A stretch of DNA of 64,000 nt. Source: Candidatus Flavonifractor intestinigallinarum. GTDB taxonomy: Bacteria; Bacillota; Clostridia; Oscillospirales; Oscillospiraceae. The stretch covers positions 1 to 64,000 of the forward strand of contig DWXO01000047.1 in NCBI GenBank assembly GCA_019119165.1, given 5' to 3'. The notes below the pieces were generated by a model that was not told the origin of the DNA, ran no database searches, and was given only the letters and a program-made list of their open reading frames with translations. Of the stretch, positions 1 through 64,000 are shown one piece after another (position 1 is the stretch's first letter; every line of letters starts with the position of its first letter). A program made the translations under genes and the position numbers.

Positions 1-133
1 TCACCTTCGCGTGCTCTGTAGTGTGCCTGTTTCTCAAGCCCATTCTAACAAATTTCGATTTACTGCGTTAGAGGCACTGTGTTTCATTTCCCTTTGGTGC
101 CTTGGAGCGCAGCGGAAAGGAATGGTCATAATT

Positions 134-1525
134 ATGGAACGCAATTTCCAGACCGCCGAGCCCTTCCGCATCAAGGTTGTGGAGCCCATTAAAAAGACCA
201 CCCGGGCCTATCGTACTCAGGCTCTGAAGAATGCTCAGTACAACGCCTTCCGTCTGAAGGCCGAGGACGTGTATGTGGACTGCCTGACCGACTCCGGCAC
301 CACCGCCATGAGCACCGAGCAGTGGTCCGCCATGATGCTGGGCGACGAGAGCTACGCCGGCTGCAAGAGCTTCTATAAGCTGGAGGCCTCCGCTCAGGAA
401 GTGTTCGGTATGCCCTATGTGCAGCCCACCCACCAGGGCCGCGGCGCCGACTTCATCATGGCTCAGTATTATGCCAAGCCCGGCAAGTATGCTGTGGGCA
501 ATATGCACTTTGACACCTTCCACGGCAACGCTGAGATCCTGGGCGCAATCCCCGTGGACTGCGTCATCGACGCCGGTCTGGACGCCGCCAGCCCCGCCGA
601 GGACTTCAAGGGCAACATCGACCTGAACAAGGTCCAGAAGATCATCGACGAGCACGGCGAGGACGCCATCTCCGTCATCATCATCACCGTCACCTGCAAC
701 AACAACGGCGGTCAGCCCGTCTCCATGGCCAACATCAAGGCCGTCAGCGAGTTTGCCAAGGCCCACAACATCCCCGTGGTCATCGACTCCGCCCGTCTGG
801 CTGAGAACGCCTGGTTCATCAAGCAGCGCGAGCCCGGCTATGAGAACAAGGATATCCGCGAGATCACCCGCGAGATGTTCTCCTACTGCGAGACCGCTAC
901 CATGAGCTCCAAGAAGGACGGCCTGGTCAACATCGGCGGCCTGATCGTCACCCGCAACCACGACTTCTACCTCTACTCCAACGTCCAGGCCATCGTTCAC
1001 GAGGGCTTCATCACCTACGGCGGTCAGTCCGGCCGTGACATGGAGGCTCTGGCTGTGGGCCTGAAGGAGGCCACCACCGACGAGTACCTGGAGTACCGCA
1101 TCAATCAGGTCAAGTACCTGGGCGACCGCCTGAAGGAGAAGGGCATCCCCTGCGTGGAGCCCAGCGGCGGCCACGGCATCTATGTGGACGCCCGCCGGTT
1201 CTTCCCCCACATTCCTCAGTACGAGTTCCCCGCCCAGCGGCTGGTGGTGGCCCTCTATGAGGAAGCCGGCATCCGCGCCGTGGAGATGGGCGCCTGCGCC
1301 TTCGGCGGCAAGGACCCCGTCACCGGCGAGCCCATCTGGCCCGCTCTGGAGCTGATGCGCATCTCCGTGTCCCGCCGCGTGTACACCAACAACCATCTGG
1401 ACTGCATCGTCAATGCTCTGGAGTACATCTATCAGCACCGCGACGAGTATAAGGGCATGAAGCTGGTCTATGAAGGCCCCATCACCGCCCTGCGTCACTT
1501 CACCGCCGGTTTCGAGCTGCTGTAA
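134..1525 (+). CDS. tnaA: Tryptophanase (beta-eliminating lyase family)
   Basis: ORF translation MERNFQTAEPFRIKVVEPIKKTTRAYR... with ...TMSSKKDGLVNIGG PLP-Lys motif; start chosen at MERNF. Confidence 0.93.
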   Translation: MERNFQTAEPFRIKVVEPIKKTTRAYRTQALKNAQYNAFRLKAEDVYVDCLTDSGTTAMSTEQWSAMMLGDESYAGCKSFYKLEASAQEVFGMPYVQPTHQGRGADFIMAQYYAKPGKYAVGNMHFDTFHGNAEILGAIPVDCVIDAGLDAASPAEDFKGNIDLNKVQKIIDEHGEDAISVIIITVTCNNNGGQPVSMANIKAVSEFAKAHNIPVVIDSARLAENAWFIKQREPGYENKDIREITREMFSYCETATMSSKKDGLVNIGGLIVTRNHDFYLYSNVQAIVHEGFITYGGQSGRDMEALAVGLKEATTDEYLEYRINQVKYLGDRLKEKGIPCVEPSGGHGIYVDARRFFPHIPQYEFPAQRLVVALYEEAGIRAVEMGACAFGGKDPVTGEPIWPALELMRISVSRRVYTNNHLDCIVNALEYIYQHRDEYKGMKLVYEGPITALRHFTAGFELL

Positions 1526-1539
1526 CTGATATGCGCCCC

Positions 1540-1574
1540 GGACCGGGGCCAAACTGGCCCCGGTCCTTCTTTTT
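1540..1574 (+). terminator. Rho-independent terminator after tnaA
   Basis: GGACCGGGGCCA..TGGCCCCGGTCC stem followed by T-rich run. Confidence 0.8.
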
Positions 1575-1912
1575 CTGGATACACGTCATTTCGGGGAGAC
1601 ACCCCACAGCCGGAACAAAGTCAAGTACGCTTTGTTTGGACAGGCGCGTCTGTGCGCCCGGTCGAACGGCTCAGCGCAAAAAAACCGCAGGAAAGCTGGC
1701 ACTTTCCTGCGGCGCAATGGGCAGAAAACCGGCCCCAGACGGGGCCGGAATCCTGTACATCACATGGATTATATGCCCATTCTCCTCTGCTGTCAAGCGG
1801 CGGATGCGCAGAGCGGCGGCCCGGCGGGCTGCCAGCATCAAATTGAATCTTGTTCCCATGCGACTGGTCTCCTGGATCCCCGTACGCTTGCATAGAGGAT
1901 AGGAGGAACAAA

Positions 1913-3286
1913 ATGGCCAAGCCTGATCAATCTTTGCCATCCCCCGAACGCGAACAGTTCGGAAACCGCATTTCCTTTGTTCTCGCCTCCATGGGCGGCG
2001 CCATCGGTCTGGGCATCGTTTGGAAATTTCCCTATCTGGTCGGCCGTCACGGCGGCGCAGCCTTTATCGTTGTCTATCTGATCGCTCTGCTTCTGGTAGC
2101 CGTCCCCGTACTCATCACGGAGTTCACCATCGGCCGTAAAACCGGCACCAGCTATACCACCGCTCTGAAAAAGCTGCTGCCCGGCAAGAAATGGTATCTG
2201 GTCGGTATTCTGGGCGTTATTGCCCTGATTCTGACGCTCTCCTTCTACTGCGGCATTGCCGGCTGGACCATCTCTTACATCATCAAGTCTATCACCGGCG
2301 CATACAGCGGCATGAATACCGAGGAGATCGGCACCATGTTCAGCAATTTCTCCGCCGATCCCTTCCAGATGATCCTGTGGCTGGGCGTTATGCTGCTGCT
2401 CACCACCCTTATCGTGGTACGGGGCGTCAAGGGCGGCATCGAAAAGGTGTGCAACGTCCTGCTGCCCATCATGTTTGTCATGATCATTTTCCTGGCCATC
2501 CGTTCCGTTCTTCTGCCCGGAGCGGACGCCGGTATCAAGTTCTACCTGCTCCCTGACTTCTCCAGCCTGGACGCCGAGGCCATCATGGCGGCCATCGGAC
2601 AGTCCTTCTTCGCCCTGGGTGTGGGCTGCGGCAACCTGGTGGTCTACGGTTCCTACCTGGACCGCAAAGAGACCATCGGCAGCAGCACCATGATGGTGGT
2701 GGTAGGCGATACGGTGGTAGCCATTCTCTTTGGCCTGATCATCTTCCCCGCCGCCTTTGCCTTCAACATAGAAGCCGGCATGGGCCCCCCGCTGGTCTTT
2801 ATCACCCTGCCCGCCATCTTTGCCCAGATGCCCTTCGGCATGGCCATCGGCGCCGTCTTTTTCATCATGCTGTTCTTTGCCTGCCTGACCTCCACCATCT
2901 GCATCATGGAGGCTATTGTGGGCTATCTGGTGGATGAGCTGAAATTCTCCCGCAAAAAGGCCTCCTGGCTTGTTACCATCGTCGTCTTTGTCATCGGCTC
3001 CATTATGATGATGTCGTATGGGCCTCTGTCTGATTTCCTCATCCTGGGCAAGACCATCTTTGATTTCTTCAACGACACTGTGGTATCCGCCATTCTGCTG
3101 CCGCTGGGCGCTCTGCTCATGGTCATTCTGGTGGGCTGGATTCTCAAGCCCCAGTCCATGCTGGAAGAGGCCAACATCGGCAAGGGTATCAAAATTGGGA
3201 AGTATTATAGCATAACGGTCCGCTATATTGCGCCGGTGGCTATCTTCTTCATGTTCCTGCAGCTGATCGGCGTGATCAAATTCTGA
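1913..3286 (+). CDS. tnaT: Sodium:neurotransmitter symporter (SNF) family transporter, probable tryptophan transporter
   Basis: N-terminus ISFVLASMGGAIGLGIVWKFPYL typical of SNF family; AGGAGG RBS; directly downstream of tnaA. Confidence 0.8.
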   Translation: MAKPDQSLPSPEREQFGNRISFVLASMGGAIGLGIVWKFPYLVGRHGGAAFIVVYLIALLLVAVPVLITEFTIGRKTGTSYTTALKKLLPGKKWYLVGILGVIALILTLSFYCGIAGWTISYIIKSITGAYSGMNTEEIGTMFSNFSADPFQMILWLGVMLLLTTLIVVRGVKGGIEKVCNVLLPIMFVMIIFLAIRSVLLPGADAGIKFYLLPDFSSLDAEAIMAAIGQSFFALGVGCGNLVVYGSYLDRKETIGSSTMMVVVGDTVVAILFGLIIFPAAFAFNIEAGMGPPLVFITLPAIFAQMPFGMAIGAVFFIMLFFACLTSTICIMEAIVGYLVDELKFSRKKASWLVTIVVFVIGSIMMMSYGPLSDFLILGKTIFDFFNDTVVSAILLPLGALLMVILVGWILKPQSMLEEANIGKGIKIGKYYSITVRYIAPVAIFFMFLQLIGVIKF

Positions 3287-3319
3287 CCCCCTTTTCATCA
3301 GCCGCCTTCTTATTCCCCT

Positions 3320-3367
3320 GGCACAGCGGGGTCCGGTTTATCCGAACTCCGCTGTGCCTCTATTTTA
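3320..3367 (+). terminator. Terminator after SNF transporter
   Basis: GGCACAGCGGGGTCCGG...CCGAACTCCGCTGTGCC stem then T-rich. Confidence 0.7.
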
Positions 3368-3467
3368 TTGCCTTTCTCTGGACAATCCTGGGGTTTTGGG
3401 TTAAACTGAAAGCAACAATATCGGGTCAAGCACCTAAAGACTGCGACCTTAACGAGGAGAGTCGTAT

Positions 3468-4124
3468 ATGGAACGCAAGCAACAGCTGGAAGCGATCCTT
3501 CCCCTCATGCATTTTTTTGGTGAAATGCTGGGGCCGGATGCTGAAATCATTTTATATGACGTGGATGACCGGGTGGTGTATCAGGTTCTCAACCCCATGG
3601 ACGACGAGATGGTACCGGGCAGTGAGATGCGCTCCCTGGAGCGGAACTTCATAGACTCAAAGATTTATGAAAAAGAGGAATTTATCGTCAATTACCGGGC
3701 CCTCTCCCGGTCCAGACACAAGCTGAAATCCGCCACCTTCTTTTTGAAAAACAACCCTGAGCGGCAGCTCCGGGGCATGATTACCGTCAATATCAACGTG
3801 GACCGTCTGGTGGAGCTGCGGGACGCCCTCAATGTGATGATCTCAGGCTACCGCCCCTACGAGGCCTCTGCCAACAGCCCGTTCTACAACAACTTTGAAG
3901 TGTCGGTGGAGGGTCTGGTATCCACCGCCATTCAGGATGAGCTGGACCGCTTCGGGGTGGAGCCCACCCGGCTGAGCTATCAGGAAAAGATGGAGATGGT
4001 ACACAGCCTGGACGAAAAGGGTATCTTCCTGGTGAAGGGGGCCATTGCGGAACTGGCCGCCGCCCTCAAGACCACCGAAACCAGCATTTACCGCTATTTG
4101 AACAAGCTTCAGGAACAGTCCTGA
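3468..4124 (+). CDS. YheO-like PAS domain + C-terminal HTH transcriptional regulator
   Basis: 218 aa; PAS-like N-terminus, C-terminal HTH ...IAELAAALKTTETSIYRYLNKL. Confidence 0.75.
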   Translation: MERKQQLEAILPLMHFFGEMLGPDAEIILYDVDDRVVYQVLNPMDDEMVPGSEMRSLERNFIDSKIYEKEEFIVNYRALSRSRHKLKSATFFLKNNPERQLRGMITVNINVDRLVELRDALNVMISGYRPYEASANSPFYNNFEVSVEGLVSTAIQDELDRFGVEPTRLSYQEKMEMVHSLDEKGIFLVKGAIAELAAALKTTETSIYRYLNKLQEQS

Positions 4125-4130
4125 ACCATT

Positions 4131-4164
4131 AAAAAAACGTGCTGCAAAAGCAGCACGTTTTTTT
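4131..4164. terminator. Bidirectional terminator between convergent genes
   Basis: AAAAAAACGTGCTGCAAAAGCAGCACGTTTTTTT. Confidence 0.9.
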
Positions 4165-4165
4165 G

Positions 4166-4672
4166 TTACGCCTTAATGGCCTCCCGGGCAAAGTCGGCGG
4201 CCTGGTCCAGGTCGTTCTGGTCCGGGTGGGTCAGGGCCAGGTCAAAGGCCTGGATCATGGACTTGAACTTGGCATCGTCGGGCTTTTCTTTCAGCTGGGC
4301 CTCGTACCGGTCCCGTACCGCCTGGGGCATCTTGCCGGTGCAGAAGAAGCTGCTCACCACCTGGTTGCCCTTGGGGACCTCCCCCTTGAAGCGGTCGGAC
4401 AGGGAGGCGAAGTACAGCTCGGAGATGCCGAAACCGGCGGTGCCGAAGAGGGCCACCCGCTTGCCGTACAGGCTATGTAAAAACTCCTGCATGGCCGGAG
4501 TGAGGGTACCCTTGTCGGTCCAGGACCCGGCAAAGACCAGCTCCGCCTGGTCCACGTTCTGAGGGGGCGGGCCGAAGGCCACAATGTCGTGGCCCTCACA
4601 GGCGGTCCGGATAGCCTGAGCCACCTGGGCGGTGTTGCCGGTCTGGCTGTCGAATACAATGGCGATTTTCAT
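4166..4672 (-). CDS. Flavodoxin-like protein
   Basis: MKIAIVFDSQTGNTAQVAQAI flavodoxin FMN-binding loop. Confidence 0.8.
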   Translation of the reverse strand: MKIAIVFDSQTGNTAQVAQAIRTACEGHDIVAFGPPPQNVDQAELVFAGSWTDKGTLTPAMQEFLHSLYGKRVALFGTAGFGISELYFASLSDRFKGEVPKGNQVVSSFFCTGKMPQAVRDRYEAQLKEKPDDAKFKSMIQAFDLALTHPDQNDLDQAADFAREAIKA

Positions 4673-4695
4673 AGGTCCTCCTTTGGACAATGGAC

Positions 4696-4721
4696 GGGCC
4701 GATGTGGGCATCGGCCCCTAC
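4696..4721. repeat. Family D repeat unit (GTAGGGGC + hairpin)
   Basis: GGGCCGATGTGGGCATCGGCCCCTAC; supplies the TAG stop of rnhA. Confidence 0.7.
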
Positions 4722-5155
4722 TTATACTTCCGGCTTTCAGCCACCGCCAGCTCATCGCACCGGTTGTTGTACGGGTTGTCGGCGTGGCCTTTGACCCAGT
4801 GGAGGTGGACGGTGTGATAGTCGCACAGGTCCAGCAGGGTTGCCCACAGGTCCGGGTTGAGGGCGGGCTTTTTGTCCCCCTTCACCCAGCCTCTGGCCTT
4901 CCAGCCCCTGGCCCAGCCCTTTTCCAGGGCGTCAATGACGTACTTGGAGTCGGAGTAGAGCTCCACAATGCAGGGTTCTTTTAAGGCCTTCAGGGCGGTG
5001 ATGACCCCGGTGAGCTCCATACGGTTGTTGGTGGTGTGGGCCTCTCCGCCGGAGAGTTCCTTTTTGAACTCCCCGTATTGCAGGATGGCCCCCCACCCGC
5101 CGGGGCCCGGGTTACCCGAGCAGGCCCCGTCGGTGTAAATGGTAACTGTTTTCAT
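4718..5155 (-). CDS. rnhA: Ribonuclease HI
   Basis: [25 protein letters not shown]... with own AAGGAG RBS. Confidence 0.92.
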
Positions 5156-5563
5156 AGATCTCCTTCCAAACCTTCCCCCCACAGGGGGGAAGGTGCCCCC
5201 GCAGGGGGCGGATGAGGGGGACTGTCGCTCCACTTTCTGGCTAATGATAGTACAGACACCCTCAAATCGCTGCAAAATATCCAAATTACTAAACCGTAAT
5301 ATGGTGATGCCGTAGGTCTGCTCTAAAAATTCCGTACGGATTTTGTCCTCTTCCTGTCCCGTCTCCTCAAAATGCTGGGAGCCGTCCAACTCTACGGCCA
5401 GTTTTGCGGCGGCGCAGTAGAAATCCACAATATAGGGACCGAATACCACTTGTCGCCGGAATTGAATGGGAAAGGTGCGTAAAAACTGATACCACAGCTT
5501 GTTTTCTTCTTTGGTAGCATTTTTCCTCAGACTTTGGGCGTTTTTTCTCATCCATGGACGCAT
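4718..5563 (-). CDS. DUF559 (Vsr-like PD-(D/E)XK) endonuclease-domain ORF, in frame with and reading into rnhA
   Basis: [29 protein letters not shown]...[20 protein letters not shown]; no stop codon before rnhA; the linker [21 protein letters not shown] is translated repeat. Confidence 0.7.
5171..5220 (+). repeat. Family A BIME-like repeat unit
   Basis: CCTTCCCCCCACAGGGGGGAAGGTGCCCCCGCAGGGGGCGGATGAGGGGG. Confidence 0.9.
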
Positions 5564-5571
5564 GAGATACT

Positions 5572-5620
5572 CCCCCTCATCCGGCCCTGCGGGCCACCTT
5601 CCTCCCTCAGTGAGGAAGGT
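5572..5620 (-). repeat. Family A repeat unit
   Basis: CCCCCTCATCCGGCCCTGCGGGCCACCTTCCTCCCTCAGTGAGGAAGGT. Confidence 0.9.
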
Positions 5621-5633
5621 CAAGCGGTGCAGA

Positions 5634-5685
5634 GCTTCCCCCCACTGGGGGGAAGCTGGCGAGCGCAGCGAGACTGATGAGGGGG
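5634..5685 (+). repeat. Family B repeat unit
   Basis: GCTTCCCCCCACTGGGGGGAAGCTGGCGAGCGCAGCGAGACTGATGAGGGGG. Confidence 0.9.
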
Positions 5686-5700
5686 CCTTCTGTCGTGCAT

Positions 5701-5748
5701 CCCCTCATCCGGCCCTATGGGCCACCTTCCCCCCACAGGGGGGAAGGT
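5701..5748 (-). repeat. Family A repeat unit
   Basis: CCCCTCATCCGGCCCTATGGGCCACCTTCCCCCCACAGGGGGGAAGGT. Confidence 0.9.
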
Positions 5749-5763
5749 CAAGCGGTATATACG

Positions 5764-6138
5764 TTACAGCTCCTTCAAAATCTCCTGCCGCTTCTGCTCA
5801 TACTCCTCTTTGGTGATGAGCCGCCGGTCATAGAGTCCTTGGAGCTGTTCCAGCCGCTGCTGAGGGGTCCCCTTGGGGGAGCCGGTGGAGACTCCCTCCT
5901 CCTCGATGTGGATTTCGGGGCCGATATACTTCTTGCCGAAGGCAGAATAGAAGTTGGTACCGGCGATCACCGCGGCAAGGATGGTCCAAATGATACCGAA
6001 GATGAGGCCAAAGCCCCCCACCATGGCAAACTGGGGAATGATGACGAACAGGCCGATGAGCACAAACACGCAGCCCATCACGCCCCCCGCCACCGAGCCG
6101 GGCTTACTGGGCCGGTAGGTCACCCGTTTTCTGGACAT
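5764..6138 (-). CDS. Small membrane protein with C-terminal SHOCT-like domain
   Basis: Two hydrophobic segments, C-terminus LEQLQGLYDRRLITKEEYEQKRQEILKEL. Confidence 0.75.
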   Translation of the reverse strand: MSRKRVTYRPSKPGSVAGGVMGCVFVLIGLFVIIPQFAMVGGFGLIFGIIWTILAAVIAGTNFYSAFGKKYIGPEIHIEEEGVSTGSPKGTPQQRLEQLQGLYDRRLITKEEYEQKRQEILKEL

Positions 6139-6141
6139 GGC

Positions 6142-8649
<2,508 letters not shown>

Positions 8650-8675
8650 GCTGTTGCCTCACTTCTGTATGAATC

Positions 8676-8787
8676 GTTAGGAGTTAGGAGTGAGGAGATA
8701 GGAGTTGTGGTATTCGCCGCAGGCGAATATATTTCAAATCTGTCCGGCATAGCCGGACTCAATATCTCCTATCTTCTATCTCCTAAC
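8676..8787. repeat. Family C repeat (GATAGGA-type tandem heptad arms plus two inner hairpins)
   Basis: GTTAGGAGTTAGGAGTGAGGAGATAGGAG...TTCGCCGCAGGCGAA...GTCCGGCATAGCCGGAC...ATCTCCTATCTTCTATCTCCTAAC. Confidence 0.85.
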
Positions 8788-8792
8788 TTGAA

Positions 8793-10742
8793 TCAATAGT
8801 CCAGGTTCACCGCGTACTTGGCGTTGCGCTCGATGAACTCCTTCCGGGGCTCCACCTTCTCGCCCATCAGGACGGTAAAGGTCTGGTCGGCCAGAACGGC
8901 GTCGTCCAGCTCGATGCGCTTGAGGGTGCGCCGCTCCGGGTCCATGGTGGTCTCCCACAGCTCATGGGGGTTCATCTCGCCCAGGCCCTTATACCGGGAG
9001 ATATCCACTTTGGCGTTGGGGTTATCGCCCCGCAGCTCGGCGGCGATCTTTTCCCGCTCGATGTCGTCAAAGGCCACCCGGGTGGTCTTGCCCCGGGTCA
9101 GCTTGTACAGGGGAGGCACGGCGGCGTAGACGTAGCCGTGCTCAATGAGGGGCCGCATGAAGCGGAAGAAGAAGGTCAGCAGCAGCGTGCGGATGTGGGA
9201 ACCGTCCACATCGGCATCGGCCATGATGATGATCTTGTGATAGCGCAGCTTGCTCAGGTCGAAGTCGTCCCCGATACCGGCGCCCAGGGCGGTGATGACG
9301 GGGGTCAGCTTGTCGTTGCCGTACACCTTGTCGGCCCGGGCCTTCTCCACGTTGAGCATCTTGCCCCACAGGGGGAGGATGGCCTGGAACCGGCTGTCCC
9401 GGCCCTGGGTGGCCGAGCCGCCTGCGGAGTCGCCCTCCACGATGTAGATCTCGGTGAGCTCGGGGTTGACCTCGTTGCAGTCCCGCAGCTTGTCGGGCAT
9501 GGCGGCGCCGCCCAGGGCGGTCTTGCGGCGGATGGACTCTCTGGCCTTCCGGGCGGCCTCACGGGCCCGGTTGGCCATGAGGGCCTTCTCCAGGATGGCC
9601 TTGCCCACGGCGGGGTTCTCCTCCAGGTATTCCGACAGCTTCTCAGTAACGATGTTGTTCACCAGGGTACGGATGGAGGCGTTGCCCAGCTTAGCCTTGG
9701 TCTGGCCCTCAAACTGGGCCTCGGTGAGCTTGACGGAGATGACGCAGGCAATGCCCTCACGGCAGTCCTCGCCGGACACCTTGTCCTCGTCCTTGAGGAT
9801 CTTCATCTTCTTGCCGTAGTTGTTGAGCACGGTGGTGAGGGCCCGTTTGAAGCCCTCCTCGTGCATACCGCCTTCGGGGGTGTGGACGTTGTTGGCGAAG
9901 GAGACGATGGTCTCGTTGTAGCCGTCGTTGTACTGGAAGGCCACCTCCGCCATGGAATCCTCCTTCTGCCCCGCCATATAGATCACGTCGGGGTGGATGG
10001 GGTCCTTGGAGCGGTTGATGTAGGACACGAACTCCCGGATGCCGCCGGCGTAGTGCATGGTGTCGCTCTGCTCCCTGCCGGGGCGGTTGTCGATGGTGTG
10101 GATGCGCAGGCCGGCGTTGAGGAAGGCCTCCTCCCGCATCCGGGTGTGGAGGGTCTCGTAGTTATACTCGGTGACCTCGAACATCTCGGGGTCGGGCTTG
10201 AACACCACCTCGGTACCGTGGCGGTCGGTGTCCCCCACCACCTGCATGGGCTGGGTCACCTTGCCCCGGGAGAACTTCATCTCGTAGATCTTGCCCTCCT
10301 TGTGGACCCGCACCTCCAGCCACTCGCTGAGGGCGTTGACCACGCTGGCGCCCACGCCGTGGAGACCGCCGGACACCTTGTAGCCGCCGCCGCCGAACTT
10401 GCCGCCGGCGTGGAGGATGGTGAACACCACCTCCAGGGCGGGCAGGCCGGTCTGAGGCTGGATGTCCACGGGGATACCGCGGCCGTTGTCCACCACGGTG
10501 ATGATGTCGCCCTCACCGATCTTTACGGTGATCTCGTCGCAGTAGCCGGCCAGGGCCTCGTCGATGGAGTTGTCCACGATCTCATATACCAGGTGATGCA
10601 GGCCGGACTCGCTGGTGGAGCCGATATACATACCGGGGCGCTTGCGGACGGCCTCCAGACCCTCCAGCACCTGGATCTCGGAGCCGCCGTACTCATGCTC
10701 CACCTGGGTGGTGCTCAGTTCCAATTCTAACTCGTCAGACAT
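8793..10742 (-). CDS. gyrB: DNA gyrase subunit B
   Basis: [53 protein letters not shown]. Confidence 0.98.
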
Positions 10743-10764
10743 AATAACCTCCGTTACCGTAGCG

Positions 10765-10819
10765 GGCGGCCAAAGGCCGCCCCTACACCCATTGTAGGGG
10801 CCGCCTTTGGCGGCCCGAT
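10765..10819. repeat. Family D inverted pair
   Basis: GGGCGGCCAAAGGCCGCCCCTACAcccatTGTAGGGGCCGCCTTTGGCGGCCC. Confidence 0.8.
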
Positions 10820-10827
10820 TTACTGAT

Positions 10828-11091
10828 TTACTCAAAGCTGTTGTTCTCCGCCCGCCGCAGCAGGGTGGCGGCGGAGAGCTGGCACAGGTAGACCACCGGC
10901 GGTCCCGCCTGCCCGGCGCACAGCACAAAGGAGCGGGGCAGATCGTCGGACACGTTGACCAGCCGTCCCTCCTTCTCCGCCCGCTCCAGAAAGGAACGGG
11001 TCAGATGGGAGGAGGAGGTGTTGTCCAGATCGAACAGCCCCACCACGTCCCCGAAGGGCACCACCACGTTCTGACCGATGTGGAGATACAT
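10828..11091 (-). CDS. remB: DUF370 extracellular-matrix-regulator-like protein (RemB/YaaB-like)
   Basis: [53 protein letters not shown]; between recF and gyrB. Confidence 0.75.
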
Positions 11092-11403
11092 CTACTTGCC
11101 CTCCTTCTTGTCCCGGACGATTTTGGGCCGCCACAGCCAGCGGTACAGCTTCCAGCCCAAAAACAGCCCCACAAAGAAACCCAGGGCAGGCAGGCCGGGG
11201 ATAAAGAGCAGCTGGGTCACCGGGGAGTTGTCCGACTCCCACAGGTTGAGCCGGTGGACCACAATGGCGGCCGTCACCAGAACAGCAGCCACCGGGGGAA
11301 TCAGCTTCCACAGCTTGCTTCCCTTCCGGGTGAACTGGCACACCAGAAACTCCAGCAGAAAGCCCCCAACCAGGGGGACCAGGGCAAGGATCAAAAGTAT
11401 CAT
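11092..11403 (-). CDS. Small membrane protein, unknown function
   Basis: 103 aa with several hydrophobic segments, inside the recF-gyrB cluster. Confidence 0.65.
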   Translation of the reverse strand: MILLILALVPLVGGFLLEFLVCQFTRKGSKLWKLIPPVAAVLVTAAIVVHRLNLWESDNSPVTQLLFIPGLPALGFFVGLFLGWKLYRWLWRPKIVRDKKEGK

Positions 11404-11443
11404 AGGCTTCTCCTGAATCTCATCTGTAGCACGGGCCGGTTTG

Positions 11444-12550
11444 TCACCCCACCAGAGCGCCGTTTTGAATGTGGAAGGTCCGTCCCTCCCCCAGCCGGTC
11501 CAGGCTCATTTCCTCGCAGCAGGTGATGAAAACCTGGCCTCCGTTGATGCGTTTGAGGACAAATTCCTGCCGTTTATGGTCCAGCTCGCTGAGCACGTCG
11601 TCCAGCAGCAGCACCGGCCACTCCCCCGTCTCCTGGAAGAAAATTTCCCGGGAAGCCAGCTTGAGAGACAGGGCCGCCGTCCGGGTCTGGCCCTGGGAGG
11701 CAAAGGTTTTGGCGCTCACCCCGTCCAGTTCCACCATCAGATCGTCCTTGTGGGGCCCAGACAGGCACTGGCGGGCCTCCAGCTCCGCCTTCCGGTGGGA
11801 ATTCTGGTGCTGGATCAGCTGTTCCAGCAGGGTACGGGTGGGAGCCAGGGGGTCGTCAATGGTGCTCACCGTCTGATAGCCCAGCCCCAGCTCCTCCCGT
11901 CCCCCGGAGAAATCCCGGTGGATGGGGGGCGTCACCTCCCGGAGCCGCTTGATGAAGTAGGCCCGGTAGTGGATGAGCATGGCCCCGGTCTGGGCCATGC
12001 GCAGATTGAACTCGTCCAGGGTGTCCAGCAGGGAGGGATGCTCCTCCCAGTCCCGCAGAATCCGGGTCTTGTGTTCGTAAAGCCGCCGGTACTCCGCCAG
12101 CGCCTCGGCATATCTGGGCCGCAGCTGGCAGATGCAGTCGTCCAGGAACCGGCGGCGCACCGCCGCACCCTCCCGGATGAGCCACAGATCCTCGGGGCAG
12201 AAGAGCACCGTGTTGAGCACCCCCGCCAGCTCCCCGGCGGTCTTTAATTTCACGCCGTTGGAGAAGAGCTGCCGCCGCACCCCCCGGCCCAGCCGGGCCT
12301 CCAGGGTGAAGTCCCGCCCCCGGGAGAAGACCTCCGCCTTTACAAAGGCGCGGTCCACTCCCATCTGGATCAGCTCCCGGTCGTACCGGGCCCGGTGGGA
12401 GGAGGCGGTGGACAGGTAGGCGATGCCCTCCAGCAGGTTGGTCTTGCCCTGGGCGTTCTCCCCCCAGATCACATTGACGTTGGGAGAAAAGCTTCCCTCA
12501 AAGTGGAGATAATTGCGAAAAAAGTCCAGGCAGACCGATTTTACGATCAT
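11444..12550 (-). CDS. recF: DNA replication and repair protein RecF
   Basis: [22 protein letters not shown] Walker [12 protein letters not shown] Walker B. Confidence 0.95.
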
Positions 12551-12759
12551 AAAACTTCCACGCGCAGGTCGTCCAGGGTGACCACGTCGCCGGGGCGCAG
12601 CTTCTTGCCCCGCATGGTACACACCTCCCCGTTGACCTGGACCTCTCCGTCCTGGATGCGCTCCTTGGCCTCCCCGCCGGTCTCCACCAGACCCTCAAAT
12701 TTCAGCAGGGATTCCAGCTTGATAAATTCCGTTGTGATTTTGGATTGAATGGTTTTCAT
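12547..12759 (-). CDS. S4-domain RNA-binding protein (YaaA/RlbA-like)
   Basis: 70 aa S4 domain upstream of recF. Confidence 0.85.
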
Positions 12760-13196
12760 GCCTCAGAACTTCTCCCTTCTTCGTGCAGGGATTGCAGCAA
12801 TGTCCACAGCTGGGGCAGGGCCTTTTTCAGGGCCACCGGCCGGGCCTTGGCCCGGTCGTAGAAGAAGTGGCCGGAGGTGCCCTCCGCCCGCAGCTCCCCG
12901 GTGTCCGCGTTGACCATTTTATAGGACAGCTGCATTTTGGCGGGAGACAGGGACTCCACCGCCATATGGATGGCGATTGTCTCCCCAAACCGGGTCATGG
13001 AGCGGTACTGGCAGCTCACGTCGGTGACGGCAAAGTCGATGCCCGCGTCCACCGCATTGTGGTAGCTCCAGCCGATCTGGTCCATAAAGTCGGTGCGGGC
13101 CTCCTCCATCCATAGGATATAATTTCCATGGTGGACGATGCTCATGCCGTCGGTCTCATAAAATTGAACCTTGTGCAGGTAAGGATGCAATTCCAA
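12756..13196 (-). CDS. Acyl-CoA thioesterase (4HBT hot-dog family)
   Basis: [36 protein letters not shown] start inferred from GAGGA RBS, longer ORF runs into a repeat. Confidence 0.75.
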
Positions 13197-13224
13197 GATG
13201 TTTTCCTCACTTTCTGAGGGATTA

Positions 13225-13299
13225 CGGGCGGATGTGGGCATCCGCCCCTACGTCAACGTCCCCAATCTGGTTGTAGGGGCCGATGCCTTCATCGGCCCG
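13225..13299. repeat. Family D inverted pair
   Basis: GGGCGGATGTGGGCATCCGCCCCTACG...TTGTAGGGGCCGATGCCTTCATCGGCCC. Confidence 0.8.
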
Positions 13300-13321
13300 T
13301 CGATAACAGACCTCATTGCCC

Positions 13322-14434
13322 TTATTCCCCGGCCTTCAGGCGGACGGGAAGTACCATATACAGGAAATTCTCCTCCCCCTCGGTGGGCAGGATGACGCAG
13401 GGGGACACGCTGGTGGACAGCTCCAGCCGCACCTTGTCGGCGGGGGCGGCCTTGAGGGCGTCCATCAGATACTTGTTGTTGAAGCCGATCTCCAGCCCCC
13501 TGCCGTCGCCGGTGACGGGGCACTGGTCGTAGGCGTCGCCGATGGCGGTTTTGGTGGAAATTTTCATCAAACCGTCCTCAAAGACACACCGCAGAGGACA
13601 TTTCAGCTTCTCGGTGATAATGAGGGAGACGCGCTCGATGGAGGACAGCAGCGCCCGGGTCTCGCCCTCCAGGCAGATGTCGTTGCTGCGGGGGATGGCC
13701 TGGCGGTAAGCCAAAAACTCGCCCTCCAGCCGGCGGGTCACCAGCATGGTGGAGCCGGCCTTGAACATGACGTGCCGGGCGCCCTGGGTCACCGACACCG
13801 GCTCGTCGCAGTCGGTGCAAATTTTTTCCACCTCGGACAGGGCGGAGCCGGGGACCACGAAGGAGAATTCCGGGGCGCCGTCCTTCTTGTCGATGGCCTC
13901 ATGGCGGAGGGCCAGCCGGAAGCCGTCCACCGACACCACGGTGAGGCCGTTTTCGTCGGCCTCAAAGAGGGAGCCGGTGTGGACCGGGCGGCTCTCGTTG
14001 TCGCTGACGGCAAAAATGGTCTGGGAAATCATGGCTTTCAGCTTGGACTGGGACAGGGTGAGGGAGTTCTGATATTCCACCGTGGGCAGCTCGGGGAACT
14101 CCTCCGGGTCGGTGCCCAGGATGTTGAACTCACTGGGTCCACAGGTGATGTGGACCATATAGTTGTTGGTCTGGAAGGTAACGATGTCGTCGGGCAGCTT
14201 CCGGATGATCTCGCCAAACAGCCGGGCGGCCAGCACCAGGGTGCCGGTCTCGCTGATGTCGGCAGGCACGATGGTGCGGATTCCGGTGTCCAGGTTATAG
14301 CCGGTGAGCCGCAGCTCCTGACCGGCCTCCAGCAGAATGCCCTCCAGAGCGGGAATGGAGCTCTTGGGGGAGACGGCACGGGAGGCGGTGGAGATGGCGG
14401 ATTGCAGCAGTGCCTTTTCGCAGGAAAATTTCAT
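13322..14434 (-). CDS. dnaN: DNA polymerase III beta sliding clamp
   Basis: MKFSCEKALLQSAISTASRAVSPKSSIPALEGILLEA. Confidence 0.96.
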   Translation of the reverse strand: MKFSCEKALLQSAISTASRAVSPKSSIPALEGILLEAGQELRLTGYNLDTGIRTIVPADISETGTLVLAARLFGEIIRKLPDDIVTFQTNNYMVHITCGPSEFNILGTDPEEFPELPTVEYQNSLTLSQSKLKAMISQTIFAVSDNESRPVHTGSLFEADENGLTVVSVDGFRLALRHEAIDKKDGAPEFSFVVPGSALSEVEKICTDCDEPVSVTQGARHVMFKAGSTMLVTRRLEGEFLAYRQAIPRSNDICLEGETRALLSSIERVSLIITEKLKCPLRCVFEDGLMKISTKTAIGDAYDQCPVTGDGRGLEIGFNNKYLMDALKAAPADKVRLELSTSVSPCVILPTEGEENFLYMVLPVRLKAGE

Positions 14435-14439
14435 ATTTG

Positions 14440-14780
14440 TTCGTTCCTCCGTTTCGTGGGGAGAGGGAGGGCTCCCCGGGATCTCTCGCGCTCCTCCGGA
14501 GAGAGGAGGGATATAGTTCGTAATAGTAAGCCGTAGGGGAAAACATTGTGGAAAAGTGGCGAAACTCCTTGTGGCCCATGGTTCGGCCCGTCCACAGGGG
14601 GTGTGGACAAAAAAGAGGGGGTTTCCACAGGGGAAAAGGAGCAAAAAAGTTTTCCACATCCCCTTTTCCACATCTCCCCGAATGGAGGTGGAAATGTGGA
14701 AAGGAGTCTGGAAACCGGATTTCCAGTCGAAATCCAGTTTCATTCATATTTATGCAAGAATATTCAGAGGCCATTCAGCC
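14440..14780. other. oriC: Putative chromosomal replication origin (oriC)
   Basis: Cluster of TTTTCCACA / TGTGGAAAA-type DnaA boxes in the dnaA-dnaN intergenic region, with an adjacent AT-richer stretch. Confidence 0.75.
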
Positions 14781-16097
14781 TTATTCATACCGGGCGTTGA
14801 TGTTGGCGTTGATGTCCTTGATGACTTCTGCAATTTCGGGGCTCTGCTTGGTCAATTTCTCGATACGGTCGATGGAGTGCATGACGGTGGTGTGGTCCCG
14901 GTTGTCAAATTCCTTGCCGATCTCCTTCAGGGACAGGTTGGTCATGCGGCGGATCTGATACATGGCGATCTGGCGGGCCAGGGCGGTGTCCTTGGTGCGG
15001 CCCTGCCCCCGGAGGGCCTCCTCGTCGATGTTGTAGAACTTGCTGACCTCGTCAATGATGATCTCGGGCGAGGGGAGAAACTCCGCCTTGTCCTTGAACA
15101 TATCCCGGACGGCCCGGGTGACGGTGTCCACGTCCACGCTCTCCCCCATCAGCTCCTGGAAAGCCAGGATCTTGTTGACGGTGCCCTCGATCTGCCGCAC
15201 ATTGGAGGTGATGTTTTCCGCAATATACTGGAGCACGGGATCGGGCAGGTTCATGCCCCGGCGGATGGCCTTGGTCTTGATGATGGCCACTCTCGTCTCG
15301 TAGTCGGGGGGCTGGATGTCCACGGGCAGGCCCCACTCGAACCGGGTGCGCAGCCGGTCGTCCAGCCGCAGCATCTCCTTGGGGGGGCGGTCGGCGGTGA
15401 ACACGATCTGCCGCTTGGCCTCGTACAGGGTGTTGAAGGTGTGGAACATCTCCTCCTGGGTGGATTCACGGCCGGCGATAAACTGCACGTCGTCCATGAG
15501 GAACACGTCGGCGGAGCGGTATTTCTCCCGGAACTCGGGGTTGCGCCCCTCCCGGATGGCCTGGATCAGCTCGTTGGTGAAGGAATCTCCCTTGATATAC
15601 ACGATGCGGAAGTCGGGATGGGACTGGTGGATCTTGTGGGCGATGGCGTAGAGCAGGTGGGTCTTACCCAGGCCGGACTCGCCGTAGATGAACAGGGGGT
15701 TGTAGGTCTGGGCGGGCTGTTCCGCCACCGCCAGGGCGGCGGCGTGGGCGAACTTGTTGGAGGCGCCCACCACGAAGCGCTCGAAGGTGTACTCCTCGGT
15801 GCCCGGGAGGAACAGATCGTCGTTTTTCTTCTTGCCGTAGCCCTCCAGCTCCCCCTCCCCCAGCACCACCACCTCAAAGTCGGAGGAAAACAGCTCATGG
15901 AGGGCCTTCTGGATGTTGGGGATGTAGCGGGAGTTGATGATGTCCCGCTTGAAGTTGGTGGGGGTGTGGAGCACAAACCGGTTGGACTCCAGCGCCACGG
16001 GGGTGGCGTCGTCAAACCAGGTGTTGATGGCGGTGGCTGTCATTTCCCCCTCCATCAGAGAGAGGACCTTGGCCCAGAGATCGGCCGGTAGATTCAC
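14781..16097 (-). CDS. dnaA: Chromosomal replication initiator DnaA
   Basis: NPLFIYGESGLGKTHLLYAIAHKI; C-terminal DnaA-box binding FDNRDHTTVMHSIDRIEKL. Confidence 0.97.
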   Translation of the reverse strand: MNLPADLWAKVLSLMEGEMTATAINTWFDDATPVALESNRFVLHTPTNFKRDIINSRYIPNIQKALHELFSSDFEVVVLGEGELEGYGKKKNDDLFLPGTEEYTFERFVVGASNKFAHAAALAVAEQPAQTYNPLFIYGESGLGKTHLLYAIAHKIHQSHPDFRIVYIKGDSFTNELIQAIREGRNPEFREKYRSADVFLMDDVQFIAGRESTQEEMFHTFNTLYEAKRQIVFTADRPPKEMLRLDDRLRTRFEWGLPVDIQPPDYETRVAIIKTKAIRRGMNLPDPVLQYIAENITSNVRQIEGTVNKILAFQELMGESVDVDTVTRAVRDMFKDKAEFLPSPEIIIDEVSKFYNIDEEALRGQGRTKDTALARQIAMYQIRRMTNLSLKEIGKEFDNRDHTTVMHSIDRIEKLTKQSPEIAEVIKDINANINARYE

Positions 16098-16475
16098 GGA
16101 AAGACCACCTCTTTTGTAGAATGGATGGCCGCTGCGGGCGCAGCAAAACAAGACCTTGAAAGCAAAGGCTCTCAAGACCTGGACGGTGGTGCTGCCGCCG
16201 GCGGCGGGCGTACAAATAATTTAACGAATAACATTATAGCAAATCACCCTGTGGAAAGCAACGATACAATTATAAAAAGAAACTACTTTTCCACACAGAT
16301 TTCCACACAGTCTGACGGTGGAGGTTGGCCGGCCATAGGGGCCGCCTCTGCCCGGAGCCGCAAAAAGAATGGGGCGGAAGGGCTTATGCGTGGGGGTGTG
16401 TGCAACAGGGGCCACAAGATATGGTATTTTCCCGCCGGACCCGGAAAAAAACCAAAAAAGAAACCAAATTAGTGG

Positions 16476-16505
16476 TTGACAGGCCATTTTAAAATAGGCT
16501 ATAAT
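16476..16505 (+). promoter_or_regulatory. SigA-type promoter of rpmH operon
   Basis: TTGACA-N18-TATAAT. Confidence 0.8.
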
Positions 16506-16624
16506 ACCATGTGCATCATGTAAACTGGTATGGTGTAAAGCAGTTTCATTTGACGACCGCAGCCGAAAGGCTGTTGTGGTGGGCGGGGAGACCCGCTTGA
16601 TTTTTGTACAGGAGGTGTCCCAAC

Positions 16625-16759
16625 ATGGTTCGTACCTATCAGCCCAAGAAGCGCCAGCGCTCCAAGGAGCACGGGTTCCGTAAGCGTATGCGTACCGCCA
16701 ACGGCCGCAAGGTCCTGGCCCGCCGCCGCGCGAAGGGCCGCGCCCGTCTGACCCACTGA
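16625..16759 (+). CDS. rpmH: 50S ribosomal protein L34
   Basis: [44 protein letters not shown]; below the ORF-track length cutoff. Confidence 0.97.
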
Positions 16760-16860
16760 TGGGTCCGCAAATGGAATAGGGCATTTCATAGGGGCGGGGG
16801 AGCTTTTCCCACCGCCCCTGCGCAGCATACGGAAGTTTGGACCGGGAAAGGAGGACCGCC

Positions 16861-17208
16861 GTGGAGCACACCATATCCCTCAAGCAAAATCATGTGTTCC
16901 GCCGCCTGTACAGCAAGGGCAAAAGCGCGGTCAATCCCTGTCTTGCACTCTATTGCCGGAAGAACAACTCCCCCCGCAGCCGTCTGGGCATCACCGTGGG
17001 GGTGAAGGTGGGCAAGGCGGTGGTGCGCAACCGCACCCGCCGCCGCATCCGGGAGGCCTATCGCATCCATGAGGACCGCTTCCTGCCGGGCTACGACCTG
17101 GTGGTGGTGGCCCGGGTCCGGGCCGGCCACAGCCGGTACCGGGAGGTGGAGCGCAGCCTCCTCTCTCTGGCGGACAAGCTGGGTCTGCTCCGAAAGGGGG
17201 AGGCCTGA
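16861..17208 (+). CDS. rnpA: Ribonuclease P protein component
   Basis: [17 protein letters not shown] start. Confidence 0.92.
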
Positions 17209-17209
17209 A

Positions 17210-17428
17210 TTGAAGCGCCTTCTTCTGGCCCTCATCCGGTTTTACCGCAAGCATATCTCTCCCGCCCGTCCCCCCTGCTGCCGTTTCATTCCCACCTGCT
17301 CCCAGTATGCGCTGGAGGCGGTGGAGAAATACGGTGCGCTCAAGGGGGGCTTTTTGGCCATTCGCCGTATTCTCAAGTGCCAGCCCTTCCATAAGCAGGA
17401 ATCCATCGAGTACGACCCCGTGCCGTAA
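17210..17428 (+). CDS. yidD: Membrane protein insertion efficiency factor YidD
   Basis: [38 protein letters not shown] start. Confidence 0.92.
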
Positions 17429-17459
17429 CGGCAAGACAATGTAACTTGGAGGCGCACAA

Positions 17460-18788
17460 ATGGAAATCATCCTCACCCCCTTTGCGTGGCTGCTGAAAGC
17501 CTTTTACAGCTTCTGCGGCAGCTATGGCCTGGCTCTGGTGTTCTTTGCCCTGGTGGTCAAGGTGGTGCTCTTTCCCCTCTCCCTGAAGGGCAAGCGCAGC
17601 ATGATCCAGATGAACATTCTCCAGGGCCAGATGCAGAAGCTGCAGAAGCAGTACGGCAAGGACCGGCAGCGCTATAATCTGGAGGTTCAGAAGCTGTATC
17701 AGAAGGAGAAGATCAACCCCATGGGCGGCTGCCTGTGGTCCTTCATCCCCCTGCTCATCCTGATGATCCTCTACCCCATCATCCGCGAGCCCATCCACTA
17801 TATGATGGGCATCAACGACGCCAACTCCCTCAACGCCATTGCCCAGGCCGTGGGTTGGAGCACCCATGCCGTGGACATGGGCTGGATCAAGGAAGCCGCC
17901 GATACCTTCACCAACAGCGGCTATAACCAGCTGTATCTGGCCTCCCTCATCAACGCCGACAACCTGTCCGCGGTCCAGCAGGCGGTCACCGCCGCCGGCG
18001 GCGCGGGCGCCAACGTGTTCTCCATCAACTTCAGCCTGTTTGGTCTGGTGGACCTGTCCCAGGTGCCTCAGCTCCAGTTCTGGACCATTGCCGGCGGCTT
18101 CGGCCTGTTCCTGCTGCCGGTGATCTCCGCTGTGTCCGGCGTGCTCTTCTCCCTCATCTCCATGAAGACCAACGCCATCAACAAGCAGAGCGCCCAGGCG
18201 GCCAACAGCGGCTCCGCCAAGACCATGCTCATCATCTCCCCCCTGATCTCCCTGTGGATCGGCTTTGCCATGCCCGCCGCCCTGTGTCTCTACTGGGTGG
18301 CCAACAACCTGCTGAGCATGATCCAGGAGTTCCTGTGCAGCCGTATCCTGAAGAAGGACTACGAGGAGGCCGCCCGCAAGCAGGCCGAGCGTGAGCGCCA
18401 GGAGAAGGAAGAGGAGAAGGAGGAGCGCCGCCGCAAGGCCGAGGAGCGGGCCCGCCGCATTGAGGAAGAGAAGCTCAACCGCGGCAAGAAGAAGAAGGCC
18501 GAGAAGAAGCACGAGGACGAGGAGAAGATCCCCGGCATCGTGAAGGAGTACAGCTGCGTGGGCCTGCGTCAGTACGCCCGCGGCCGGGCCTATGATCCCT
18601 ACCGCTACAGCGAGGACGGCCCCACCTGCTACCCCGGCGAGGCCCCCATTTTCGGCAGAAAGCCGGACAAGTCCGCCCCCGTGGAGGAGGAACCCGCGCA
18701 GGAGACCCCCGCTCTGGAGGCCGTCCCCCAGGTTGACGCCTCTGCCGCTGACACCCCTGCCGCCGGTGACGGCGAAACCAAGGAATAA
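17460..18788 (+). CDS. yidC: Membrane insertase YidC/OxaI
   Basis: Position in the rpmH-rnpA-yidD-yidC-jag order; YidC TM signature; long charged C-terminal tail. Confidence 0.92.
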   Translation: MEIILTPFAWLLKAFYSFCGSYGLALVFFALVVKVVLFPLSLKGKRSMIQMNILQGQMQKLQKQYGKDRQRYNLEVQKLYQKEKINPMGGCLWSFIPLLILMILYPIIREPIHYMMGINDANSLNAIAQAVGWSTHAVDMGWIKEAADTFTNSGYNQLYLASLINADNLSAVQQAVTAAGGAGANVFSINFSLFGLVDLSQVPQLQFWTIAGGFGLFLLPVISAVSGVLFSLISMKTNAINKQSAQAANSGSAKTMLIISPLISLWIGFAMPAALCLYWVANNLLSMIQEFLCSRILKKDYEEAARKQAERERQEKEEEKEERRRKAEERARRIEEEKLNRGKKKKAEKKHEDEEKIPGIVKEYSCVGLRQYARGRAYDPYRYSEDGPTCYPGEAPIFGRKPDKSAPVEEEPAQETPALEAVPQVDASAADTPAAGDGETKE

Positions 18789-18826
18789 CGGCGCCTGCCG
18801 TTGATTCATAAGGAGAGATACCCAAA

Positions 18827-19567
18827 ATGCTGAAATGGATCGAGAGCACCGGCAAGAGCGAGGAGGCCGCCATCGAGGCCGCCCTGCAGAAGCTGGGCAT
18901 GGATCGGGACGAGGTATCTGTGGAGGTCCTGGAGCGGGCCAAGTCCGGCTTCCTGGGGATCGGCAGCTGTCCCGCCAAAGTGAAAGTAACCTACGAGGCC
19001 CCCGCCCCCGTGGAGGAAAAGGCTCCCGTTGCCCAGCCCGTTCAGGAGGAGAAGCCCGCCCCCGCTGTGGAGGCTGAGGCCCCCGCCGCCGCCCCCGCCC
19101 AGGGGGAGAAGGCTGAGCAGATTGACGCCTTCCTCACCGGCCTGCTGTCCCACATGGGGGCCCAGGCCAAGCCGGTAATCAAAATGGACGAGAACGGCAC
19201 CTACCAGGTGGAGCTGGTGGGCCAGGACCTGGGCGGCCTCATCGGCCGCCGGGGCGAGACCCTGGACGCCATCCAGCAGCTCACCGGCTATGCCGTCAAC
19301 CACGGCCAGTCCAAGCGTGTCCGCATCCATGTGGACGCCGAGGGCTACCGGGCCAAGCGGGAGGAGTCCCTCATCCGTCTGGCCCACAAGGTGGCGGGCA
19401 AGGTGGTCAAGTACCGCCGGAACGTGACCCTGGAGCCCATGAACGCCTATGAGCGCCATGTGATCCACACCGCCCTCCAGGATACCCCCGATGTGACCAC
19501 CTACTCCATCGGTACCGAGCCCAACCGCCGGACCGTGGTGGCCTACAGCCGGGGCGAGCACCGGTAA
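18827..19567 (+). CDS. jag: Jag/KhpB KH-R3H RNA-binding protein
   Basis: Jag-N domain MLKWIESTGKSEEAAIEAALQKLG; KH GLIGRRGETLDAIQQL; R3H. Confidence 0.93.
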   Translation: MLKWIESTGKSEEAAIEAALQKLGMDRDEVSVEVLERAKSGFLGIGSCPAKVKVTYEAPAPVEEKAPVAQPVQEEKPAPAVEAEAPAAAPAQGEKAEQIDAFLTGLLSHMGAQAKPVIKMDENGTYQVELVGQDLGGLIGRRGETLDAIQQLTGYAVNHGQSKRVRIHVDAEGYRAKREESLIRLAHKVAGKVVKYRRNVTLEPMNAYERHVIHTALQDTPDVTTYSIGTEPNRRTVVAYSRGEHR

Positions 19568-19574
19568 GACCTTC

Positions 19575-19599
19575 AAAAAAGTGACAAAGTCACTTTTTT
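19575..19599. terminator. Terminator after jag
   Basis: AAAAAAGTGACAAAGTCACTTTTTT. Confidence 0.8.
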
Positions 19600-19754
19600 G
19601 AGCAGGATGCAGCCCGCCGCGCGCATAATTGCTCCGCCCATGGCGAAGCAATTCCACACTTGCGGGCTGAGAAGTGTTTTCCCCGACGTACTTGTCGCCG
19701 GGGAAAACGGATTTGACTTTATTTGCGCCTGCGGGCGCAAACTCTGCGAGGCTG

Positions 19755-19788
19755 AAAGGACCCTGAGCCAATGGCTCAGGGTCCTTTT
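19755..19788 (+). terminator. Second terminator-like hairpin
   Basis: AAAGGACCCTGAGCCAATGGCTCAGGGTCCTTTT. Confidence 0.75.
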
Positions 19789-19801
19789 GCGTAAAATAAA
19801 A

Positions 19802-19848
19802 CCTTCCCCCCACAGGGGGGAAGGTGGCCCAAAGGGCCGGATGAGGGG
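19802..19848 (+). repeat. Family A repeat unit
   Basis: CCTTCCCCCCACAGGGGGGAAGGTGGCCCAAAGGGCCGGATGAGGGG. Confidence 0.9.
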
Positions 19849-19871
19849 TGCTGTGTCAAGGCAGCAGAGTC

Positions 19872-20450
19872 CTACGGGGCAGGCGTTTCCGCAGGATTCT
19901 CAATGGTGCGGATCACCTTGCAGGGATTGCCCACCGCCACCACATTGGGGGGGATGTCGTGGGTGACCACGCTGCCCGCCCCGATCACCGCTCCGCTGCC
20001 GATGGTGACGCCGGGCAGTACCGTCACGTTGCCGCCGATCCACACGTTGTCTCCCACGGTAATGGGTTTGGCAAACTCCAGGCCGCTGTTGCGGGTGGGC
20101 CAATCTACCGGATGACCGGCGGTGTAAAACCCGCAGTTGGGGGCGATGAACACGTTCTCCCCAAAGACCACCGGGGCGCAGTCCAGCACCACCAGGTTGT
20201 AGTTGGCGTAAAAATGCTCCCCCACCGTGATGTTGGAGCCATAGTCGCACTTAAAGCCGTGGTTGATGGTGAGGTGCTCCCCGGTCTTGCCCAGCAGCTC
20301 CTTCAGCAGGGCCAGCCGTTCCTCCTCCGCCCCGGGAGCCAGTCCCTCCAGCTGGTGGCACAGCTGGGCCGCCCGGGTCCGCATGGCCTGCAATTCCGGT
20401 ACTTCGGCGTTGTACAGCTCACCGGCGAGCATCTTTTCCAGTTCCGTCAT
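19872..20450 (-). CDS. Maltose/galactoside O-acetyltransferase family (LbH hexapeptide)
   Basis: MTELEKMLAGELYNAEVPEL...VWIGGNVTVLPGVTIGSGAVIGAGSVVTHDIPPN. Confidence 0.9.
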   Translation of the reverse strand: MTELEKMLAGELYNAEVPELQAMRTRAAQLCHQLEGLAPGAEEERLALLKELLGKTGEHLTINHGFKCDYGSNITVGEHFYANYNLVVLDCAPVVFGENVFIAPNCGFYTAGHPVDWPTRNSGLEFAKPITVGDNVWIGGNVTVLPGVTIGSGAVIGAGSVVTHDIPPNVVAVGNPCKVIRTIENPAETPAP

Positions 20451-20463
20451 AGCGCATACCTCC

Positions 20464-20500
20464 AAAAAACGGGCGGCCTTTTGGCCGCCCGTCCTGTTTT
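20464..20500 (-). terminator. Terminator hairpin
   Basis: AAAAAACGGGCGGCCTTTTGGCCGCCCGTCCTGTTTT. Confidence 0.75.
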
Positions 20501-21767
20501 ATTGGGGATTGGGATTCTGGGGCTTGTCCCCACGGGGACGGCGGTGATACCGGCGGCGTGGCCGCTTCTTCTCCCCGGCGGCATTGGCCTGTCCGCCCTC
20601 GGCGGCAGGCTTTTCAGGGGCGGGCTTCTCCTGGGCCTTGGGCCTGCTCTCAGGCCGGGGCTTGCCCTCTCCCTTGGGGGCCTTGGGCTGGGCGGCCTTC
20701 TGAGGAGGCTTGGCCTCCTCCTTCTTGGCCTGGGCCTGGGGCTGCTGCTGCTCCCCGCCGCTCTTCCGGCGGCGGCTGCGGCTCCGGCGGGGCTCCTGGG
20801 CGGGGGCGCTCTCCTCCTCCACAACCGCGCTCAGCCCCGCCAGGGCGGCGCTGACGCTGCCGGTCAGGGTGCGGGGCTCCTCCACCGGGGTCACCTTCCG
20901 CAGCTTGGCCAGCTCCTGACCGGGGGGCTCCACATAGTCCTCCGGCCGCTTGCCCTTGCCGTTGCGGATCACCCGCAGCTCACAGTTGTGGAAGCACTTG
21001 GGGGTCTCAGGGGCGTTGTCCAGCCGTACCTTCACCGTCTCTTTCAGCAGGTCCACCTGGCATACGTTGCCTGCTCCCTCGGGGGTCTCCACAAAGGACT
21101 CGTTCTTGGGCATCCGGTGGACCGCGTCCTCATAGGCCTCCTGCTCGTATTTCAGGCAGCACATGAGCCGCCCGCAGGTGCCCGAGATCTTGGTGGGGTT
21201 GAGGGACAGGTTCTGGGTCTTGGCCATCTTGATGGACACCGGCTGGAACTCGTCCAGGAAGGAGGCGCAGCACAGGGGCCGGCCGCAGATGCCCAGGCCC
21301 CCCAGCATTTTGGCCTCGTCCCGGACGCCGATCTGCCGCAGCTCGATGCGGGCGTGGAACACGCTGGCCAGGTCCTTCACCAGGGCACGGAAGTCCACCC
21401 GGCCCTCGCTGGTAAAGAAGAAGAGGATCTTGTTGCCCTCGAAGTTGTACTCCACCTCCACCAGCTTCATGTCCAGCCCGTGGGCGGCAATCTTCTCCTG
21501 GCAGATGGTGAAGGCCTTCTTCTCCTTCTCGTGGTTCTTCTCCACCGTCTCCAGGTCCTTGTCGGTGGCGATGCGCACCATGGGGCGGAGAGGCTGCACC
21601 ACCTCTTCATCCTCCACCATGGTGTTGCCCTGGGCGCACTCGCCGTACTCCAGGCCCCGGGAGGTCTCAATGATGACCCCCTGGCCGGGAGAGACCTGCT
21701 GTCCCTGGGGATCGAAATAATATTGCTTGCCCCCGCTTTTAAAGCGGACGCCGATGATCTCGGTCAT
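20499..21767 (-). CDS. ricT: PSP1/RicT (YaaT) family protein with long K/R/P/Q-rich C-terminal tail
   Basis: GICGRPLCCASFL...GRLMCCLKYEQE PSP1 motif. Confidence 0.88.
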   Translation of the reverse strand: MTEIIGVRFKSGGKQYYFDPQGQQVSPGQGVIIETSRGLEYGECAQGNTMVEDEEVVQPLRPMVRIATDKDLETVEKNHEKEKKAFTICQEKIAAHGLDMKLVEVEYNFEGNKILFFFTSEGRVDFRALVKDLASVFHARIELRQIGVRDEAKMLGGLGICGRPLCCASFLDEFQPVSIKMAKTQNLSLNPTKISGTCGRLMCCLKYEQEAYEDAVHRMPKNESFVETPEGAGNVCQVDLLKETVKVRLDNAPETPKCFHNCELRVIRNGKGKRPEDYVEPPGQELAKLRKVTPVEEPRTLTGSVSAALAGLSAVVEEESAPAQEPRRSRSRRRKSGGEQQQPQAQAKKEEAKPPQKAAQPKAPKGEGKPRPESRPKAQEKPAPEKPAAEGGQANAAGEKKRPRRRYHRRPRGDKPQNPNPQ

Positions 21768-21787
21768 AATTACCTCCGGTTGTATGA

Positions 21788-21906
21788 ATGAGGAGATAGA
21801 AGTGAGGAGATAGGAGTGATGGTATTTGCCTTCGGCAAATAAGATCATATTGATCCGGCGCAGCCGCATACCATATCTTCTATCTCCTATCTCATAACTC
21901 CTATCT
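21788..21906. repeat. Family C repeat
   Basis: GAGGAGATAGAAGTGAGGAGATAGGAG...ATTTGCCTTCGGCAAAT...ATCCGGCGCAGCCGCAT...ATCTTCTATCTCCTATCTCATAACTCCTATCT. Confidence 0.85.
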
Positions 21907-22900
21907 GAGAAAGCAATTGGGCCAGTCCAGCCCCCAGCCAGCCGGCCATATGGCCCGGGCCCACATAGAAGCCGCAGGCGGTGCGCAGCTGTTCCGTCAG
22001 AGCGGCGGCCCCGGTGAGGGCCTTGGGAGACAGGGCCTTGGCCCCCTGTTCCGCCAGGGTCCGGCGGCGGGGGTCGCTCTCATGAAGGGCCCCGGCGGCG
22101 CATACCAGGCAGTCCCGCACCAGCAGCAAAAACTCATCCAGCAGGGCGTTGAGGGAATCCCGGTCCCACTTGTCCCGCTCCAGTCCGGCGCAGAACTCCA
22201 GCAGGGCCAGCTCGTCCTTGGCGCAGAACCGCTCCAGCAGGGCAGCCGCCCCCTCCAGGGCGCGGCCGTCGGCGGCCCTGCCCTCCAGCTGGTCCACCGC
22301 ACGGCCCAGAATGCCCTCGCACCGGGCGGCGGCGTTGGAGATCTCCGCCGGGGAGCGGTCGGGATATCGGGCGGACAGCCAGGTCTCCGCCTCCTGCACC
22401 GTCACCGGGGAGAGGGTGAGTACCTCGCACCGGGAGCGCACCGTGGACAGCAGGGCGGCGGCGTTGTCGGTAAGCAGAAGGAAGGCGGCATAGGCCGGTC
22501 CCTCCTCCAGCAGCTTGAGCAGGGCGTTCTGGCTGGGGTCCTTCATGTTCTGGGCCCCCTCCAGAATGTACACCTTTCGGGGCGCCTCGTTGGGCTTGAT
22601 GTAGGCGTCGTTGCGGATGGCCCGGATGCGGGCCACGTTGAGCTCGTCCCCCTCACCTCCGGCGCGGATCACGTCGGGGTGGATGTGGCCCAGGGCCTTT
22701 TTACAGCCTGAGCAGGCCATACAGGGGACCTCCCCCCCGCCGGTACACACCAGGGCAGCGGAGAGCAGGCCGGCCAGGGTGCGCTTGCCCGACCCCGCCG
22801 GCCCGCTGATGATATAGGCGTGGGACAGCCCCCGCCGGGCGGTCTCCAGAGAGAGCTGCCGCTTGAGAGGGGTGTTGCCCGCCAATAAGGACAGGTCCAT
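21887..22900 (-). CDS. holB: DNA polymerase III delta-prime subunit
   Basis: HAYIISGPAGSGKRTLAGLLSAALVC...CMACSGCKKALGHIHPDV; last codons encoded by family C repeat. Confidence 0.85.
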   Translation of the reverse strand: MDLSLLAGNTPLKRQLSLETARRGLSHAYIISGPAGSGKRTLAGLLSAALVCTGGGEVPCMACSGCKKALGHIHPDVIRAGGEGDELNVARIRAIRNDAYIKPNEAPRKVYILEGAQNMKDPSQNALLKLLEEGPAYAAFLLLTDNAAALLSTVRSRCEVLTLSPVTVQEAETWLSARYPDRSPAEISNAAARCEGILGRAVDQLEGRAADGRALEGAAALLERFCAKDELALLEFCAGLERDKWDRDSLNALLDEFLLLVRDCLVCAAGALHESDPRRRTLAEQGAKALSPKALTGAAALTEQLRTACGFYVGPGHMAGWLGAGLAQLLSQIGVMR

Positions 22901-22901
22901 C

Positions 22902-23225
22902 TTATACCCGCTCGAACCGCTCGATATCCACCACAAAGATGGTGGCGCCGCCAACCACCACCTCCACGGGCATACTGGGGTAGTAGCCGTAGCTCATCTC
23001 GGTGGTGGTGGGGATCATCTGCTTGCGGGAGTGGGAGTGCTCCTTGATGATGTCAATGACGTTCTGCACCTTCTCCTCATCCACGCCGATGAGGATGGTC
23101 ACGTTGCCCGCCATGAGAAAGCCGCCGGTGGTGGCCAGCTTGGTGGACGAAAAGCCCTTCTTGGTCAGGGCCTGGGTGACGGTGTTGGCGTCGTCGTGAT
23201 TGATGATAGCCAGAACCAGTTTCAT
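22902..23225 (-). CDS. darA: Cyclic-di-AMP receptor, PII-like (DarA/PstA)
   Basis: MKLVLAIINHDDANTVTQALTKKGFSSTKLATTGGFLMAGNVTILIG. Confidence 0.92.
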   Translation of the reverse strand: MKLVLAIINHDDANTVTQALTKKGFSSTKLATTGGFLMAGNVTILIGVDEEKVQNVIDIIKEHSHSRKQMIPTTTEMSYGYYPSMPVEVVVGGATIFVVDIERFERV

Positions 23226-23276
23226 GGGTATCCCTCCTGCTTAAAGATGCCGGAAGTCCGGCGCTGGGGCCGCGTT

Positions 23277-24590
23277 TCACAGGACGGCCACAGAAACATC
23301 TTCCAGTGTATTATAACCTATTTGTTTCAAATATGCGATACTTTTTTTGTCCACACGCTCCCCCGGCGCGATGACGGGAACCCCTGGGGGATAAGGGGCC
23401 ACTTGGCAGGCGGCCACCTGTCCCTCCGCCTGTTCCAGAGGGAGGCTTTTACGGGGTGCAAAGAGGGCCTGCCGGGGGGTGAGGGCCATCTCCGGCGGGA
23501 CGGTTGGGGCGGGATAGCCGGGACAGGGCCCCAGCGCCACCTGCCTCAGGGCCTCCTCCAGCCTTGCAAAGTCCGACCGGCTGTCAGCGCAGGTGGGGAT
23601 CAGCACCACATGGCCCCCGTCGGCCATTTCGGGCCATACATTCTGTGCCTCCAGAGCTTCCTGGGCGGCGTAGCCGTCGGGGGCGCACAGGACCAGCCGG
23701 GTGGGGTCCAGAGGGGCGTCCTGTTCCGTGAGGGCGGGGAAGCGTTCCCGCAGCCGGGCCACCTCCTCCGCCGTCCGGCGGTAGGCTTTCGTCCCTCCCT
23801 CCAGCATATGGGCCCGGCACAGGTCCAGTGCGGCCATCATGGGATAGGAGGGACTGGAGGAGCCGTAAATGCTGGCCGCCCGCCGCAGGTCGGCGTGGGA
23901 GAAGGCGCCGTTTGAGAAGAGCAGGGCGCTCTGCCCCGGTGCCGGGAGGGTCTTGTGGGCGGAGGCCACCAGCAAGTCGGCCTCGGACAGCCCATAGTCC
24001 CCCAAAAAGGGCAGATGGGCCCCGTGGGCCCCGTCCACCACCAGCACGCCCCCATGGCGGTGCATCACTTCTGCAAGAGCGGGCAGGTCGGACAGCACGC
24101 CGTAATAAGTAGGAGAGGTGATGCACAGGGCCTTGATCTCCGGGTGAGCGGTCAGCTGTTCCTCCACCCGTTCCGGGGAAATAGGCCCGGTCACCCCGGC
24201 CCGGGCCAGCCAGGGCCGGTCCAGATACACCGGCTTTAAGTCCAGCAGGGCCAGGGCGTTGTAGGCCGAGCGGTGGCTCCCCCGGTCCAGCAGCACCGTG
24301 TCCCCCGGCTGGCAGGCCAGGGTGAGGGCGGCCAGCACCCCCTGGGTGGAGCCGCCGGTGAGAAAGAGACAGCTGTCCATGCGGAACAGTTCCGCCCACA
24401 GCGCCTGTGCCTCACCGATGGCCCCGCCCCCCTCAAACAGGTTGCCGGTGGGGGGCAGCTCGGTGAAGTCGATGGCGGCCAGGTTGTCCAGCCCCGGCAG
24501 GGGCTTGCCCTTGTGGCCGGGCATATGGAGCCGCAGGGGATTTTGAGCCGCGAAGGCAGTCAGAGCGTCATACAGCGGTGTGTTTTCCAC
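23277..24590 (-). CDS. Aminotransferase-fold Orn/Lys/Arg decarboxylase family
   Basis: FTELPPTGNLFEGGGAIGEAQ; LLVASAHKTLPAPGQSALL PLP Lys; GTG start with AAGGAGGGA RBS. Confidence 0.85.
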   Translation of the reverse strand: MENTPLYDALTAFAAQNPLRLHMPGHKGKPLPGLDNLAAIDFTELPPTGNLFEGGGAIGEAQALWAELFRMDSCLFLTGGSTQGVLAALTLACQPGDTVLLDRGSHRSAYNALALLDLKPVYLDRPWLARAGVTGPISPERVEEQLTAHPEIKALCITSPTYYGVLSDLPALAEVMHRHGGVLVVDGAHGAHLPFLGDYGLSEADLLVASAHKTLPAPGQSALLFSNGAFSHADLRRAASIYGSSSPSYPMMAALDLCRAHMLEGGTKAYRRTAEEVARLRERFPALTEQDAPLDPTRLVLCAPDGYAAQEALEAQNVWPEMADGGHVVLIPTCADSRSDFARLEEALRQVALGPCPGYPAPTVPPEMALTPRQALFAPRKSLPLEQAEGQVAACQVAPYPPGVPVIAPGERVDKKSIAYLKQIGYNTLEDVSVAVL

Positions 24591-24641
24591 AGAATTTCCC
24601 TCCTTTGTGGAGAAAAGTAAGGTATGGCTTATCTGCCGGGC

Positions 24642-24694
24642 CCCCCTCATCAGTCTCGCTGCGCTCGACAGCTTCCCCCCAGTGGGGGGAAGCT
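24642..24694 (-). repeat. Family B repeat unit
   Basis: CCCCCTCATCAGTCTCGCTGCGCTCGACAGCTTCCCCCCAGTGGGGGGAAGCT. Confidence 0.9.
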
Positions 24695-24703
24695 CCATAC
24701 AAA

Positions 24704-24799
24704 CCTTCCCCCCTCAGGGGGGTCGGACTGTCCGGTGGACAGTCCGATCAAAAGAACCCTTCCTAAACCCGTGGTGGCCCGCAGGGCCGGATGAGGGGG
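24704..24799 (+). repeat. Family A repeat unit interrupted by a ~45-50 bp hairpin-containing insertion
   Basis: CCTTCCCCCCTCAGGGGGG | TCGGACTGTCCGGTGGACAGTCCGATCAAAAGAACCCTTCCTAAACCCGTG | GTGGCCCGCAGGGCCGGATGAGGGGG. Confidence 0.8.
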
Positions 24800-24821
24800 T
24801 GTGCGTCAGGGATACCCTGCC

Positions 24822-25838
24822 TTACAGAGCTCCCTCGATCCAGGCGGAACCGGCCACCGTGTCTCCCAGATAGAACACCGCCAGCTGGCCTGGGGTGGGT
24901 GCCCGAGCGGGGGCCTTCATCTCAATGCGTACCCCGTTTTCGTGGGGATAGAGTACGCCCTCCGCCTGGGTGCGGGAGTGGCGCAGGCGGACGGTGACCT
25001 CCAGAGGCTCCGTCAGCCCCTCCACCCCGATCCAGTTGGGGGCGGAGCCAAACACGGTGGACTTGCCCAAATCGGAGCCGTCGGACAGCACCACCTCGCG
25101 GGTAGCGGGCCGCAGGGCGGTGACGAAGTACCGGTGGGGGCCGGACACCCCCAGCCCTCTCCCCTGGCCCAGGGTGTAGTGGTGGACCCCCTTGTGGCGG
25201 CCCAGCACCTTGCCCTCTTTGTCCACAAAATTGCCCTCCGGTGTGGAAAACCCACGGCGGTCCAGCCAGGCGGCGTAATCCCCGTCGGGGATGAAGCAGA
25301 TCTCCATGGAGTCCGGCTTGTCCGCCACGGGAATGCCAAAGCTGCGGGCCAGCTGCCGAACCTCCGTCTTTTCGTAATTTCCAAGGGGAAAAATCACTCT
25401 CTGTAATTGTTCTCTGGTCAATCGGGCCAGCATATAGGACTGGTCGTTGGCGGGTTTGCCTTTTTTCAGCACCCCGTTTTCCACATTGGCGTAGTGTCCG
25501 GTGGAAACATAGCGGGCCCCGATTTTGTCGGCCAGCCGGAACAGGGCGGGAAATTTCACCGTGGGGTTGCACAGGGCGCAGGGCAGGGGCGTGCGGCCGC
25601 TCTGATAGGCGGCGGCAAAGGGAGTACACACCTGGTCCTCCAGATCGGCCCGGATGTCGGCCACCTCAAAGGGGATGGACAGGCGCTGGGCCACGGCGGC
25701 GGCATCGGCCGCCCCGGTGCCCCCCAGGCCGATGTCCAGATAGAGGCCGGTGACGGCAAAGCCCTGCTCCTTCAGCAGGGTGGCCGCCACGGCGGAGTCT
25801 ACCCCGCCGGACAGGCCCAGTACCACAGAGTTTTGCAT
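24822..25838 (-). CDS. mnmA: tRNA 2-thiouridylase MnmA
   Basis: VVLGLSGGVDSAVAATLLKEQG; DSMEICFIPDGDYAAWL. Confidence 0.9.
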   Translation of the reverse strand: MQNSVVLGLSGGVDSAVAATLLKEQGFAVTGLYLDIGLGGTGAADAAAVAQRLSIPFEVADIRADLEDQVCTPFAAAYQSGRTPLPCALCNPTVKFPALFRLADKIGARYVSTGHYANVENGVLKKGKPANDQSYMLARLTREQLQRVIFPLGNYEKTEVRQLARSFGIPVADKPDSMEICFIPDGDYAAWLDRRGFSTPEGNFVDKEGKVLGRHKGVHHYTLGQGRGLGVSGPHRYFVTALRPATREVVLSDGSDLGKSTVFGSAPNWIGVEGLTEPLEVTVRLRHSRTQAEGVLYPHENGVRIEMKAPARAPTPGQLAVFYLGDTVAGSAWIEGAL

Positions 25839-25852
25839 ATGAAACACCACCA

Positions 25853-25976
25853 GATGAGAGATAGGAGATAGAAGATAGGAGATAGAAGATAGGGTAGTTG
25901 CCGCAGGCGAATGATTTTAATTTGTCCGGCTGCGCCGGACACCACAACTCCTATCTCCTATCTCATCACTCCTAAC
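25853..25976. repeat. Family C repeat
   Basis: GATGAGAGATAGGAGATAGAAGATAGGAG...TTGCCGCAGGCGAA...GTCCGGCTGCGCCGGAC...CTCCTATCTCCTATCTCATCACTCCTAA. Confidence 0.85.
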
Positions 25977-27784
25977 TATTTTTCCAGCATTACCATCAGC
26001 ACGGCAACATCCGCCGGGCTGACGCCGGAAATGCGGGAGGCCTGGCCCAGGTTCAAAGGCCGGATCTGGTCCAGCTTCTGCCGGGCCTCCAGCCGCAGGC
26101 CCTCCATGGACAGGTAGTCCAGGTCGGCGGGCAGGGGCCTGTCCTCCATCTTGCGCTGCTCGGCCACCTGCCGCAGCTGCAGGTCGATGTACCCCTGATA
26201 TTTTACCGAGATTTCCACCGCCTCAGTCACTTCTGTGGATAACTCCGGCCGGTTTGGGTCCACGGCAGCCAGGCTGTCATAGGTGTTTTCCGGCCGGCGC
26301 AGCAGGTCCACCAGACGGCCCTCCGCCGTGCCGTTGTGGGTGAGGCGTTTGATCTCACGGTCCACGGCGGCGTATTTCTCCTCCACCGCCGCCAATCTTT
26401 CATCGCTCACCAGCCCGATAGCGTGGCCGATGGGGCACAGCCGCCGGTCGGCGTTGTCCTGTCGGTGGAGCAGCCGGTACTCGGTGCGGGAGGTCATCAT
26501 CCGGTAGGGCTCGTTGGTGCCCTTGGTCACCAGATCGTCGATGAGCACCCCGATGTACCCCTGGTCCCGCCGGAGGATCAGGGGGTCCCGGCCCAAAAGC
26601 TTCAACGCGGCGTTCACACCAGCCACGAAGCCCTGGACGGCGGCCTCCTCATAGCCGGAGGAGCCGTTGAACTGGCCCGCGCCGTAGAGGCCCCTCACCT
26701 TCTTGTGTTCCAGGGTGGGCAGCAGCTCGGTGGGGTCCACGCAGTCGTACTCGATGGCATAGGCGGGACGGGTCATTTCGGCGTGCTCCAGGCCGGGGAT
26801 GGTATGGAGCATTTGAATCTGTACCTCCTCCGGCAGCGAGGAGGAAAAGCCCTGGAGGTACAGCTCCTCCGTGTTCAGCCCCATGGGCTCCAAAAAGAGC
26901 TGGTGCCGCTCCTTGTCGGGAAAGCGGACGATTTTGGTCTCAATGGAGGGGCAGTATCGGGGGCCAACGCCCTCGATGGTGCCGTCGTACAGGGGGGAGC
27001 GGTCCAGATTGGCCCGGATGATGGCGTGGGTCTGCTGATTGGTGTAGGTCAGCCAGCAGATGGCCCTGTTTTCCGGGGGAATTTTGGTCTCAAAGGAGAA
27101 GGGGACCACCTGCTCGTCCCCCGGCTGGACCTCCAGCTGGGAGAAGTCCACGCTGCGGGCGTGGATGCGGGGGGGCGTGCCCGTCTTGAACCGGCGGAGG
27201 GTGACTCCCAGCCCTTTCAGGCTGTCGGTAAGGGGCAGGGCGGCGGCCAGGCCGTCGGGGCCGGAGTCCCTCGTCACCTCGCCGATGATGGTGCGGCCCC
27301 CCAGGAAGGTGCCCGAGGCCACCACTACCGCACGGACCTTGTATTCTGCGCCGTAAACCGTGCGCACGCCGGACACATGGCCGTTTTCCGTTAAAATGTC
27401 GGTGACCTCCGCCTGCTTGACCCACAGGTTGTCCTGGTTTTCCAGGGTGTGCTTCATGACCTCCTGGTACCGGCGGCGGTCGGCCTGGGCCCGGAGGGAC
27501 CACACCGCCGGGCCTTTGCCCCGGTTGAGCAGCCGGTACTGGATGCAGGCTTGGTCGGCAGCTCTGGCCATCTCCCCGCCCAGGGCGTCCAGCTCCCGGA
27601 TCAGGTGGCCCTTGCCGGTGCCGCCGATGGCCGGGTTGCAGGGCATATTGCCCACCGCGTCCAGATTGACGGTAAAGCACAGGGTACGGAGGCCCAGCCG
27701 GGCGGCGGCCAGGGCGGCCTCAATGCCCGCGTGGCCCGCGCCGATCACAGCAATATCAAAGGTTCCAGCGTCGTATGTTTGCAT
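25976..27784 (-). CDS. mnmG: tRNA uridine-5-carboxymethylaminomethyl modification enzyme MnmG/GidA
   Basis: [51 protein letters not shown]. Confidence 0.97.
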
Positions 27785-27833
27785 GGTAGTTTCTCACCTG
27801 ATCCGTGGGGCCACGGCCCCGGAGTGATGTATT

Positions 27834-27959
27834 TGTAGGGGCGGGCACCCCAGGGTGGCCTCTCTTGCCCCTTTGGGGCAATTCACCTTCTGCCCACACC
27901 CGCCCGTGTACCGTGGACTGAGGACTGCCGATGGGCCGATGTGGGCATCGGCCCCTACA
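27834..27959. repeat. Family D element, 126 bp with terminal inverted repeats TGTAGGGGC/GCCCCTACA
   Basis: TGTAGGGGCGGGCACC...GGGCCGATGTGGGCATCGGCCCCTACA. Confidence 0.75.
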
Positions 27960-27975
27960 GTAAAAGAGACAGGCA

Positions 27976-28869
27976 TTACGCCCCATATACGATGGTCACA
28001 GCCTGGTGACAGTTGGTCACCTCCACCACCCGGTGGTCCCCGCCATACTCCCCGTCCAGGGTCCAGGCCAGGTCCTGATCGCTGATGATACGGACCTTGT
28101 TGGCGCGGAAGCAGGTCACCAGCCCCTTGTCATCGCTCTCCACATTGGTCAGGGCCTTCAAGATCCGCTGGAGCTGGAGCAGGGTCTTGGGCTGACGCAC
28201 CAGCATCACCTCAAACAGCCCGTCGTCCAGGGCGATGGGACGGCCCGGATTGGCCTGGATGCCGGCGATGGAGTGGGTGTTGGACACAAACCCCAGGCAG
28301 TAGCTGCCCAGCTCCACCTTGCCGTCGTGCTCCACCGTCATGGAGTAGGGCTTGATGGACCCCAGCCGGGAGAGCACCCCCATCAGATAGGCCAAATGGC
28401 CGAAAATGTGCTTGAACTGCTGGGGGGTGTTATAGGACAGGTCGGTAAAGGCCCCGAAGGCGGCCACATAGAGGAAATCCTGGTCGTTGAATTTCCCCAC
28501 ATCCACCGGCCTGGGCTTTCCCGCCGCCGCTACCACCGCCAGCTCCTCCAGGGTGCGGGGCAGATTCAGGTTCTTGGCGAAGTCATTGGTGGAGCCGGCC
28601 GGAATGTACCCCACCGTGGGCCGCTCCTCCGGGGACAGCTCCATCAGACCGGTCACCACCTCATGGAGGGTGCCGTCGCCGCCGGAACACACGATGCGGT
28701 CAAACTCCCCCGCCCGGTCCCGGGCTACCGCCGTGGCGTCCCCCGCCCCACGGGTGGGATGGACGGTCACATCCCACTTTTCCGTCAGGGCGTCCAGAAT
28801 GGGGGCCAGCCGCCCCCGCAGGGTGCCCTTGCCCGCATACAGGTTGTAGATAAACAGCAGCTTCTTCAT
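27976..28869 (-). CDS. Diacylglycerol/lipid kinase family protein
   Basis: KKLLFIYNLYAGKGTLR; RIVCSGGDGTLHEVVTGLM. Confidence 0.9.
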   Translation of the reverse strand: MKKLLFIYNLYAGKGTLRGRLAPILDALTEKWDVTVHPTRGAGDATAVARDRAGEFDRIVCSGGDGTLHEVVTGLMELSPEERPTVGYIPAGSTNDFAKNLNLPRTLEELAVVAAAGKPRPVDVGKFNDQDFLYVAAFGAFTDLSYNTPQQFKHIFGHLAYLMGVLSRLGSIKPYSMTVEHDGKVELGSYCLGFVSNTHSIAGIQANPGRPIALDDGLFEVMLVRQPKTLLQLQRILKALTNVESDDKGLVTCFRANKVRIISDQDLAWTLDGEYGGDHRVVEVTNCHQAVTIVYGA

Positions 28870-29072
28870 TTCGATCGCTCCATAGGGGACGCAAATACAT
28901 CCCAGTATACATTGTTCCATATTATATACCGTCCCGGTGGGAAAACACAACTCTTTTACGCACAAACCGCCCAGATTCCTCCGAAAACAGGAAAATGCCC
29001 GGCCCCACTTGCTTTTCTGCGCTAAAGTGTGTAAAATATGGATTCGATCTCAGCGCAAAGGAAGTGTACGCT

Positions 29073-29783
29073 ATGGACCGCAAAGCCCTGTCCGCCGCCT
29101 TTCCGGTGACGGTGCCGGTGCTGATGGGCTATCTGGCCATCGGCATGGCCTTCGGCTTCATGCTCCAGGCCGTGGGCTACAACTTTATCTGGGCCTTTTT
29201 TATGTCTCTCACCATCTATGCCGGGTCGGGCCAGTATCTGGGGGTGACCCTGCTGGCCACCGCCGCCTCCCTGGGCACGGTGGCCCTCATGACCCTGCTC
29301 ATCAATTTCCGCCATCTGGTATACGGCCTGTCCATGCTGGAGAAGTTCCGGGGCATGGGCTGGCGGAAGTTCTACATGATCTTCTCCCTCACCGATGAGA
29401 CCTACGCCCTGCTCTCCTCCGCCCAGGCCCCGGTGGGGGTGGACCCCAGGAATTTTTATTTTGCCATCGCCCTGCTGGATCAGAGCTACTGGATCATCGG
29501 CTCGGTGATCGGCGCGGTGGCGGGGGCGCTGATTCCGGTGGATACCAAGGGCATCGACTTTGCTATGACCGCCCTCTTTGTGGTCATCGCCGTGGACCAG
29601 TGGAAGGCCTACCGCAAGCACCTGCCCGCGCTGCTGGGCGGGGCCGTCACCATTCTGTTTCTCATCATCCTGGGCCAGTTCTTCGGCCAGCAGCAGATGC
29701 TCATTGTCTCCCTGGGTGTGATTGTGCTGCTGCTGCTGCTGTTCCGGGACAAGCTGGAAGAAAAGGAGGAAGAAAAATGCTGA
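29073..29783 (+). CDS. azlC: Branched-chain amino acid exporter large subunit AzlC
   Basis: AFPVTVPVLMGYLAIGMAFGFMLQAVGYNFIWAFFMSLTIYAGSGQYL. Confidence 0.9.
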   Translation: MDRKALSAAFPVTVPVLMGYLAIGMAFGFMLQAVGYNFIWAFFMSLTIYAGSGQYLGVTLLATAASLGTVALMTLLINFRHLVYGLSMLEKFRGMGWRKFYMIFSLTDETYALLSSAQAPVGVDPRNFYFAIALLDQSYWIIGSVIGAVAGALIPVDTKGIDFAMTALFVVIAVDQWKAYRKHLPALLGGAVTILFLIILGQFFGQQQMLIVSLGVIVLLLLLFRDKLEEKEEEKC

Positions 29784-30109
29784 CCACCGCCGGGGCCATT
29801 GCCGCCATCGCGGTCATGGCTGTCGTCACCTTTCTCACCCGGGCCCTCCCCTTCCTGCTCTTTGACCGGGGGAGCGCGCCGCCCAAATTGATCCTCTATC
29901 TGGGCCGGGTGCTGCCCCCCGCCGTCATCGCCATGCTCATCATCTACTGCCTGAAGGACATCTCCTTTGCCCAGGCGGGAGGCTGGGTTCCCCAGCTCAT
30001 TTCGGTGGTGGTGGTGGTAGTTCTCCACCTGTGGAAGCACAACAACCTGTTGAGCATTTTTGGCGGCACAATTTTGTATATGGTACTGGTACAGGCCGTC
30101 TTTGTGTAA
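29777..30109 (+). CDS. azlD: Branched-chain amino acid exporter small subunit AzlD
   Basis: FLTRALPFLLFDRGSAPPKLILYLGRVLPPAVIAMLIIYCLKD; ATGCTGA overlap with azlC. Confidence 0.9.
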   Translation: MLTTAGAIAAIAVMAVVTFLTRALPFLLFDRGSAPPKLILYLGRVLPPAVIAMLIIYCLKDISFAQAGGWVPQLISVVVVVVLHLWKHNNLLSIFGGTILYMVLVQAVFV

Positions 30110-30121
30110 CAAAATAACCCA

Positions 30122-30163
30122 TAAAAAGCACCGGGGCGCCGCGCAGCGGCGCCCCGGTTATTT
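30122..30163. terminator. Terminator between convergent genes
   Basis: CCGGGGCGCCGCGCAGCGGCGCCCCGG stem. Confidence 0.75.
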
Positions 30164-30211
30164 ACCTAAGAAAAGAGTTTTGCACATTATCCACATGGTT
30201 TTCCACATAGG

Positions 30212-31483
30212 TTAACGGAGCAGTGTCTGGTACTCCTCCGCCTTGCCCACACGGCCCACGGCGGACAGGGAGGAATTGGACAAATCCATCAGCTCCTCCG
30301 CCAGCGCGCGCACATCCTCCCGGGTGACGGCGTCGTAGGCGGCGATGATCTCCTCCTCGTCCAGCACCTTTCCCACCAGCATCTCTCCCCGGCCCAGGCT
30401 GCTCATATGGGCCTGGGTGGATTCCAGCCCCATCAGCACGTTGGCCTTGGACTGCTCTCTGGCCCGGTCCAGCTCCTCCTGGGTGACGCCGTGGTCGTTG
30501 AAGTCCCGGATAACCGACAGAATGGTGTCCAGGGCCTGGCGTTCGGTCTCCTTGCCCAGGGCGGTGTAGATGCCGAAGTAGCCCGCGTCGTCGTGGCAGG
30601 TGCCGTAGGAATAGATGGAGTAGCACAGCCCCTTCCGCTCCCGCACCTGCTGGAACAGACGGGAGGACATCCCGCCGCCCAGAATGGAGGAGAGCAGCTG
30701 GAGGGTGAACCGCCGGGGATCGGAGAAGGACAGCCCCGGAAAGGCCAGGGTCAGATGGTTCTGCTCAATGGCCTTTTTCTTGACCACAATGCCGCTGCGG
30801 TAGGCGGCGGGCTTGCTGGCAATGGGTTTGCGGGGCTCCAGCACAGCAAACCGGGCGGCCAGATCGTCCACGTCGGCCTGGGTAAACCGGCCTGCCAGGG
30901 CCACCACAATGGACTCAGGGCCGTAATGGCTGTCCTTGTACTGCCGCAGCCAGGCCCCGTCCATCTTCTCCAGGGTGGATTTCTTGCCCAAAATGGGCCG
31001 TGCCAGAGGGGAGCCCTGAAAGACCACCCCGGCCAGCCGTTCGGCGCACAGGTCCTCGGGGTTGTCCTCGTACATTCCGATTTCCTCTAAAATGACCCCC
31101 CGCTCGGTCTCCACGTCGCCGTCGTCAAATTTGGAGTGGAAGAACATATCGCACAGGATGTCGGTGGCCATGGGCAGATGGGTGTCCAGCACCCGGGCGT
31201 GGAAGCAGGTACACTCCTTGGTGGTAAAGGCGTTGACCTGTCCGCCGATGGCGTCCATCTCCTCCGCCAGCTGGGCGGCGGTGCGGGTGGCAGTGCCCTT
31301 GAAGAGCATATGCTCGATGAAGTGGGCGGCGCCCCCCTCCCCCGGCTTTTCGTGGCGGGAGCCGGTGCCCACCCAGATGCCCAGGCAGGCCGAGCGCACG
31401 CCGGGCACCTGCTCGGTGAGAATACGCACCCCGTTGGGGAGCGTCCGTTTTTCATAGTTCAAACAAAAGGACCTCACATTCAT
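30212..31483 (-). CDS. M16 family metallopeptidase (insulinase/processing protease-like)
   Basis: HFIEHMLFKGT HXXEH motif; start ambiguous (31483 ATG or 31462 TTG). Confidence 0.9.
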   Translation of the reverse strand: MNVRSFCLNYEKRTLPNGVRILTEQVPGVRSACLGIWVGTGSRHEKPGEGGAAHFIEHMLFKGTATRTAAQLAEEMDAIGGQVNAFTTKECTCFHARVLDTHLPMATDILCDMFFHSKFDDGDVETERGVILEEIGMYEDNPEDLCAERLAGVVFQGSPLARPILGKKSTLEKMDGAWLRQYKDSHYGPESIVVALAGRFTQADVDDLAARFAVLEPRKPIASKPAAYRSGIVVKKKAIEQNHLTLAFPGLSFSDPRRFTLQLLSSILGGGMSSRLFQQVRERKGLCYSIYSYGTCHDDAGYFGIYTALGKETERQALDTILSVIRDFNDHGVTQEELDRAREQSKANVLMGLESTQAHMSSLGRGEMLVGKVLDEEEIIAAYDAVTREDVRALAEELMDLSNSSLSAVGRVGKAEEYQTLLR

Positions 31484-31494
31484 TTGTGTGGGGA

Positions 31495-31578
31495 TCAACC
31501 CCGGAGGGCGATCAGGAGCAGTACCACCCCGGTGATCGCCAGGACAAGGGTCAGGTATCCGATGACTTTCATTTTCAT
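31495..31578 (-). CDS. Putative 27-aa single-pass membrane peptide
   Basis: MKMKVIGYLTLVLAITGVVLLLIALRG; AGGAG RBS; promoter just upstream. Confidence 0.55.
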   Translation of the reverse strand: MKMKVIGYLTLVLAITGVVLLLIALRG

Positions 31579-31615
31579 GCCGTGCCGCTCCTCTCCTCAG
31601 ATTGCCCTGCACGAC

Positions 31616-31644
31616 ATTATATCATACCTGAAATGGCTTGTCAG
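31616..31644 (-). promoter_or_regulatory. SigA-type promoter for sORF/M16 operon
   Basis: On - strand CTGACA-N17-TATAAT. Confidence 0.7.
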
Positions 31645-31772
31645 CCGAAAAACAAAGGGCTCAGGGGACAAAATAGAAAATTCTGTGAAAATCGCCTCCT
31701 TTACGATGGGGCTGGAAACGAGTATACTGAGTTTAGCAATCACAGCCCCAGAGGCGGAAAGGAAGTTGGATT

Positions 31773-32300
31773 ATGAATCAGGAAGCGCTGAAGGTACTGG
31801 AAGAGCGGCGCAGCTGCCGGGCCTACAAGCCGGAGCAGATCACCGAGGAGGAGCTGCAGGCGGTGCTGAAGGCGGGCACCTACGCCCCCACCGGCATGGG
31901 CAGACAGTCCCCCATCATTGTTGCTGTGCAGGACAAGGAGATCATCGCCGCTTTGAGCAAGCAGAACGCCGCCATTATGGGCAACCCGGACATGGACCCC
32001 TTCTACGGCGCCCCCACCGTGCTCATCGTGCTGGCCGACAAGCAGTTCCCCACCTGGTTCTATGACGGCTGCTGCGTCATGGATAACCTGCTCAACGCCG
32101 CCGAGGCCGTGGGGCTGGGCTCCTGCTGGATCCACCGGGCCAAGGAGGAGTTTGAGTCCGCCGAGGGCAAGGCTCTGCTGGCCAAGTGGGGCATTGAGGG
32201 GGACTACGAGGGCATCGGCCACTGTGTGCTGGGCTACTGGGCCGAGGAGAAGCCCGCCGCCCCCGCCCGCAAGGAGAATTACATCTACTATGTGCGGTAA
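31773..32300 (+). CDS. Nitroreductase family protein
   Basis: VLEERRSCRAYKPEQITEEELQAVLKAGTYAPTGMGRQSP. Confidence 0.92.
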   Translation: MNQEALKVLEERRSCRAYKPEQITEEELQAVLKAGTYAPTGMGRQSPIIVAVQDKEIIAALSKQNAAIMGNPDMDPFYGAPTVLIVLADKQFPTWFYDGCCVMDNLLNAAEAVGLGSCWIHRAKEEFESAEGKALLAKWGIEGDYEGIGHCVLGYWAEEKPAAPARKENYIYYVR

Positions 32301-32315
32301 GAGCCGTAAATAAGC

Positions 32316-32343
32316 AAAAAGCGCGCCGAAAGGCGCGCTTTTT
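32316..32343 (+). terminator. Terminator after nitroreductase
   Basis: AAAAAGCGCGCCGAAAGGCGCGCTTTTT. Confidence 0.9.
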
Positions 32344-32363
32344 ATGTTAATTTGACCATCCAA

Positions 32364-32410
32364 CCCCAGGGGGAAGGTGGCATTTGCGGAGCAAATGACG
32401 GATGAGGGGG
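32364..32410 (+). repeat. Divergent/truncated family A repeat with compensatory inner stem
   Basis: CCCCAGGGGGAAGGTGGCATTTGCGGAGCAAATGACGGATGAGGGGG. Confidence 0.75.
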
Positions 32411-32430
32411 CCATGTTCCTGACGCCGGGA

Positions 32431-33477
32431 TCAGGTCAGGGGGATCTCCACCCCGCAAATGGAGATGGAGGCCAGGTTTTCCACGTCCAGGGGAGTGTCG
32501 GGGCGGCGGACCAGATGAATCCAGCCGTCCTCCGAGGGGTCTGTGCCGCCGCTGCACCCACTACAGGCTTGGTCGTCCATCATAGGAATGGGGTTGCCGT
32601 CCTTGGTGTAGAGGGTAATGTCCTGGTACTCCACACAGCCATACCAGCCGTCGGGGGCGTTCTTGGGGACCCAGCTGTGGTGGCCCTTGAGGGCCTCCCC
32701 CTCGATATGCACATATACGCTGAGGGGAGATACTATCACTTCCGTAATGGTGGCGTCCACGTCCAGAGTGTGGACGGAGACATTGGGCTCCAACCGGATG
32801 ATGTGGTCCGGATAGTTCAGGGTGGTGCGGAAGGTCCAGGTCTCGTCGCAGTCGTAGATCTCCTCATAGGAATATTCGTTGCCGTTCCAGCCGGCATAGT
32901 GAAAGAGCTTGCCCAGCGTGACCTCCATGAGCTGACCGTGCAGGGATTCTTCATAGGAGGCGTAGTAGCTGGTGAGCAAAAAGCGGATTTGGTTGTCCGT
33001 AGGATCGTCATCCTCCAGCTGGGTATAGGTTCCCGCGCTGCCGTACTCCAGCTCCGGGAAGGTGGGGGAACCCCATTCGTCAAAGAAATACCCATTTTCC
33101 CAGTCCAGCACCGTCCCCTCCGGGGCGGTGAGGGTGACCCCCAGGTAAATGGTATAGTCGTCAGCCATGCAGTCGGTGAGAGTCATGGTCCAGCCGTTTT
33201 TGGTAATGGATTCTCCCAACTTCACGGCGCTCTGCCGGTATCCGGCGCTGTCGCCGAAGTAGCTGCGTACCACCGGCGGCACCACCACCGCCGCCCCCAC
33301 CGAGCCCACCAGCACCGCCGCAAGCACGGCGGCCGCCACGGCAGTGCGGCTCCACCGGCGGCGGGGTCTTTGGGCGGGCTGTTCCTGCCGGGCCGCCAGG
33401 GCACGGGCCAGGTCCTCCCTGCTCTCCTTCGTCAGCCTGATCTGGTTCAGTTCGTCCCGATAGCGTTCATCCATCAT
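32431..33477 (-). CDS. DUF4179-like membrane anti-sigma factor
   Basis: Cytoplasmic N-terminus, one TM, large extracytoplasmic domain; overlaps the ECF sigma gene. Confidence 0.75.
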   Translation of the reverse strand: MMDERYRDELNQIRLTKESREDLARALAARQEQPAQRPRRRWSRTAVAAAVLAAVLVGSVGAAVVVPPVVRSYFGDSAGYRQSAVKLGESITKNGWTMTLTDCMADDYTIYLGVTLTAPEGTVLDWENGYFFDEWGSPTFPELEYGSAGTYTQLEDDDPTDNQIRFLLTSYYASYEESLHGQLMEVTLGKLFHYAGWNGNEYSYEEIYDCDETWTFRTTLNYPDHIIRLEPNVSVHTLDVDATITEVIVSPLSVYVHIEGEALKGHHSWVPKNAPDGWYGCVEYQDITLYTKDGNPIPMMDDQACSGCSGGTDPSEDGWIHLVRRPDTPLDVENLASISICGVEIPLT

Positions 33478-33952
33478 AGCAGTTCCCTCCCAGCTGCTGC
33501 CGCAGCTTGGCCTTGGCCCGGGCCAGGTGGGTGCTCACCAGGGCGGGACTCTGGCCCAGCAGGGCGGCAATCTCGTGTACCTCGTAGTCCTCGTAGTACC
33601 GCAGGTAAAGCACCTGCCGGTATTTGAGGGGCAGGCGGTTGACCTGCTCCAGCAGGGAGCCATCCTCCGGCTCCGGGGCCTCCACGCTCAGGTGGAGTCC
33701 CTCCTCCAGGGGCGCCCGGCGGCGGAACCAGGCGCTCTTTTTCCAGTTCTTGCACTGGTTGATGGCCACCCGCACCACCCAGGCCCGCTCCTGTCCCCAG
33801 TCGGGGAAGGTGCGCCCGTCGGCCAGCAGCTTGAGCAGCACCTCCTGACAGATGTCCTTGGCGTCGTCCAGATCCCCCAGCCAGGTGTAGCCCAGGCGAA
33901 TGATGGCGTCGGCGTAGCGGTCCACCAGCTCCCGGGCCCGTTGTTCCTCCAT
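33467..33952 (-). CDS. ECF-type RNA polymerase sigma factor
   Basis: LGDLDDAKDICQEVLLKLL; YYEDYEVHEIAALLGQSPALVSTHLARAKAKLRQQL. Confidence 0.9.
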   Translation of the reverse strand: MEEQRARELVDRYADAIIRLGYTWLGDLDDAKDICQEVLLKLLADGRTFPDWGQERAWVVRVAINQCKNWKKSAWFRRRAPLEEGLHLSVEAPEPEDGSLLEQVNRLPLKYRQVLYLRYYEDYEVHEIAALLGQSPALVSTHLARAKAKLRQQLGGNCYDG

Positions 33953-34008
33953 GTCCCTCCCTCCTTTCACCCTTATAACAATACAGACCGGCCTAATCTG
34001 TCAAAAAA

Positions 34009-34038
34009 CAAAAAAACCGCCATCCGGCGGTTTTTTTG
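34009..34038. terminator. Terminator hairpin
   Basis: AAAAAAACCGCCATCCGGCGGTTTTTTT. Confidence 0.9.
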
Positions 34039-34051
34039 TCTTTTCGATTGG

Positions 34052-35281
34052 TTACAGTCCTCCGGCCACCGCCCAGCCGATTAGGGTCAGCACGGCGGTA
34101 AAGGCCACCGACATCAGCAGCAGGGACCATCCGAAGGGCACGGGACCCTGGGGGGCAGGCGGCTCGGAGGTGAGCCGCAGGCCGGGACAGGCCTTGGGAA
34201 TATGGATCTTTTTTTGTCCGTTTCCCGCCCTGTAGCTGCCGTGGTACTGGAGGCGGTCCTCACCGGTGATGTGCAGATCGGTCAGGGGCACCACCGCCCG
34301 GCTGAGCAGGCTGCCCGGCAGGATGGTGCCGCTGCTTATGTCCCGGATGGCCCGCTGGATGGACGCCCGGGCCACCTCCTGGCTTTCCGGGGTAAGCCGG
34401 TCCCACACGATGGCCCGCATGGTGCGTACAAAGCGGTAGGGCTCCATGGCGTTGAGGGCCTGGATATCCACCTGCCACAGGGTCCCCCCTCCGTCCCGGG
34501 CCAGCACCTTCCGCACGGCAAAGCGGAAGGGGGTCAGAGCCTGAAAGCTCAGGATCAGAAGGAGTATCATGGCGGCAAAGCTGCCCAAAGCCGCCCCCAC
34601 CCAGGCCATGGAGAAGGTCTGCTGCATGGGCATCAGGGCAATGCACAGCATGACCACAATGGGCAGCAGCATGGCGGGAAGAGCGGCCAGCTGGAGGGGG
34701 CGCAGCCATTTGCTCTGGGGGATGTACAGCTCCACAGCGCCCTCCCGGAAATCCTGGGCCTGGTCGCCGCTGGGCAGCACCGGGTTTGCGCCGGAGCTGC
34801 GGAAGGAGACAATGACGGTGGGAATGGCCCCCAGCAGCGTAAAGCCATAGAGCATAAACAGATTGCCCCAGTAGGCCTTGGCATCCAGAACATCCATCTC
34901 CAGGAAGAAGGAGATGGTACGGAAGGACTGGAAGATGTCCAGACCGATCTCCTGGGAGATGGTGATGGCGCAGCTGAGCTGATGGGCAAAGTAGGTCATG
35001 CCTAAAATAATGAGGCAGGCGATGATACAGCCCTTTTTGCTCAGGCGGCCTCCCAGCAGCTCATAGCCCTTTATGGCGCACACCGCCATAACCAGGCCGG
35101 ACAGGGAGACCACATAGCCCAGCTGCCCCACCAGCACCACACACACCACGCCCAGCAGGGACCCCAAAAAGGCGCCTACTGCCCCTGCGATGATATTTTC
35201 CCGCTTCTCACTGGAGCGGGACGCTTCCTTGACCACAGACCATCTCTCCTTTGCCCGCATGATTTGGGTTTGAGTCGCCAT
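34052..35281 (-). CDS. Multi-pass membrane protein, unknown function
   Basis: 409 aa, several hydrophobic helices. Confidence 0.75.
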   Translation of the reverse strand: MATQTQIMRAKERWSVVKEASRSSEKRENIIAGAVGAFLGSLLGVVCVVLVGQLGYVVSLSGLVMAVCAIKGYELLGGRLSKKGCIIACLIILGMTYFAHQLSCAITISQEIGLDIFQSFRTISFFLEMDVLDAKAYWGNLFMLYGFTLLGAIPTVIVSFRSSGANPVLPSGDQAQDFREGAVELYIPQSKWLRPLQLAALPAMLLPIVVMLCIALMPMQQTFSMAWVGAALGSFAAMILLLILSFQALTPFRFAVRKVLARDGGGTLWQVDIQALNAMEPYRFVRTMRAIVWDRLTPESQEVARASIQRAIRDISSGTILPGSLLSRAVVPLTDLHITGEDRLQYHGSYRAGNGQKKIHIPKACPGLRLTSEPPAPQGPVPFGWSLLLMSVAFTAVLTLIGWAVAGGL

Positions 35282-35345
35282 TATACCATGGATGGGAGGA
35301 GAGTGTCAATTTGTCCCGGAGCAAAGCGCGGGCGGACGCCCAGAT

Positions 35346-35428
35346 CCCGCCCGCAAAGAAAATTGTGCCTGTTATGTGCGGCAAGAGCCAAGGATCAGCA
35401 AAAAGCGCGCCGAAAGGCGCGCTTTTTG
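35346..35428 (+). pseudogene. Relic of the 3' end of a nitroreductase gene plus its terminator
   Basis: PARKENCACYVRQE vs PARKENYIYYVR* at 32262..32300; terminator 35400..35428 identical to 32316..32343. Confidence 0.75.
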
Positions 35429-35440
35429 TGTTGGGAAGAA

Positions 35441-36796
35441 TTATTCCCGTTCCCGATTGGTATGGATCAAGCCGTATTTTTTAAGTTTGTATTGCAGGGT
35501 CCGCCTGGAGATACCCAGAGCGGCGGCGGTTTTCTCCCGGTGTCCGCCGTACTTTTCCAGGGCGTTAATAATGGACATCATTTCCTGTTCCGACAGGGAC
35601 AGCTCCGGCGTGTTGGGGGATAGTCTCTGCTGATTGGCAAAGCACCGGTTCGTCACATAGGTGGGAATGTCGTGGAGCCTGATGTAGGGACCTTCCGCCA
35701 TGGCCACCGCGCACTCCACCGCGTTTTCCAGCTCCCGCACATTTCCCGGCCACTCGTACTGGTGGAGTACGGACACCGTTTCATCGTCAAACCCCTTGAT
35801 ATTCTTTCCGTTGAGTTCCGCGTGGGTATGCAGAAAGCCCAGGGCCAGCTCGTCCACATCGCTCAGCCGTTCCCGCAGGGGAGGAATGTGAATCCGAATG
35901 ATATTCAGGCGGTAGTAGAGATCCTCGCGGAACTTTCCCTCCCGGACCTGGTCCTCCAGGTGCTCATTGGTGGCGGCAATGATCCTTGCCTTGACGGGCA
36001 GCTGAGCAACGCCGCCCACCCGGGAAAACTGCCGCTCCTGCAGGACCACCAGCAGGCGGGATTGCAGGTTGAGAGAAAGGGTGCCGATTTCGTCCAGAAA
36101 AAGAGTTCCCTCTCCGGCCAGTTCAAACTTGCCTTTCTGTTGGGTAACGGCCCCGGTAAACGCGCCTTTTTCATGGCCAAACAGGATGCTTTCAATTAGG
36201 GTGGGCTGGATAGACCCGCAGTCCACATGAACAAAGGGTTCCTTGGCCCGGTTGCTGGCAAAATGGATGGCTTTGGCCACAACGCCCTTTCCGGTGCCGC
36301 TTTCGCCGGTAATGAGTACATTTGATTTGAGGTTTTTTATTTTTTCAATGGTGTTGCGAATTTCGTTGACTTGAGGCGAGGACCCCCAGAAGGCTGGGGT
36401 TTGGTCGTCTCCCCCACGCTTGTGGAGGAACTGATGGGAGGGAAGCAGCCGGTTGATTTTGACAAGCAACTGACTGACGTCAAAGGGTTTTGTAATGTAA
36501 TCGCTGGCGCCCAGCTGCATGGCCTTTACCGCGCTTTCAATGCTGCCGTACGCGGTCATCATAATGGTGACCGGCTTTTTGCGGACGGTTTTGAGATGAT
36601 CCAATACCTGAAAGCCATCACACCCGGGCATCTGGATATCCAGGAGCAGCACGTCAAAGTTCTGTTCATCCAGAAATTGTTTGGTTTGCTTGCCGTTGTT
36701 GCTGACGGAGACCAGAAAACCCACCTGCTCCAGCTCGTGGCGCAGAATATGACAAATTCCCTGCTCGTCATCCGATATCAAGACTCGCGTGTTCAT
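35441..36796 (-). CDS. NtrC-family sigma54-dependent response regulator
   Basis: Receiver domain, GESGTGKG, GHEKGAFTGA, Fis-type HTH. Confidence 0.95.
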   Translation of the reverse strand: MNTRVLISDDEQGICHILRHELEQVGFLVSVSNNGKQTKQFLDEQNFDVLLLDIQMPGCDGFQVLDHLKTVRKKPVTIMMTAYGSIESAVKAMQLGASDYITKPFDVSQLLVKINRLLPSHQFLHKRGGDDQTPAFWGSSPQVNEIRNTIEKIKNLKSNVLITGESGTGKGVVAKAIHFASNRAKEPFVHVDCGSIQPTLIESILFGHEKGAFTGAVTQQKGKFELAGEGTLFLDEIGTLSLNLQSRLLVVLQERQFSRVGGVAQLPVKARIIAATNEHLEDQVREGKFREDLYYRLNIIRIHIPPLRERLSDVDELALGFLHTHAELNGKNIKGFDDETVSVLHQYEWPGNVRELENAVECAVAMAEGPYIRLHDIPTYVTNRCFANQQRLSPNTPELSLSEQEMMSIINALEKYGGHREKTAAALGISRRTLQYKLKKYGLIHTNRERE

Positions 36797-36811
36797 TTGG
36801 CTCGCTCCTTT

Positions 36812-38275
36812 TTATCTGCCTTCAGCCTGCTTTGAAACCGGCAAACGGATCAAGCATACCGTTTTTTGATCTTTGGAAGAAATGGAAATTTGCCCGCCAT
36901 ATTTTTCAAGGGTCTGCTTCACAATAAAAAGCCCCAGGCCGGTACCGGTGCGTTTGGTCGTCACATAGGGGTTAAAGATCTTGTCCCCCAGTTCCGCGGG
37001 AATACCGCTGCCGGTGTCGGTAATGGCCACCTCAATCATTTGCTGCTGGGGGTCATAGCAGCTTTTTACATGAATCTCGCCGCTTTGCTGGATGGCCTGC
37101 ATGGCGTTAAGCAGGACATTGAGGAAAATTTGCTGGATGTGAATGCTGTTGGCCCGAATTTTGGGGGTTGTCTGATCCAGATCCACATCGATTTTGACCA
37201 GCCGGTCAAATTTTTGCCGTTCTGTCATGGTGACACAGGCAGAGATGGCGGCGTTGAGATCAATGTCGCTTACCTGGCTGCCTTCAATCCGCCCGTAGGA
37301 GAGCATTTGATCCACCACCGCGTCGATGCGGCTGGCGGAATACTGAATGATCCGCATGGATTCCATGCGGGTCTGTTCGGTGCAGGTGTTGGAAAGGGCA
37401 ATTTTGGAACATCCCATAATGTTCATGAGGGGATTTTTGATGTCGTGGGCCAGTCCCGCGGCAATATCGCCCAGCACACCGAATTGTCGCAGCTGTTCCA
37501 GTTCCAGCTCCATCATTTTCTGCCGGGTGACATCCTGCACCACCATGACGGCGCCGCTGATCTGCTCCTTGCTGTTTTTCAGCGGGGAGATCACGAAGTG
37601 AAAGATTTTCTGTTTGGTCTCATGATAGATGGTAAGATTATTTCCTGTGGCGCAGTTTTTTCCCTCTGCCAGATCGATTATGGTTTGGGCGATCTGGGTG
37701 GAGGCCGCGTCGTCAAAGAAAGAGAAGAAATTACGGCCCACATACTCCGTGGGGAGGTCGAACATATCAATGGCATACTGGTTGGAGAGCAACAGACTTC
37801 CGTCGGTCTGAAGGGCCAATACAGCGGAACTGATGCTGTTAAAGACCGCCCCGATCAACTCCTGGTTCTGAATGACCTCGTTGTTGAGCCTGGTGATCTC
37901 CAGATTGACCTTGGAATAGCTTTTCAGCCAAATGATGTCCTTCTCTTCAAAGGGGCCGTCTTTTCTGCAATAAATATTGTAGCAGGCATATTTATCCGTC
38001 TCACGAAAGCGGATCACAAGAATATAGATGCCCCGATAGAACACATTCTCCATCGACTCACCGTCACTGAGCCGGTGTTTGTTGTTTTCCAAAAATTCCT
38101 GGGGGATCTGGCCGTCCACCCCGTTCAGGTCCTCCCAGGCGTCCAGATAGATGGCTCCGCGGAAGGAAATCGTGGCAATAGCCACCCAGTCGGCTCCAAT
38201 CAAACGGTAAATTCCCCGCTCTTTCAGCTTCAAAATGGTTTCGTTGGCAATACAGGACGGATCAGGAAATAACAT
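36812..38275 (-). CDS. Cytosolic sensor histidine kinase (NtrB-like, PAS domain)
   Basis: GDIAAGLAHDIKNPLMNIMG H-box; no obvious TM helix. Confidence 0.9.
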   Translation of the reverse strand: MLFPDPSCIANETILKLKERGIYRLIGADWVAIATISFRGAIYLDAWEDLNGVDGQIPQEFLENNKHRLSDGESMENVFYRGIYILVIRFRETDKYACYNIYCRKDGPFEEKDIIWLKSYSKVNLEITRLNNEVIQNQELIGAVFNSISSAVLALQTDGSLLLSNQYAIDMFDLPTEYVGRNFFSFFDDAASTQIAQTIIDLAEGKNCATGNNLTIYHETKQKIFHFVISPLKNSKEQISGAVMVVQDVTRQKMMELELEQLRQFGVLGDIAAGLAHDIKNPLMNIMGCSKIALSNTCTEQTRMESMRIIQYSASRIDAVVDQMLSYGRIEGSQVSDIDLNAAISACVTMTERQKFDRLVKIDVDLDQTTPKIRANSIHIQQIFLNVLLNAMQAIQQSGEIHVKSCYDPQQQMIEVAITDTGSGIPAELGDKIFNPYVTTKRTGTGLGLFIVKQTLEKYGGQISISSKDQKTVCLIRLPVSKQAEGR

Positions 38276-38473
38276 AAGATTCACCTCTGAACAGTCAGTT
38301 TTATATGAGAGAAACCTGTTTCAAGCTTTATTTTGTATGGGAACGGGATCATTTTAAGGGGATCGAGAGCCGGTTTTTGAGGTATATGGCTAGTATATCA
38401 GATTTGTTTTCTCTGCACAATCCACACTTTTTTCGAGGGGGAGAAAAAGACGTGTGCAAAAGACAAAAAGAAA

Positions 38474-38534
38474 GATGTGCAATTTGTGCAAATTCTGGTT
38501 TGCTGCACATGGCAAAGTGCAAATTTTTGCACAA
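38474..38534 (+). promoter_or_regulatory. Candidate enhancer (UAS) for the NtrC-type regulator
   Basis: Repeated TTGTGCAAAT / TTTGCTGCACA / GTGCAAATTTTTGCAC inverted repeats. Confidence 0.6.
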
Positions 38535-38631
38535 TATCTAAAGTGTGTTTTTCCGACCTGTAGTTTGATTTTCGACTTGAATCGACTGCCGCACAGGCAC
38601 TAGCCGATTTCTTTTTGAAAAAATCCGGTTT

Positions 38632-38647
38632 TGGCACACCCTTTGCA
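38632..38647 (+). promoter_or_regulatory. Sigma54 (-24/-12) promoter
   Basis: TGGCAC-ACCCT-TTGCA, GG and GC separated by 10 nt. Confidence 0.9.
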
Positions 38648-38778
38648 ATAATACTGGGGCAGCAGAGGCGATTTGTATGCAAGGTACGATCTGATCTGAC
38701 TCAAGAGAGAGAAAAGGAGGGAACCTTGGGCGCGGGAAAAAGAGGTAAGAGCCTTGTGACGGTAACGAAAGGGGTTGA

Positions 38779-40185
38779 ATGACCATTAAAGCGAAGAAAT
38801 TGATCGGCGGCATTTTGGGCGTTGTTTTGGCAGTGGCCATCTCACTGTGTCCCATACCTGAATTTTTAAGTGAAGTGCTGACCCGAAATTCCTTTATTGC
38901 GTTAGGTTGTCTGGTAGGCGCGGTTGTCTGGATGCTGCTGGATGTTTTGCCGGACTACCTGGCCACCACCGCAATGTGCGTGGCCTGGGTGGTAACGGGT
39001 GCGGTTCCGCTTTCCACGGCGTTTATCACCTTCAGCGGTTCCACCTGGTGGCTGCTGTTCGGCGCGCTGTGTATCGGCGTGGCGGCCTCCCAGTCCGGTC
39101 TGCTCAAGCGCATGGCGCTGCAAATGATGAACATTTTCCCGGCAAACTTCCGTGGACAGTCCATTGCCATGGTGATTTCCGGCATTGTGATTTCCCCCCT
39201 GATTCCCAGCACCGCGGCCAAATCCGCCATTGTGGCGCCGCTGGCCCGCAACATCAGCGAATCCATGGGCTATGAGCCCTGCTCCAAGCCCGCCAACGGT
39301 ATGTTCATGTCCTTCTACACCGGCTATGTATCCGCGGGCATGGGCTTCCTCAGCGCATCGTTTATCAGCTACTCCCTGGTGGGACTGATGCCCGAGGGCC
39401 AGGAGATTGGCTGGTTTGACTGGTTCCTGTATTCCCTTCCCTGGCTGGTGGTGGCCATTCTGCTGATGACCATTGCCATTCAGATCATGTACCGGCCCAA
39501 AAACGACCAGCCCGTTTCCAAGGAGTCCATCGTCACCCAGCTGAAAGAGATGGGTCCCATGACGGGCAAGGAGAAGATCACCCTGGCAGTCATGCTGGTT
39601 TGCCTGATCCTGTGGATGCTGGAAAAGACCCTGGGGATTTCTTCCGCCATGGTGGCTGTTGCCGGCGGTCTGGTTCTGATCGGCGCAGGGGTCTTTGGCC
39701 GGCAGGAGTTCCGTTCCAAAATTGCGTGGGACAGCATGATCTTTATCGGTACGTTCCTGTGTATCTCCGACGTCTTTGCCGCCCTGGGCATCAATGACGC
39801 TGTGAAGATTCTGCTGGGCGACTCCCTGGCCCCCCTGATCCAGAATCCCTGGATTCTCATTCCCTCTCTGTGTCTGCTGACCTTTGTGATCCGTTTCGTG
39901 GTTGTGTCCTGGACCGCTTCCGCCGTCCTGATCACCACCATTCTGCTGCCCCTGTGCTCGGTCTACGGCGTGCATCCCTGGATCGTAGCCTTTACCTGCT
40001 ACTGCAGCACCAATACCTGGAACGTGATCTACCAGAATACGCCCTACATTGCGGCTCTTGTTGCCACAGACAATAAGCTGGGTACCCACAACCAGCTGCT
40101 GCCCTTCTCCGTGGTATATATGATTACCTCCACCATCGGCTGTATGGCCTGTATCCCTCTGTGGATGCTCCTGGGCCTGTGCTGA
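38779..40185 (+). CDS. DASS/SLC13-type anion (dicarboxylate-like) permease
   Basis: SGSTWWLLFGALCIGVAASQSGLLKRMAL; SPLIPSTAAKSAIVAPLARNI. Confidence 0.85.
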   Translation: MTIKAKKLIGGILGVVLAVAISLCPIPEFLSEVLTRNSFIALGCLVGAVVWMLLDVLPDYLATTAMCVAWVVTGAVPLSTAFITFSGSTWWLLFGALCIGVAASQSGLLKRMALQMMNIFPANFRGQSIAMVISGIVISPLIPSTAAKSAIVAPLARNISESMGYEPCSKPANGMFMSFYTGYVSAGMGFLSASFISYSLVGLMPEGQEIGWFDWFLYSLPWLVVAILLMTIAIQIMYRPKNDQPVSKESIVTQLKEMGPMTGKEKITLAVMLVCLILWMLEKTLGISSAMVAVAGGLVLIGAGVFGRQEFRSKIAWDSMIFIGTFLCISDVFAALGINDAVKILLGDSLAPLIQNPWILIPSLCLLTFVIRFVVVSWTASAVLITTILLPLCSVYGVHPWIVAFTCYCSTNTWNVIYQNTPYIAALVATDNKLGTHNQLLPFSVVYMITSTIGCMACIPLWMLLGLC

Positions 40186-40241
40186 AAAACGGGAAACTGT
40201 TATCAACTTAAGATCAAACAATTTGTAAGGAGGAACTTGTA

Positions 40242-42002
40242 ATGGCGAAGAATTTCTTGTTTAATCCCAGTACCTATACCGGCGAGGGCCTGGACGCCAA
40301 AACCGTAGAGGTCATGAAGAGCACCATCGCCCGTCTGGAGCATCACGGCCTGCGGGAGATGAAGATGGACGACGTAAACAACCGCTATGCCGAATACTTC
40401 GTCAAGCATGAGAAGGACATCGGCGCCTTCGCCCTGATGCTCACGCCCAAGGGATACGGCAAGGACCCGGAAAACGCCATGTTCGACCTGCGCCGCATCA
40501 CCGAATACAACGAGATGCTCAGCTTCTACAACCTGGCCTGCCGTTACATTTTCCAGGTGTCCATCCTGGGCCTGGGCCCCATCTGGATGAGCGACAACGA
40601 GTATATCAAGAACAAGGCCGCTCAGGACCTGATCGACGGGCGGGTGTTCGGCTTCGGCTGCTCTGAGAAGGAGCACGGCGCCGACCTGTATGCCAACGAG
40701 ATGTGCATCACCGAGCTGCCCGACGGCAAGATGCGTACCGACGGCGAGAAGTATTATATCGGCAACTCCGACCGGGGCCTGATCTCCACCTTCGCCCGGT
40801 TCAAGGACAAGGACGGCAACTGGGGCGACTGGGCCTGGGTGCAGGCCGATCCCAAGGACATCCACTACAACGACAGAAAGCACATCAACGCCTCCTACCT
40901 CCACACCGGCTATGTGGGCGAGTACCTGCTGGTGGACTATCCCACCGATGAAAAGAACCTGATCACCCGTGGCCAGAAGGCCTGGGACGACGCTCTGGCC
41001 ACCGTCAACATCGGCAAGTTCCAGGTGGGCGTCTCCCCCATCGGCGTGGCCACCCACGCGTTCTACGAGTGCCTGCACCACTCCTACAACCGCTGGCTGT
41101 ACGGCCATCGCGTCACTGATATGCCCCACGTCCGCAAGATGTTCGTTGAGGCCTATCTGCGTACCGTCGGTATGCGTCTGTTTGCCTTCCGTGCCATTGA
41201 CTACTTCAAGTCCAGCTCCGCCACCGACCGCCGCTACCTGCTGTTCAACCCCGTCTCCAAGATGAAGGCCGCCCTGGAGGGCGTGACCGCCGTGTATCAG
41301 CTGTTTGACGCCGTGACCGCCCGGGGCTTCGAGTCTGAGACCTATATGGAGCAGGCCACCCGCGACATCCAGTCCTCTCCCCGCCTGGAGGGCACCGCTC
41401 ACGTCAACCTGGCCCTCATCCTCAAGTTCATCGACGGCTACTTCTTCCACCACGAGGACTACCCCGAGCTGCCCAAGCTGGGTCAGAGCGACGACTCCTG
41501 CGTGTTCCATCAGAGCTACGGCAAGATGAGCGACGTGACCTTTGCCGATTACCGCAAGGTGCTCAACGCCTGCCAACTGCCCAACGTGAAGGCCTTTGCC
41601 AAGCAGGTGGAGGCGCTGCGGACCCTCTTCGAGAAGTATCCCATTCCTCCCAAGGAGCGCACCAACCGCCAGAACATGGATTATATGCTCAACCTGGGCC
41701 ATATGTTCACCATGGCGCCCTACGCCCAGCTCATTCTGGAGGCCGCCAAGCTGTACGACATCGAGGACGAGATCATCAACCAGATGTTCAGCTTCTATGT
41801 GACCGATATGGCCACCTACGCCACCAAGCAGCTGTCCAGCCAGGAGAACGGCGAAGGCAGAGACGCCCTGCTGCTGGAGATCATCAACACCAAGCCCGTT
41901 CACGATAAGGCTGAGTATGACCGCATTTGGGACGAGACCATCCTGCCCCTCACCGACGCCTATATCATCAACGACGCCACTCGTTACTCCACCAACTGGT
42001 AA
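40242..42002 (+). CDS. Acyl-CoA dehydrogenase superfamily protein (586 aa)
   Basis: FGFGCSEKEHGADLYANEMCITELPDGKMRTDGEKYYIGNSD acyl-CoA dehydrogenase middle-domain pattern. Confidence 0.8.
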   Translation: MAKNFLFNPSTYTGEGLDAKTVEVMKSTIARLEHHGLREMKMDDVNNRYAEYFVKHEKDIGAFALMLTPKGYGKDPENAMFDLRRITEYNEMLSFYNLACRYIFQVSILGLGPIWMSDNEYIKNKAAQDLIDGRVFGFGCSEKEHGADLYANEMCITELPDGKMRTDGEKYYIGNSDRGLISTFARFKDKDGNWGDWAWVQADPKDIHYNDRKHINASYLHTGYVGEYLLVDYPTDEKNLITRGQKAWDDALATVNIGKFQVGVSPIGVATHAFYECLHHSYNRWLYGHRVTDMPHVRKMFVEAYLRTVGMRLFAFRAIDYFKSSSATDRRYLLFNPVSKMKAALEGVTAVYQLFDAVTARGFESETYMEQATRDIQSSPRLEGTAHVNLALILKFIDGYFFHHEDYPELPKLGQSDDSCVFHQSYGKMSDVTFADYRKVLNACQLPNVKAFAKQVEALRTLFEKYPIPPKERTNRQNMDYMLNLGHMFTMAPYAQLILEAAKLYDIEDEIINQMFSFYVTDMATYATKQLSSQENGEGRDALLLEIINTKPVHDKAEYDRIWDETILPLTDAYIINDATRYSTNW

Positions 42003-42017
42003 TCACCGGATGCTGAT

Positions 42018-42070
42018 GCGCCTGCCTGCCGGAACCCCTGAGCGTTTTCCTCTGTCCGGCAGGCAGGCGC
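42018..42070. promoter_or_regulatory. 16-bp perfect intercistronic stem-loop
   Basis: GCGCCTGCCTGCCGGA ... TCCGGCAGGCAGGCGC, no T-run. Confidence 0.75.
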
Positions 42071-42125
42071 TCCCATTCCCGGCAAAGCACAAATTTTTAT
42101 CCTAGAACAGACGGGAGACGTTTCT

Positions 42126-42902
42126 ATGGAATTTGAGCATTTTACATTAAATGTAACGGATGATATTGCGGTATTCACGGTGAATCGTCCCCAGGTTCGC
42201 AACGCAATGAACGAGGCCTGCTGGAAGGAGCTCTCCGCCTTTCTGGACTGGGTGGACCAGACCCCTACGTTGAAGGCCGTCATTATAACCGGCGCCGGCG
42301 AAAAGGCCTTTGTGGCCGGCGCGGACATCAACTTCCTGAAGGAGCGCACCATGGTGTCCGCCCTGGAGGTGCTGGCCCAGCGTACCCTCCGCAAGCTGGC
42401 CGCCTGCAAGCTGCCGGTGATCGCCGCGGTCAACGGCTACGCCTTCGGCGGCGGCTGCGAGCTGGCCATGGCCTGCGACATCCGTATTTCCTCGGAAAAG
42501 GCCGCCTATGCCCTGCCGGAGCTGGGGCTGGGCATTCTGCCCGCCGGCGGAGGAACCCAGCGCCTGGCCAAGCTGGTGGGCGTGGGCCGGGCCAAGGAGA
42601 TGATCCTGACCGGGCGCATCGTAAAGGCGGCGGAGGCCCTGGCCATGGGCCTGACCACCAAGGTGGTGGCGCCGGAGGAATTGATGGACGCCGCCTTTGA
42701 GACCGCCCGCTGCATTGCCCAAAAGGGTCCCTTTGCGGTCCGCCTGGCCAAGCAGGCGGTCAACGCGGCCCTGTCCACCGATGAGGATACCGGCATGATG
42801 ATCGAGGCCCTCAGCTATGGCCTGGTCATTGCAAGCGACGACCGCATGGAGGGCGTGACCGCCTTCCTGGAAAAGCGCACCCCTGAATTTTCCGGCCATT
42901 GA
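42126..42902 (+). CDS. Enoyl-CoA hydratase/isomerase (crotonase family) 1
   Basis: GEKAFVAGADINFLKE; NGYAFGGGCELAMACDIRI. Confidence 0.92.
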   Translation: MEFEHFTLNVTDDIAVFTVNRPQVRNAMNEACWKELSAFLDWVDQTPTLKAVIITGAGEKAFVAGADINFLKERTMVSALEVLAQRTLRKLAACKLPVIAAVNGYAFGGGCELAMACDIRISSEKAAYALPELGLGILPAGGGTQRLAKLVGVGRAKEMILTGRIVKAAEALAMGLTTKVVAPEELMDAAFETARCIAQKGPFAVRLAKQAVNAALSTDEDTGMMIEALSYGLVIASDDRMEGVTAFLEKRTPEFSGH

Positions 42903-42980
42903 CCGGACCCAATTACATTGTTACCCCCCAAAAAACCTTTCATTAACGATCCTGCATGAGCAAAGGAAGTGAGGAACATC

Positions 42981-44141
42981 ATGAGAGATGTTGTCATCGT
43001 TGCATACGGCCGCAGCGCGGTTGCCAGAGCCGGAAAAGGTTCCCTGAAAAACACCAATCCCATTGAATACAGCGCCCAGGTGCTGCGGGGCGTACTGGAC
43101 AAAGTGCCCCAGCTGCCCGCGGAAGCCATCGAGGACGTGATCCTGGGCTGCGCCAAGCCGGAGCTGACCCAGCGCTATAACATCGGCCGCCTGGTGGCCC
43201 TTCGGGCCCAGCTGCCCTACAGCGTGCCCGGTCAGACCGTCAACCGGTTCTGTGCCTCCAGCCTTCAGGCCATCTCCACCGGCGCCAATATGATCCGCAG
43301 CGGCGAGGCTGAGGTGATCGTGGCCGGCGGCGTGGAATCCATGACCGACATCCCCTACATGGGGATCGGCAACCCGGAGTTCCGCAACCCGTGGCTGGAC
43401 GAGCATGAGCCCGGCGCCTACATGAGCATGGGCATCACGGCGGAAAACGTGGCCGGGCAGTACGGCATCAGCCGGGTGGAGATGGAGGAATTTGCCGTGG
43501 AAAGCCATCAGAAGGCGGCAAAGGCCCAGAACGCCGGCATTTTGGCGGAGGATATCATTCCTGTGGACGCCGTGGACGACGAGGGCAACAAATTTGTCTT
43601 TGACCAGGACGAGTGCATCCGGCCCAACAGCAGCCTGGAGGCGCTGGCCAAGCTGAAGCCCTGCTTCAAGCCCGACGGCGTGGTTACCGCCGCCATCTCC
43701 TCTCCCACCAACGACGGAGCCTCCATGGTGGTGCTCATGTCGGCGGAAAAGGCCCAGGCTCTGGGCATCCGGCCCCTGGCAAAGTATGTGGGCTATGCCG
43801 TCACCGGCGTGGACCCCTGCTACATGGGCATCGGTCCCATTTCCGCCATTGAAAAGGTCATGAAGCTCACCGGCCATACCGCCGACGAGATGGATGTGAT
43901 CGAGCTCAACGAGGCCTTTGCCTCCCAGGCCATCGCCTGCATCCGCACGCTGAATCTGGATATGGCCAAGGTCAATATCAACGGCGGCGCCATCGCGCTG
44001 GGCCATCCGCTGGGCGCCACCGGCGGCATCCTGGTCAGCAAGGCGCTGTCCCAGCTCCACCGCCAGAATGGCACCTACGCTCTGGTCAGTATGTGCATCG
44101 GCGGCGGTATGGGCGCTGCCGCCATATTTGAGGCCTGCTGA
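42981..44141 (+). CDS. Acetyl-CoA acetyltransferase / thiolase
   Basis: VNRFCASSLQAI active Cys; NINGGAIALGHPLGATGG; MCIGGGMGAAAIFE. Confidence 0.95.
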   Translation: MRDVVIVAYGRSAVARAGKGSLKNTNPIEYSAQVLRGVLDKVPQLPAEAIEDVILGCAKPELTQRYNIGRLVALRAQLPYSVPGQTVNRFCASSLQAISTGANMIRSGEAEVIVAGGVESMTDIPYMGIGNPEFRNPWLDEHEPGAYMSMGITAENVAGQYGISRVEMEEFAVESHQKAAKAQNAGILAEDIIPVDAVDDEGNKFVFDQDECIRPNSSLEALAKLKPCFKPDGVVTAAISSPTNDGASMVVLMSAEKAQALGIRPLAKYVGYAVTGVDPCYMGIGPISAIEKVMKLTGHTADEMDVIELNEAFASQAIACIRTLNLDMAKVNINGGAIALGHPLGATGGILVSKALSQLHRQNGTYALVSMCIGGGMGAAAIFEAC

Positions 44142-44176
44142 GCATCCGTCTGCGAATTGATAAAGGAGAATGTCGA

Positions 44177-45037
44177 ATGGAAAAAATTCATAACGTGTGC
44201 GTCATCGGCGCCGGCGTCATGGGCAGACAGATCGCCTTGAACGGGGCTGTAAGCGGATTTCAGGTGGCGCTGACCGATTCCTTCCCCGCCGCGCTGGAAA
44301 AGGCGGGGGCGTGGGCCAAATCCTACCTGACCACCTCGGTGGAAAAAGGAAAAATGACTCAGGAAGAGATGGAGGCGGCCCTGGGCCGTCTGACGGTAGA
44401 TCAGACGCTGGAGGACGCGCTGAAGCAGGCCGATCTGGTCATCGAGGCCATTATTGAGGAGGAGGAGGCCAAGCGGGAGCTGTTTACCACCGTCAGCAAA
44501 GTGGCCCCCGCCCACGCCATTGTGACCTCCAACTCCAGCTACATCCCCTCCTCCGTGTTTGCCCCCCTCTTTTCCGATCCCGGCCGTCTGGCCAACCTGC
44601 ACTACTTCAATCCCGCCATGCGGATGAAGCTGGTGGAGATCGTCCGGGGAGCGCACACCGCCGATGAGACCATCGAGACTCTGAAGGAGTTTGTGTCCGC
44701 CGTGGGCAAGACCTATATCGTGGTCAACAAGGAGATCGAGGGCTTTGTGGTGAACCGTCTGCTGCGGGCGGTGCAGGACGAGGGCTACTTCCTGCTGGAG
44801 AACGGCATCGCCTCCTTTGAGGATATCGACAAGGGCGCCGAGCTGGGTCTGAATTACCCCATGGGCCCCTTCCGGCTGATGGACCTCACCGGCCTGGATA
44901 TCAACTACTACAACCGCCAGCGGCACTATAAGGAGACGGGCGACGAGGCCGACCGTCCCCCCCGTGCGCTGGAGGAGCGCTTCCTCCGGGGAGACTACGG
45001 CAAAAAGACCGGGAAAGGCTGGTACTCCTATGAGTGA
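44177..45037 (+). CDS. 3-hydroxyacyl-CoA dehydrogenase
   Basis: VCVIGAGVMGRQIALNGA Rossmann; HYFNPAMRMKLVEIVRG. Confidence 0.95.
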   Translation: MEKIHNVCVIGAGVMGRQIALNGAVSGFQVALTDSFPAALEKAGAWAKSYLTTSVEKGKMTQEEMEAALGRLTVDQTLEDALKQADLVIEAIIEEEEAKRELFTTVSKVAPAHAIVTSNSSYIPSSVFAPLFSDPGRLANLHYFNPAMRMKLVEIVRGAHTADETIETLKEFVSAVGKTYIVVNKEIEGFVVNRLLRAVQDEGYFLLENGIASFEDIDKGAELGLNYPMGPFRLMDLTGLDINYYNRQRHYKETGDEADRPPRALEERFLRGDYGKKTGKGWYSYE

Positions 45038-45830
45038 CCCTGTGGGCAATGAATTGCTTCGGGTTAGCCGCAGCGGCGCCATCGCCACCATCACGCTGAA
45101 CCGGCCGGAGGTCAGCAACGCCCTGGCCTCCGAATCCTATGCCGCCGTGGCGGAAGCCCTGGAGGCCTGCGGGAGAGATGCGGATGTTCGCGCCGTGATC
45201 ATTACCGGCGAGGGAAAGCACTTTTCCGCCGGCGGCGATATCCGTAAATTCAAGGGCTATATTGAAAGCGGAACCTTCATTCAGCGGGAAAACGTGATTC
45301 GGGCCGGAAAAATGACCCAGGCGGTCCGCACCTGTCCCAAGCCGGTCATCGCCATGGTCAACGGCGCGGCGGCGGGCGCGGGCTGCGCGCTGGCCCTGTC
45401 CTGTGACTTCCGGATCATGACCCCCAAAAGCAGGCTGGGAATGTCCTTCATCAATATGGGCCTGTCCGGCGATACCGGATGTATGTATTTCCTGGAGCGC
45501 ATGATCGGGGCGGCAAAGGCCTGTGAGCTGATGATGCTGGGCAGCATGGTGGACGGTCAGGAGGCGCTGCGCCTGGGGCTTGCCAGCAAATTGGTGCCGG
45601 AGGAGCAGCTTCAGACGGAGACCCTGGCGCTGGCGGAACAGCTGGCCCGGATGCCCACCCAGGCCATTGCCCGTCAGAAGCGGCTGAGCTATGAGTTTTT
45701 CTACCGTGACCTGGCGCAGTTCAACCTCCGGGAGGCTGACTATATGTATGAGACCTCCCGCACGCCGGATTATAAGGAAGCGGTCTATGCCTTCCTGGAG
45801 AAGCGAAAGCCGGAATTTACAGGACAGTAA
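45030..45830 (+). CDS. Enoyl-CoA hydratase/isomerase (crotonase family) 2
   Basis: GKHFSAGGDIRKFKG; NGAAAGAGCALALSCDFRI; overlaps HADH stop. Confidence 0.92.
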   Translation: MSDPVGNELLRVSRSGAIATITLNRPEVSNALASESYAAVAEALEACGRDADVRAVIITGEGKHFSAGGDIRKFKGYIESGTFIQRENVIRAGKMTQAVRTCPKPVIAMVNGAAAGAGCALALSCDFRIMTPKSRLGMSFINMGLSGDTGCMYFLERMIGAAKACELMMLGSMVDGQEALRLGLASKLVPEEQLQTETLALAEQLARMPTQAIARQKRLSYEFFYRDLAQFNLREADYMYETSRTPDYKEAVYAFLEKRKPEFTGQ

Positions 45831-45842
45831 GGAGGGTGCAAT

Positions 45843-47009
45843 GTGAAACAGATGTTATCTGATATCAAGGTTCTGGATCTGACCACCACGGTGGCAGGAG
45901 CGGGCGCCGCCGCCATGCTGGCCGACTACGGCGCTCTTGTGATCAAGGTGGAGGGTCCTGACGGCGATCCCCTGCGGAAAATGCCGCCTTTTATGGAGGG
46001 CGAAAGCCTGGTCCACTGCTGGTTCAACCGGGGAAAGCAGTCCGTGGTTCTGGATCTGGAGACGGAGCGGGACGCCGCCGTCCTTGGGCAGATGATGAAC
46101 GGAGCCGATGTGGTGGTGGAGGATTTCAGGCCCGGATATCTGGCCCAGAAGGGGCTGGGTTACGATGCGGTCTCAGCCGCCAATCCGGGGCTGATCTACT
46201 GTTCCGTCACCCCCTTTGGTCAGACAGGCCCCTACCGGGATAAAGAGGGAAATGATCTCATGGCCCAGGCCCTCTCCGGCGTCATGGAGATCACCGGCGA
46301 GATGGACGGTCCGCCGGAAAAGCACGGCACCCCGGTGGGCGATTACGCCGCCTCCCAGAGCGCGTACTCCGCCATTGTGGCGGCCCTCTGCCTGCGGCTC
46401 AAAACCGGTGAGGGACAAGCCATCGATGTGTCCACCATGCGCAACCTGATCTGGCTCAACAGCGCTGTGGACCGGATCAATGTCAATGTCTACACCACCA
46501 GAGAGGGCAACCACCATCCCGCCCTGTCCCCCTTCGGCCTGTTCTACGGCAACAACGGTCAGAGCGTCATCATCTGCGGCCTCAACGCCAAGATCTGGAG
46601 CTCTCTGTGCCATATCATCGGCCATCCGGAGTATATCGACGATCCCCGCTACTCCACCGTAAGCCAGCGTACCGCAAACCGCTTTGAAGTGGTGGAAATG
46701 CTGGAGACCTGGCTCAAGACCTTTGACAACATCCAGGACGCCATCAAGCTGCTGGAAGAGGGCAACGTCCCCTCCTGCCAGGTCTATGGCGCCAGGGAGG
46801 TCTTTTCCGATCCCCACTATACCGATCCCCAGGTGGGCTGGCTGGTCCAGGCGCCCACTCCCACCAGCCTGCAGGCCAAGGGAAAGGCCACTTATCTGAC
46901 CCACAGTACCAACGCCAAATTCTCCAAGACACCCGGCAAAATCGGGCGGGCGCCCGACCTTGGCGAACATGACAGCGCTGTCACCGCACAGCTGGGGCTG
47001 AGGGAATGA
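45843..47009 (+). CDS. Class III (CaiB/BaiF) CoA-transferase 1
   Basis: VLDLTTTVAGAGAAAMLADYGALVIKVE; VGDYAASQSAYSA (candidate catalytic Asp). Confidence 0.93.
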   Translation: MKQMLSDIKVLDLTTTVAGAGAAAMLADYGALVIKVEGPDGDPLRKMPPFMEGESLVHCWFNRGKQSVVLDLETERDAAVLGQMMNGADVVVEDFRPGYLAQKGLGYDAVSAANPGLIYCSVTPFGQTGPYRDKEGNDLMAQALSGVMEITGEMDGPPEKHGTPVGDYAASQSAYSAIVAALCLRLKTGEGQAIDVSTMRNLIWLNSAVDRINVNVYTTREGNHHPALSPFGLFYGNNGQSVIICGLNAKIWSSLCHIIGHPEYIDDPRYSTVSQRTANRFEVVEMLETWLKTFDNIQDAIKLLEEGNVPSCQVYGAREVFSDPHYTDPQVGWLVQAPTPTSLQAKGKATYLTHSTNAKFSKTPGKIGRAPDLGEHDSAVTAQLGLRE

Positions 47010-47048
47010 CTGTCATCCCATGACGCGATGTGTAAAGGAGGAAAAACG

Positions 47049-48230
47049 ATGCAAGACCTGCTTTCGGGACTGAGAGTCTTGGACTTCACCACCAACGTGG
47101 CCGGGCCGGTGGCCACCGCCATGCTGGCCGACTACGGCGCTTCCGTGATTAAAGTGGAACGCCCGGTGCGGGGCGACGATAACCGCAGCTTCCCCCCCAT
47201 GATGGACGGCCAGGGCTTTATCCATTTCTGGTGCAACCGGGGAAAACAGTCCATTACCATCGATCTTGGAGATCCGGACGGGAAGCGTATCGTGGAGCAG
47301 CTGGTCCGGGAGTGCGATATCGTGGTGGAGAGCTACCGCCCGGGCATTATGAAAAAGTTCGGCATGGACTATGAGAGCTTTGCCGCCATCAAGCCGGACA
47401 TCATCTATTGCTCCGTGTCCGCCTACGGGCTTGTGGGCCCCTACTCCAAGCGGCCCGGCTACGATCTGATTGCCCAGGCCATGTCCGGTCAGATGGATCT
47501 GAACGGCGAGGCCGACGGCGCGCCCATGAAAAGCGGCATGACCCTGGGCGACTACTGGGCGGGACTGAACGCCTATTCCGCCCTGGTGACCGCCTGGTTC
47601 CACCATATGAGAACCGGCGAGGGGCAGATGATCGACGCCTCCCTGCTGCAGAACCTTCTGTTCAACAACGATACGGTGCTGGACTATAACATCGGCCGGT
47701 ACAAGACCCGCTCCGGAAACGACCACCCCTACCACGCTCCTTACGGTCAGTTCCGGGGACCGGACGGACGTTACCTCATCATTTGCGTGGACCGGGACGA
47801 GGTCTGGGTCCGGATGGCCCGGCTGCTGGGCCATGAGGAGCTGGCGGGACTGACCGAGCAGGAGCGCATTGAGCACCGGCTGGTACACCAGAAGATGATC
47901 GAGGAGTGGCTCGGGGGATTTGAGACCACGGATCAGGCGCTGAAGGCCCTGGAGGAAGCGGCAGTTCCCTCCTGCAAGGTCAGCAACATGAAGGAGGTCA
48001 GCACCGATCCCCATGTGCTGGAGAATGAGTGGCTGACCCGGGTGGACCTGCCGGAGGACATCACCACCCTCCGCTCCTGGCTGACCCGCAACGTCAACGT
48101 CACCTTTTCCAAAACGCCCGGCGTTTCCAAACCCTCTCCCGCGCTGGGCAACTGCAACTACAGCGTACTGGAGCGGCTGGGCATGACGAAGGACGAGATT
48201 GATCAACTGCAGAAGAAGTGGAATCCGTAA
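47049..48230 (+). CDS. Class III (CaiB/BaiF) CoA-transferase 2
   Basis: VLDFTTNVAGPVATAMLADYGASVIKVE; LGDYWAGLNAYSA. Confidence 0.93.
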   Translation: MQDLLSGLRVLDFTTNVAGPVATAMLADYGASVIKVERPVRGDDNRSFPPMMDGQGFIHFWCNRGKQSITIDLGDPDGKRIVEQLVRECDIVVESYRPGIMKKFGMDYESFAAIKPDIIYCSVSAYGLVGPYSKRPGYDLIAQAMSGQMDLNGEADGAPMKSGMTLGDYWAGLNAYSALVTAWFHHMRTGEGQMIDASLLQNLLFNNDTVLDYNIGRYKTRSGNDHPYHAPYGQFRGPDGRYLIICVDRDEVWVRMARLLGHEELAGLTEQERIEHRLVHQKMIEEWLGGFETTDQALKALEEAAVPSCKVSNMKEVSTDPHVLENEWLTRVDLPEDITTLRSWLTRNVNVTFSKTPGVSKPSPALGNCNYSVLERLGMTKDEIDQLQKKWNP

Positions 48231-48278
48231 TTCAAACCGTTGGGTGTCCCAGTCAAGTATACCTGAGGAGGTAATAGT

Positions 48279-49553
48279 ATGCCCCAGCTGGTCATAGCGC
48301 TGATCATTACGGTGCTGGTTATCATCTCTTTTTCCGTACAGGTGATACCCCTGCCTCTGACTGCCATGTTGGGGGCTCTGGCAATGGTGGTTTTTGGCAT
48401 CATTGAACCTGCCGACGCCATCTCAGCTTTCGGTTCTGATACGGTTATGATGGTGGCTGGGGTAATCATCATCGGCAATGCCATTTTTGAGACAGGTCTG
48501 GCAGAAAAGCTGGGCGCTTCCATCCTGAATCTGCCTATCATCGGCGGCAAGGAAAAGCGGCTGCTTCTCATTGTAATGATCATTATTACCGTGTTGTCCG
48601 CCTTTGTCAGCAATACCGCCGCCGTAGCCATGTTCCTGCCCCTGGTGGCCTCCATTGCGCAGAGCTCCAACGGGAAGATCAAAAAGAAGAACTGCTATAT
48701 GGCCATGGGTATTGCGTCGGTGGTAGGCGGTTTCTGTACCCAGTCCGGCTCCACGCCCCAGATGGTGGCGCAGGAGATCCTGCTGGAAACCGATGGCCTG
48801 CGGGGACTGACCTTTTTTGAGCTGACCAAGATCGGCGTCCTCATTGCCATTGTCATGTTCATTTACTTCCTCACGGTTGGCTACAGGCTTCAGGAGCGGT
48901 GCTTCAATTTCCCTGAGGTTCCCAATACCAGCACCACTCAGCAGACAGTTTCGCAAAGCACCTGGAAGCAGGTGGTTTCCGGCCTGATTTTGGTTGGCTG
49001 CGTCATTGGCTTTATTTCGGGCGTCCTTAGCTTCGGCATTATTTCTCTCCTGGGCGCCTGTGCCTGTATTCTCACCGGCTGCATTTCCCAGAAGCGGGTG
49101 TTTGAGACCATGGACTGGTCTACCATCATTGTGCTGGGCGGGTCCATCGGATTTGCCAACGGCATGGAAGAGAGCGGCGCGGTTAACCTGATCGGCGATG
49201 CGCTGGTCAACAGCTTCGGCCAGAATGGCGAAAATGTTCTGTTGGTCTTTGGGATGATCATTCTGCTGACGGCCCTGTTGAGCAATGTGATGTCCAACAC
49301 GGCCACAGTGGCGGTATTGGCCCCTCTGGGCATCAATGTGGCGCTGAAAATGGGCGCTGATCCCATTACCTTTGTGATCGGAATTATTATTGCCAGCAAT
49401 CTGGCCTTTGCGACCCCCATTGGTACGCCGCCCATGACCATGGTGCTGATCGGCGGCTACCGCTTTTCGGATTATGTGAAAGTAGGCGGACTATTTAACA
49501 TCATTGCAGTCGTTGTCACCATATTTGCCGTACCCCTGCTCTATGGATTTTAA
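48279..49553 (+). CDS. SLC13/ArsB-like anion permease
   Basis: SNTAAVAMFLPLVASIAQ; SNVMSNTATVAVLAPLG. Confidence 0.85.
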   Translation: MPQLVIALIITVLVIISFSVQVIPLPLTAMLGALAMVVFGIIEPADAISAFGSDTVMMVAGVIIIGNAIFETGLAEKLGASILNLPIIGGKEKRLLLIVMIIITVLSAFVSNTAAVAMFLPLVASIAQSSNGKIKKKNCYMAMGIASVVGGFCTQSGSTPQMVAQEILLETDGLRGLTFFELTKIGVLIAIVMFIYFLTVGYRLQERCFNFPEVPNTSTTQQTVSQSTWKQVVSGLILVGCVIGFISGVLSFGIISLLGACACILTGCISQKRVFETMDWSTIIVLGGSIGFANGMEESGAVNLIGDALVNSFGQNGENVLLVFGMIILLTALLSNVMSNTATVAVLAPLGINVALKMGADPITFVIGIIIASNLAFATPIGTPPMTMVLIGGYRFSDYVKVGGLFNIIAVVVTIFAVPLLYGF

Positions 49554-49585
49554 GGTGTTACACCCCGGAACGGAAAGGAGAATTT

Positions 49586-50551
49586 ATGATGAAGGCCTCC
49601 GCGCTCTGTGATCTGCTTCATATTCAGTATCCCATCATGCAAGGAGGGATGCAGTGGCTGGCGACCCCGTCTCTGGCCGCGGCAGTCTCCAACGCGGGAG
49701 GGCTTGGCACCATAAACGCCTCTCTTTCCGAAAACCGGCAGGAGCTGATCGCGTTGATTCAGCGGACCCGGCAGCTGACCGACCGTCCCTTTGCCCTCAA
49801 TATCTCAATGCTCCCCCATTTGGCGGCCGGCGACCGCACCGATGAATTTATGGAAGTGGCCATCCAGCAGCAGGTGCCGGTCATTGAGACCTCAGGCAGA
49901 TCGCCGGCGGACTACGTCCCGGCGCTGCATCAGGCCGGGTGCAAGGTGGTCCATAAGGTGGCCTCGGTGAAGCACGCCCTCAAAGCGGAGGCGGCCGGTG
50001 TGGACGCCATCAGTATGATTGGCTTTGAGGCCGGCGGACATCCCGGCATGGACTATGTGGGCACCTTTGTGCTCCTGCCCAGCATCGTGGCAGCGGTCAA
50101 AATTCCGGTTCTGGCCGGCGGCGGCATTTGCGACGGAAAGAGCTATCTGGCCGCCCGGGCCTTGGGGGCCAGCGGCGTGATTATGGGTACCAGATTTTTG
50201 GCCTGTAAAGAGTGTCCGCTGCATGAAAACTTTAAAAACGTAATCCTTCAGGCCACGGAAAAGGACACCTTCCTGGTACAAAAGACCATTAAGAATGCCT
50301 GCCGCGTCTGGAAAAACCAGGCGTGTACCAAGCTCTATGAGCTTGAGGCCCATGGAAATCCCACCTTGCAGGACGTGCTTTACGTTGTCAACGGCCGCCG
50401 GCAGCGGCAGTGCTATGAAAGCGGAGACGTTCAAAGCGGCTCCTTCCCGGTGGGACAGTGCGTGGGACGCATCCACTCCATTCTCTCCGCCAAGGAGATC
50501 ATTGAGGAGATTGTGAGAGACGCGGAAGCACAGCTCAAGGCGCTGCTGTAG
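49586..50551 (+). CDS. Nitronate monooxygenase / FabK-like FMN enzyme
   Basis: YPIMQGGMQWLATPSLAAAVSNAGGLGTI; EAGGHPG; VLAGGGICDG. Confidence 0.9.
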   Translation: MMKASALCDLLHIQYPIMQGGMQWLATPSLAAAVSNAGGLGTINASLSENRQELIALIQRTRQLTDRPFALNISMLPHLAAGDRTDEFMEVAIQQQVPVIETSGRSPADYVPALHQAGCKVVHKVASVKHALKAEAAGVDAISMIGFEAGGHPGMDYVGTFVLLPSIVAAVKIPVLAGGGICDGKSYLAARALGASGVIMGTRFLACKECPLHENFKNVILQATEKDTFLVQKTIKNACRVWKNQACTKLYELEAHGNPTLQDVLYVVNGRRQRQCYESGDVQSGSFPVGQCVGRIHSILSAKEIIEEIVRDAEAQLKALL

Positions 50552-50741
50552 CGTCAAAGCGCCCACAGACACTTCTACGCAATGTCAGGACCCATGTATC
50601 CGTGAGCTGCCGGTATTTTGCGGCCCAGCCTCAGCCTGCCGCCGGCTTGCGTTTTCCTGCAAATCCACCTGGGACAACCTCCCGCCATCGGTTCTGGTTC
50701 CGTAAAGTGTGGCCGCAGAAAGCGGAGATCCAATGGTCTTT

Positions 50742-50792
50742 GCACCTTCCCCCGGGCGCATTGTCATGTGCCCGGGGGAAGGTGCGTTTTGT
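50742..50792 (+). terminator. Terminator/attenuator upstream of FUSC-like gene
   Basis: GCACCTTCCCCCGGGC...GCCCGGGGGAAGGTGC followed by GTTTTGT. Confidence 0.8.
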
Positions 50793-50820
50793 ACCGCCTG
50801 GCGGGAAGGAGGGCAAGCGG

Positions 50821-51810
50821 ATGCTGAAAAAATGGAGACAAAAAAATTCCCGGTTCTTTTTGAAGGACAGGGCGACCCTAACCAAACTGGCCCTGGCCTC
50901 CTATATGGGCTTTTTTCTGGTGTGGGCCTTGGGATTCCAGGCCACGGCCAGCATTAGCATCAGCGCCATCATGACCATTCCTCACGGCTCCACGGCAAGC
51001 AGGACCAGCGCCTACATACGAAAGCGGATGCTGGCGCAGATCATTGGTGTGGCCGTGGCCTATCCCCTGTATCTGTGGTTTCAGTGGGTCCCCTGGCTCC
51101 ATGACTCCCAGCGGCTGGCCCTGCCCATGACCCTGTCCCTTCTCATTACCGCCGCCATAAATCGGAAACTGCGCCTGAAGATTGCGGATATCACCATGCT
51201 GATGCCCGGCTATCTGGTCATCCTCATGACCCCCGGCTATGAGCTCTATCCCCTGATGCGGCCGGTCTATGTGCTGCTGGGGGTATTGATCGGATATGGT
51301 CTGAATGTGGTGCTCTTTGCGCCGGATTACGGTATCCTGGTGGAAAACAGCCTGGAGGAGATACAGGAGCAGCTGTGCCGGCTGATGGAACAGGCACAGC
51401 CCCTCTCCCACGAACAGCGGGCGGAGCTGAACCGGACCAAAACACAATTGGACGCCGCCAAAGGGTACCTGCTTTGCCTGAGGGAGGATAAGAAAAGGTA
51501 TGCTGCCGATGAAACCAGGCTGGCCCAATTTGAGGCCCATTTAGGGGCATGGGAGGCAGGATTTCATATTCTGCGGGCAGATTTGCCGGAGGGGGACTCT
51601 TGTGACTATTACAGCACGGCTCAGGCCCTTTTTCAGCGGCACAAGGCCATCCTAAATGGAGAAAGCGCCGCCCTGGATCAGATGACCTATCCATCCGGGC
51701 AGATGCTCTCTCAGGGGGTTCCCCTGGCCCGGCTGATCTGCTATGGACAGGCGCTGGCGGTTCTTGCCGCTGTGGCGGAAGCCCCGCAGCAGACAAAAAA
51801 TGAAGTATAA
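50821..51810 (+). CDS. FUSC/ArAE-like membrane protein (aromatic acid exporter-like)
   Basis: Hydrophobic N-terminal half ASYMGFFLVWALGFQATASISISAIMTIP and cytoplasmic helical C-terminus. Confidence 0.65.
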   Translation: MLKKWRQKNSRFFLKDRATLTKLALASYMGFFLVWALGFQATASISISAIMTIPHGSTASRTSAYIRKRMLAQIIGVAVAYPLYLWFQWVPWLHDSQRLALPMTLSLLITAAINRKLRLKIADITMLMPGYLVILMTPGYELYPLMRPVYVLLGVLIGYGLNVVLFAPDYGILVENSLEEIQEQLCRLMEQAQPLSHEQRAELNRTKTQLDAAKGYLLCLREDKKRYAADETRLAQFEAHLGAWEAGFHILRADLPEGDSCDYYSTAQALFQRHKAILNGESAALDQMTYPSGQMLSQGVPLARLICYGQALAVLAAVAEAPQQTKNEV

Positions 51811-51840
51811 AGGCGCTTCCTGTCTCCAGGAAGCGCCTTT
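51809..51840. terminator. Terminator between convergent genes
   Basis: AAAGGCGCTTCCTGTCTCCAGGAAGCGCCTTT. Confidence 0.85.
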
Positions 51841-51867
51841 CGCTGTATAAAAAGATCCGTTTGCCGG

Positions 51868-52956
51868 TCAGTCCAGCTTCAAATCTCCCTCTTTGATCCA
51901 GCCGATCCTGCGGAAGAACAGGCCGAACAGCCAGGTGAGGACGGCGGGAAGCACAAAGCAGATGAGGATCATCCCCGTCCAGTCAAAGGCGGTGATGGCC
52001 GCCTTGGCACCGGTGGCCACGTCGTTGACCCAGCCGGTGTACACCCCGATGGGGCCCACCATGCCGCAGGTGCCCATGCCGGAGGCCACGCCGGAGGCCG
52101 GGTCGTTCATCTGAAACCCAAAAACACAGGTGGCCAGAGGCCCGGTGATGGCGGAGGTCAGGATGGCGGGCAGCCAGATCCGGGGATTTTTGACGATGTT
52201 GCCCATCTGGAGCATGGAGGTGCCCAGACCCTGGCTCACCAGACCGCCCCAGCGGTTCTCCCGGAAGGAGAGCACGGCGAAGCCCACCATGTTGGCGCAG
52301 CAGCCCGCCACCGCGGCTCCGCCCGCCAGGCCGGTAAGGCCGATGGCGGCGCAGATGGCCGCCGACGAGATGGGCAGGGTGAGGGCAATGCCGATGACCA
52401 CCGACACCACAATGCCCATCCAGAAGGGCTGGAGGACGGTGGCCCACTTGACGAAGTCGCCGATGGAGGAGGCCGCCGTGCCGATGGCGGGGGCCCACAG
52501 GGCGGACAGCCCCACGCCCGCCAGGATGGTCACCAGGGGGGTGACCAGAATGTCGATTTTGGTCTCCTTGCTCACCACCTTGCCCAGCTCGGCGGCAATG
52601 ACGGCGATAAAGAGCACCGCCAGAGGCCCACCGGCCCCTTTGCCTCCGTCCAGGGTGGTGGAGCCCAGAGCGTTGGCGGCGTAGCCCACGGTGACCAGGG
52701 AGAAGAGCACCAGGGGGGGCGACTGGAGGGCGTAGCCGATGGCCACCGCCATAGCCGCGCCGCTCATGGCCGAGCAGTAGCCCCCCACCTCCACCAGAAA
52801 GGCCAGCCCCAGCTGTTTGCCCAGAGTGTCCAGGATGGTGCCGATGAGCAGGGAGCAGAACAGGCCCTGGGCCATGGCCCCCAGGGCGTCCACCCCGTAC
52901 CGCTTGGCGGAAATCACAATGTTTTTCTTTTTGAGAAATGCCGAAATCTGTCCCAT
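51868..52956 (-). CDS. PTS EIIC-like membrane protein without other PTS domains
   Basis: Gly/Ala-rich multi-TM protein MGQISAFLKKKNIVISAKRYGVDALGAMAQGLFCSLLIGTILD. Confidence 0.75.
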   Translation of the reverse strand: MGQISAFLKKKNIVISAKRYGVDALGAMAQGLFCSLLIGTILDTLGKQLGLAFLVEVGGYCSAMSGAAMAVAIGYALQSPPLVLFSLVTVGYAANALGSTTLDGGKGAGGPLAVLFIAVIAAELGKVVSKETKIDILVTPLVTILAGVGLSALWAPAIGTAASSIGDFVKWATVLQPFWMGIVVSVVIGIALTLPISSAAICAAIGLTGLAGGAAVAGCCANMVGFAVLSFRENRWGGLVSQGLGTSMLQMGNIVKNPRIWLPAILTSAITGPLATCVFGFQMNDPASGVASGMGTCGMVGPIGVYTGWVNDVATGAKAAITAFDWTGMILICFVLPAVLTWLFGLFFRRIGWIKEGDLKLD

Positions 52957-52983
52957 AACCAGTTCCTCTGTCAAAAAGTCATT

Positions 52984-53038
52984 ACAGGTGTCATGACACC
53001 TTAATGCACTATTATACTGGACCAGAAATATTTGTCAA
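52984..53038 (-). promoter_or_regulatory. SigA promoter with perfect palindromic operator
   Basis: TTGACA-N16-TATAAT then AGGTGTCATGACACCT (52986..53001). Confidence 0.85.
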
Positions 53039-53099
53039 GGAAAAGATGTCCGCTGCCCGGAAATGTGGTAAAATAGTTTGAAAAAGCGGCCGATCAATA

Positions 53100-53148
53100 C
53101 CTTCCCCCCCTCAGGGGGGAAGGTGGCCCAGAGGGCCGGATGAGGGGG
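53100..53148 (+). repeat. Family A repeat unit
   Basis: CCTTCCCCCCCTCAGGGGGGAAGGTGGCCCAGAGGGCCGGATGAGGGGG. Confidence 0.9.
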
Positions 53149-53201
53149 CCCCCTCATCAGTCTCGCTGCGCGCGACAGCTTCCCCCCTCAGGGGGGAAGC
53201 T
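53149..53201 (-). repeat. Family B repeat unit, head-to-head with the preceding A unit
   Basis: CCCCCTCATCAGTCTCGCTGCGCGCGACAGCTTCCCCCCTCAGGGGGGAAGCT. Confidence 0.9.
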
Positions 53202-53212
53202 ATATAGAAAGG

Positions 53213-54655
53213 ATGAGCTCTGTGACATTATCCGAACGTCTTGGCACCCGGACGGACATCACCGCCGGGGTGATAATTACCTTCCGCACCCTGTCCCGCC
53301 ACCCCCACCCCTCCCACCACGAGGAGGAAGTGGGTCAGGACTATATGGAGTTTCTCCGGGGCCTGGGCCTCTCCCCCGTCCGGGATGAGGCGGGCAATGT
53401 GATGGCCAACTGTCCCGCCACCCCGGGCCGGGAGGGCGAGCCCCTCCTCATCCTCCAGGGCCACATGGACATGGTGTGTGCCGTGGCCCCCGGCAGCGGG
53501 TTTGATCCCCTCACCCATCCGGTGACCATTCTGGAACAGGACGGTTACCTGTGTACCGACCGCCGCTCCTCCCTGGGGGCGGACAATAACCTGGGCAACG
53601 CCGCCGCCCTGTGGGTGGTGAGCCGTGGGGTAAGTCACGGCCCCCTGCGGTTCCTCTTCACCGTAGGCGAGGAGATGGGCCTGGAGGGGGCCAAGGTGGT
53701 GGACCCGGCCTGGCTGGCCGGGGCGGCCTTTTTGCTCAACACCGACGGTTTTCACCTGGGCCGGGCCATTGTGGGCTCCGCCGGAGGGCGGCGGGAGTGC
53801 TGGACCCGGGCCCTGGACACCTGCCCCGCCCCGGCGGGTGAGGCGTGGCGCATCTCTCTTACCGGCGGCACCGGCGGCCACTCCGGCGACGACATCCACC
53901 TGGGCCGCATCAATCCCATCAAGGTGCTGGCCGCTTATTTGAAGGAAGCGCCCGCCCTGGCGGTGGCCGATTTCACCGGCGGCTCCGCCTTCAACGCCAT
54001 CCCCGCGGCGGCAGAGGCGGTAGTGGTGGGACAAAAGCCCGATCTGGGAGCGCTGAAGGAGGCCCTCCTCCCCTTCCATGCCACCGACCCAAATCTGAAG
54101 CTGGACCTGTCCCCTGCTGATCGCCCTGAGACGGTGTGGACGGCCCACTTCCGCCAAAGGGTGCTGGACCTGATTACCGCTCTGGGCCATGGTGTGTTTG
54201 CCATGGACCCCCAGTTCCCCGGCGTGGTGGGGGCCTCGGCCAATCTTGGGGTGATCCGGTGTGAAGGGAATTACCTTGCCATCCGCCTCTTCCTCCGTGC
54301 CGCCCGGGAGGAGGACGAGAGGGCCATGGCGGAGGACAACCGCCGGTTGGCGGAACAGGCGGGCTTCTCCCTGTCTGTCACCGGCTATCCCGGCTGGCCG
54401 GGAGACAAAAACAACCCCCTGGCCCAGGCACTGGACCGGGTGTACCGGGTCCAGACCGGGCGGGGGCTGGAAGTGAGCGCGGTCCATGTGGGGCTGGAGC
54501 CCTCGGTGTTCCGGGCGAAAGCGCCGGAGCTGGTGATGGCCTCCACGGGACCGGATATTCTGGACGCCCACTCGGTGGACGAGCGGGCGCCGCTGGCGGG
54601 TCTGCCGGATTACGCCCTGCTGCTGGCGGGGCTGCTGGAGAAAGGGGTCAGCTGA
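53213..54655 (+). CDS. pepD: Aminoacyl-histidine dipeptidase (M20 family)
   Basis: LQGHMDMVCAV; LGADNNLG; VGEEMGLEGA. Confidence 0.92.
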   Translation: MSSVTLSERLGTRTDITAGVIITFRTLSRHPHPSHHEEEVGQDYMEFLRGLGLSPVRDEAGNVMANCPATPGREGEPLLILQGHMDMVCAVAPGSGFDPLTHPVTILEQDGYLCTDRRSSLGADNNLGNAAALWVVSRGVSHGPLRFLFTVGEEMGLEGAKVVDPAWLAGAAFLLNTDGFHLGRAIVGSAGGRRECWTRALDTCPAPAGEAWRISLTGGTGGHSGDDIHLGRINPIKVLAAYLKEAPALAVADFTGGSAFNAIPAAAEAVVVGQKPDLGALKEALLPFHATDPNLKLDLSPADRPETVWTAHFRQRVLDLITALGHGVFAMDPQFPGVVGASANLGVIRCEGNYLAIRLFLRAAREEDERAMAEDNRRLAEQAGFSLSVTGYPGWPGDKNNPLAQALDRVYRVQTGRGLEVSAVHVGLEPSVFRAKAPELVMASTGPDILDAHSVDERAPLAGLPDYALLLAGLLEKGVS

Positions 54656-54893
54656 GCAGCTCCTTGTACAGGGCGGGGGCGTCGGCCTTGCCCACGTGCT
54701 CGGCCACCGACAGCACCTCCACCTTCACGGTGCGCTCGCCGAAGCGCAGCTCCAGCACATCCCCCACCTTCACGTCGTAGCTGGCCTTTACCGGCCGGCC
54801 GTTGGCGGTCACCCGCTGGTTGTCGCAGGCCTCGTTGGCCACCGTCCGGCGCTTGATGAGCCGGGAGACCTTGAGCCATTTGTCCAGGCGCAT
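54648..54893 (-). CDS. rqcP: S4-domain RqcP/YabO-like RNA-binding protein
   Basis: MRLDKWLKVSRLIKRRTVANEACDNQRVTANGRPVKASYDVKVGDVLEL; adjacent to mazG/spoVB. Confidence 0.88.
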   Translation of the reverse strand: MRLDKWLKVSRLIKRRTVANEACDNQRVTANGRPVKASYDVKVGDVLELRFGERTVKVEVLSVAEHVGKADAPALYKELLS

Positions 54894-54931
54894 AGTTGAG
54901 TCCTCCTTGTTCTTTCAAACGATACGATTAC

Positions 54932-54964
54932 AAAAATGCCCGTCCTTCCGGACGGGCATTTTTT
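54932..54964. terminator. Terminator
   Basis: AAAAATGCCCGTCCTTCCGGACGGGCATTTTTT. Confidence 0.9.
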
Positions 54965-54973
54965 ATGGGTCAA

Positions 54974-55249
54974 TTACTGAGCCACAGCGTCCTTCAGGGC
55001 CTTGCCGGGCTTGAACACGGGCACCTTGGAGGCGGGGATCTTGATGCTCTCCTTGGTCTTGGGGTTGCGGCCGGTGCGCTCGGCACGGCACTTCACCTCA
55101 AAGGCGCCAAAGCCAACCAGCTGCACTTTGTCACCCTCGGCCAGGCACTGGGAAATGACCTCGATAGCGGCGTTGATGGCAGTCTCGGTATCCTTCTTGG
55201 ACAGGCCGGCCTTCTCGGCGGCCGCATTGATCAGTTCAGCCTTGTTCAT
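54974..55249 (-). CDS. hup: HU family DNA-binding protein
   Basis: MNKAELINAAAEKAGLSKKDTETAINAAIEVI...GFGAFEVKCRAERTGRNPKTKE. Confidence 0.95.
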   Translation of the reverse strand: MNKAELINAAAEKAGLSKKDTETAINAAIEVISQCLAEGDKVQLVGFGAFEVKCRAERTGRNPKTKESIKIPASKVPVFKPGKALKDAVAQ

Positions 55250-55306
55250 TTGGTGCGTTCCTCCTGTTTTGCTCTGTACTTGAATATTTACTTAAGGCGT
55301 CTGCCT

Positions 55307-56095
55307 TTAAGTTTCCTTGGCGCGCTCCCATAGCTTGTCCAGTTCTTCCAGAGCCATGCCCTCCATGGCCTGATTCTGGGCGGCGGCCAGCGCCTCCACC
55401 TTGGCGAACCGGCTGATGAACTTGTCGGTGGCTTTGCCCAGCGCCACCTCCGGGTCTGCCTTCAAAAAGCGGGAGACGTTGACGGCGGAGAAGAGCAAAT
55501 CTCCCAGCTCCTCCTCCACGTTGGTGCCCTGGGCCACGGCGGTTTTCAGCTCCTCCAGCTCCTCGGACAGCTTGTCCAGAGCGCCGGAGATATCCGGCCA
55601 GTCGAAGCCCGCCTTTTTGGCCTTTTTCTGCACCTTCTCCGCCCGCCACAGGGCGGGCAGAGAGCGGGCCACGGCGTCCAGGGCGTCGGTGTTGGTGGCC
55701 TGGCCCTTTTCCTTGCGCTTGAGCTCCTCCCAGTTGGTGAGCACCTCGCCGGTGCCGGTTACGCTCACGTCCCCAAACACATGGGGGTGGCGGTAGATGA
55801 GCTTTTTGCACACGCCGTCGGCCACGTCGTCCAGATTGAACCGGCCGGCCTCCTGTTCCATGCGGGCGTGGAAGAGCACCTGGAGCAGCACGTCGCCCAG
55901 CTCCTCCTTCAGGTGGTCGGGGTTTTTCTCGTCAATGGCCTCCACGGCCTCATAGGCCTCCTCCAGGAAGTTGCGGCGGATAGACTCATGGGTCTGTTCC
56001 GCGTCCCAGGGGCAGCCGCCGGGGGCGCGGAGGATGCGGACAATCTCCTCCAGGTCCCGAACGTCATAGGAATCCTTATACTGAAAATCTACCAT
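55307..56095 (-). CDS. mazG: Nucleoside triphosphate pyrophosphohydrolase MazG
   Basis: GGCPWDAEQTHESIRRNFLEEAYEAVEAID; EELGDVLLQVLFHA. Confidence 0.95.
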   Translation of the reverse strand: MVDFQYKDSYDVRDLEEIVRILRAPGGCPWDAEQTHESIRRNFLEEAYEAVEAIDEKNPDHLKEELGDVLLQVLFHARMEQEAGRFNLDDVADGVCKKLIYRHPHVFGDVSVTGTGEVLTNWEELKRKEKGQATNTDALDAVARSLPALWRAEKVQKKAKKAGFDWPDISGALDKLSEELEELKTAVAQGTNVEEELGDLLFSAVNVSRFLKADPEVALGKATDKFISRFAKVEALAAAQNQAMEGMALEELDKLWERAKET

Positions 56096-56132
56096 ATTTC
56101 AAGGCCTCCTGCAACCTCTTTTTCCAAAAAAG

Positions 56133-57893
56133 TCAGCGAATCCGCAAGAGTTTCGCAATCTTATCACCCTTGGGCATCATTTCCAGGTCCTCCTTGGACA
56201 GCACCTTCAGCACCACGATGAGGATGACGTACACCACCACGCCGGCCAGGATGCCGCCGCCGGTGGCAATGGCGTTTTTGATGAAGGAGCCGGAGAAGTA
56301 CCGGGCCAGCAGGCCCTGGCAGCCCCAGGCCGCCGCCGCCATAAAGAGGGAGGCGATGAGGGGCTTGACAAAGACGGGGATGAGCCGGGGGGGCTGGGGC
56401 ACCAGGCGCTTGATGATGATGAGGTTGAGCACCGACACGATCACGAAGCAGGTCAGGGTGCCGATGGGGGCGCCGTAGATCATGAACTTGGGGTTGCCCA
56501 CCAGGGTGTAGCTGACGATGACCTTGGCCACGCCGCCGATCACCATGGTGATGATGGGCAGGTTGATGATGCCGTTGGCCTGGAGGATGGCGGAGGCCAC
56601 CACCTGGATGCACACGAAGAGGGAGGCGATACCCAGGATGGACAGCAGAGGTCCGGCAATGGTCTCATCCACGTTGCCGGCGGTGAGCAGCTGGATAATG
56701 GGGGTGCCCAGGGCGAACAGACCGAAGCCGCAGGGCAGGGCGATGAGGGCGGAGATGCGCATGGCGGACTCGGTGGTGCGGTGGGCGCCCAGGCTGTCCC
56801 GCCGGGCGATGCAGGCGGACACGGCGGGCACGATGCAGGCGGTAAAGGGAACCATGAGGTTGAAGGGCAGGTTGTAGATGCTCATGGTCTTGCCGTAGAT
56901 GCCGTACAGTCCCCGGGCGGAGTCCAGCACCGGGTTGAGCTGGGTGTCCGGATTGGTGAGCACCTCCGCCTGGAAGGCGGCCAGGTTCTCCTGGAAGATC
57001 TCCACCGCCTTGGGGAAGATGTCCAGCACGCTGTTGGAGATGCCGGTAAGGCCGTCCTGAATGGCGGTGAACACGGTTTGCAGCTGACTCTGCACCAGGT
57101 TGGTGTCGATGAGGTTGACGATGGACAGGGTGCAGGAGCTGAGGGTGATGGGCACCGCCAGCTTGAGCAGGTGGGAGAGGATGCTTCTGCTGCTGTCGGG
57201 CACGTCGCTGGAAGGGGTCCGATCCCGCCGGTTGGTGCGGATGTGGTTAAAGACCAGATAGCACACCGACAGAATGGAGCCGATGGACACGCCCAGCAGC
57301 GCGCCGGAGGCGGACAGCCGGTTTTTCAGGTCCTCGTCGGGGATGGCGGAGTTGAGGATGAGGAAGGCCAGGGCCAGGCCCAGGAACATCTTGGACAGGG
57401 CCTCAATGACCTGGGAGACGCCGGTGGGCACCATGTTCATGTGGCCCTGGGCGTAGCCCCGGAAGGCGGAGCAGATGCAGGTACACAGCACCGCCGGGGA
57501 CAGGGCCAGCACGGCAAAGACGGCCTTCTCGTTTTGCAGCACATACTTGGCCACAATGGGAGAGAACACCGACATACACACGAAGCTGAACAGGCCCATG
57601 AACAGGAACGCGAAGAAGGCCACCTGGAACACCCGGGACTTCTGATTCCGGCGGCCCAGGGTGTTGCACTCGCTCACCGTCTTGGACAGGGCCACGGGCA
57701 GGCCCGCGGTGGAGATGGTGAGGAAGAAGGTGTAAATGTTGTAGGCCGCGTTGAAGTCGCCGTAGGCCTCGTCGGACAGCAGGGCGGTCAGCGGGATCTT
57801 GTAGATGGCGCCGATGACCTTGACGATGATGGTGGTCATGGCCAGAATGGCCGCCGCGCCGTAGAAGGTATTTTTTTTCTGCTGGTTTGACAA
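56133..57893 (-). CDS. SpoVB-like polysaccharide biosynthesis/MOP flippase
   Basis: MATE/MOP-like 586 aa multi-TM; adjacent to mazG. Confidence 0.85.
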   Translation of the reverse strand: MSNQQKKNTFYGAAAILAMTTIIVKVIGAIYKIPLTALLSDEAYGDFNAAYNIYTFFLTISTAGLPVALSKTVSECNTLGRRNQKSRVFQVAFFAFLFMGLFSFVCMSVFSPIVAKYVLQNEKAVFAVLALSPAVLCTCICSAFRGYAQGHMNMVPTGVSQVIEALSKMFLGLALAFLILNSAIPDEDLKNRLSASGALLGVSIGSILSVCYLVFNHIRTNRRDRTPSSDVPDSSRSILSHLLKLAVPITLSSCTLSIVNLIDTNLVQSQLQTVFTAIQDGLTGISNSVLDIFPKAVEIFQENLAAFQAEVLTNPDTQLNPVLDSARGLYGIYGKTMSIYNLPFNLMVPFTACIVPAVSACIARRDSLGAHRTTESAMRISALIALPCGFGLFALGTPIIQLLTAGNVDETIAGPLLSILGIASLFVCIQVVASAILQANGIINLPIITMVIGGVAKVIVSYTLVGNPKFMIYGAPIGTLTCFVIVSVLNLIIIKRLVPQPPRLIPVFVKPLIASLFMAAAAWGCQGLLARYFSGSFIKNAIATGGGILAGVVVYVILIVVLKVLSKEDLEMMPKGDKIAKLLRIR

Positions 57894-57905
57894 CGGTAAT
57901 CCCCC

Positions 57906-59207
57906 TTAGTTGTTCTGGAACAGCAGAGGCAGGGCGTAGTCCGCCACTTCCCGTCGTACCCGCTCCAGGTCGATGGTCAAAAAGTCCCCATCCTTGTATA
58001 TGACCTTGCCCCGGGCCATATTCATGCACACGTCGGAGCCGTGGGCGGCGTAGGCCAGGTTGGAGATCACGCTGTGGCAGGGGGTCAGGTTCAGGTGGGA
58101 GAAGTCCACCAGGATCAGGTCGGCCTCATAACCGGCCTCAATGACGCCGGTCTTGCGGCCCAGAGCCACGCCGCCGTCTCGGGTGGCCATCTTCAGGGCG
58201 TCCAGGGGCAGCAGGGCCAGGGGATCGCAGTTAGCCCCGTTGTGGAGGATGGCGGCAAACTTCAGGTCGCTGAAGAAGTCGGTGCAGTTGTTGGAGGACA
58301 CGCCGTCGGTGCCCAGGCACACGTTGACCCCCGCCTGCTTCATGGCGGGCACCGGGGCAATGCCGCTGCCCAGCTTCAGGTTGGAGATGGGGTTGTGGAT
58401 GGAGGAGATCCCCTTCTCGGCCATGATGGCCCAGTCCTCAGGGATGGTCCAGACACAGTGGGCGGCAATGGCCCGGCCGTCCCACACGCCGTACTCGTCC
58501 AGGGTCTGGATGGGGGTCTTGCCGTGGCGGGCCAGGCAGGCCTCATGCTCCGCCTTTGTCTCGGAGATGTGGACGTGCATCCCCAGGCCGTGGTCCCGGG
58601 CGTAGTCGGCCATCCACTGCCACAGCTCCTTCCGGGAGGTGTACTCCCCGTGGATGGAGGCGTCGATGCGGATCTGGCCGTCGTTGTAGTTGTGCCACTT
58701 TTCGGTCAGCTCCCGCTGGGCCACGCAGTCGCCGTGGGTGGCGGGGTCGAAGGTGTCCCCGAAGAGCACGCCGCCACAGCACAGGTTGGCGCTGATCCCG
58801 GCGGAGGCCACCTCCTGGGCGATGATGTCGGTGTGCATATACATATCCGCGATGGTGGTGACGCCGGAGGCGATCATCTCCGCCAGACCCAGGGCGGTGC
58901 AGGACCGGACGGCCCGGTCGTCCCAGCGGGCCTCCACCGGGAAGATGTAGTTGTTCAGCCAGTCCTGGAGGTTGTTGCCGTCGCCGTAGCCCCGCATGGC
59001 GGTCATGGGCACATGGGTGTGGGCGTTGACAAAGCCGGGCATGAGCACGTTGCCCTTGCCGTCGATCTCCTGGTCAAAGGTTCCCTGGGGGCGGACGGCG
59101 CCCACGGAGACGATCTTGGTGCCCTCCACCGCCACATAGGCGCCGGGCAGGACGGTGCCCGCCTGGTCCATCAGCACGGCGGTGCAGTTGTGAATGAGAA
59201 TGGACAT
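57906..59207 (-). CDS. mtaD: Amidohydrolase, probable 5-methylthioadenosine/S-adenosylhomocysteine deaminase
   Basis: MPGFVNAHTHVPMTAMRGYGDGNNLQDWL; HVHISETKAEHE; HCVW; GTDGVSSNNCTDFF. Confidence 0.85.
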   Translation of the reverse strand: MSILIHNCTAVLMDQAGTVLPGAYVAVEGTKIVSVGAVRPQGTFDQEIDGKGNVLMPGFVNAHTHVPMTAMRGYGDGNNLQDWLNNYIFPVEARWDDRAVRSCTALGLAEMIASGVTTIADMYMHTDIIAQEVASAGISANLCCGGVLFGDTFDPATHGDCVAQRELTEKWHNYNDGQIRIDASIHGEYTSRKELWQWMADYARDHGLGMHVHISETKAEHEACLARHGKTPIQTLDEYGVWDGRAIAAHCVWTIPEDWAIMAEKGISSIHNPISNLKLGSGIAPVPAMKQAGVNVCLGTDGVSSNNCTDFFSDLKFAAILHNGANCDPLALLPLDALKMATRDGGVALGRKTGVIEAGYEADLILVDFSHLNLTPCHSVISNLAYAAHGSDVCMNMARGKVIYKDGDFLTIDLERVRREVADYALPLLFQNN

Positions 59208-59239
59208 AGTTTTGTCTCCTTTGGTTGAAATAGACAAGA

Positions 59240-59287
59240 CCTTCCCCCCTGAGGGGGGAAGGTGGCCTGAAGGGCCGGATGAGGGGG
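59240..59287 (+). repeat. Family A repeat unit
   Basis: CCTTCCCCCCTGAGGGGGGAAGGTGGCCTGAAGGGCCGGATGAGGGGG. Confidence 0.9.
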
Positions 59288-59303
59288 CGTGCGTCACGGG
59301 AAT

Positions 59304-59356
59304 CCCCCTCATCAGTCAGCCTGCGGCTGCCAGCTTCCCCCCAGAGGGGAGAAGCT
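59304..59356 (-). repeat. Family B repeat unit
   Basis: CCCCCTCATCAGTCAGCCTGCGGCTGCCAGCTTCCCCCCAGAGGGGAGAAGCT. Confidence 0.9.
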
Positions 59357-59361
59357 TCGTC

Positions 59362-60189
59362 TTACCCGATCTGCTTCAGGCAGGAGAGCACCAGCCGGGA
59401 GAACTTGTCCTTGCAGGCCTCAGCGGCCTCCAGCACCTCCTCCTCGGAGAGGGGCTGATCCAGAATCCCGGCGGCCATGTTGGACAGGAGGGTGAAGCCC
59501 AGCACCTGCATCCCGCAGTGGCCGGCCACAATGACCTCGGGGGCGGTGGACATACCCACCGCGTCGGCCCCGGCCATGCGGGCGAAGCGCACCTCGGCGG
59601 GGGTCTCGTACTGGGGACCGGGGAAGTACATATACACGCCTTCCTTCAGCTCGATGCCCAGCTCCCCGGCGGCCTTCCGGGCCACATCCTGGAGGGCGGG
59701 GGTGTACAGGTGGGAGGCGTCGGGGAAGCGCACGCCGAACTCGGGCAGGTTCTCGCCCCGCAGGGGGGACTCCATGAAGATCTTGATCTGGTCGGTAATG
59801 AGCATCAGGTCGCCCGCCTTCCAGCTGGTGTTGACGCAGCCGGCGGCGTTGGTGACGATGAGGGTGTCGCAGCCCAGCAGCTTGAGCACCCGGACGGCGT
59901 AAGCCACCTCCTCGTAGGAGTAGCCCTCATAGTGGTGCATCCGGCCCTGCATGACGGCTACGCTCTGGCCCTCCAGGGTGCCGAACACCAGGCGGCCCTT
60001 GTGGCCGGGAGCGGTGGAGGCCTTGAAGTGGGGGATCTCCCCGTAGGGCACGGCAATGGCGTTCTCCACGATATCCCCCATGTAGCCCAGGCCGGAGCCC
60101 AGGATCATGGCCACCTTGGGGGCAAAGGTACCGATCTTGCTGCGGATGTAGTCGGCGCTCTCCTGATACTGCGCAAAGGTATAGTTCAT
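59362..60189 (-). CDS. punA: Purine nucleoside phosphorylase
   Basis: VAMILGSGLGYMGDIVE; QGRMHHYEGYS; TNAAGCVN; GPQYETPAEVR. Confidence 0.94.
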   Translation of the reverse strand: MNYTFAQYQESADYIRSKIGTFAPKVAMILGSGLGYMGDIVENAIAVPYGEIPHFKASTAPGHKGRLVFGTLEGQSVAVMQGRMHHYEGYSYEEVAYAVRVLKLLGCDTLIVTNAAGCVNTSWKAGDLMLITDQIKIFMESPLRGENLPEFGVRFPDASHLYTPALQDVARKAAGELGIELKEGVYMYFPGPQYETPAEVRFARMAGADAVGMSTAPEVIVAGHCGMQVLGFTLLSNMAAGILDQPLSEEEVLEAAEACKDKFSRLVLSCLKQIG

Positions 60190-60306
60190 AAATGATCCTC
60201 CTTAACAGCGGATGAAAGTAAAAGTTTTCGGTCCTATGAAAGGTTAATCTATGTAATTATACACCTTGTAATAGCAAAAAGCAACGAGGATTGCAGGCCG
60301 GAAAGG

Positions 60307-60361
60307 GGAACAGAAGTTCCAGAACTCCCCTCTTGACTGGTACGTTTGTTCGATATATAAT
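60307..60361 (+). promoter_or_regulatory. Promoter with LexA/SOS-box-like sequences
   Basis: TTGACT (60333)-N17-TATAAT (60356); CGAACAAACGTACC (rc of 60339..60352) in spacer; GGAACAGAAGTTCC at 60307..60320. Confidence 0.7.
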
Positions 60362-60382
60362 GGGGCCAAAGGGGGGAGTACG

Positions 60383-61633
60383 GTGGAGCTGATGGACAAG
60401 CTGACCATTTTGGCGGACGCGGCCAAATATGACGCAGCCTGCACCTCCAGCGGGGTGGACCGGCGGGGAGGCAAGGGCATGGGCAGCACCATGGCCGCCG
60501 GGTGCTGCCACTCCTTCTCCGCCGACGGGCGGTGTATTTCACTTTTAAAAGTGCTGTATACCAACCGCTGTATCTACGACTGCGCCTACTGTGTCAACCG
60601 CCGGTCCAACGACCTGCCCCGGGCGGCCTTCACCCCAAGGGAGCTGGCGGAGCTGACCATGGCCTTCTACCGGCGCAACTATATCGAGGGCCTGTTCCTG
60701 TCCTCGGCGGTGTGGGTCAGCCCCGACCGTACCACCGAGGAGATGATATCCGCCCTCACCCTCCTGCGGCAGGAGTACGGCTTTCACGGCTATATCCACG
60801 CCAAGGCCATCCCCGGGGCCGACCCGCTCCTCACCCAGCGGCTGGGCCAGCTGGCCGACCGGCTATCCGTCAACATTGAGCTGCCCAGCGAGGACAGCCT
60901 CCATAAATTGTGCCCGGACAAGGAGAAAAAGGCCATTCTGGCCCCCATGGCCCAGATCCGGGACGGCATCACCCAGGCCAAGGGGGAGCTGGTGAGGTAC
61001 AGGCACGCCCCCCGCTTTGCCCCGGCGGGCCAGTCCACCCAGATGATCATTGGGGCCACCCCCGAGAGCGACAAGCACATTTTGACCCTGACCCAGGCTT
61101 TATATGACCAGTATAAGCTGAAACGGGTGTTTTTCTCCGCCTATATGCCGGTGTCCGACAGTTCCCTCCTCCCTGCCCGGCGGGACTTCAAGCCGCCCCT
61201 GCTGCGGGAGCACCGGCTGTACCAAGCCGACTGGCTGCTGCGGTTCTACCACTTCCGGGCGGAGGAGCTGCTGGACGAGGCCCACCCCAATTTCGACACC
61301 CGGGTGGACCCCAAGTGTGCCTGGGCCCTGGGGCACATGGAGCAGTTTCCGGTGGAGGTGAACCGGGCCGACTATGAGACTCTCCTGCGGGTGCCCGGCA
61401 TCGGGGTGGTGTCCGCCAAACGGATTTTAACCGCCCGGCGGGTGGGGCCCCTCACCTTCTCGGGCCTGAAAACCCTGGGGGTGGTGCTAAAACGGGCCCA
61501 GTATTTTATCACCTGCTCGGGGAAAATGCTGGAGGGGCTGAGGGTGAACCCCGACGGGGTGCTCCGCCATCTGGTGGCCCTGGAAAGGCCCGCCCTGGCG
61601 GGCCATGAGCCGGAACAGCTGTCATTGTTCTGA
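60383..61633 (+). CDS. Putative DNA modification/repair radical SAM protein
   Basis: YTNRCIYDCAYCVNR (CX3CX2C); C-terminal HhH LLRVPGIGVVSAKRILTARR. Confidence 0.88.
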   Translation: MELMDKLTILADAAKYDAACTSSGVDRRGGKGMGSTMAAGCCHSFSADGRCISLLKVLYTNRCIYDCAYCVNRRSNDLPRAAFTPRELAELTMAFYRRNYIEGLFLSSAVWVSPDRTTEEMISALTLLRQEYGFHGYIHAKAIPGADPLLTQRLGQLADRLSVNIELPSEDSLHKLCPDKEKKAILAPMAQIRDGITQAKGELVRYRHAPRFAPAGQSTQMIIGATPESDKHILTLTQALYDQYKLKRVFFSAYMPVSDSSLLPARRDFKPPLLREHRLYQADWLLRFYHFRAEELLDEAHPNFDTRVDPKCAWALGHMEQFPVEVNRADYETLLRVPGIGVVSAKRILTARRVGPLTFSGLKTLGVVLKRAQYFITCSGKMLEGLRVNPDGVLRHLVALERPALAGHEPEQLSLF

Positions 61634-61634
61634 G

Positions 61635-61657
61635 GGGCGGCCTTTATGGCCGCCCGT
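61635..61657 (+). repeat. Family D-like hairpin directly after stop codon
   Basis: GGGGCGGCCTTTATGGCCGCCC. Confidence 0.5.
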
Positions 61658-61689
61658 CTCCCCCATCCGCACCGTGAAAGGAGGTCCCC

Positions 61690-62472
61690 ATGGACTGGCC
61701 CAGATTTGCCTACGAATACGACGGCAGCTTTGCCGGATTTCTCACCTGCGTGTTTGAAGCCTACGCCCACAAGGAGGAGCCCGCCTGCTTCCTCACCCAC
61801 GGGGACGGCCGGATGACCCTGTGGCCGGAGCGGGCGGTGGACACCGACCACCAGAAGGCCCGGCGGGTGTACCGCTCCCTGGAGCGGAGCATGGGCGCCC
61901 AGGGCAAGCGGCTGGTGACCTACGGCTTTCTCACCTGCCTGGAGGAGCGGGAGCTAATCCTGTGGGACTTTCTCCGGCTGGGCTACGAGCGGGGGCCGTC
62001 GGTGGTGCGGGACCTGACAAACCCCCGGGTGGCCGCGCTGGGCAAGGCGGTGGGGCACCTGACAAACGAGGCCCACCTGCTCAAGGGCTTCACCCGCTTT
62101 TCCGATCAGGACGGGGTGCTGGCCGGGGAGATTCAGCCCCAAAACCGGGTGCTCCCCCTGCTGCGGCCCCACTTTGCCGCCCGCTACCCCGGGGAGACCC
62201 TGGTGCTCTACGACCGCACCCACCGGGAGGCCCTGTTCTGCCAGAAGGGAAAGTGGGCCATCGTGCCCCTGGACCGGTTCCACCTGGCCCCGCCCGGGGC
62301 GGGGGAGCTGGATTGGCGGGCCCTGTGGCGGCAGTTTTACGATACCATTGCCATTGAGGGCCGCTATAACCCCAAATGCCGTATGACCCATATGCCCAAG
62401 CGCTACTGGGGCACCATGACCGAATTTCAGCGGGAGGCTCCATCCCCCTCCGGCGCTATGGAACAAATTTGA
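61690..62472 (+). CDS. DUF4130-type DNA-metabolism protein, partner of the radical SAM gene
   Basis: YEYDGSFAGFLTCVFEAY...RRVYRSLERSM...NPKCRMTHMPKRYWGTMTEF. Confidence 0.88.
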   Translation: MDWPRFAYEYDGSFAGFLTCVFEAYAHKEEPACFLTHGDGRMTLWPERAVDTDHQKARRVYRSLERSMGAQGKRLVTYGFLTCLEERELILWDFLRLGYERGPSVVRDLTNPRVAALGKAVGHLTNEAHLLKGFTRFSDQDGVLAGEIQPQNRVLPLLRPHFAARYPGETLVLYDRTHREALFCQKGKWAIVPLDRFHLAPPGAGELDWRALWRQFYDTIAIEGRYNPKCRMTHMPKRYWGTMTEFQREAPSPSGAMEQI

Positions 62473-62473
62473 A

Positions 62474-62509
62474 GGACGCGCTGCAAAATTGCGGCGCGTC
62501 CCCCTTTTT
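62474..62509 (+). terminator. Terminator
   Basis: GGACGCGCTGCAAAATTGCGGCGCGTCC + T-run. Confidence 0.8.
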
Positions 62510-62728
62510 CCCGGGAAAAGAGGGGGGAAAGGATTCTTCCGGAGACGAATTTTCTTGACAGAAGGCCCGTACAGCCTTAAAATAGTTTCGGTGCATTTTT
62601 TGAAGGGCAAGGGGTACGCTCTTCAAATTTTTGTGCGGGTCGGACAAATCCGTGCCCGCCGCCCACATGGGAATTGAACAAAACGATCGAAACAAAAATC
62701 CAAACAGATGGAGGTGTGAACCCGGCTC

Positions 62729-64000
62729 ATGTTGCAAATTATATTAGCAGCCGTGATTGCGTTTGTGGTGGCGGCTGTGGTGTTTTTTGCCCTTGGCATC
62801 CAGTACCGCCGCCGCGTGGCGGAGAAGGAGATCTCCAGCGCGGAGGAGGAGGCCAAGCGCATTATCAACGAGTCCATCAAGAGCGCCGAGAGCAAGAAGC
62901 GCGAGGCCCTGGTGGAGGCCAAGGAGGAGATCCTCCAGGCCCGCAACGAGTACGAACGAGAAGTGAAAGAGCGCCGGGCCGACCTGCAGAAGCAGGAGCG
63001 GCGCTTGCAGCAGAAGGAAGAGAACCTGGACCGCAAGACCGAGAACATGGAGAAGAAGGAGGACACCCTGCAGCGCAAGCTGGCCGAGCTGGAAGAGGCC
63101 CGGGAAGAGGTGGCCACCGTCAAAAAGACCCAGATGGAGGTGCTGGAGCGGATCTCCGGCTTTACCGCTGAGGAGGCCAAGGACTACCTGATCAACCAGC
63201 TGGCTGAGGAAGTGACCCACGAGTCGGCCATGAAGGTGCGGGAGATCGAGGCCCAGTTCAAGGAGGAGGCAGACCAGAAGGCCAAGGAGATCCTGTCCCT
63301 GGCCATCCAGCGCTGCGCCGCGGACCATGTGGCGGAAGCCACCGTCTCTGTGGTACCCCTGCCCAACGATGAGATGAAGGGCCGCATCATCGGCCGCGAG
63401 GGCCGCAACATCCGCACCCTGGAGACCCTGACCGGGGTGGACCTGAACATTGACGACACCCCCGAGGTGATCACCGTCTCCTGCTTCGACCCCGTCCGCC
63501 GGGAGATCGCCCGGCTGGCTCTGGAGAAGCTGATCCAGGACGGCCGCATCCACCCCACCCGCATCGAGGAGATGGTGGAGAAGGCCAAGCGGGAGGTGGA
63601 CGCCACCATCAAGGCCGAGGGCGAGCGCGCCGTGTTCGAGACCAACGTCCACGGCCTGCACCCCGAGCTGATCAAGCTGCTGGGCCGGATGCGCTACCGC
63701 ACCAGCTACGGCCAGAACGTTTTGAACCACTCCATCGAGGTGTGCCATCTGGCCGGTCTGCTGGCCGCCGAGATCGGCGCCGACGTCACCGAGGCCAAGC
63801 GGGCCGGTCTGCTCCACGACCTTGGCAAGGCCATCGACCATGAGGTGGAGGGCTCCCACGTCCAGATCGGCGTGGAGCTGGCCCGGAAGTACCGGGAGAG
63901 CGAGAACGTGATTCACGCCATCCAGGCCCACCACAACGATGTGGAGCCCCAGACGGTGGTGGCCTGCCTGGTCCAGGCGGCCGACGCTATCTCCGCCGCC
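62729..64000 (+). CDS. rny: Ribonuclease Y (truncated by the window end)
   Basis: [25 protein letters not shown], coiled coil, [45 protein letters not shown]. Confidence 0.96.

Follow-up and report, generated by a model that had tools for sequence, protein, structure and literature searches.

The closest described counterpart of the locus considered here is the AtoSC system of Escherichia coli, in which the verified target of AtoC comprises two inverted 20-bp sites upstream of the sigma54-dependent atoDAEB operon (PMC3118216). In strain MG1655 these sites, CTATGCAGAAATTTGCACAG and an imperfect inverse, have the spacing TGCA-N6-TGCA and lie 113.5 bp from the GG of the promoter TGGCACTCCCCTTGCT. 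Related circuits have been surveyed in Clostridiales where, as far as the main text of that survey goes (Nie et al. 2019, PMC6615313), local pairing of an enhancer-binding protein (EBP) with its target is the norm, with multiple upstream sites ~100-250 bp from a promoter of consensus TTGGCATNNNNNTTGCT and targets that include acid/CoA genes, e.g. crt-gntT-caiB-bcd-etfAB. The same main text describes neither an AtoC-type group nor a TGCA operator, and only ~10% of the EBPs it covers are response regulators. A further parallel is offered by the NtrBC pair, which likewise combines a soluble PAS kinase with a response-regulator bEBP, although the target of the system described below would be carbon-acid catabolism.

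The window, that is, the whole 64-kb stretch of DNA analysed here, belongs to a 2.29 Mb draft genome (G000) that is 85.6% complete. Within it, the divergent intergenic region at 38285-38778 (494 bp) would be the control region of an AtoSC-type switch, through which a cytosolic kinase, a divergently encoded AtoC-like regulator and a sigma54 promoter together control an operon for the beta-oxidation of an organic acid; comparison of sequences leads us to give this reading a probability of roughly 0.86. In such a switch, an internal cue would reach the kinase through its N-terminal domain, its PAS domain or both, and the kinase would phosphorylate the regulator, which would then bind the TGCA-type dyads at 38454-38532, oligomerise and remodel the sigma54-RNA polymerase waiting at TGGCACACCCTTTGCA. 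The ~12-kb operon (38779-50551) would thereby be switched on, its products importing an organic acid, activating it through CoA transfer to the corresponding CoA ester and degrading it by beta-oxidation. In common with E. coli AtoSC, the locus has a TGCA-N6-TGCA operator (minus strand TGCAAAAATTTGCAC, compared with TGCAGAAATTTGCAC in E. coli), a -24/-12 element beginning TGGCAC, a similar operator-promoter distance (108.5 versus 113.5 bp) and target genes for acid transport, CoA-transferase and thiolase. It differs in that AtoS is membrane-bound whereas the window kinase is cytosolic and has another N-terminal domain, in that the regulator genes are divergent from the operon rather than upstream in line, and in the larger size of the operon, with its DASS transporters and family-III CoA-transferases, and the greater number of half-sites. 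The local pairing, multiple upstream sites, promoter consensus and acid/CoA targets of the Clostridiales regulons recur here as well, whereas the regulator falls within their response-regulator minority.

The main enhancer dyad, GTGCAAATTTTTGCAC (38517-38532), resembles an AtoC operator, is centred 108.5 bp upstream of the promoter GG and is the sole TGCA-N6-TGCA occurrence in the window. A second site of TGCA-N5-TGCA spacing, TGTGCAATTTGTGCAAAT (38476-38493), is centred 149 bp upstream, and is accompanied by an outer GTGCAAA half-site on the plus strand (38454-38460), an additional half-site between both dyads (38503-38509, with TGCAC at 38504-38508) and a lone half-site that flanks the cluster towards the regulator (38413-38419, with TGCAC at 38414-38418 and TGCACA from 38414), the last being a possible autoregulation site. 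An earlier note on this DNA had recorded a 16-nt inverted repeat at 38517-38532, which is indeed present, and had placed the repeats 100-160 bp upstream of the promoter; both dyad centres fall within that interval, but the outermost GTGCAA word lies beyond it, at ~175-180 bp from the GG. Between 38454 and 38532 the word GTGCAA/TTGCAC occurs five times (at 38454, 38477, 38486 and 38517 on the plus strand and at 38527 on the minus strand), and a density of five per 100 bp was reached in none of 200 simulated 64-kb sequences of the window's composition and in none of 5000 simulations of the 494-bp intergenic region. The GTGCAAA words at 38454, 38486 and 38517 form direct repeats spaced by 32 and 31 bp, approximately three helical turns, so all three would lie on the same face of the helix. 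At the scale of the genome, the 170 bp that precede the window promoter contain five GTGCAA words where the background is 0.05, and only 0-1 are found upstream of each of the seven other strict promoters, which belong to the other two bEBPs.

The regulator (35441-36796, minus strand) is an AtoC-like response regulator and enhancer-binding protein of the NtrC family, with a receiver, an AAA+ domain and a Fis-type HTH, in which the receiver Asp53, the Walker A motif and the GAFTGA motif are intact. It shares 43% identity with E. coli AtoC, whose recognition helix, SRRALMYKL, is near-identical to its own, SRRTLQYKL. This likeness extends to the DNA; on the minus strand the window dyad, TTGTGCAAAAATTTGCACTT, matches the E. 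coli AtoC site at 15 of 20 positions. A matrix built solely from the verified E. coli sites gives its top score in the 64-kb window, 17.4, at 38515-38534 (the next being 11.8), a score attained in 18 of 20000 simulated intergenic regions and, taken alone, in 30 of 1000 simulated 64-kb sequences. An AtoC-type operator is present upstream of the -24/-12 element at this locus. Downstream of the regulator gene and on the same strand, a 409-aa ORF (34052-35281) has no Pfam or NCBIfam match.

Only one orthologous kinase-regulator pair was found among ~400 sampled family genomes, that of G390 (kinase 39%, regulator 53-54% identity). With the kinase as query, no match was obtained at E 1e-30 in 19 congeners or at E 1e-45 in ~390 class genomes, and a scan of the genome contigs returned only a distant 32% match in the catalytic part. 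The G390 pair lies amid beta-oxidation and CoA-transferase genes and next to three -24/-12 promoters. Its regulator gene diverges from one for a 3-hydroxyacyl-CoA dehydrogenase/enoyl-CoA hydratase; of the two further promoters, one stands ahead of an acetyl-CoA hydrolase/CoA-transferase pair and the other ahead of an amidohydrolase-DcuC block. Each of the three has 2-3 GTGCAA words upstream. The spacing of the G390 dyads varies (N5, N6 and N9), and the AtoC-operator score there, attained in 404 of 1000 simulations, is not significant alone. At its sigma54-contact loop the G390 regulator orthologue (L047, 730-2217) has GAFTNA in place of the usual GAFTGA. A second genome, G1070, has CTGCGCAATTCTCTGCGCAC, an operator of the same type as that of the window, downstream of a gene for an AtoC-like regulator; next come a perfect -24/-12 element and a short-chain fatty acid transporter gene of the AtoE family. 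The sporulation gene spoIVA on the same contig suggests that G1070 belongs to the phylum Bacillota, broadly defined. No AtoC-type operator was seen in several other relatives from the phylum whose recognition helices are related, hence conservation of the operator is only partial.

The proposal of the earlier note, a sigma54 promoter whose upstream repeats serve as enhancer sites of the divergent regulator, is supported by where the -24/-12 sites fall across the genome, by the match to the AtoC operator and by the G390 and G1070 loci, and appears probable. An alternative is that the sigma54 promoter is real and the GTGCAA cluster is bound by some other protein, either another bEBP or a repressor. 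Such a binder would be compatible with dyad spacings that differ within and between loci, and binding by the regulator is itself a prediction from sequence. However, the remaining two bEBPs of the genome have different recognition helices and different upstream words of their own (GTTGC repeats on C50 and CCAGAATATTAGAAT repeats on C40), whilst GTGCAA accompanies the orthologous regulator of G390 as well and is similar to the AtoC operator, which makes this alternative improbable.

The promoter element itself, TGGCACACCCTTTGCA (38632-38647, plus strand), conforms to TGGCAC-N5-TTGCA and has its GG at 38633-38634 and its GC at 38645-38646, separated by N10, exactly as had been claimed from inspection of the sequence; from the -12 spacing, transcription is predicted to start at ~38658. 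It is the only site of its kind within the window, which is unsurprising given that, with one mismatch tolerated, one match is observed against 1.5 expected. The credibility of the promoter rests on its context and genome-wide placement rather than on the bare pattern. Eight sites in the draft genome match the strict pattern TGGCAYNNNNNTTGCW perfectly, all of them on C7, C40 and C50 and no more than ~4.3 kb from one of three genuine bEBP genes. Besides a single rpoN, the genome encodes three complete sigma54-activator domains, which score 215-228 bits; a further three matches, counted apart from the genuine bEBPs, are weak AAA hits (20-34 bits). On C50 (L039, G000:C50:12000-29000), six perfect -24/-12 promoters with GTTGC-type repeats, including two pairs on opposite strands, are grouped around a single PAS-type bEBP gene; among their targets are an HpaB-family protein, BKACE, Fe-ADH, a transporter and a 3-hydroxyacyl-CoA dehydrogenase.

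The pattern count, with about one such site expected per 64 kb when one mismatch is allowed, is also what a chance match would produce, in which case a housekeeping promoter within the 494-bp intergenic region would drive the operon. This is very unlikely, as a scan of 38150-38900 detected no sigma70-like promoter, perfect -24/-12 sites occur in the genome only beside bEBPs, and a near-identical promoter, TGGCACACGGTTTGCA, is found in the cluster of the orthologous G390 regulator. Even less credible is that the inverted repeat is a transcription terminator; a scanner lists a terminator-like stem with a T-rich tail at 38504-38521, but this stem has only 5 pairs, the same words recur as separate repeats, and no plus-strand gene lies upstream of it because kinase and regulator point away. 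Visual inspection suggested a TTGTGC-17-TATACT arrangement for the regulator operon, which is not strong enough to be claimed as a promoter. Downstream of the predicted start, a possible 18-codon leader ORF (38726-38782) has a TTG start behind GGAGG and a stop that overlaps the transporter start as ATGA, an arrangement suggestive of translational coupling.

The kinase (36812-38275, minus strand) is a PAS histidine kinase with an AtoS-like catalytic part. Its start is likely to be the ATG at 38275, behind the ribosome site AGAGGTGA, with which an alternative GTG at 38284 overlaps. The peak 19-residue hydropathy of 1.24, compared with 3.17 for AtoS, indicates no membrane segment; the kinase is accordingly soluble, as had been anticipated, rather than a membrane-anchored sensor of the AtoS type. 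The earlier description of an NtrC/NtrB-like pair holds insofar as a soluble PAS kinase is coupled with a response-regulator bEBP, but by profile score AtoSC is closer than NtrBC. AtoC is the best NCBIfam model for the regulator (443 bits, versus 402 for NtrC) and AtoS the best for the kinase (236 bits, from residue 129 only, versus 117 for NtrB), both below the equivalog cut-offs of 714 and 646 bits, respectively. The pair therefore falls outside AtoSC by profile cut-offs, yet on the features described above it appears to work like AtoSC. The N-terminal ~125 residues of the kinase match no Pfam family at E values up to 10, and single-sequence structure prediction for the protein gave a pLDDT of 32. 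Most likely the kinase responds to an intracellular cue; that this is a CoA ester or an organic acid we infer only, because the N-terminal region fits no Pfam family.

On the plus strand, the operon starts with a DASS/Na_sulph_symp anion transporter gene (38779-40185), followed by genes for a divergent 586-aa acyl-CoA dehydrogenase (40242-42002), an enoyl-CoA hydratase (42126-42902), a thiolase (acetyl-CoA C-acyltransferase; 42969-44141), a 3-hydroxyacyl-CoA dehydrogenase (44177-45037) and a second enoyl-CoA hydratase/isomerase (44964-45830, its true start probably further in, near 45030), which make up a full beta-oxidation set. Two family-III CoA-transferase genes (45843-47009 and 47028-48230), the latter nearest to succinate-glutarate and succinate-HMG CoA-transferases, a CitMHS/DASS-type transporter gene (48279-49553) and an NMO/FabK-like flavoprotein gene (49586-50551), probably the last of the operon, complete the series. 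This content points to an organic acid that would be taken up, activated by CoA transfer and beta-oxidised, perhaps, at a guess, a dicarboxylate. A strong terminator-like hairpin of 20 pairs (50741-50786, plus strand) probably marks the end of the operon; it lies near the start of an ORF at 50602-51810, whose true start is therefore probably further in and which probably does not belong to the operon. The interval that separates the dehydrogenase gene from the hydratase gene (42003-42125) contains a long perfect inverted repeat, CGCCTGCCTGCCGG...CCGGCAGGCAGGCG, which has no T run and may adjust expression within the operon. Nearly all sampled relatives lack the genes of the regulator region. 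GC content over 35001-40000, which contains the regulator genes, is 49-57% compared with ~61% for the window, and a search of ~380 family genomes at 1e-150 gave no match to the acyl-CoA dehydrogenase; this AT-richer composition and the lack of a close dehydrogenase match suggest that the regulator and operon region was acquired horizontally.

The overall mechanism is a textbook one, and the control circuit is well supported and fairly ordinary. A broader and more tentative proposal, against which the odds still lean, is that Pseudomonadota and Bacillota have both retained one ancestral AtoC operator whilst the sensor was exchanged, with a cytosolic kinase that carries an undescribed N-terminal domain now sensing an internal acid or acyl-CoA and controlling an acid-degradation operon that had not been described before and that few even of the close relatives possess. 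A TGTGCA-N6-TGCACA-like operator is a concrete and testable feature for AtoC-like regulators outside E. coli, a rare acid-degradation operon would be tied to a soluble sensor kinase, and regulon prediction in other anaerobic Bacillota would become feasible. At four further AtoC-like regulator loci of the phylum (L059, L073, L076 and L081), some of them with the helix NRRSLYAKM, the -24/-12-like sites are preceded by TGGGCA..TGCCCA repeats, which apparently represent a second class of operator.
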